Virus record (IMG/VR): IMGVR_UViG_3300044984_001861
Location: 1 to 22,003 of that record
DNA length: 22,003 nucleotides
Origin: a virus
Strand: one strand, 5' to 3'
Position numbers and translations under genes: made by a program. The notes under the pieces were generated by a model, which worked only from the letters and a program-made list of their open reading frames with translations, was not told the origin of the DNA and did not search any database. Below, piece by piece: positions 1 to 22,003 of this stretch (position 1 is the first letter of the stretch; each line of letters begins with the position of its first letter).

Positions 1-192
1 TGCTTTGCTGGTAAGCGAGTAGCCAACCTGACCTGATTCGTCAAGCTGGCGACTCAAATACCCCTCATTGACCAAGTCGCGCAGCATCGTGCGCAGTTTC
101 GGCGACTCCTTAATGTCCATCGCCTTAGCAATCTCGACGCTGACTGCGCCGGGGCTGGACTGGACGGCTTTTAATACGCTGGTGCGGTTCAT
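1..192 (-). CDS. Small winged-helix DNA-binding protein, C-terminus cut by window edge
   Basis: The reading frame is open from the ATG at 192 to the window edge, giving 64 residues with no stop seen. The sequence begins MNRTSVLKAVQSSPGAVSVE and continues with a short helix-turn-helix followed by a basic segment with a wing-like hairpin (LSRQLDESGQVGYSLT). This looks like the MarR/winged-helix fold of small phage regulators. The ATG overlaps the stop of the exonuclease gene in an ATGA junction, so it is the next cistron of the leftward early operon. The target and exact role cannot be read from the sequence. The rest of the gene lies outside the window. Confidence 0.6.
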   Translation of the reverse strand, partial: MNRTSVLKAVQSSPGAVSVEIAKAMDIKESPKLRTMLRDLVNEGYLSRQLDESGQVGYSLTSKA

Positions 193-1967
193 GCGGCTTC
201 CTTAAATTGGTAGTTGTTTGCGATGGTTTTCATTTGCAGCTCTGCATCCTCTGCTGCGCGCAGGTCGCGCTCCCCGTTTGCGACTGCGCTCTTGCTCAAC
301 AGCAGGGCTTTTTCGTACTCAGGCAACTTTCCGACCAGTTCCGGGTTGTACTTCTGCACCGGCTCTTGGTACTCAACGAGCACGCCGTGAATGATTTGTG
401 TCAGCCCTTGGCAGTGCGGGCACATGATCGGATGCGCCGGCCCGGCGGCCTGTTCTTTGCAGGCGGCGACACGCTCTTCCTCTGCCGCCATTAGGGCGCG
501 GTCAAAATTCAGCTTTGTCTGAATGCGCGGCTTTCTATCGGCCAACGCTTTGAGCTTGTCGTACTGAATGCCGGCCTGCGTGCGCTGGCGATCCAGTTCG
601 TCCTGTGCTGCTTTGATCTCGGCAGCCTGACGAGCCCGGGTAGCTTCCGCCTGCTTTTCCTCGGCTGACTTCTGAGCCTCGATGCGCTTTGCTTCGGCTT
701 CCTTGTGCGAGGTGATTCGGTTGGCGATGACCGCTTCCAGATCATCGTTCGCCTTCATCAACAAGGTCGGCATGTCGTGGAACAGAAAACTGTGCTCCGG
801 ATGTTTTTCGATGCTGGCGATGTTGATCTGAATCAAATCGGCGATTCGATTGGCGTCAATCTTTGCCCGGGCCAATTCGGTGTCGACCGCATCATGCAGG
901 CTGGTGATTGAACGCTTGCCTTTCATCGCTTCAGCAAAGTCCGCCTTGACCGAAGGCATTAAGACGCTGCCGAGTCGTTTGTTCAGCCCGGCGATGTGTT
1001 CTGCCAGCGCATCCTTGCCGGCCTGCTGAATCTCGACCTTGATCGATTCTTTGCGCGCCTTGACCAACTTGTCCAGCGTCAGGCGCTTGGCCGCCATTTC
1101 GCCCTGCAGGCTGGCGATGGTGCGGAACAGTTGGTCGATGCTGGCGGTCTGGGACAATGCTTGAGACTTGACCAGTTCCAGCTTCTTCTCGCCGTCGTCC
1201 AAAAACTTCACCATCTTTTCGGCAGTGGCGAAGTCATCGTCCGTTTGAATGTCGGTGTTGATCGCCTGAATGCGCGCCATGACTACCGTCTGAAATGTCG
1301 CAAGGTTCGAGCTCGTAACCTGTCCGACCATCTCAACAACAAGGGCTGGCAGGTCGTCAATCGGCGCGGCCACAGCGGCCGGCTTTTCCTCGACATGCTT
1401 GTAAGCGGCAAGGTCGATGGCAAATTGACGCCAGCCGGCCTTTAGTTTTTCAATTCGCTCTGGAGTCGTCCGATATTCGCAATAAACAAAATTATCAGAT
1501 GTTCCGTCAGAGCAAACGAAAATGACTTTTTCAAACCCGAATACTGCGATTTGCTGGTCAAGTTGCCATTTGTGCGATTCAGGAACATTGCCATTGGCTA
1601 CCTGCTCGGCTATTTTCACGTTCCATAGCTTGTGTTCAAAGCCGATATTGCAAAGCATCGTTGCACCATCAGATGATGCCAGAAGCCGACCAGCATCATC
1701 GGTGGCTACGATTGGATAAAGCTCTTCCCCAATGATTGCCTCGGCAAGAGGTCGGGCCATTGCTTCAACTTGGTGACCTTTATCGAAACGGCGCTGAGTT
1801 GCCGTATCAATCTCTGGAGTAATTCCCGTCGCCTTGATTTTCAAAAGCTCTGAGCGGGTCATGTAAGAGCTGACGCCCATCATTGCCGGCGCTTCGCTGG
1901 CGTTAAAGCAATTGGCGCGGGCTGCATGCCACTCACTTCCGCCTTGTACAACATTCAGTTCAATCAT
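189..1967 (-). CDS. YqaJ/lambda-exonuclease-type recombinase with long coiled-coil C-terminal extension
   Basis: The N-terminal 200 residues carry the YqaJ/lambda exo signature of a PD-(D/E)XK nuclease: SEWHAAR at 11-17, GHQVEAMAR near 64-72, SSDG with Asp at 100, the E-x-K pair FEHK at 110-113, and WQLDQQ at 134-139. Such enzymes resect double-stranded ends 5' to 3' and work with an annealing protein, here the Bet-like product two genes upstream. The protein has 592 residues, over twice the length of lambda exonuclease (226). Residues after about 200 are helical, with a charged Glu/Lys/Ala coiled coil around 425-490 and a CPHC pair near 516, resembling DUF1351-like phage extensions. Two adjacent ATGs exist (1970 and 1967). 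I chose 1967 because AAGGAG lies 6 nt upstream of it and only 3 nt from the other. Confidence 0.85.
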   Translation of the reverse strand: MIELNVVQGGSEWHAARANCFNASEAPAMMGVSSYMTRSELLKIKATGITPEIDTATQRRFDKGHQVEAMARPLAEAIIGEELYPIVATDDAGRLLASSDGATMLCNIGFEHKLWNVKIAEQVANGNVPESHKWQLDQQIAVFGFEKVIFVCSDGTSDNFVYCEYRTTPERIEKLKAGWRQFAIDLAAYKHVEEKPAAVAAPIDDLPALVVEMVGQVTSSNLATFQTVVMARIQAINTDIQTDDDFATAEKMVKFLDDGEKKLELVKSQALSQTASIDQLFRTIASLQGEMAAKRLTLDKLVKARKESIKVEIQQAGKDALAEHIAGLNKRLGSVLMPSVKADFAEAMKGKRSITSLHDAVDTELARAKIDANRIADLIQINIASIEKHPEHSFLFHDMPTLLMKANDDLEAVIANRITSHKEAEAKRIEAQKSAEEKQAEATRARQAAEIKAAQDELDRQRTQAGIQYDKLKALADRKPRIQTKLNFDRALMAAEEERVAACKEQAAGPAHPIMCPHCQGLTQIIHGVLVEYQEPVQKYNPELVGKLPEYEKALLLSKSAVANGERDLRAAEDAELQMKTIANNYQFKEAA

Positions 1968-2452
1968 CATTCACTCCTTGCAAATTCACCGTAATATTTT
2001 TTTGCTTCTACAAAGTAGGCGTTGCTGGCAAGTGACTCGGTGTCGAACACGCCGATGTTTATTGCCTTTCCAGCCACTCGAATACGCGCTTGGTATTTTC
2101 CGCTTTGAGTTCTACGAACGCCCTTCGGAGTATCTTTCCCTGCGTTGCGCCTGCGGTTTGCTTGGTTTTGAGGATTGCTTGCCAGTCGAAGGTTTGAGAT
2201 TCTGTTGTCTAAAGGATCGCCGTTAATATGGTCAATGTCTTTAGATGGGATTTCCCCATAAGCAACTAACCAAGCCAGCCTGTGCGCCTTTATCTTTGCC
2301 CCACGAATGCGAATCAACGTGTATCCAGTGGATGCGCACCCAGCTTCTTTTCCAAGCATTCTAGGGTGGTGTCTCGGAGGGGATTTCCATGTGAAAACGC
2401 CCGTTTCAGCGTTGTATTCGAGCATTCGCATGACGTAATCACGGTCGATCAT
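1967..2452 (-). CDS. HNH homing endonuclease with C-terminal AP2 DNA-binding domain
   Basis: The protein has 161 residues. The HNH core is visible as AHRLAW (56-61), DHINGDPLDNR (74-84) and NLRLAS (87-92). After it comes a basic linker and an AP2-type domain at about 110-155 (PKGVRRTQSGKYQARIRV, then IGVFDTESLASNAY). This arrangement is typical of free-standing phage homing endonucleases, which cut intron- or gene-less alleles and spread by repair. It sits between the annealing gene and the exonuclease gene, normally adjacent partners. It overlaps both by 4 nt (ATGA at 2449-2452 and 1967-1970), so it did not disturb the operon. The base composition of its 3' part is A+T-richer than its neighbours, consistent with transfer. 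Confidence 0.88.
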   Translation of the reverse strand: MIDRDYVMRMLEYNAETGVFTWKSPPRHHPRMLGKEAGCASTGYTLIRIRGAKIKAHRLAWLVAYGEIPSKDIDHINGDPLDNRISNLRLASNPQNQANRRRNAGKDTPKGVRRTQSGKYQARIRVAGKAINIGVFDTESLASNAYFVEAKKYYGEFARSE

Positions 2453-3294
2453 TCTTCTGCCTCGTATGCGCGAGCAAATTCAGCGTCAATTGCTTTGTCT
2501 ATTTCGTTATCAAAAGGCGCTTTTATAGATGCAATTTGCAGCTCGCTGAGAACGCCTTTACTTGACGCTCTGGCTATTGCGCTATCAACGGTCAGCTTTC
2601 CGGACTTGATTGCTCCCCGCCATTTCGGCAGGTTTTCGCCAAAGCTGGAGTCGGGGTAGGGCTGCAAAATCGGCTTTGCTGGCTCAGTTTTTGGCGTAAT
2701 GTCGCGCTCTGGCGGCTCCATGTCCTTGCCTTCCATCTCGTCCGCTGTCGGCTGCGATCCAAATTCCGGGAAAGCCTTGCGCAGCGCCTGTGCTTCTGCG
2801 CACTTTGCAAGCTGCCCGTATGGGCGTTTTGCCCACATTGCGTTTGGTGCAATGCTTTTATCCTTGCCGCCTCGCACTGCGTAGTTTTCTTTCCAGCGCT
2901 CGGTGGCCGAAAACTCAGCAATCTGCCCATTCGGCAAAAGTCTCTTGACCGATACCTTGCACCACGTCGGGTAGGTGATATCGAGGCCGCCAATCTTTTC
3001 ACTGATGTCCGGGCCATACTCAGCATCCGATACCCCAGCGTAATTCCCGCTTCGGGCTGCCTGTGTGCGGTACAAGCCAATGCCCGGCATGACCACGTCG
3101 CGCATTCCGCCGGCCTTTGAGTCCCAAATGGGCACGATGTGTACCGGCTTCTGCATCGGATCGAGCCCAGCCGCTGCGCAGTAGTTCAGGACCATTTGCA
3201 CCGAACCAATGGCGGCGCCGGGGTACAGGCTGGACTGCAGGACGGCGATCAGTTCCTGATCTGATTGTTTGGTTGTAGCAAGTGCGTTGCTCAT
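2449..3294 (-). CDS. bet: Bet/RecT-family single-strand annealing protein
   Basis: The product has 281 residues from the start MSNALATTKQSDQEL. It matches the Bet branch of the RecT superfamily: LYPGA near the N-terminus, NYCAAAGLDPMQKPVHIVPI, a VVMPGIGLYRTQAARSGNYA block, TYPTWCKVSVKRL, TERWKENYAV, and PNAMWAKRPYGQLAKCAEAQALRKAFPE. Bet coats single strands produced by the exonuclease and anneals them to complementary DNA. The start at 3294 is preferred over an upstream in-frame ATG at 3306 because GGAG stands 6 nt before it. The C-terminal third is low in conservation and ends in an acidic tail. Its usual partner, the exonuclease, is separated from it only by the inserted HNH gene. Confidence 0.9.
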   Translation of the reverse strand: MSNALATTKQSDQELIAVLQSSLYPGAAIGSVQMVLNYCAAAGLDPMQKPVHIVPIWDSKAGGMRDVVMPGIGLYRTQAARSGNYAGVSDAEYGPDISEKIGGLDITYPTWCKVSVKRLLPNGQIAEFSATERWKENYAVRGGKDKSIAPNAMWAKRPYGQLAKCAEAQALRKAFPEFGSQPTADEMEGKDMEPPERDITPKTEPAKPILQPYPDSSFGENLPKWRGAIKSGKLTVDSAIARASSKGVLSELQIASIKAPFDNEIDKAIDAEFARAYEAEE

Positions 3295-3305
3295 GTTTTT
3301 CTCCA

Positions 3306-3530
3306 TTAAATAAGGTCGGCCACCGTGTAAAGCCTCTCGGCTCTAGCCTTGGCGGCGATGATCTTGTCTGCTGCGTTTGAAAGTGCGACCAGCCGGCGCT
3401 GACGCACAAGGATTCGCTTCTGGTCTTTCAGCAGCTCGGCGTTTTCGAGTTGCCATGCGTCTACAATCTCCCGGAGTGCCAGCAGTTCGTCCGAGATAAC
3501 GACTTCAGCTACAGCAGCCACGGTAGTCAT
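3306..3530 (-). CDS. Small helical protein of unknown function in the leftward operon
   Basis: I do not recognise this 74-residue protein. It begins MTTVAAVAEVVISDELLALR and is predicted to be almost wholly helical, with a basic coiled-coil-like stretch (LKDQKRILVRQRRLVALSN) and an Ala/Lys-rich C-terminus. The ATG at 3530 lies directly against GGAGG, which leaves no spacer. A GTG three codons later (3521) would have a 9-nt spacer and may be the true start. A longer version needs a TTG at 3560 and is less likely. It overlaps the Cys-rich gene upstream by about 26 nt and ends just before bet, so it belongs to the same transcript. Confidence 0.6.
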   Translation of the reverse strand: MTTVAAVAEVVISDELLALREIVDAWQLENAELLKDQKRILVRQRRLVALSNAADKIIAAKARAERLYTVADLI

Positions 3531-3696
3531 CCTCCGGGTTGCGCTTGTCGCAGCCGACAAACTGAACTGGGTCGCCGTTTGGCGTTTTTTTCAAGGGCGT
3601 CTCGTATCCGTTGCAGAACGGGCCTACCGGCGAGCCCGGCGTCCAGCCCATTTTCTGCATTGCGAAAAACTCGCATCCGTAACAAGGGCTGCTCAT
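3505..3696 (-). CDS. Small cysteine-rich protein, putative metal binder
   Basis: The 63-residue product starts MSSPCYGCEFFAMQKMGWTP and holds six cysteines: C5 and C8 (CYGC), C28 (PFCNGYETP), C49 (FVGCDKRNP) and a terminal pair CCS. The spacing suggests a zinc- or metal-binding mini-domain, but no named family comes to mind. The start at 3696 forms an ATGA overlap with the stop of the membrane protein upstream and has a GGGG stretch about 8 nt before it. Longer versions of this frame overlap other genes too far to be likely. Confidence 0.65.
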   Translation of the reverse strand: MSSPCYGCEFFAMQKMGWTPGSPVGPFCNGYETPLKKTPNGDPVQFVGCDKRNPEDDYRGCCS

Positions 3697-4037
3697 AGCT
3701 TTTCCCCTGTGTCGTAAATCGAACAAAGGAAAACGCGGCCACCGATGGTGATTGGCTTCCCCGTGGCGTCCGACAGGCAGGCGGCGACAATCCGCTCCAG
3801 CCCTGCGACATACGCCGCTTGGTCGCTTACCGCTGCAGCAACACGGGCATTGGTGCTTTCCTGAGCGCTGTTGGCCGCGCTGGACATAAGGAACAGGCAA
3901 CCCGCAGCAACGATGATCAATGCCGCCCAGCCCCGCAGCCGGAGCGCTACCCAGCGAAGGCCGCTCATGGTCCAAGCCAGCTTATGAGGGAGCCTGTTGC
4001 GCCGTAGCGCGTGGTAATGAACGATTCTGGCGATCAT
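3693..4037 (-). CDS. Small inner-membrane protein, one transmembrane segment
   Basis: The protein has 114 residues from the ATG at 4037, a start supported by the ATGA overlap with the 45-codon gene upstream. A basic N-terminus (residues 1-40, many Arg) leads to one hydrophobic segment, WAALIIVAAGCLFLMSSAA, at about 38-56. A roughly 60-residue C-terminal domain with two cysteines (AACLSDATGKPITIGG and FLCSIYDTG) follows. By the positive-inside rule the C-terminal part would face the periplasm. A shorter version could start at MSGLRW (3968), which lacks a ribosome-binding site. Function unknown. Its pairing with a second small membrane protein suggests an early phage function at the envelope, such as superinfection interference, but that is only inference. 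Confidence 0.65.
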   Translation of the reverse strand: MIARIVHYHALRRNRLPHKLAWTMSGLRWVALRLRGWAALIIVAAGCLFLMSSAANSAQESTNARVAAAVSDQAAYVAGLERIVAACLSDATGKPITIGGRVFLCSIYDTGEKL

Positions 4038-4171
4038 GCGAAGTACCGCCAAAACTCAAAAGTCACAAGAGCCAAAACAATCAAGATGCAGGCTGCGCTG
4101 ATCATATCGACCTCAAGTTCAGCCTGCGCCTCTTGCTCGATTAGCTTTCTTTTGTATTCAAGACTTGTCAT
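4034..4171 (-). CDS. 45-residue single-pass membrane protein, first well-supported gene of the leftward operon
   Basis: This gene encodes a charged N-terminal helix (MTSLEYKRKLIEQEAQAELE) followed by a hydrophobic segment (MISAACILIVLALVTFEF) and a short basic/aromatic end (WRYFA). The start is well supported: GGAG lies 6 nt before the ATG, and the stop overlaps the next start as ATGA. It is the first clear cistron after the leftward promoter, separated from it by a leader of about 540 nt. I know no family for it. Confidence 0.7.
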   Translation of the reverse strand: MTSLEYKRKLIEQEAQAELEVDMISAACILIVLALVTFEFWRYFA

Positions 4172-4172
4172 T

Positions 4173-4427
4173 TCAATCTCCAAAAATATTCACCACCGGC
4201 AACGCAGTTAATGCGGTACTCACCGGGGGCTGTTCGCGCTCAGCGCCACCGGCAGTGAATTTCGAAAGGCGCGGGTTACTCGTCCCGCTTCCCAAATGAG
4301 GCAGGCGGCTATAACGCGCTGCTCGGGAGGAAAAGGTTGGTGCCGGGTACGCTTTCCGGCCCTCTAAAGCGCCCGGCACGCAGGCCGAGTGAGGCGTATA
4401 AAACAGGTGGCGGGCCTGAAGGCTCAT
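4173..4427 (-). CDS. Doubtful 84-residue reading frame in the leftward leader
   Basis: This frame begins MSLQARHLFYTPHSACVPGA and is rich in Ser, Pro, Arg and Ala, which is typical of an untranslated frame in G+C-rich DNA. In its favour, the stop is one base before the start of the next good gene and the start is five bases after the stop of another small frame, an operon-like spacing. Against it, there is no ribosome-binding site, and its start lies in the loop of a 14-bp inverted repeat. I list it because short frames with this arrangement occur in phage early leaders. Equally well, the region may be only structured RNA. Confidence 0.28.
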   Translation of the reverse strand: MSLQARHLFYTPHSACVPGALEGRKAYPAPTFSSRAARYSRLPHLGSGTSNPRLSKFTAGGAEREQPPVSTALTALPVVNIFGD

Positions 4428-4485
4428 TTTGATCAGCGCCTTTCTTTGTAAAAAAGGGTTTGTCGGATCAAGCCCGCCACCTGTT
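4402..4485. repeat. Perfect 14-bp inverted repeat with 56-nt loop in the leftward leader
   Basis: AACAGGTGGCGGGC at 4402-4415 is the exact reverse complement of GCCCGCCACCTGTT at 4472-4485. In leader RNA the arms would form a very stable stem. The loop contains the stop of the 56-residue frame and the start of the 84-residue frame. There is no following T-run, so it is not a simple terminator. Confidence 0.8.
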
Positions 4486-4603
4486 GGCTCTCCCTGTCAC
4501 GGAAAGCCTTGAGGTTTACAGCCTTGTTATCAGGCTGCTGCGACTCGGCTACCCTTAATCCCTTGCGGGAAACCCTCAGATTCGGGGGGTCAAAGCGTCG
4601 CAT
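4433..4603 (-). CDS. Doubtful 56-residue basic reading frame in the leftward leader
   Basis: The frame begins MRRFDPPNLRVSRKGLRVAE and ends LFYKERR, with an overall basic, helical character. It has no convincing ribosome-binding site and uses several AGG codons. It ends five bases before the 84-residue frame, so the two plus the membrane gene make an evenly spaced row. An 8-codon frame (MPLQHATL) with GAGGG ahead of it precedes and overlaps it. I do not recognise the product. Translation here is possible but unproven. Confidence 0.25.
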   Translation of the reverse strand: MRRFDPPNLRVSRKGLRVAESQQPDNKAVNLKAFRDRESQQVAGLIRQTLFYKERR

Positions 4604-4718
4604 GCTGTAGCGGCATGCTGCTGTTCCCTCTTACCCTTGGGACTTGGTTACGTTCTTGGCTCCCGCCTCCGGTGCAATCTTTCTGCCGGCCTTCCGGGTG
4701 TTTTCGGTTGGTGTAGGC

Positions 4719-4747
4719 ATTATTCGATAAGTCGAACAATAGGTCAA
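4719..4747 (-). promoter_or_regulatory. Leftward early promoter (PL-like)
   Basis: On the minus strand, TTGACC (4747-4742) and AATAAT (4724-4719) are separated by exactly 17 bp, a close match to the sigma-70 consensus (five of six at each box). One operator lies in the spacer and the other lies upstream of the -35 box, so repressor binding should block RNA polymerase. It faces the recombination operon, the position of lambda PL. Confidence 0.8.
4723..4736. promoter_or_regulatory. Repressor operator in the PL spacer
   Basis: TTCGATAAGTCGAA, read on the other strand as TTCGACTTATCGAA. The 5-bp arms TTCGA and TCGAA flank a 4-bp centre. The site fills most of the spacer and the edge of the -10 box of the leftward promoter. 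Two other sites in the window match it at 11 or more of 14 positions. Confidence 0.75.
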
Positions 4748-4754
4748 CAAAATT

Positions 4755-4768
4755 ATCGACTAATCGAA
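4755..4768. promoter_or_regulatory. Second operator upstream of PL
   Basis: ATCGACTAATCGAA differs from the perfect-arm sites mainly in its first base. Its centre is 32 bp from the centre of the promoter-spacer operator, about three helical turns, so two repressor dimers would lie on the same face of DNA and could cooperate. Confidence 0.7.
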
Positions 4769-4779
4769 CTTATTTGACG

Positions 4780-4804
4780 AAAAAAAACCGCCACTCAGGC
4801 GGTT
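4780..4804 (-). terminator. Intrinsic terminator after the XRE-family gene
   Basis: On the minus strand, AACCGCC, loop TGAGT and GGCGGTT are followed by a run of T (8 A on the plus strand at 4780-4787). It lies 16 bp after the stop at 4820 and just ahead of the leftward promoter, so it insulates the two minus-strand units. Confidence 0.85.
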
Positions 4805-4819
4805 CTCAAATGCTTGTGT

Positions 4820-5173
4820 TTATTGCTTCGCTTCGGTCTTCTCTGGCGCCGTGCGCAACAGGTACAGGACGGTCTGTTGCATGTGCTGCGGAATATCCCG
4901 CGCGCCAGCTTCTTTTGCCACTTTGCGCGCAAAGGAGTTTTTCAACAGGTCCGCATCAACATTTGATTGCTCAAGGGTTCCCGGCTCCAACCCAAGAGCA
5001 GCCTCAATCGTCCGCGCAGAACCGCCGCCCACCGTCTTGACGCCACGGCGGCATTGGCGAATGTACTCTGCCTGTGAGTCTGATAGGCCGTTGTTGCGCG
5101 CAAAGACCGCAACCTCTTCCTTGCCAATAATGGCGTTCAGGTTGGCAAGTCTTGTTTCTTGGATTTCTGACAT
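4820..5173 (-). CDS. XRE-type helix-turn-helix regulator (117 residues)
   Basis: The first 75 residues follow the pattern of CI-type N-terminal domains: RLANLNAIIGKEEVAVFARN, then LSDSQAEYIRQCRRG as the recognition region, then ARTIEAALGLEPGTLEQ. A helical tail without a LexA-like peptidase follows. It probably binds DNA as a second immunity-region regulator next to the CI-like gene. The start has no ribosome-binding site, and the frame continues no further upstream with a better ATG. A promoter at 5303-5331 can supply its transcript, and the terminator follows at 4780. The exact role is unknown. A maintenance regulator or a toxin-antitoxin type repressor would look the same. Confidence 0.65.
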   Translation of the reverse strand: MSEIQETRLANLNAIIGKEEVAVFARNNGLSDSQAEYIRQCRRGVKTVGGGSARTIEAALGLEPGTLEQSNVDADLLKNSFARKVAKEAGARDIPQHMQQTVLYLLRTAPEKTEAKQ

Positions 5174-5302
5174 GGGCGCATGATAACAAAAGTTTTATCT
5201 GCGTCAGGATATTTGTTTTATCGAAAGCGACCGCGCGCCCAAAGCGCCTTGGCGGCAATTATTGGGAATTACCGTTTTTTTTCATTTTCATCTATTACTA
5301 AA

Positions 5303-5331
5303 GTTATACCGATGTCCTATCCCTTGATCAA
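5303..5331 (-). promoter_or_regulatory. Candidate promoter for the XRE-family gene
   Basis: Minus-strand TTGATC (5331-5326) and TATAAC (5308-5303) are separated by 17 bp. It lies just after the CI-like gene and points to the gene at 5173, leaving a leader of about 120 nt. A weaker alternative is CTGACG at 5207-5202 with TATCAT at 5185-5180, which would give an almost leaderless message. Confidence 0.5.
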
Positions 5332-5348
5332 GCGCAGCCGGGGTCGAG

Positions 5349-5801
5349 TTAGGTTTGTTGCTCGCTGCGCCGATTGAAATCCTCAAGAGCCAATCGTGCC
5401 ATGTAAAGCATGTGCTCTCGATCTCTGGGTGTTGCCAGCCTGAATCCGTCAATCACTAGTCGCTCATCTGCCGAAAACGCTACGGTCAACCGCTTTTCTT
5501 GCTCGATTTTCTCCGGCGCTGGCACAAGGGCGATGACTGGCGAATCAACGACACGACGGGCTGTTGAGCTGATGGCATCGCCGTCGCCTCTGCGCTTTGG
5601 CCCGCGCCCATGCTGAAGCCAAATCGTCTCTACGCCTAAAGCCTCGGCAATAACAGCAAGCTGCGGCGAGTCTTTCCTTTTTCCGCTTTCGATCTCAGAA
5701 ATTGTCGACGGGCTTTTTATTTTCGCCGCGCGCCGCAAGTCCGCTGGTTTCCAGCCCTTGTCTTTGCGTGCCTCTATAAGCCGTTCGGAAATGCTACTCA
5801 T
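5349..5801 (-). CDS. CI-like repressor without a self-cleaving domain
   Basis: The 150-residue product begins MSSISERLIEARKDKGWKPA and has a standard XRE helix-turn-helix (ADLRRAAKIKSPSTISEIES, then PQLAVIAEALGVETIWLQHG). The C-terminal part (about 75-150) is helical and carries no Ser-Lys peptidase motif, so it is unlikely to be inactivated by RecA-stimulated autocleavage as lambda CI is. It diverges from the Cro-like gene, and the intergenic DNA holds the rightward promoter and two operators. That is the classic place for the prophage repressor. The start at 5801 lacks a clear ribosome-binding site, as do many repressor messages. An ATG at 5825 is possible but would overlap the promoter. 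Confidence 0.75.
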   Translation of the reverse strand: MSSISERLIEARKDKGWKPADLRRAAKIKSPSTISEIESGKRKDSPQLAVIAEALGVETIWLQHGRGPKRRGDGDAISSTARRVVDSPVIALVPAPEKIEQEKRLTVAFSADERLVIDGFRLATPRDREHMLYMARLALEDFNRRSEQQT

Positions 5802-5819
5802 AGTCGAATCATTGCACCT

Positions 5820-5848
5820 TTGCATTTCGACAGGACGAAGCGTATAGT
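5820..5848 (+). promoter_or_regulatory. Rightward early promoter (PR-like)
   Basis: TTGCAT (5820-5825) and TATAGT (5843-5848) are spaced by 17 bp and face the Cro-like gene. One degenerate operator fills the spacer and one near-perfect operator begins one base after the -10 box, covering the expected start point. The -35 box is weak. The -10 box matches five of six. Confidence 0.7.
5826..5839. promoter_or_regulatory. Degenerate operator in the PR spacer
   Basis: TTCGACAGGACGAA keeps the left arm TTCGA and four of five bases of the right arm. Its centre is 23 bp from the strong site, about two helical turns, consistent with cooperative binding. A further TCGAA half site is at 5804-5808, just ahead of the repressor start codon. 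Confidence 0.5.
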
Positions 5849-5862
5849 TTCGACTACTCGAA
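5849..5862. promoter_or_regulatory. Strong operator at the PR start point
   Basis: TTCGACTACTCGAA has perfect 5-bp arms and shares the CT-containing centre with the two leftward operators. It lies immediately after the -10 box at 5843-5848, so bound repressor would prevent initiation toward cro. Confidence 0.75.
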
Positions 5863-5877
5863 CAAGTTGAGCCACAA

Positions 5878-6072
5878 ATGGACTGGAAATCAATCATTAC
5901 CGACCTCCGTAACGCTGGGATGACTCAAAAAGAAATTGCCGACGAAATGGGCGGCGGTGACTCTCGTGTTTCTGAAGTCTTGAGCGGGAGAATTAAGAGC
6001 CTTCGCTACGAGCACGGGCAGGCTCTTGTTCGTCTCCACGAAGAGCGCTGCGGCACCAAGAAAGCGGCCTGA
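5878..6072 (+). CDS. Cro-like HTH protein
   Basis: The 64-residue protein (MDWKSIITDLRNAGMTQKEI at its start) is essentially one XRE helix-turn-helix: MTQKEIADEMGGGDSRVSEVLSG, followed by a basic tail. Its size, its divergent position from the CI-like gene and its place as first gene after the rightward promoter fit lambda Cro, which shuts down repressor synthesis and early promoters during lytic growth. No strong ribosome-binding site is seen (only TTGAG about 9 nt upstream). Confidence 0.75.
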   Translation: MDWKSIITDLRNAGMTQKEIADEMGGGDSRVSEVLSGRIKSLRYEHGQALVRLHEERCGTKKAA

Positions 6073-6115
6073 TCTCATGTCCCATTCCTCCATGTTTTCA
6101 GGCTAGGCGCAGCTA

Positions 6116-6385
6116 ATGTCTATCACCAGCAAGACACACACCCATTTGTTGCAGCGCTTTGCCGCCATCGGACAGACGGAAGTGGAGCGCCTGACCGGCG
6201 TGGATAACACGCAGCTGAGCAAGTTCGTCAAAGGGGAGCGTGGCCTGCGTATTGATCAGATAGAGCCAGTGCTTACAGCGCTCGGCTTGAAGGTCGTAGG
6301 GGCCAACGAAAACACAATCGACGCCGAATATCTGAGCGCGCTTGAGATTCTTTCTCGGCGCGGCATTGGTTCGCAAAATTTTTAG
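6116..6385 (+). CDS. cII: CII-family transcription activator
   Basis: The 89-residue product matches the CII pattern: LLQRFAAIGQTEVERLTGVD, then NTQLSKFVKGERGL in the recognition-helix position, then IDQIEPVLTALGLKVV. CII activates repressor establishment and, in lambda, an antisense promoter in Q. It is the second gene of the rightward early transcript, directly after the Cro-like gene as in lambda. A potential OOP-like RNA ends just past its stop codon. No matching TTGC-N6-TTGC target was found by eye, so the target is unknown. Confidence 0.75.
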   Translation: MSITSKTHTHLLQRFAAIGQTEVERLTGVDNTQLSKFVKGERGLRIDQIEPVLTALGLKVVGANENTIDAEYLSALEILSRRGIGSQNF

Positions 6386-6387
6386 GC

Positions 6388-6430
6388 AAAAAAAATCCCG
6401 CTTCAACGGTGCGACAACACCTCGGCGGGA
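6388..6430 (-). terminator. Minus-strand terminator of the OOP-like unit
   Basis: Read on the minus strand, TCCCGC (6430-6425) pairs with GCGGGA (6401-6396) and is followed by eight T. An inner GGTG/CACC pairing (6421-6418 with 6411-6408) can extend the hairpin. The plus strand has no T-run after the stem, so it works only leftward. Confidence 0.65.
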
Positions 6431-6443
6431 AATCAACAAACAG
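6388..6443 (-). ncRNA. Putative OOP-like antisense RNA next to cII
   Basis: A minus-strand promoter (6449-6478) is followed after only about 55 nt by an intrinsic terminator whose T-run ends three bases from the cII stop. No reading frame lies between them. Lambda OOP RNA has the same layout: a short leftward transcript starting beside the gene after cII and ending at the 3' end of cII, where it affects cII message stability. Read-through of the terminator would give a true cII antisense RNA. The RNA would start at about 6443. Expression is inferred only. Confidence 0.55.
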
Positions 6444-6448
6444 GAGCG

Positions 6449-6478
6449 ATTTTAGCATGAAAACAAAAACCATCTCAA
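6449..6478 (-). promoter_or_regulatory. Minus-strand promoter of the OOP-like unit
   Basis: TTGAGA (6478-6473) and TAAAAT (6454-6449) are five-of-six matches at an 18-bp spacing. The promoter overlaps the first codons and ribosome-binding region of the plus-strand gene at 6457, so the two transcripts would interfere. Confidence 0.6.
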
Positions 6479-6828
6479 CGCAGAGCCAAGACCGCGCAGT
6501 AACGGTCGCTTTTGCCAATAGCGGAGAGTTCCGTTCTGATTTCTGCGCGTGGTTGTTTGACAACCTACCCATCTACAAAGAATTCGAGCGCCAGTCTCTT
6601 GCCGTCGCAGCCCGTCGCAGCCATTACGGCGCCAGAACCGTCATGGAGGTTGTTCGCCACAACAGCATCCTGATTGAATCAGATGGCGGCTGGAAAATCA
6701 ACAACAACAAGACGCCAGATTGCGCGCGTCTGTTTGCGATGCTGAACCCCAATCATGCGGACCTGTTTTCGTTCCGTGATTCGTCGGCTCGGATTGCCTA
6801 CGTTCCTGAAGATCGGAGGGCTGCGTGA
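6457..6828 (+). CDS. Conserved-type phage early protein, function unknown
   Basis: The 123-residue product starts MKTKTISTQSQDRAVTVAFA. Its middle holds a helix-turn-helix-like stretch (RSHYGARTVMEVVRHN), and its end holds a KINNNKTPDCARLFAMLNPN motif followed by HADLFSFRDS. I recall the pattern of YGARxxMEVxR with KINNNxTPxxARLF and PxHAxLFxxR from phage early regions, but I know no function for it. AGGAG lies 11 nt before the ATG. It follows cII and precedes the replication genes. Confidence 0.65.
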   Translation: MKTKTISTQSQDRAVTVAFANSGEFRSDFCAWLFDNLPIYKEFERQSLAVAARRSHYGARTVMEVVRHNSILIESDGGWKINNNKTPDCARLFAMLNPNHADLFSFRDSSARIAYVPEDRRAA

Positions 6829-7037
6829 TGAATATAGATTTTATTGAGCGTCTACGCGCTGCCGCCGCAGAGCATGGCGCTGTTGCCAATTTGCTTGAGG
6901 CGCTTGATGCCAGCTTATTGATTGACGATAACGGAAACAAAGAGATAGTTGGTGATGACGAAAATATCTCTTTACTGAAAGATGCGCTTATTGCCGCTCA
7001 GTTCTCTGCTTATGACCGGGAGGACGATCATGGCTAG
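6828..7037 (+). CDS. Small acidic protein of unknown function
   Basis: This 69-residue protein begins MNIDFIERLRAAAAEHGAVA and ends in a strongly acidic tail (DREDDHG). It looks helical, with no motif that I recognise. GGAGGG stands 8 nt before the ATG, and the ATG overlaps the previous stop as TGATG. An in-frame GTG directly before it is less likely. It overlaps the replication gene by 8 nt, so it is part of the early operon. Confidence 0.6.
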   Translation: MNIDFIERLRAAAAEHGAVANLLEALDASLLIDDNGNKEIVGDDENISLLKDALIAAQFSAYDREDDHG

Positions 7038-7953
7038 AGCCAGAAATATTAAGCCGGGATTCTTTAGGAATGCTGATCTGGTTGAGCTTTCATTTGAGGC
7101 TCGTCTGTTGTTTATTGGTATTTGGACGCTTGCAGACAGGGCTGGTCGCCTTGAGGACCGCCCAAAGCAAATAAAAATGGAGCTATTCCCTGCTGACAAC
7201 ATGGATTGCGATGGTTGCATACAGTCACTAGCGAACATCGGAATGGTCAAGCGGTACGAAGTTGATGGAAAGCGGTATTTGCAGGTTACAAACTTCGCTA
7301 AACACCAGAGTCCGCACCGCGATGAAAAGGCAAGCACGCTGCCTGATTACAACGAATCTAGTGCCAATTACAACAAGGAACCAGACTTGCACGGTGCAAG
7401 CACTGTGCAAGCACTGTGCGACAAAGATGCAAACACCGGGTCAATCGCGCTGATTGCTGATTGCTTGATTGCTGATTGCTTAGAAACAAAACCATCAGCA
7501 GCAGCATTAGCTGAACTACCTGTAGCGGAACAACCAGCCAATGCTGCTGCTGGTTTTGCTGACGCCGTTTTGTTCAGGGCTATCGAAATCACCGCTCTGC
7601 TGACCAAGCGAGGCGCTGCCCTACAAGCCAGCGACCCGAGGGTTAGGGGATGGGCTGAGCGTGGCGTTACCGATACGCAAGCCCTGCAAGCCCTCGACGT
7701 GGCGAATGAGCGACGCCAAGAGCGCGCAGATCATCGCCCTATCAACGCCGGATTGCTTGACTCGATCCTTGGCGACATAACCAAATTTTCGACAAATGCC
7801 CGCGCTTCTCCGGTCCGAATGAGCCATGCAGACCAGTCGAAGCTCGCCGCATCGCGGGCAATTTTCGGAACCGAAGTTGAGGGGAAAACAAATGACCAGA
7901 ACTACAGAATCATCGATGTCACACCAGCCGCTGCCGCTGCCTTGGGTTGCTAA
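7030..7953 (+). CDS. Replication initiator (lambda O-like)
   Basis: The protein has 307 residues. The N-terminal 110 match the winged-helix initiator type common in phage O-like proteins: ARNIKPGFFRNADLVELSFE, ARLLFIGIWTLADRAGRLED, then a YEVDGKRYLQVTNFAKHQSP block. A low-complexity middle (about 120-180) is encoded by the repeat-rich DNA expected of an origin. The C-terminal part likely contacts the helicase loader encoded next. It would bind the origin inside its own gene and recruit P and host DnaB. GGGAGG lies 7 nt ahead of the ATG, which supports 7030. A longer frame starting at 6982 has no such site. Confidence 0.75.
   Translation: MARARNIKPGFFRNADLVELSFEARLLFIGIWTLADRAGRLEDRPKQIKMELFPADNMDCDGCIQSLANIGMVKRYEVDGKRYLQVTNFAKHQSPHRDEKASTLPDYNESSANYNKEPDLHGASTVQALCDKDANTGSIALIADCLIADCLETKPSAAALAELPVAEQPANAAAGFADAVLFRAIEITALLTKRGAALQASDPRVRGWAERGVTDTQALQALDVANERRQERADHRPINAGLLDSILGDITKFSTNARASPVRMSHADQSKLAASRAIFGTEVEGKTNDQNYRIIDVTPAAAAALGC
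7386..7480. repeat. Origin-type repeats inside the O-like gene
   Basis: Three elements cluster here. The first is a palindrome, CTTGCAC-G-GTGCAAG (7386-7400). The second is two tandem copies of GTGCAAGCACT (7394-7404, 7405-7415) plus a partial third. The third is two tandem copies of TGATTGCTGATTGCT (7451-7465, 7466-7480), each containing two TGATTGC units. A+T-richer DNA follows (7481-7500). Lambda ori has iterons inside O next to an A+T-rich segment, so this is the likely replication origin. Confidence 0.65.
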
Positions 7954-8494
7954 GATTTTTCAAAAACTTCAGGGCAACTACGGCACCCGATTTCTGAATC
8001 AGTGGAAGACCGGACAGACGTTTGAGCACGGTCAAAACAAGGGCGAAGATGTTGGCGTGGTCAATGCCATGTCGGTTTGGGCTGAAAAATTAGGCGGTTT
8101 TGCGAACCAACCTGAGCGCATCGCTCGCGTCATCGAATCGCTTCCCGATGATCCGCCATCGCTGCCCGCTTTTATCGGACTCTTGCGGGCTACGCATGTT
8201 GCCGATTCGACTGTTCAGATCGCCTACACGCAAACCCCAGAGGATGTTGCTCGCCACCGCGAAATGTCTAGGCGCGCCGCTGCGTCCGTAAAAGCCCCTG
8301 AGTTCGACGGCTTGCTTTGGGCAAAGCGCCCAAAGTCGCAGAAGGCAATGGATTTCATTGCTGATGGAAAAAAACACGCTCGCCGGTTCCCTGCGTTGGC
8401 TGCGATTTTCGACAAGCACGTTGCAGACGGGGTTTGCAGCGAAGCAGGAAAGTTGCTGTTGCGCTGGGATTGCGCGTCTTGGGTTAAAGCCTAA
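7892..8494 (+). CDS. Helicase loader (lambda P-like)
   Basis: The 200-residue product starts MTRTTESSMSHQPLPLPWVA. Its pattern resembles the phage replication protein P family: FQKLQGNYGTRFLNQWKTG, a tryptophan-containing middle (MSVWAEKLGGF), then the hallmark PPSLPAFIGLLRA that resembles PSLPEFxxLC in relatives. P-type proteins bring host DnaB helicase to the O-origin complex. GAGGGG is 8 nt before the ATG, and the gene overlaps the O-like gene by 62 nt in another frame. That close O-P order is itself evidence. The C-terminal third is basic and poorly conserved. Confidence 0.7.
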   Translation: MTRTTESSMSHQPLPLPWVAKIFQKLQGNYGTRFLNQWKTGQTFEHGQNKGEDVGVVNAMSVWAEKLGGFANQPERIARVIESLPDDPPSLPAFIGLLRATHVADSTVQIAYTQTPEDVARHREMSRRAAASVKAPEFDGLLWAKRPKSQKAMDFIADGKKHARRFPALAAIFDKHVADGVCSEAGKLLLRWDCASWVKA

Positions 8495-8709
8495 TGGACG
8501 ACCTAGACCTTGCCGCCGAGCGCGAGCAAATCGACCGTGACGCGGCCATCTCAAACCAGCGCGCAAAGGCATCCGTCGATGTCGCGCCGATGATCTGCGC
8601 TGGCTGCGACTGCTTCCCGCAACAACGGGCTTGCATTGATTTCAAGCACTGCCTGCTGGATTTTGATCGCCGGCAGGCTGCCGGGGTTCGGAATGGGAGG
8701 GCGGTATGA
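8494..8709 (+). CDS. Small zinc-finger protein, TraR/DksA-like
   Basis: The 71-residue protein has an acidic helical start (MDDLDLAAEREQIDRDAAIS) and one cysteine cluster, MICAGCDCF, followed by QQRACIDFKHCLLDFDRRQ. The helix-then-finger order and the CxxC...C(I/V)xC-like end resemble short phage TraR/DksA proteins, which act on RNA polymerase through the secondary channel. The second pair is spaced CX5C rather than the usual CX2C, so the family call is tentative. It overlaps P as TAATG and the methyltransferase as ATGA. Confidence 0.5.
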   Translation: MDDLDLAAEREQIDRDAAISNQRAKASVDVAPMICAGCDCFPQQRACIDFKHCLLDFDRRQAAGVRNGRAV

Positions 8710-9686
8710 ATGTTATCGAATTCGGCGACTGCCGGGACACGATGCGTCGATGGGCGGATCAAGGGGTTAAGGCTCAAATGTGCGTTACAAGCCCCCCTTA
8801 TTTTGGCCTGCGTGACTATGGGTGCGAAGGGCAAATTGGCCTTGAGCAGACGCCGGAGGAATACATCGCGGCGATGGTAGATGTGTTCCGGTGCGTGCGG
8901 GATGTGCTGGCTGATGATGCGACACTTTGGCTAAATATAGGTGACAGCTACGCGGGCGGTGCCGGAAACAACAAAGGCGGATTACAAAAACTTTCTGAGA
9001 GATGGGACGGCAGAGAGTACAAAAGCGAAGATTGGAAATATCCAAATGGAGACCCGCACTGCAAGAAAAAATCGGTTGTCGGCCATGGTGGCTTAAAACA
9101 AAAAGACCTAATCGGCATCCCGTGGATGCTCGCCTTCGCCCTCCGCGCCGACGGATGGTATCTGCGACAGGACATCATCTGGCGCAAACCAAATCCAATG
9201 CCGGAGAGCGTGCGCGACCGATGCACCAAGGCGCATGAGTACATCTTTCTGCTGTCGAAGTCTGAGCGGTACTTCTACGACGCCGATGCAATAAAAGAGC
9301 CGTGCAAGCAGGATTTGGGTGTCCGTGACCGGACGAACGGCAAGTATCACAACGAAGGCTCTGGTCTAAGTCCGCACTCAGGTCTGGAAAAATCGCACAC
9401 GCACGCAAACAAGCGCAGCGTGTGGTCGGTGCCAACAAAGCCGTTCAAGGGCGCCCACTTCGCAACATTCCCCCCGGCGCTTATTGAGCCATGCATTCTC
9501 GCCGGCAGCCGGCCGGGCGATGTCGTGCTCGATCCGTTCATGGGTAGCGGAACAACTGCGGGTGTTGCCATCCAGCACGGCCGGCAGTACATCGGTTGCG
9601 AGCTAAACGACGATTACGGTTCGCTGCAACAGGAAAGAATCGACGCCGCAACGCCGCGCCAGCTTGATATGTTGGAGGCCGCATGA
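8706..9686 (+). CDS. Beta-class DNA methyltransferase (N4-cytosine or N6-adenine)
   Basis: The 326-residue protein shows the catalytic motif IV TSPPYF at 28-33 and the cofactor motif I DPFMGSGTT at 276-284, in the order that defines the beta class. Between them lie GIPWMLAFALRADGWYLRQD and DIIWRKPNPMPESVRDR, typical of the family. The SPPY form is more common in N4-cytosine enzymes, but that is not decisive. No restriction partner is encoded nearby, so it probably protects phage DNA from host restriction or regulates packaging. GGGAGGG lies 6 nt ahead of the ATG. Confidence 0.9.
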   Translation: MNVIEFGDCRDTMRRWADQGVKAQMCVTSPPYFGLRDYGCEGQIGLEQTPEEYIAAMVDVFRCVRDVLADDATLWLNIGDSYAGGAGNNKGGLQKLSERWDGREYKSEDWKYPNGDPHCKKKSVVGHGGLKQKDLIGIPWMLAFALRADGWYLRQDIIWRKPNPMPESVRDRCTKAHEYIFLLSKSERYFYDADAIKEPCKQDLGVRDRTNGKYHNEGSGLSPHSGLEKSHTHANKRSVWSVPTKPFKGAHFATFPPALIEPCILAGSRPGDVVLDPFMGSGTTAGVAIQHGRQYIGCELNDDYGSLQQERIDAATPRQLDMLEAA

Positions 9687-10159
9687 GCGCCCGCGACAAA
9701 TTCCTGACCCGGACCATTCCCTTGTCCGGCGCACAGTCGGTCAGCGCTGCGCTGGCGCTAATCCCGAACCTGCCGATTGATCCGGTTCGACCGATTGAGA
9801 TTGTGATTCGCGAGAAGCCAAAGGTTCGCGGCATGGATGCCAATGCCCGCATGTGGGTAGGCCCGCTGAAGGATATTTCTGAGCAGGCTTGGATCGCCGG
9901 CCGGCGTTATTCGGCCGAAACCCTCCATGAGCATTTCAAGCGCGAATACTTGCCCGAGGACGATGACCCGGAATTGGCCGAATTGGCAAAAGAGGGGTAT
10001 AGGAAGTGGGACTACACGCCAGCCGGCGAGCGCGTCCTTGTCGGCTCAACCACCCAGCTTCTGAAGAAGGGATTCGCCCTGTACCTGACGCAAGTTGAAG
10101 CCTTCGGCGCCAGCCTTGGGGTGCGGTTCAGCGCTTCGCCACGGGAGTACGGGCAGTGA
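9683..10159 (+). CDS. ninB: NinB-family recombination protein
   Basis: The 158-residue product matches NinB (lambda Orf) family features: PIEIVIREKPKVRGMDANAR, MWVGPLKDISEQAWIAGRRY, SAETLHEHFKREYLPE, then VGSTTQLLKKGFALYLTQVE near the end. Lambda Orf binds single-stranded DNA and SSB and substitutes for host RecFOR in recombination. It overlaps the methyltransferase by 4 nt and starts the nin-like nuclease cluster. Confidence 0.85.
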   Translation: MSARDKFLTRTIPLSGAQSVSAALALIPNLPIDPVRPIEIVIREKPKVRGMDANARMWVGPLKDISEQAWIAGRRYSAETLHEHFKREYLPEDDDPELAELAKEGYRKWDYTPAGERVLVGSTTQLLKKGFALYLTQVEAFGASLGVRFSASPREYGQ

Positions 10160-10302
10160 GGATTTCGCAATTTATCCGCGTCACAGCCTGCTCGCTGCTC
10201 GGCCACAAGCCAGAGGGTTGGTTCTACCCGGCCCGTAAGCGTCAGACGCATTTGAAAATGTACTACAACCGATGCGCTCGTTGTGGCCGGGTGTGCCGGT
10301 GA
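10156..10302 (+). CDS. 48-residue zinc-knuckle-like protein (GTG start)
   Basis: The frame reads MRISQFIRVTACSLLGHKPE from a GTG start and ends with NRCARCGRVCR. A CxLxGHK motif plus a terminal CxxC pair is the pattern of small phage DUF1660-like proteins. GTGA overlaps the NinB stop, GGGAG lies 8 nt before the GTG, and the stop overlaps the next GTG as GTGA. This tight fit makes the gene believable despite its size. Confidence 0.6.
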   Translation: MRISQFIRVTACSLLGHKPEGWFYPARKRQTHLKMYYNRCARCGRVCR

Positions 10303-10592
10303 GTACCGCTGCCGAAAAGCGCCACCTTGGACGAGTCGCCAGCCTCGGTTGCATCATTTGTCGCCGCCTTGGGCATGGTGACACGCCTGCCTGTGTTCAT
10401 CACATCCGGACGGGGGTTGGTATGGGAAAGCGTGCCAGCAATTTCGACACGATCCCGCTTTGCTATCACCATCATCAAGGCGCAGATGGAATTCACGGGA
10501 TGGGTCGCAAGGCTTGGGAGCGCCATTTTGGTTTTACAGAAATTGAGCTTCTTGAACAAACGAAAATAGAGGTTTCTTGTGGCTGTAATTGA
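10299..10592 (+). CDS. Ref-like HNH nuclease (RecA-dependent nuclease family)
   Basis: From the GTG at 10299 the protein has 97 residues. It shows CIIC at 18-21, a VHHI block at 33-36, the glycine-rich GVGMGKRAS, IPLCYHHHQG at 52-61 and GIHGMG at 64-69. This is the pattern of the phage P1 Ref C-terminal nuclease and its nin-region relatives, which cut DNA at RecA-formed structures. P1 Ref has an extra N-terminal arm that is absent here. The GTGA overlap favours this start over an ATG at 10272, which lies inside the preceding gene and lacks a ribosome-binding site. Confidence 0.75.
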   Translation: MSTAAEKRHLGRVASLGCIICRRLGHGDTPACVHHIRTGVGMGKRASNFDTIPLCYHHHQGADGIHGMGRKAWERHFGFTEIELLEQTKIEVSCGCN

Positions 10593-11205
10593 TATTAGCG
10601 GTGAAAAATTTGGTTTGCTTGCTGTTATCGAAAGGTCAGGGAGCAACAAATGTGGTCAGGCTTTGTGGTTGTGCAAATGCGATTGTGGAAGCCTACGAAT
10701 TGTAGAAGGAGCTGGCTTGAGGGCCGGTAGGAATAAAAGCTGTGGCTGCGCATCACCAAGGTTTACATCCGAAAGGACGCTTTCTCATGGAATGTCGTTT
10801 TCGAGAGCCTACAGAATTTGGTGCGGAATGAGGAAAAGGTGCTCTAGCAAATCTGCGGGTAAAGAGAGAAAAAACTATTTTCTTCGCGGGATAACCGTGT
10901 GCGAGCGGTGGCATGAGTTCTCTAGTTTTTTGGACGACATGGGTAACCCGCCATCTGGGATGTCTATCGACAGAAAAGACACCAATGGAAATTACGAACC
11001 AGAAAACTGCCGGTGGGCCACGCCAAAACAGCAAAACAACAACATGAGATCAAACCATTGTGTCGATTTTCTCGGTGAAACGAAAACGATTGCCGAGTGG
11101 GCGATTGTTATAGGGATGAAAAGTAACACGCTTTTATATCGATTGCGTCGCGGGTGGTCAGTTAATAGCGCGATGACAACGCCCGTTCGATTTCGTCATG
11201 GATGA
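10579..11205 (+). CDS. Second homing endonuclease (HNH-like, zinc-containing)
   Basis: The 208-residue product has a cysteine set near the N-terminus (LCKCDCG at 31-37 and SCGC at 54-57). Next come HGM (70-72), YRIWCGMRKRC (78-88), RGITVCERW (103-111) and SIDRKDTNGNYEPENCRWAT (129-148). The C-terminal part is a DNA-recognition repeat (TIAEWAIVIG, then RLRRGWSVNSA). This is a well-known group of phage-borne mobile HNH-like endonucleases. The start is GTG with AGAGG 7 nt ahead. The gene is visibly richer in A+T and AGA/AAA codons than its neighbours, a sign of recent arrival. It overlaps Ref by 14 nt and the next gene by 8 nt. Confidence 0.85.
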   Translation: MAVIDISGEKFGLLAVIERSGSNKCGQALWLCKCDCGSLRIVEGAGLRAGRNKSCGCASPRFTSERTLSHGMSFSRAYRIWCGMRKRCSSKSAGKERKNYFLRGITVCERWHEFSSFLDDMGNPPSGMSIDRKDTNGNYEPENCRWATPKQQNNNMRSNHCVDFLGETKTIAEWAIVIGMKSNTLLYRLRRGWSVNSAMTTPVRFRHG

Positions 11206-11371
11206 AGGCCGGCAGCCAACGCTGGCAGAGGCTGTCGAGATTTTGATGAGGCTGATCACTAGGACTGCGCCGGCTAGGCAGATTCAGCACTGGCGCGAGT
11301 TGTACGGCGATGTGTTTGCGGATCAAGTTCGGGACCGCGCAAGGGAAGAGTGGAGGAAAAAGGGCAAATGA
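11198..11371 (+). CDS. 57-residue protein of the nin-like region, function unknown
   Basis: The frame begins MDEGRQPTLAEAVEILMRLI and continues through HWRELYGDVFADQVRDRARE to a basic end. The pattern AEAVEILM...ARQxxHWxxxYGxxFAxxVR recalls small phage proteins I have seen in nin-like regions. No function is known to me. The start overlaps the end of the homing endonuclease and the stop overlaps the DUF1064 start as ATGA. It lacks its own clear ribosome-binding site, so translation may depend on coupling. Confidence 0.6.
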   Translation: MDEGRQPTLAEAVEILMRLITRTAPARQIQHWRELYGDVFADQVRDRAREEWRKKGK

Positions 11372-11724
11372 TCGGTAGAAATCAAAAACGGATATTGGCG
11401 CTTGGAAGGCTCAAGACTGGCGTGATGAATAAGACCGAGGAAGCCTACGCGCGCTTGCTGGAGGCTGAAAAGCAGGTCGGGACTATCGCTTGGTACAAGT
11501 TCGAGGGCTTAAAGCTCAGGCTGGCCGACAACACGTTCTACAGCCCGGATTTTTTCGTCATGTTGCAAAGCGGCGTTCTCGAAGCCCACGAAGTGAAAGG
11601 CTTCTGGCGCGATGATGCCCGGGCAAAGATAAAAATTGCCGCTGATTTGTACCCGTTCCGATTTATTGCCGTGACCCAAAAGGCAAAAAAAGACGGCGGC
11701 GGTTGGGCGGTCGAAGAGTTTTGA
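11368..11724 (+). CDS. DUF1064 family phage nuclease-like protein
   Basis: The 118-residue protein fits DUF1064: an N-terminal basic helix ending in NKTEEAYARLLEAEKQVG, then WYKFEGLKLRLADNTFYSPD, FFVMLQSGVLEAHEVKGFWR, and RAKIKIAADLYPFRFIAV. The YxPDF...E.HEVKG core is a PD-(D/E)XK nuclease signature, with Asp in YSPDF and Glu/Lys in HEVKG. These proteins are probably junction or flap nucleases of phage recombination, in the place of Rap or RusA. Start 11368 rests on the ATGA overlap. Confidence 0.8.
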   Translation: MIGRNQKRILALGRLKTGVMNKTEEAYARLLEAEKQVGTIAWYKFEGLKLRLADNTFYSPDFFVMLQSGVLEAHEVKGFWRDDARAKIKIAADLYPFRFIAVTQKAKKDGGGWAVEEF

Positions 11725-12389
11725 TGGACTACTTCGCCTACCCCGGCGTTCCCGGCCGCTACTTTCACTGCGCGGCGCACAAAGCCAACTTGTCAGACAC
11801 ACGCTGCGCGGCGATGTATGGCGAGGCCAAGACCTTAAAAATCGGCTCCTGCATGCCGCTGGAGAAGTGCATCGGCTGCCCGGTCGGGGCTCTGCATTCG
11901 GGCGACACGGCGCCGCAGAAGGTTGTCCGAGCTATCGGGTCACTGACGTGCGCCCGGTGCCACCAGCCGGCGCCGAGGCTCGTTTGCGGCGGCATCTGTG
12001 TGTCCTGCAAGAATCGTGAGCTTGAGATTGCCAAAGGAAGGAACGCAAAGGGCGTTCCGCCACGGCCTATTGATCGTTTTTGGGATGATGAGGCGACCGA
12101 TGGCAAGACGCTGGTAACGCATCACGTTGAGTTGACGGTGGCGGTTGCCGGTCGTGTGCGAAACATCGCTTTTGACCATGTCGCCGACACTCTAGAGGCG
12201 GTGCTGCGCTCGCTGCGCAACGTCCGCGACGAGGTCGTGTTTTCTCGCCGATTCGCCCGGATCGATAATGACATGGCCTTGTTTGCCGGATCGTTTCGCC
12301 AGAAGGCCAAGCGCCGCAGCCCGATTAAAAAAGACAAAACAAGTTTTCTTGATCAGCCAAGCCAGCTTTTGCTATGGGAGTGCCTTTGA
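11724..12389 (+). CDS. Cysteine-rich protein, possible late regulator
   Basis: The protein has 221 residues and I do not recognise its family. It has an N-terminal Cys/His region (RYFHCAAHKANLSDTRCAAM, then CMPLEKCIGCPVGALHSGD) and a zinc-ribbon-like set (LTCARCHQPAPRLVCGGICV, then SCKNRE). It continues with a basic linker rich in Pro and Arg, and a C-terminal alpha/beta part ending in RQKAKRRSPIKKDK. It overlaps the DUF1064 gene as TGATG. It sits near the end of the early operon, where lambda has the antiterminator Q, and zinc-bearing Q proteins exist. A role in late transcription is therefore plausible but not shown. Confidence 0.55.
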   Translation: MDYFAYPGVPGRYFHCAAHKANLSDTRCAAMYGEAKTLKIGSCMPLEKCIGCPVGALHSGDTAPQKVVRAIGSLTCARCHQPAPRLVCGGICVSCKNRELEIAKGRNAKGVPPRPIDRFWDDEATDGKTLVTHHVELTVAVAGRVRNIAFDHVADTLEAVLRSLRNVRDEVVFSRRFARIDNDMALFAGSFRQKAKRRSPIKKDKTSFLDQPSQLLLWECL

Positions 12390-12679
12390 TGCAGCAACGG
12401 TTTTACCGAAAGACGAATCACGCCTGCCGGATATGTTTCGGTCGGGTCTTTGCATTCACCGATGAAAACGGCGTGCATCACGTCGAGTGCGCGGATTGTG
12501 GGCTCACAAAGAAAGGCGACCACCGGGCGATATGCGCTTGCGGCTACAAGCTGCGCGTCAAAGGGCAGGCCGTGTCGAAGTGGAAGAACGCCGGGTTCCG
12601 CTGCCAGTTGAACACCAATATCACGCCGGAAGTCCCGGCTCAAATCGTAGTTGTCCATCAAGGAGTTGAAAATGAATAA
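12389..12679 (+). CDS. Zinc-ribbon protein of 96 residues
   Basis: The product starts MQQRFYRKTNHACRICFGRV and contains four Cys-x-x-Cys-like pairs: CRIC (13-16), CADC (35-38), CACG near 50 and a lone Cys near 73. A hydrophobic C-terminus (NITPEVPAQIVVVHQGVENE) follows. It resembles small zinc-ribbon regulators, but I have no named family. GGGAG precedes the ATG by 8 nt and the start overlaps the previous stop. Together with the preceding Cys-rich gene it occupies the Q position before the long noncoding region. Confidence 0.55.
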   Translation: MQQRFYRKTNHACRICFGRVFAFTDENGVHHVECADCGLTKKGDHRAICACGYKLRVKGQAVSKWKNAGFRCQLNTNITPEVPAQIVVVHQGVENE

Positions 12680-12956
12680 AGCCAAAAGCATCAAACGTGA
12701 AATTAACGCATTTGAGGTCGGTGTCGGGATAGGCGGTGAGGCGGCAACGACGGCGCTTGCATTCGATGTTCTCCAAGTTGTTACGGCCGTCATCGGTTTC
12801 GGATACTCAGGGCTCGGAAACTACGCTGCGGCACTATTGGTCGAACTTGAGAAAGACCTTCTCGGCATGACTGAGCCGCAAGGTTGCGAAGAGTGCAACA
12901 AGTGCGACCCGTGTTGCGAGGGGCTCATTGACCCACAAAACACATCGCCGTCGTGA
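12672..12956 (+). CDS. Small protein with hydrophobic centre and Cys-rich tail
   Basis: The 94-residue product starts MNKAKSIKREINAFEVGVGI. A hydrophobic, Gly/Ala-rich middle (about 25-60) may be one weak membrane segment or a buried helix pair. The C-terminal tail carries a cysteine cluster, GCEECNKCDPCCEG. AAGGAG lies 6 nt ahead of the ATG, which makes this a firm start, and the gene overlaps the previous one by 8 nt. It is the last gene before about 1 kb without coding sequence. Function unknown. Confidence 0.6.
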   Translation: MNKAKSIKREINAFEVGVGIGGEAATTALAFDVLQVVTAVIGFGYSGLGNYAAALLVELEKDLLGMTEPQGCEECNKCDPCCEGLIDPQNTSPS

Positions 12957-12987
12957 CTGTAGAGTTATCGAATAAATAATAAATGTT

Positions 12988-13017
12988 ATTTCATGCAAAT
13001 GAAATCAATGATATTAT
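12988..13017 (+). promoter_or_regulatory. Candidate late promoter with palindromic operator
   Basis: In a short A+T-rich island, ATTTCAT (12988-12994) and ATGAAAT (12999-13005) form an inverted repeat around GCAA. TTTCAT (12989-12994) lies 17 bp before TATTAT (13012-13017), giving a weak -35 with a good -10. The place corresponds to lambda pR', upstream of the late genes. No better promoter was found for the RNA that follows. Confidence 0.4.
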
Positions 13018-13388
13018 TTCAAAAGTTTAAGTGTTGTTGCTGGGTTGTGGTTGTTGTAGACATAGTCCCGATTGCGTGTCGGTGCCGAATTTTGGCGATG
13101 CTCCCCCCCTTACCTTTCAGGGGAATCCTGATCTGACAGGCAACGCGCTAATCAGATGCTGACGGGTAAGCCGTAGTTTTACTCGGGAAGGCGATTGTTG
13201 GTAGCAGTCGCTTACCCGAGTGGGGCTGTTACTTGATTCACCGCGACTCAGAACGTGGACGAATCTGGCGCTGTTGCAAGGTGGGCGACACACACCAAGG
13301 CGAAACAAACGGGCGCTTCCCGTAGATGGGCTTTGCAACGGGGCCATACCATTAGAGTGCAAGGATGCCGGCCTTACAGGCTCTGACC

Positions 13389-13692
13389 GCTGGGAAAGAC
13401 CAGCACTGAATTTTTGTGGGGTGTATCGATTAGCAAATGCCAACTGCTGCCCCTGTAGGTTGGATGGCTGTGCACATATCAGGTCGGGAACGCCGGTCTG
13501 CCAGTAAGCCGCACAGGGAACTAGGCGTGACTGATGGAGAGACATCACAGAATTTTTCGTCGGACGGCGGCAACGCTGAGAATTGTTTGCGGGATTCCGA
13601 TAGCGCAAACACTGAATGCTCACCAGACTTGTGGTGCTGTCGTAAGCATCAAGCAGAGCCTTGAAATCGCGTGGCAGCCGGGAAAGACCGGC
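13389..13692 (+). repeat. Two hairpins with identical GAAAGA loops and a compensatory stem change
   Basis: GCTGG-GAAAGA-CCAGC (13389-13404) and GCCGG-GAAAGA-CCGGC (13677-13692) share the loop and four of five stem pairs. The middle pair is T-A in one and C-G in the other, a change that keeps pairing. A short direct repeat of type CAC(T/A)GAATTTTT also occurs at about 13404 and 13546. These repeats argue for a modular RNA rather than a dead gene. Confidence 0.6.
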
Positions 13693-13821
13693 ACCAACAA
13701 TCAACCGTCTTGCCTGACGGTCGACGTGGCGACCTTAAATGCCCGGTGGTTTGCTGTGATGTTCCACCTTTGGTTGATGTGCGTCTTAACGCAGCGGGGT
13801 AGGGCGGTTGATTGTTGGTGC
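13691..13821 (+). repeat. Perfect 17-bp inverted repeat competing with the tRNA-like fold
   Basis: GCACCAACAATCAACCG (13691-13707) is the exact reverse complement of CGGTTGATTGTTGGTGC (13805-13821), with a 97-nt loop holding three smaller hairpins. The 3' arm contains the 5' acceptor strand of the tRNA-like element, so both folds cannot form together. The 9-mer CACCAACAA occurs both at 13692-13700 and at 13864-13872, and each copy can pair with the single TTGTTGGTG at 13812-13820. Confidence 0.8.
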
Positions 13822-13871
13822 AGCACAGTTGGTAGTGCCTTGGGTCGCTGGTTCGAGTCCAGCCACCAACA
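13814..13871 (+). ncRNA. tRNA-like element lacking exactly the anticodon arm
   Basis: Acceptor GTTGGTG (13814-13820) pairs perfectly with CACCAAC (13864-13870), followed by discriminator A. D-stem GCAC/GTGC (13823-13826, 13835-13838) closes a canonical loop AGTTGGTA. The T-stem GCTGG/CCAGC (13847-13851, 13859-13863) closes TTCGAGT. The variable loop GGGTC (13842-13846) is intact. Only CTT (13839-13841) stands where position 26 and the 17-nt anticodon arm should be. It cannot decode, but has the acceptor and T-arm that RNase P and tRNA-processing enzymes recognise. No CCA is encoded. It lies at the 3' end of the structured region. Confidence 0.75.
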
Positions 13872-13902
13872 ACTCCTTTGGTCGTGACGCCAAGATAAAG
13901 GC

Positions 13903-13956
13903 TCTCGGCTAGGTATGCGAACCAAAAAGCCGTGCCGCATACACGGCCTGCCGAGA
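13903..13956 (+). promoter_or_regulatory. Hairpin leader before the KilA-N gene, two alternative folds
   Basis: Outer arms TCTCGGC (13903-13909) and GCCGAGA (13950-13956) enclose GTATGCG (13913-13919) with CGCATAC (13936-13942). An alternative hairpin GCCGTG/CACGGC (13929-13934, 13942-13947) excludes the inner stem. The structure ends about 25 nt before the start codon and leaves the AAAGGAG site free. It may set message stability or separate the upstream RNA from the coding message. Confidence 0.55.
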
Positions 13957-13981
13957 CCCCTTCTATGCAAAGGAGTCGCAA

Positions 13982-14806
13982 ATGAATCAAATCACCCAAT
14001 ACGAACCAGTCACCATTGCCGGCGTGTCTATCCGCCATGATGCCGAGGGGCGCTACTGCCTGAATGACTTGCATAAGGCAGCCGGTAACGAAAATCGTCA
14101 CCAGCCAGCTTTTTTCTTAAAGCGTCCCGAAACGATTGAGCTTGTTTCTGCGCTTTCCAACTCTTCCACACAGAAGAGTTGTGATCCGGTCGCTACGAAG
14201 TCAGGAAAGTATGGAGGCACCTACGTTGTCAAAGAATTGGTCTATGCCTACGCCAACTGGATCAGCCCGGTTTTCTATCTGCAAACAATCCGCACCTTCG
14301 ACGCTGTTGTAACCGGCAACTTCGACGCGCTTCCTCCCGCTATGGCGGAGCGCATAGGCCAGATGATTGAATCCGTAATCACAAGCCAGATCGTCATGAA
14401 CCGCCTTGGCGGCATGGTGAAGTCGATATTCAACAAGAACGCAAACGACATTCTTGTCGCCAATCTTCCCGGGCTAGTTCATGGCGAGCTTGCCAAGCAC
14501 CAGATGCTGCTGCGCAAAGGCGAGACGCCGGGGCAGGTCTGGAATCGCTGGAAACTGGAAACCAAGGGCATGCGTGGTGGCGCTAACTGGCTTGGAAACC
14601 TGCTTGCCTCAAAGGGCTGCCAGATGGACGGTAAGGGCGAGGCAGGGGGTAAGCCCGTTCGTCTGTTCGATCCTGACAAGTGCGATGCCGTTAAGGCGCT
14701 GATCATGGAAGAGGTCGAGGCGTACATCAACAAGCGCCTGAAGCGTGGCGTGCAGGGCAACCTGTTTGTGCTCGTTCCGACTGCGGCAGCAAGCGCGAAC
14801 GCCTAA
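13982..14806 (+). CDS. KilA-N domain DNA-binding protein
   Basis: The 274-residue protein begins with a KilA-N domain: VTIAGVSIRHDAEGRYCLND, LHKAAGNENRHQPAFFLKRP, then KYGGTYVVKELVYAYANWIS and PVFYLQTIRTFDAVV, up to about residue 110. KilA-N domains bind DNA and occur in phage antirepressors and regulators. The C-terminal half has a conserved-looking block (GETPGQVWNRWKLETKGMRG, then GANWLGNLLASKGC) that resembles the C-terminal parts of KilA-N/antirepressor proteins. AAAGGAG lies 7 nt before the ATG. It is the first gene after the structured RNA and directly precedes the small terminase gene. A role as antirepressor or late regulator is inferred. Confidence 0.85.
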   Translation: MNQITQYEPVTIAGVSIRHDAEGRYCLNDLHKAAGNENRHQPAFFLKRPETIELVSALSNSSTQKSCDPVATKSGKYGGTYVVKELVYAYANWISPVFYLQTIRTFDAVVTGNFDALPPAMAERIGQMIESVITSQIVMNRLGGMVKSIFNKNANDILVANLPGLVHGELAKHQMLLRKGETPGQVWNRWKLETKGMRGGANWLGNLLASKGCQMDGKGEAGGKPVRLFDPDKCDAVKALIMEEVEAYINKRLKRGVQGNLFVLVPTAAASANA

Positions 14807-14808
14807 GC

Positions 14809-15330
14809 ATGGCTAGACCGCTCAAGTGCAATCCCGACGCGGTTCTTGCTGATTGGAAAACCGGCAAGTACAGCGAGCGAGACCTCGCCACAAAGCACAA
14901 GGTGTCGCCATCAACTGTTCACAAACTTGTCGCTGGTGTTGAGAAAACAATAGAAGCGTTAGCGAGCGAAACAGTTCAAATAAAACAACAGGTTGCGAAT
15001 CTTAACGAGCGGGAAAGAAGCAATTACGAGCAACTTGTTCAGGAGAAATTGGTCGCTAAAAAGTTCTTCGATGGCGCCCACATGCTGACGGCCAAGATTG
15101 CGGTGATGAAACTGCAGGCTGACAAAGGGAATGCCAGCTACCAAGACCTGAATGCCGCCGCCAATGCCATCACCAAGGCGCAGGAGGGTGTTATGGGCAA
15201 GCAGCCGACCATCGCTATCCAAAACAACAACGGCGTGACCATCGACCACGAATCGCAGACGGTCGCCAAGTCTGGCACGCGCGCCGAGCGTATGCAGCGG
15301 GTCAGGGCGCTGCTGGAGTCCAATGTTTGA
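14809..15330 (+). CDS. Terminase small subunit (putative)
   Basis: The 173-residue product starts with an HTH typical of small terminases (MARPLKCNPDAVLADWKTGK, then SERDLATKHKVSPSTVHKLV), which binds the packaging site. A helical oligomerisation region at about 50-125 follows. The C-terminal tail (TIAIQNNNGVTIDHESQTV) leads to a basic end, RAERMQRVRALLESNV, that would contact the large subunit. It is called mainly from its HTH and its overlap with the large-subunit gene by 8 nt. The ribosome-binding site is weak, so translation may depend on the KilA-N gene, which ends 2 nt upstream. Confidence 0.75.
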   Translation: MARPLKCNPDAVLADWKTGKYSERDLATKHKVSPSTVHKLVAGVEKTIEALASETVQIKQQVANLNERERSNYEQLVQEKLVAKKFFDGAHMLTAKIAVMKLQADKGNASYQDLNAAANAITKAQEGVMGKQPTIAIQNNNGVTIDHESQTVAKSGTRAERMQRVRALLESNV

Positions 15331-16897
15331 TGACGTCCTTGACCGGGATATTGTCGCCTACAATCTGCTCACGGATTTTGGGTACTTTGTCCGGCACTTC
15401 TTCAAGGCCCAATACAACAAGTCGTTCATCGTCGCGCCGTATCAGCAAATAATCTTTGATGCGCTTGAGGCAGTTGTTCGTGGCGACACGCGCCGGCTGA
15501 TCATCAATATCCCGCCCCGGTACGCCAAGACGGAGATTGCGATCAAGATGTTTGTTGCTTGGTGCTTGGCGAACAATCCGGCTGCCAAGTTCATTCACCT
15601 CTCGTACTCCGATGACCTTGCTCTGGATAACTCGTCGGCGATCCGCGACTTGATTAAGTCGGCTGAGTTTCAGAGCCATTTTCCGTTTTCGCTTCGCGCT
15701 GATTCTGATTCTAAGAAAAAGTGGTTTTCTGAGGCTCGCGGCGGTCTGTACGCAACGGCCGCAGGCGGCGCCATTACCGGCTTTGGTGCTGGTGCTATGG
15801 GTCGCGTGTATGAGGGCACGGGAAGCCCGGCCGATGGCTTTGCTGGGGCAATCCTTATTGACGACCCGATCAAGCCTGACGACGCCTTCTCGGACACCAT
15901 GCGCGACCGGGTCAATCGCCGATTTAACAACACGATTGCCTCGCGTACCAATTCCCCCGAAACCCCGATTATCGTCATCATGCAGCGCCTGCACGAAAAC
16001 GACATGACCGGCTTCTTGCTCAACGGGGGAAGCGGCGAGGATTGGGAGCATGTCTGCCTGCCTGCAATCACGGATTACAACGAGGCGCTTTGGCCTGAAA
16101 AGCACTCGATTGAAGTCCTCCGCAAGATGGAGGAGACAGACCCCTACACTTTCGCCGGCCAATACATGCAGACGCCCTCTCCGCTGTCGGGTGGCATCAT
16201 CAAGCCCGACGACAACATCCAGATCATTGATGCGGTGCCGGTTGGCCGCATTGAGTGGGTGCGTGGCTGGGACTTCGCCAGCACCACGGATGGCGACTTT
16301 ACCGCTGGCCTCAAGTTGGGGCTCATGGAGGATGGACGGCTGGTCATTGCCGACTTGGTGCGTATTCGTGTTGGTCCGGACGAGCGCGATGCCGCTTTGG
16401 TTAACACAACCGCCCGCGATGGCTATCAGTGCAAGGTTTCAATCCCGCAAGACCCCGGGCAAGCTGGCGTCACTCAGATCAAGTACCTGACCCGCAAACT
16501 GGCGGGCTACTCTGTCAAGTCCTCGCCTGAGTCGGGGAGCAAGGTTGTCCGTGCCGAGCCGATCGCCAGCCAGATCAACGTCGGCAATGTGATGATGGTC
16601 AAGGCAGATTGGAATCAGCAATTCATCAACGAATGCCGCATGTTCCCAAACGGATCATTTGACGACACTGTTGATGCCTTGTCGCGCGCCTACATGCTAC
16701 TGATCGGCCGCAATCCTTCAGAAATATTCATTCCGAACACAGACAAGCCGTCCGACATGATTGCCGCCCAGCTTGCCGCCGCTGGCACCTGTGGGCGCTG
16801 TTCTGCCTACGATGCGGCGACCGGGCTGTGCAAAGAGAGTTTTGGGATTACGGTCGGGGCAAATGATCCGGGCTGTCATTTGTTTGTTTCTGCGTAG
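15323..16897 (+). CDS. Terminase large subunit (packaging ATPase and nuclease)
   Basis: The 524-residue protein has an N-terminal ATPase with the deviant Walker A PPRYAKTE (64-71), coupling region FIHLSYSDDLALDNS, and Walker B ILIDDP (177-182). It ends in an RNase H-like nuclease beginning at RGWDFAS with Asp near 317 and continuing TTDGDFTAGLKLG, plus FPNGSFDDTVDALSRAY near the end. It cuts and pumps phage DNA into proheads. An unusual addition is the last 37 residues, with four cysteines (CGRC, then LCKESF and GCHLF) that may bind metal. GGAG stands 4 to 5 nt before the ATG. Confidence 0.9.
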   Translation: MFDDVLDRDIVAYNLLTDFGYFVRHFFKAQYNKSFIVAPYQQIIFDALEAVVRGDTRRLIINIPPRYAKTEIAIKMFVAWCLANNPAAKFIHLSYSDDLALDNSSAIRDLIKSAEFQSHFPFSLRADSDSKKKWFSEARGGLYATAAGGAITGFGAGAMGRVYEGTGSPADGFAGAILIDDPIKPDDAFSDTMRDRVNRRFNNTIASRTNSPETPIIVIMQRLHENDMTGFLLNGGSGEDWEHVCLPAITDYNEALWPEKHSIEVLRKMEETDPYTFAGQYMQTPSPLSGGIIKPDDNIQIIDAVPVGRIEWVRGWDFASTTDGDFTAGLKLGLMEDGRLVIADLVRIRVGPDERDAALVNTTARDGYQCKVSIPQDPGQAGVTQIKYLTRKLAGYSVKSSPESGSKVVRAEPIASQINVGNVMMVKADWNQQFINECRMFPNGSFDDTVDALSRAYMLLIGRNPSEIFIPNTDKPSDMIAAQLAAAGTCGRCSAYDAATGLCKESFGITVGANDPGCHLFVSA

Positions 16898-17407
16898 TCG
16901 TGACACTAATTTGGCGTTGTCGGTTTTAGCGGACCGGATTACAATCACGAGCAAATGAATCGCCCAAGTTGTTTTGTGTGGGCGGAAGTGGTCGGCGCAT
17001 TTGCTCGTGGATGTTAGCCGGTTGCCTTCGCTAAAGGCCCGCCCACACAAGCCGTCTTGGGCGTTTCCTTTTTTCTAAAACCGTCCGCACTCCGGGCGAT
17101 ACCAAGCGGCAATGTCTTTGCCGGCGCGGAAGAAAAAAGGGTGCGCTATATTGACAAGTCGGCGCATGCGGTCTGTGTACGAGGAACCGCAACGAACAGG
17201 CAAATTGGGTAACACGAGCGCTTAGGCCGCGATAAGGTCGCCTGCAAGATGAATCGTATCCCCCACGGGGCACCGGAGAGCTAAGGCTCTGAGGAAAGGA
17301 GGGTGGGTTACCCTTCTTGGCTTGTCTATGGGTGAGCGGTTGATCTGTTACGGTCAACGCTGAAATCGAATCGAAATCTCATGCGGTCGTGACTTCACCA
17401 TGACCGC
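16898..17407 (+). other. 510-bp gene-free structured region between terminase and portal
   Basis: No convincing gene is present. Nested arms run inward from both sides: TTTAGCG/CGCTAAA (16925-16931, 17029-17035), ACCGG/CCGGT (16933, 17018), CACGAGCAAATG/CATTTGCTCGTG (16946-16957, 16998-17009, perfect 12 bp) and CGCCCA/TGGGCG (16961, 16979). Further on are CGGCAA/TTGCCG (17107/17118), CCCC-CAC-GGGG near 17260, AGAGC-TAAG-GCTCT near 17277, and a hairpin holding AAGGAGGG near 17296. GGGTAAC (17207-17213) pairs with GTTACCC (17307-17313) around several of these. It may be a noncoding RNA, a packaging site or a translation-control leader for the portal gene. Confidence 0.55.
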
Positions 17408-17411
17408 ATGA
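17379..17411 (+). promoter_or_regulatory. Hairpin that buries the portal start codon
   Basis: TCATGCGGTC (17379-17388) pairs perfectly with GACCGCATGA (17402-17411). The second arm contains the ATG of the portal gene at 17408. No ribosome-binding site lies just ahead. A three-codon frame ATG ACC GCA TGA (17400-17411) ends over the portal start as ATGA, so re-initiation could open the hairpin. Confidence 0.65.
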
Positions 17412-19204
17412 CAGATCAAGCCCGCCAAGTTGCGTTTGACGAACGCGCACCACAAGCCGAACGCACCGAAGCCCTTGCCGAGTTGCAGAAATCGGTTATG
17501 CCGACATCCGTTCCGACGACGGCTGCAGAGGCGATTGTCCAAATGCTTCAGTCGCCCGACTTCCAGAAGTCGATTAGCGAAAACGTCGTGCCGTTCCCCG
17601 GTTCAAACCAAGGCAAGCCCGGTATGCAGTCAATCCGCTTGGATGACCGCCAGCTTGGCCTACAAGGTGAGTATTGGGAAAAGCCGGCAGCCATGAACTT
17701 TGACGCGCTCCGGGCTATGGTCGATCAGACCCCGGTGTTGAACGCCGTCGTGATGACCCGCATTCGCCAAGTGCAGCGCTTCTGTCGCGTGCAGGAGGGC
17801 GGAGAGGGCATGGGCTTTCTGGTCAAGCTGGCCGACAAAGAGGCGCAAGTCAGCAAATCCGAACAGGAATCAATCACCGCGCTGAATCGCTTTGTCAGCA
17901 ATTGCGGATGGGAATTCAACCCCCGCGAGCGTAAGCGACTGCGCCGTGACTCGTTCAGTGGCTTCATGGGTAAGGCTGTCCGCGATAGCTTGATCATGGA
18001 CGCCTGCGCCATCGAAACCGAAATGAAGCGCGACCGCAACAAGGGAATGGACGGCTTTACGGCTATCGACGGCGCCACGATCCGCCTAACCCCCGAAGCT
18101 GGCTACAAAGGCGATGAAGATATTTTCGCGCTGCAGGTGGTGCAGGGCGCTATCCGCACCGCCTACACCTACGACGATTTGATCTATGAGCCGCGCAATC
18201 CGCGCTCCGATATTCTGGTTGGCGGTTACGGGCTGGGCGAGACTGAGTTGCTTGTCCGCGTGGTCACCGGCTTCCTGAACGCCATGAACCACAATATTAC
18301 CGGCTTCGACAAGAACGCTATCCCCAAGGGCGTGCTGCACCTCTCTGGTGATTACACCCAAGAGGATTTGGTGTCGTTCCGCCGCTACTGGAATTCGATG
18401 GTCAAGGGCGTGAATAGCAACTGGTCGGTTCCGGTGCTAATTTCCAAGGATCAAGAGTCAAAAGCCAGCTTCGAGAAGTTCGGGGTAGATTTCGACGATA
18501 TGGCTTTTGCGAAATGGATGACATTTCTCACCTCGTTGATCTGCGCCATCTATGGCATGAGCCCGGCTGAAATAAATTTTGACTCGTTCTCCGGTGGCAA
18601 TACATCGCCTTTGTCTGGTGGCGATACGTCAGAGAAGTTGGCCGCGTCCAAAGATTCCGGCCTGCGCCCAATTCTTTCGTATTTCGAGAACCTGTTCACC
18701 GACTACATCGTTGCCGACTTTTCCGACAAGTATGTGTTTCGCTGGACGGGCATGGACGAAGAGGATCAGCAGGTCAAAGAGACGCGCGCCGGCCTGATTC
18801 TCACTGTTAATGAAATGCGCGCGCAAGAGGGTTACGACAAGATGGACGGCCCACTGGGCGATGCGCCGCTCAATCCTTCGCTGATTGGCCCTTGGATGCA
18901 AGTCCAGCAAGCGCAGGCACCAGAAGATTTTGGCGGCGCTCCAGAAGGAGAAGAGGGCGCACCCGGCCAGCAGGGCGAAGAAGGCGCGCCAGCCAATGAA
19001 GAAACAGACCCCGAAGAAGGTTTCGGCGGCGCTGAATCTGGTGGCGACTTTGGCGCCGGGCAAGACGATGGCGACCAAGGCGAAAAAGACGCGCAGGAGC
19101 CCGAAGAAGATGAGAAAGAGCCAATGACCAAGGCGCTGCCTGAGCCGGAGATTTTTGATTTCGGCGTCCGCGAATCCACCGTCTATCGACTGGGTGATTT
19201 CTGA
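17408..19204 (+). CDS. Portal protein (HK97-like phage portal family)
   Basis: The 598-residue protein has the portal core at about 90-470: QTPVLNAVVMTRIRQVQRFC, the DACAIETEMKRDRNKGMDGF block, the central YDDLIYEPRNPRSDILVGGY with GLGETELLVRVVTGFLNAMN, then AKWMTFLTSLICAIYGMSPA. The dodecameric portal is the DNA gate of the capsid. The C-terminal 120 residues are low-complexity and highly acidic (Gly/Glu/Asp/Pro), longer than the usual tail of the family. The start at 17408 is the only possible one before MPTSVP (17498), because the frame is closed upstream at 17390. Confidence 0.85.
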   Translation: MTDQARQVAFDERAPQAERTEALAELQKSVMPTSVPTTAAEAIVQMLQSPDFQKSISENVVPFPGSNQGKPGMQSIRLDDRQLGLQGEYWEKPAAMNFDALRAMVDQTPVLNAVVMTRIRQVQRFCRVQEGGEGMGFLVKLADKEAQVSKSEQESITALNRFVSNCGWEFNPRERKRLRRDSFSGFMGKAVRDSLIMDACAIETEMKRDRNKGMDGFTAIDGATIRLTPEAGYKGDEDIFALQVVQGAIRTAYTYDDLIYEPRNPRSDILVGGYGLGETELLVRVVTGFLNAMNHNITGFDKNAIPKGVLHLSGDYTQEDLVSFRRYWNSMVKGVNSNWSVPVLISKDQESKASFEKFGVDFDDMAFAKWMTFLTSLICAIYGMSPAEINFDSFSGGNTSPLSGGDTSEKLAASKDSGLRPILSYFENLFTDYIVADFSDKYVFRWTGMDEEDQQVKETRAGLILTVNEMRAQEGYDKMDGPLGDAPLNPSLIGPWMQVQQAQAPEDFGGAPEGEEGAPGQQGEEGAPANEETDPEEGFGGAESGGDFGAGQDDGDQGEKDAQEPEEDEKEPMTKALPEPEIFDFGVRESTVYRLGDF

Positions 19205-19284
19205 TGATCGGCTTTTCAATTGCGCTCTGGCTGATTGTTGGCCTGTGCGTTACCTGCCTGTTTTACAAAGAGCCCGAAGAATGA
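19204..19284 (+). CDS. 26-residue membrane peptide
   Basis: The frame encodes one hydrophobic helix (GFSIALWLIVGLCVTCLF) with a short charged end (YKEPEE). The start overlaps the portal stop as TGATG and the stop overlaps the next start as ATGA, so it fills the gap between two genes exactly. Two more peptides of the same design lie at 20650 and 20733. Function unknown. Confidence 0.5.
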   Translation: MIGFSIALWLIVGLCVTCLFYKEPEE

Positions 19285-20234
19285 AGCCTGTATTTGGCAT
19301 GAAGCCTGTCACTGGTGACCCGGAAAACCGCCCAAGCGTTACTGCTGGAGACTCTATTTACTACCATCACCCCGATACTGGGGTTGCGCACCACGGCGTT
19401 GTGGCTGCATCTGGCAAGCACGGCATGCTGGTTGATGCCGATGGCGGTGGTGAGCATCAAGTTCGCTGGGACAAATTCATTGCGCACCGCAAGCGCACCG
19501 AACGAAAAATGACCATCGTGGATCGCGGCGAAGACGGGCAAATCATGGAAGATGAGGCCGGCAAGCGCTTTTTTGTGCATGGCTCGCTTGAGGATTACGA
19601 GCAAGAGCAATCCGAGCCGCTTGAGAAATCCATCCCTGCCGAGGTCGAGCCGTCATTGCTGCAAAAGGCCCAAGTCCTGAGCGAGCTTGCCTCCGCCGGC
19701 TTTGAGCCGATGATGGATTACGTCAAGGACACATTCGGCGAGCAGTTCGTCTATCGCCAGCCGGCCGCTACTCCTGAGCCGGTTGATCTGTCCGGCGTCA
19801 TTCAAGCCGTCGACCGCCTGCGTCAAGACCAAGCTGCGCAATTCCAAGGGCTATGTGCCGCAATCGCCATGATGGCCGACAAAATCGGCGACACGGCCTC
19901 AATTCAGCAAGCCTTGATCGTCGCCCTGAGTGAAGCCCGCAAGCCCCAAGACGTGTCGATTACGCTGCCTGACGGCCTAATGCAGAAGTCTGAGCCCGCC
20001 AATTTACAAGTTGACGTCCATGTGCCCGCACCGATTGTGAATGTTGCGGCCGCCGAGTCCCCAAGCGTCCATGTCAATGTTCCGGCCCAAGCCGCGCCGG
20101 TTGTGCAGGTGCAAATGCCTGAGCACCAGCAAATGTCGATTGTCGCCATGCCTAAACGCAAAACCGAGGCCAGTGTCGAGCGGGATCGTGACGGCAATAT
20201 TCTTCGCAGTTCAAACATCGAGCAAGACCTATGA
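19281..20234 (+). CDS. Portal-linked protein with SH3-like N-terminus, function unknown
   Basis: The 317-residue protein begins with an 18-bp-period tandem duplication (MKPVFG then MKPVTG). An SH3/KOW-like segment at about 15-75 (GDSIYYHHPDTGVAHHGVVA, then VDADGGGEHQVRWDKFI) is followed by an acidic linker. A helical part follows, and then a Pro/Val-rich stretch (about 225-290) full of VHVPAPIVNV-like repeats. It ends in ERDRDGNILRSSNIEQDL. Directly behind a portal gene one often finds the head protease or scaffold, but no protease motif is seen, so I leave the function open. The start relies on the ATGA overlap. A second ATG at 19299 is possible. Confidence 0.6.
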   Translation: MKPVFGMKPVTGDPENRPSVTAGDSIYYHHPDTGVAHHGVVAASGKHGMLVDADGGGEHQVRWDKFIAHRKRTERKMTIVDRGEDGQIMEDEAGKRFFVHGSLEDYEQEQSEPLEKSIPAEVEPSLLQKAQVLSELASAGFEPMMDYVKDTFGEQFVYRQPAATPEPVDLSGVIQAVDRLRQDQAAQFQGLCAAIAMMADKIGDTASIQQALIVALSEARKPQDVSITLPDGLMQKSEPANLQVDVHVPAPIVNVAAAESPSVHVNVPAQAAPVVQVQMPEHQQMSIVAMPKRKTEASVERDRDGNILRSSNIEQDL

Positions 20235-20653
20235 CCCACGACGAACCTCAACTTAACCAGCCTATGCACCAGCCAATTTATGACCGTCGCGCCACAGAGG
20301 CGCCGCGTCCATGCGCCAATCACGAACAGAGGCTCGCCTTGACTGAGCAGGCGGTGATGTCGCTCAAGCAAACCAACGAGGGTATCACCACAAAAATGGA
20401 TTTGCTACTCGCGCAGATGACGAAAGTCGCCTTGCTTGAAGAGCGAAATATCACGCAACAAGTTGATCTAGGTCGCGCGCACTCAAAAATCGAAGCGAAC
20501 AGTGACAAGCTCGAAAAACTAGCCGATGAGTCCCGCGCCTTTATGAATTACAGCAAGGGCCAAAACAAGGTGCTTTGGGCAATTGGTTCAGTCGTCTTGG
20601 GCCTGCTGATCAAAGCGCTGTTCTTCGCTGCTGGCCACGGAATGACGCCATGA
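20231..20653 (+). CDS. Coiled-coil protein with C-terminal membrane anchor
   Basis: Its 140 residues form a polar N-terminus, a long coiled coil at about 35-105 (LTEQAVMSLKQTNEGITTKM and on to KIEANSDKLEKLADES), and one hydrophobic C-terminal segment (VLWAIGSVVLGLLIKALFFA). The layout matches XhlA-like or pinholin-associated proteins of phage lysis cassettes, which bind the membrane next to the holin and endolysin. ATGA overlaps link it to both neighbours. The lysozyme gene follows three small genes later, which supports a lysis role. Confidence 0.6.
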   Translation: MTHDEPQLNQPMHQPIYDRRATEAPRPCANHEQRLALTEQAVMSLKQTNEGITTKMDLLLAQMTKVALLEERNITQQVDLGRAHSKIEANSDKLEKLADESRAFMNYSKGQNKVLWAIGSVVLGLLIKALFFAAGHGMTP

Positions 20654-20733
20654 GCGGCGAATTCATTTTTGGCACGGGCTTGGTGATATTCATCGCCATC
20701 GCTGTCTGGCTGGTCTATGAGGCGCACCAATGA
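20650..20733 (+). CDS. 27-residue membrane peptide, second of three
   Basis: The frame codes for MSGEFIFGTGLVIFIAIAVW followed by LVYEAHQ: one membrane helix with a short polar tail. The start overlaps the previous stop as ATGA and the stop overlaps the next ATG as TGATG. It is part of a two-gene row of tiny membrane peptides before the lysozyme. Function unknown. Confidence 0.5.
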   Translation: MSGEFIFGTGLVIFIAIAVWLVYEAHQ

Positions 20734-20816
20734 TGACGGTTGGCGCTGCTGCGATTTACGCCGGGGTGGTCATTGCGCTACTGGCCATCGCTACTTATTT
20801 TGGACGTGACGAATGA
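20733..20816 (+). CDS. 27-residue membrane peptide, third of three
   Basis: The frame codes for MTVGAAAIYAGVVIALLAIA followed by TYFGRDE. It has the same size and design as its left neighbour, with a membrane helix and a charged end. Its stop overlaps the start of the next gene as ATGA. It may be a lysis accessory peptide, but this is only inferred from its place. Confidence 0.5.
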   Translation: MTVGAAAIYAGVVIALLAIATYFGRDE

Positions 20817-21127
20817 AACTCAGTTTTGAGCACGGCAAGTTGTACATCGATAACGTCAAACAATGCAAATACGAGGCTCAGGATGGAACCAAACTATCAG
20901 CGGGAATCTACATTGCGGAAGCCCGATACGCGCATGCTTTCGGCAAGCTACTACCCCATATTGACGGTATCGGATGGGTGGGCAGCGATGCGGGATGCCA
21001 GATTACTCTGGGTCACGTTCGTAGCCAATCTGGTCTCATCCCAGACGGCCATCTTGTCCGCGTGCTTGTCGCTGCCATCGAAGCCGCCCATGAAACCGAC
21101 GTTCAGGTATTAGCGGAAATTGTGTAA
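20813..21127 (+). CDS. Small protein of the lysis region, possibly DUF5675-like
   Basis: The 104-residue product starts MKLSFEHGKLYIDNVKQCKY. The second half (IDGIGWVGSDAGCQITLGHV, followed by LIPDGHLVRVLVAAIEAAHE) recalls the end of DUF5675-type proteins, with a conserved GC-x-x-LG followed by a helix, but the N-terminal half does not fit well. No signal peptide is seen. The gene overlaps the membrane peptide before it as ATGA and the lysozyme after it as TAATG. Treat the family as a weak guess. Confidence 0.5.
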   Translation: MKLSFEHGKLYIDNVKQCKYEAQDGTKLSAGIYIAEARYAHAFGKLLPHIDGIGWVGSDAGCQITLGHVRSQSGLIPDGHLVRVLVAAIEAAHETDVQVLAEIV

Positions 21128-21633
21128 TGGCTGATTTTGAGATTGCCTTTTCGCGCACCATGAAGGCCGAGGGTGGCTACAAGCTGACGAATCACCCCAA
21201 AGACACCGGGGGCATGACCTACGCCGGGATAGCGCGTAAGTTTCACCAAAATTGGGGCGGTTGGCTGTTCATTGACCGCAACGAAACGCCGCCCACTGAT
21301 CTAGTGCGAGGTTTCTACCGGGAGCAATTCTGGGAGGTGGTGCGAGGTGATTCAATTATTGCGCAGGACATTGCCAACAACATCTATGACTTCGCTGTGA
21401 ATACCGGCACCAAGCCGGCAATGAAGATGGCTCAGGTCGTGGCGGGGGTTGAGGCCGATGGTGTTTTTGGTGCAAAGACATTGATGGCGATTAACGGCCT
21501 TGATCCTGCTGGCTTCAAATTGGCTTACGCACTCGCCAAGATCACCCGCTACCGCAACATCGTCCAAGCCAATCCGAGCCAGAAGGTCTTTCTCCTTGGA
21601 TGGATCAATCGTGTTTTGGAGCAAGCCGCATGA
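21127..21633 (+). CDS. GH108-type phage endolysin (lysozyme)
   Basis: The 168-residue enzyme begins MADFEIAFSRTMKAEGGYKL with the GH108 catalytic Glu in EGGY at 15-18. TNHPKDTGGMTYAGIARKFH follows, then YREQFWEVVRGDSI, the AQDIANNIYDFAVNTG block, and a C-terminal peptidoglycan-binding part (GVEADGVFGAKTLMAINGLD). It cleaves the glycan backbone of peptidoglycan at lysis. No signal peptide is visible, so it needs the holin encoded directly after it, which it overlaps by 4 nt. Confidence 0.9.
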   Translation: MADFEIAFSRTMKAEGGYKLTNHPKDTGGMTYAGIARKFHQNWGGWLFIDRNETPPTDLVRGFYREQFWEVVRGDSIIAQDIANNIYDFAVNTGTKPAMKMAQVVAGVEADGVFGAKTLMAINGLDPAGFKLAYALAKITRYRNIVQANPSQKVFLLGWINRVLEQAA

Positions 21634-22003
21634 CGCCCATCATCGGAGACATTATTCAGACGGTGGGCAATCTCGCTGGGGAGCTAATCACCACCGAGAA
21701 AGAGACACGGCAGCTTGACATTGCGCAGTATGAGGCCGAGACGAAACGTGTCGAAGCGCAGACTGAGATTAACAAAGTCGAGGCTGCATCATCGAGCGTG
21801 TTTGTTGCCGGCGCTCGCCCTTTCGTGATGTGGGTTTGCGCCTTCGCGCTGGCCTACGCCGCTTTGCTTGAGCCAATGCTACGCTTTGTGGCAAAGGTTT
21901 GGTTCGGTTACGAGGGGGCTTTTCCCATCATCGACACCGACATTACGCTCCAAGTGCTGTTTGGCATATTGGGCTTGGGCGCGTATCGATCTGTTGAAAA
22001 AAT
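21630..22003 (+). CDS. Holin of the 3-TM (gene-transfer-agent release) type, cut by window end
   Basis: The frame is open to the window end, giving 124 residues without a stop. It starts MTPIIGDIIQTVGNLAGELI, continues through a charged helix (KETRQLDIAQYEAETKRVEA), and reaches FVAGARPFVMWVCAFALAYA, the hallmark of GTA_holin_3TM proteins. A second hydrophobic stretch (ITLQVLFGILGLGAYRSVEK) follows. The holin forms the lesions that let the endolysin reach the cell wall. The ATGA overlap with the lysozyme gene fixes the start. Confidence 0.8.
   Translation, partial: MTPIIGDIIQTVGNLAGELITTEKETRQLDIAQYEAETKRVEAQTEINKVEAASSSVFVAGARPFVMWVCAFALAYAALLEPMLRFVAKVWFGYEGAFPIIDTDITLQVLFGILGLGAYRSVEK

What the first reader, a model, noticed from the sequence alone, without database searches (positions are those of the whole stretch)
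13060..13871. Large structured noncoding RNA candidate in the late-leader position
Seen: about 0.8 kb with no believable gene, many perfect hairpins, competing pairings, repeated modules and a tRNA-like end, between the early genes and the KilA-N/terminase genes. Known: GOLLD and ROOL are very large ornate phage RNAs often close to tRNAs, and lambda makes a leader RNA from pR' at this map position. Inference: this is either a divergent member of those classes or a new class of giant phage RNA.
Basis: partly seen in the sequence, partly recalled or inferred. Interest (0 to 1): 0.9.

Follow-up and report, generated by a model that had tools for sequence, protein, structure and literature searches.

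The report
Phage RNA array with tRNA-shaped modules
An 0.8-kb stretch of a bacterial virus carries no protein gene but a chain of folded RNA modules ending in a tRNA look-alike without its anticodon, and the same unnamed hairpin module recurs in viruses and prophages of many bacterial phyla although it is missing from the public RNA family library.

Summary
In detail: 13060-13871 is non-coding, folds better than shuffles on the + strand (z -3.5 to -4.9) and ends in a 58-nt tRNA-like without an anticodon arm. It is not GOLLD or ROOL: neither Rfam model matches even at E<10. It is a modular array. Three copies of one hairpin ("hairpin A": UGACA-type flank, 4-5 bp stem, loop GAAAGA/GAGAGA) lie about 144 nt apart. 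The unit between the first two has homologues in an Achromobacter genome and a viral contig; in three sequences 14 of 37 predicted pairs change on both sides and still pair. The last copy is followed by a 23-bp stem whose 3' strand is also the tRNA-like's acceptor 5' strand. Hairpin A is absent from Rfam, covaries in a non-circular test, occurs in phages and prophages of many phyla, and lies just upstream of tRNAs or tRNA-likes about 80 times more often than chance. Some relatives build the tRNA elbow from complementary (kissing) loops. Most likely the array is co-transcribed with the KilA-N/terminase genes and cut at the tRNA-like by RNase P; transcription, processing and function are inferred, not shown.

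The parts
13060..13383 (+). 5' domain, strongly folded, includes a long near-perfect hairpin around 13174-13228; no homologue found
   Evidence: 200-nt windows z -3.3 and -4.5; fold; no nhmmer hit
13384..13404 (+). hairpin A copy 1: UGACC-GCUGG-GAAAGA-CCAGC
   Evidence: aligned with L332 copy with pair-preserving changes
13405..13527 (+). conserved structured unit between copies 1 and 2
   Evidence: homologous to L211 and L332; helices with two-sided changes
13528..13546 (+). hairpin A copy 2: UGACU-GAUG-GAGAGA-CAUC; reads GCCG/CGGC in L211 and L332
13672..13692 (+). hairpin A copy 3: UGGCA-GCCGG-GAAAGA-CCGGC
   Evidence: 28 of 28 nt around it identical in a Burkholderiales genome
13693..13715 (+). 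stem B, 5' strand (ACCAACAAUCAACCGUCUUGCCU)
   Evidence: 23 bp with 13797-13819
13797..13819 (+). stem B, 3' strand; its outer GUUGGU (13814-13819) is also the acceptor 5' strand of the tRNA-like
13814..13871 (+). anticodon-less tRNA-like: acceptor 13814-13820/13864-13870, D stem 13823-13826/13835-13838, T stem 13847-13851/13859-13863; no encoded CCA
   Evidence: RF00005 41.1 bits
13902..13973 (+). int-alpA RNA (RF02996), between the array and KilA-N; neighbour, membership in the array not shown
   Evidence: 41.0 bits against gathering score 35.8
13982..14806 (+). KilA-N domain gene downstream
   Evidence: PF04383 E 1.3e-19
15323..16897 (+). terminase large subunit downstream
   Evidence: phrog_38 E 1.1e-99

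Best explanation
A non-coding RNA array in the late-leader region. Repeating units, each marked by hairpin A (UGACA-stem-GAAAGA), are transcribed together with the KilA-N/terminase operon, and the last unit ends in an anticodon-less tRNA-like. RNase P, which reads acceptor and T-arm and does not need the anticodon, is expected to cut at 13813/13814 and so release the upstream array from the downstream mRNA; trimming after 13871 would follow. In outline this is how the human RNA MALAT1 gets its 3' end from the tRNA-like mascRNA. Cutting may be gated, because the acceptor 5' strand can instead complete stem B. Shown here: the modules, their conservation as RNA, the tRNA-like anatomy, the shared strand, and that hairpin A abuts the 5' end of tRNAs and tRNA-likes in other phages. 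Inferred: transcription, RNase P cutting, the gate, and that the products act on tRNA or translation machinery of the host.
For: Non-coding and structured on the + strand. Central unit conserved in L211 and L332 with 14 of 37 pairs changed on both sides, 93.7% of cells paired, slid controls at most 41%. Hairpin A: sites chosen by unpaired bases only pair fully in 23 of 41 against 3.9 in shuffles; covariation 0.595 against 0.19, 0 of 500 shuffles. A tRNA or tRNA-like starts 1-9 nt after hairpin A in 35 of 325 instances against 0.43 expected, with canonical tRNAs confirmed by ARAGORN. tRNA-like in the window scores 41 bits. Related loci carry tRNA-shaped elements at the same place, canonical or kissing-loop. 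Cellular loci with a tRNA-abutting hairpin A lie by phage genes in 7 of 10 tested.
Against: No expression or processing data. The model favours the closed form (-106.2) over the tRNA-like form (-94.7 kcal/mol). In the closest homologues of the central unit (L211, L332) no tRNA-like follows; a protein gene does, so a tRNA-like is not obligatory. Only about one hairpin A in ten abuts a recognisable tRNA.
Confidence: 0.55

Rival explanations
1. Cis-acting leader: hairpin A modifies RNA polymerase (put-like antiterminator or anti-Rho element) so that transcription crosses long untranslated, tRNA-rich stretches into the operon; the other folds are spacers.
For: Same-strand gene downstream in 112 of 141 intergenic cases; located after repressor genes or before terminase genes in mEp390, Medea1 and ESP2949-1; L332 and L211 copies lie shortly before a gene start. 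A universal partner such as RNA polymerase would fit the phylum-wide spread.
Against: HK022, which holds putL and putR, has no such hairpin. The precise 3-6 nt placement before tRNA 5' ends is not explained by antitermination.
Confidence: 0.2
2. A divergent GOLLD or ROOL RNA.
For: Size, position and a tRNA-like neighbour, which one GOLLD (L029) and one ROOL (L031) share.
Against: No match to either model at E<10; two unselected ROOLs have no tRNA-like; the central unit has its own homologues.
Confidence: 0.03
3. DNA-level element (packaging, replication or att site) or the remnant of a host tRNA gene.
For: Lies upstream of terminase; tRNA gene ends are common att sites; the similar Lactococcus phage D7138 hit lies near an integrase.
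Against: Conserved loops with G-U tolerant, pair-preserving stem changes on one strand; orientation-specific placement before tRNA 5' ends; no integrase among the genes next to this locus; exact loss of the anticodon arm recurs in unrelated phages.
Confidence: 0.06
4. A protein gene on the minus strand (13117-13704).
For: It is open for 195 codons.
Against: No PHROGs or Pfam match; the homologous unit changes by pair-preserving changes on the + strand.
Confidence: 0.01

Closest known systems
GOLLD RNA (RF02032) and ROOL RNA (RF03087)
   Same: Large structured phage RNA near tRNA genes; one GOLLD (L029) and one ROOL (L031) also have an anticodon-less tRNA-like directly 3'
   Different: No model match; built from repeated short units with hairpin A, which neither family is defined by; no evidence for a single ornate fold
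MALAT1/mascRNA and MEN-beta/menRNA (PMC11693755)
   Same: Long non-coding RNA followed by a tRNA-like with altered anticodon part, expected RNase P site at its 5' end
   Different: Eukaryotic and unrelated by descent; no triple helix identified here; processing of the phage RNA not tested
Phage HK022 put RNA (PMC9378689)
   Same: Phage leader RNA hairpins that could act on a universal host factor
   Different: No hairpin A in the HK022 region examined; hairpin A abuts tRNAs
Phage tRNA arrays
   Same: Hairpin A often precedes ordinary phage tRNAs
   Different: The window's element cannot decode: it has no anticodon arm

Membership tests
GOLLD (RF02032) | Match to the Rfam covariance model of the conserved 3' domain | tested here: not met
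   No match up to E 10 on 12900-14010; the model does find GOLLD in L029
ROOL (RF03087) | Match to the Rfam covariance model | tested here: not met
   No match up to E 10; the model does find ROOL in L031 and L320/L321
GOLLD/ROOL | Homo-oligomeric RNA cage | not testable with these tools
   Needs cryo-EM (described for GOLLD and ROOL in PMC12286853)
tRNA (RF00005) | Acceptor, D and T arms at tRNA spacing | tested here: met
   41.1 bits, all three arms paired
tRNA (RF00005) | Anticodon arm | tested here: not met
   Only 8 nt between D stem and T stem; hence tRNA-like, not tRNA
HK022 put RNA | Two stem-loops like putL/putR | tested here: not met
   Hairpin A not found in HK022 24000-34000; compared by motif and by eye only
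HK022 put RNA | Binding to RNA polymerase and antitermination | not testable with these tools
   Needs a reporter assay
MALAT1-type maturation | RNase P cut at the 5' end of the tRNA-like | not testable with these tools
   Needs an in vitro cleavage assay

The most novel reading that the evidence does not exclude
Phages of many bacterial phyla share an undescribed RNA system: a GAAAGA leader hairpin that marks the 5' side of tRNA-shaped RNAs, including tRNAs without anticodon arms and tRNA mimics whose elbow is made by complementary kissing loops. These RNAs act on the host's tRNA machinery (RNase P, ribosome or tRNA-sensing defences) as decoys or switches, with the acceptor strand toggling between an upstream stem and the tRNA fold.
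Probability: 0.3. Interest if true: 0.95.

Novelty: categorically new. Interest (0 to 1): 0.8.

Why it matters
Large non-coding gaps in phage genomes are mostly unexplained. The kissing-elbow mimics would mean that phages rebuild the tRNA shape by other pairings, which makes the elbow itself the selected feature. The same kind of tRNA-like beside one GOLLD and one ROOL makes a shared maturation step for giant phage RNAs testable. Caveat on novelty: only Rfam 15 and open-access papers could be searched.

Tried and rejected
KilA-N relatives in viral contigs: none by pattern. Terminase relatives L002-L017 lack the RNA. Whole-region blastn in phages and plasmids gave tRNA-like hits only, or nothing. 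put hypothesis checked against HK022 and not supported by sequence. Stem B as a constant partner of hairpin A: rejected, it belongs mainly to the ACCAACA subset, though a closing helix right after hairpin A is about three times commoner than in controls. A numeric test of the three-strand toggle used a register that was off by one and is uninformative; reading that output, the nucleotides after hairpin A repeat most of the acceptor 3' strand in the window, L026, L045, L046, L050, L061 and L145, in part in L171 and L182, not in L086 or L228. ROOL in 200 genomes: two copies, neither with an adjacent tRNA-like, so the tRNA-like is not claimed as a ROOL feature. A diversity-generating retroelement was suspected from the lectin-like genes next to L332 and L211; phage record L333 has no reverse transcriptase. 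Hand-set pairing columns for alignment A2 were misplaced and replaced by the RNAalifold structure. No description of the motif in nine literature searches.

Full report
WHAT WAS CHECKED. The window is a 22,003-base linear virus record. Between the small genes ending near 12956 and the KilA-N gene at 13982 there is no believable gene; ORF products there match nothing in PHROGs or, where tested, Pfam. The + strand folds better than shuffles (z -4.9; -3.5), the minus strand hardly (z -1.2), and seven coding stretches of equal length give z between 0.5 and -2.7. By 200-nt windows the excess lies at both ends, not in the middle.

THE 3' END. Rfam gives two matches: tRNA at 13814-13871 (41.1 bits) and int-alpA RNA at 13902-13973 (41.0 bits). 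The tRNA match has acceptor, D and T arms but only 8 nt where the anticodon arm belongs; ARAGORN rejects it. At E<10 there is no GOLLD or ROOL. A pattern for exactly this deletion found 21 viral contigs. In two of them a GOLLD (L029) or a ROOL (L031) ends next to the tRNA-like. Several of these elements lie upstream of terminase genes, as in Polaribacter phage Danklef_1, L029, L031 and L032; in L025 the terminase gene lies upstream instead. Because these loci were selected by the tRNA-like, this shows co-occurrence, not a rule; two ROOLs found without that selection lack it.

HAIRPIN A. nhmmer linked the window's 3' part to L026 through UGACAGCCGG-GAAAGA-CCGGC-ACCAACA plus the tRNA-like. Named phages include mEp390, ESP2949-1, Medea1, Pokken, P7641, Alexa and Pag-Yong1. 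Fourteen of the loci scanned against Rfam gave no family other than tRNA.

Is it RNA? The scan patterns force pairing, so sites were also chosen only by the unpaired bases UGACA and GAAAGA, with the pattern hits left out: 23 of 41 stems pair fully against 3.9 in shuffles. On 21 distinct sequences 76% of cells pair against 52% in shuffles and the covariation score is 0.595 against 0.19, with 0 of 500 shuffles reaching either; sliding the helix destroys it.

Where is it? Setting aside loci where it falls within some open frame of 120 codons or more, it lies in gaps of median 776 nt, with the next gene on the same strand 112 to 29. tRNAs and tRNA-likes are about ten times denser near it than farther away. 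A tRNA or tRNA-like with perfect acceptor and T stem begins 1-9 nt after hairpin A in 35 of 325 instances, against 0.43 expected from other points of the same loci, mostly at 3-6 nt; there is no excess of tRNA 3' ends upstream. ARAGORN independently calls canonical tRNAs at many of these places, e.g. Asp, Thr, Lys, Pro, Tyr, Ser, Asn and Phe. Seven of ten large genes near tRNA-abutting copies in cellular contigs match phage families.

THE WINDOW'S OWN ARRAY. Three copies lie in the window, loops starting at 13394, 13537 and 13682, about 144 nt apart. The unit 13384-13551 has homologues in Achromobacter pulmonis L211 (81% over 102 nt; nhmmer E 1.5e-14), in viral record L333, which reads the same there, and in viral contig L332. 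RNAalifold on window, L332 and L211 predicts 37 pairs; 14 have a two-sided change that keeps the pair, 93.7% of cells pair, and slid versions reach at most 41% and 2 such pairs. Copy 2 reads GAUG/CAUC in the window and GCCG/CGGC in both relatives. In L211/L333 and L332 the array ends shortly before a lectin-like or FGE-sulfatase-like gene, without a tRNA-like.

THE SHARED STRAND. After copy 3, 13693-13715 pairs with 13797-13819 (23 bp). The outer part of that 3' strand, GUUGGU 13814-13819, is also the acceptor 5' strand. The complete stem gives -106.2 kcal/mol, the tRNA-like with a shortened stem -94.7, tertiary contacts not counted. A gate is possible, but this model favours the closed form.

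KISSING-ELBOW tRNA MIMICS. In relatives the same position can hold an element with loops AGGCUGAU and A[G/U][A/U]UCAG[C/U]A, whose GCUGAU and AUCAGC are complementary. Selecting by the two loops alone gave 20 sites; 19 have both arms, and 17 of those a perfect 7-bp acceptor at tRNA spacing, with nine different acceptor 5' sequences. Arms and acceptor are thus shown; the kissing pairs are inferred, because the loops were fixed by the search. The window has the canonical version.

INTERPRETATION. Established here: a conserved, non-coding, modular RNA locus, not GOLLD or ROOL by their models, with a hairpin not in Rfam and a tRNA-like end. From established knowledge: RNase P recognises acceptor and T arm and does not need the anticodon, so a cut at 13813/13814 is expected once the acceptor forms; maturation of MALAT1 by RNase P is the precedent (PMC11693755). 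What the array does beyond that is open. I rate the identity of the modules at about 0.9 and the processing mechanism at about 0.55.

LIMITS. No expression data; open-access literature only; capped scans; host unknown (terminase nearest to Bordetella and Acinetobacter phages at about 50% identity).

Noticed in passing
window 13902-13973: int-alpA RNA (RF02996), an Rfam sRNA of unknown role, lies between the tRNA-like and the KilA-N start codon at 13982, where it could be a leader of that gene.
   Followed up: no
L027 13552-12856 (minus strand): A viral contig carries an alpha-type tmRNA match, then a tRNA, then an anticodon-less tRNA-like in a row.
   Followed up: no
L029 6773-7223 and L031 7926-7297: A GOLLD and a ROOL each followed directly by an anticodon-less tRNA-like; not seen beside two other ROOLs.
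   Followed up: partly
L332 690-1541 (-) and L211 1139-1588 (+): Genes right after the hairpin A arrays match FGE-sulfatase (E 7.7e-06) and, below cut-off, Lcl_C, folds used by receptor-binding or retroelement-diversified proteins; record L333 has no reverse transcriptase.
   Followed up: partly
L026 4160-4208 and L042 3978-4026: A canonical D-arm/T-arm pair is nested inside a kissing-elbow element, where a tRNA would have its anticodon arm; L026 is followed by a terminator-like hairpin with a T run.
   Followed up: no
L075 1568-3330 (Acinetobacter venetianus plasmid): 1.8-kb stretch without a listed gene (the gene table is incomplete) holding hairpin A, an anticodon-less tRNA-like and a second tRNA-like.
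   Followed up: no
L068 and L071 (phages mEp390 and P7641): Both share, upstream of hairpin A, a conserved stretch GGACTGGAAGAGTTACCACTTGGAGACGGTCCT of unknown role.
   Followed up: no
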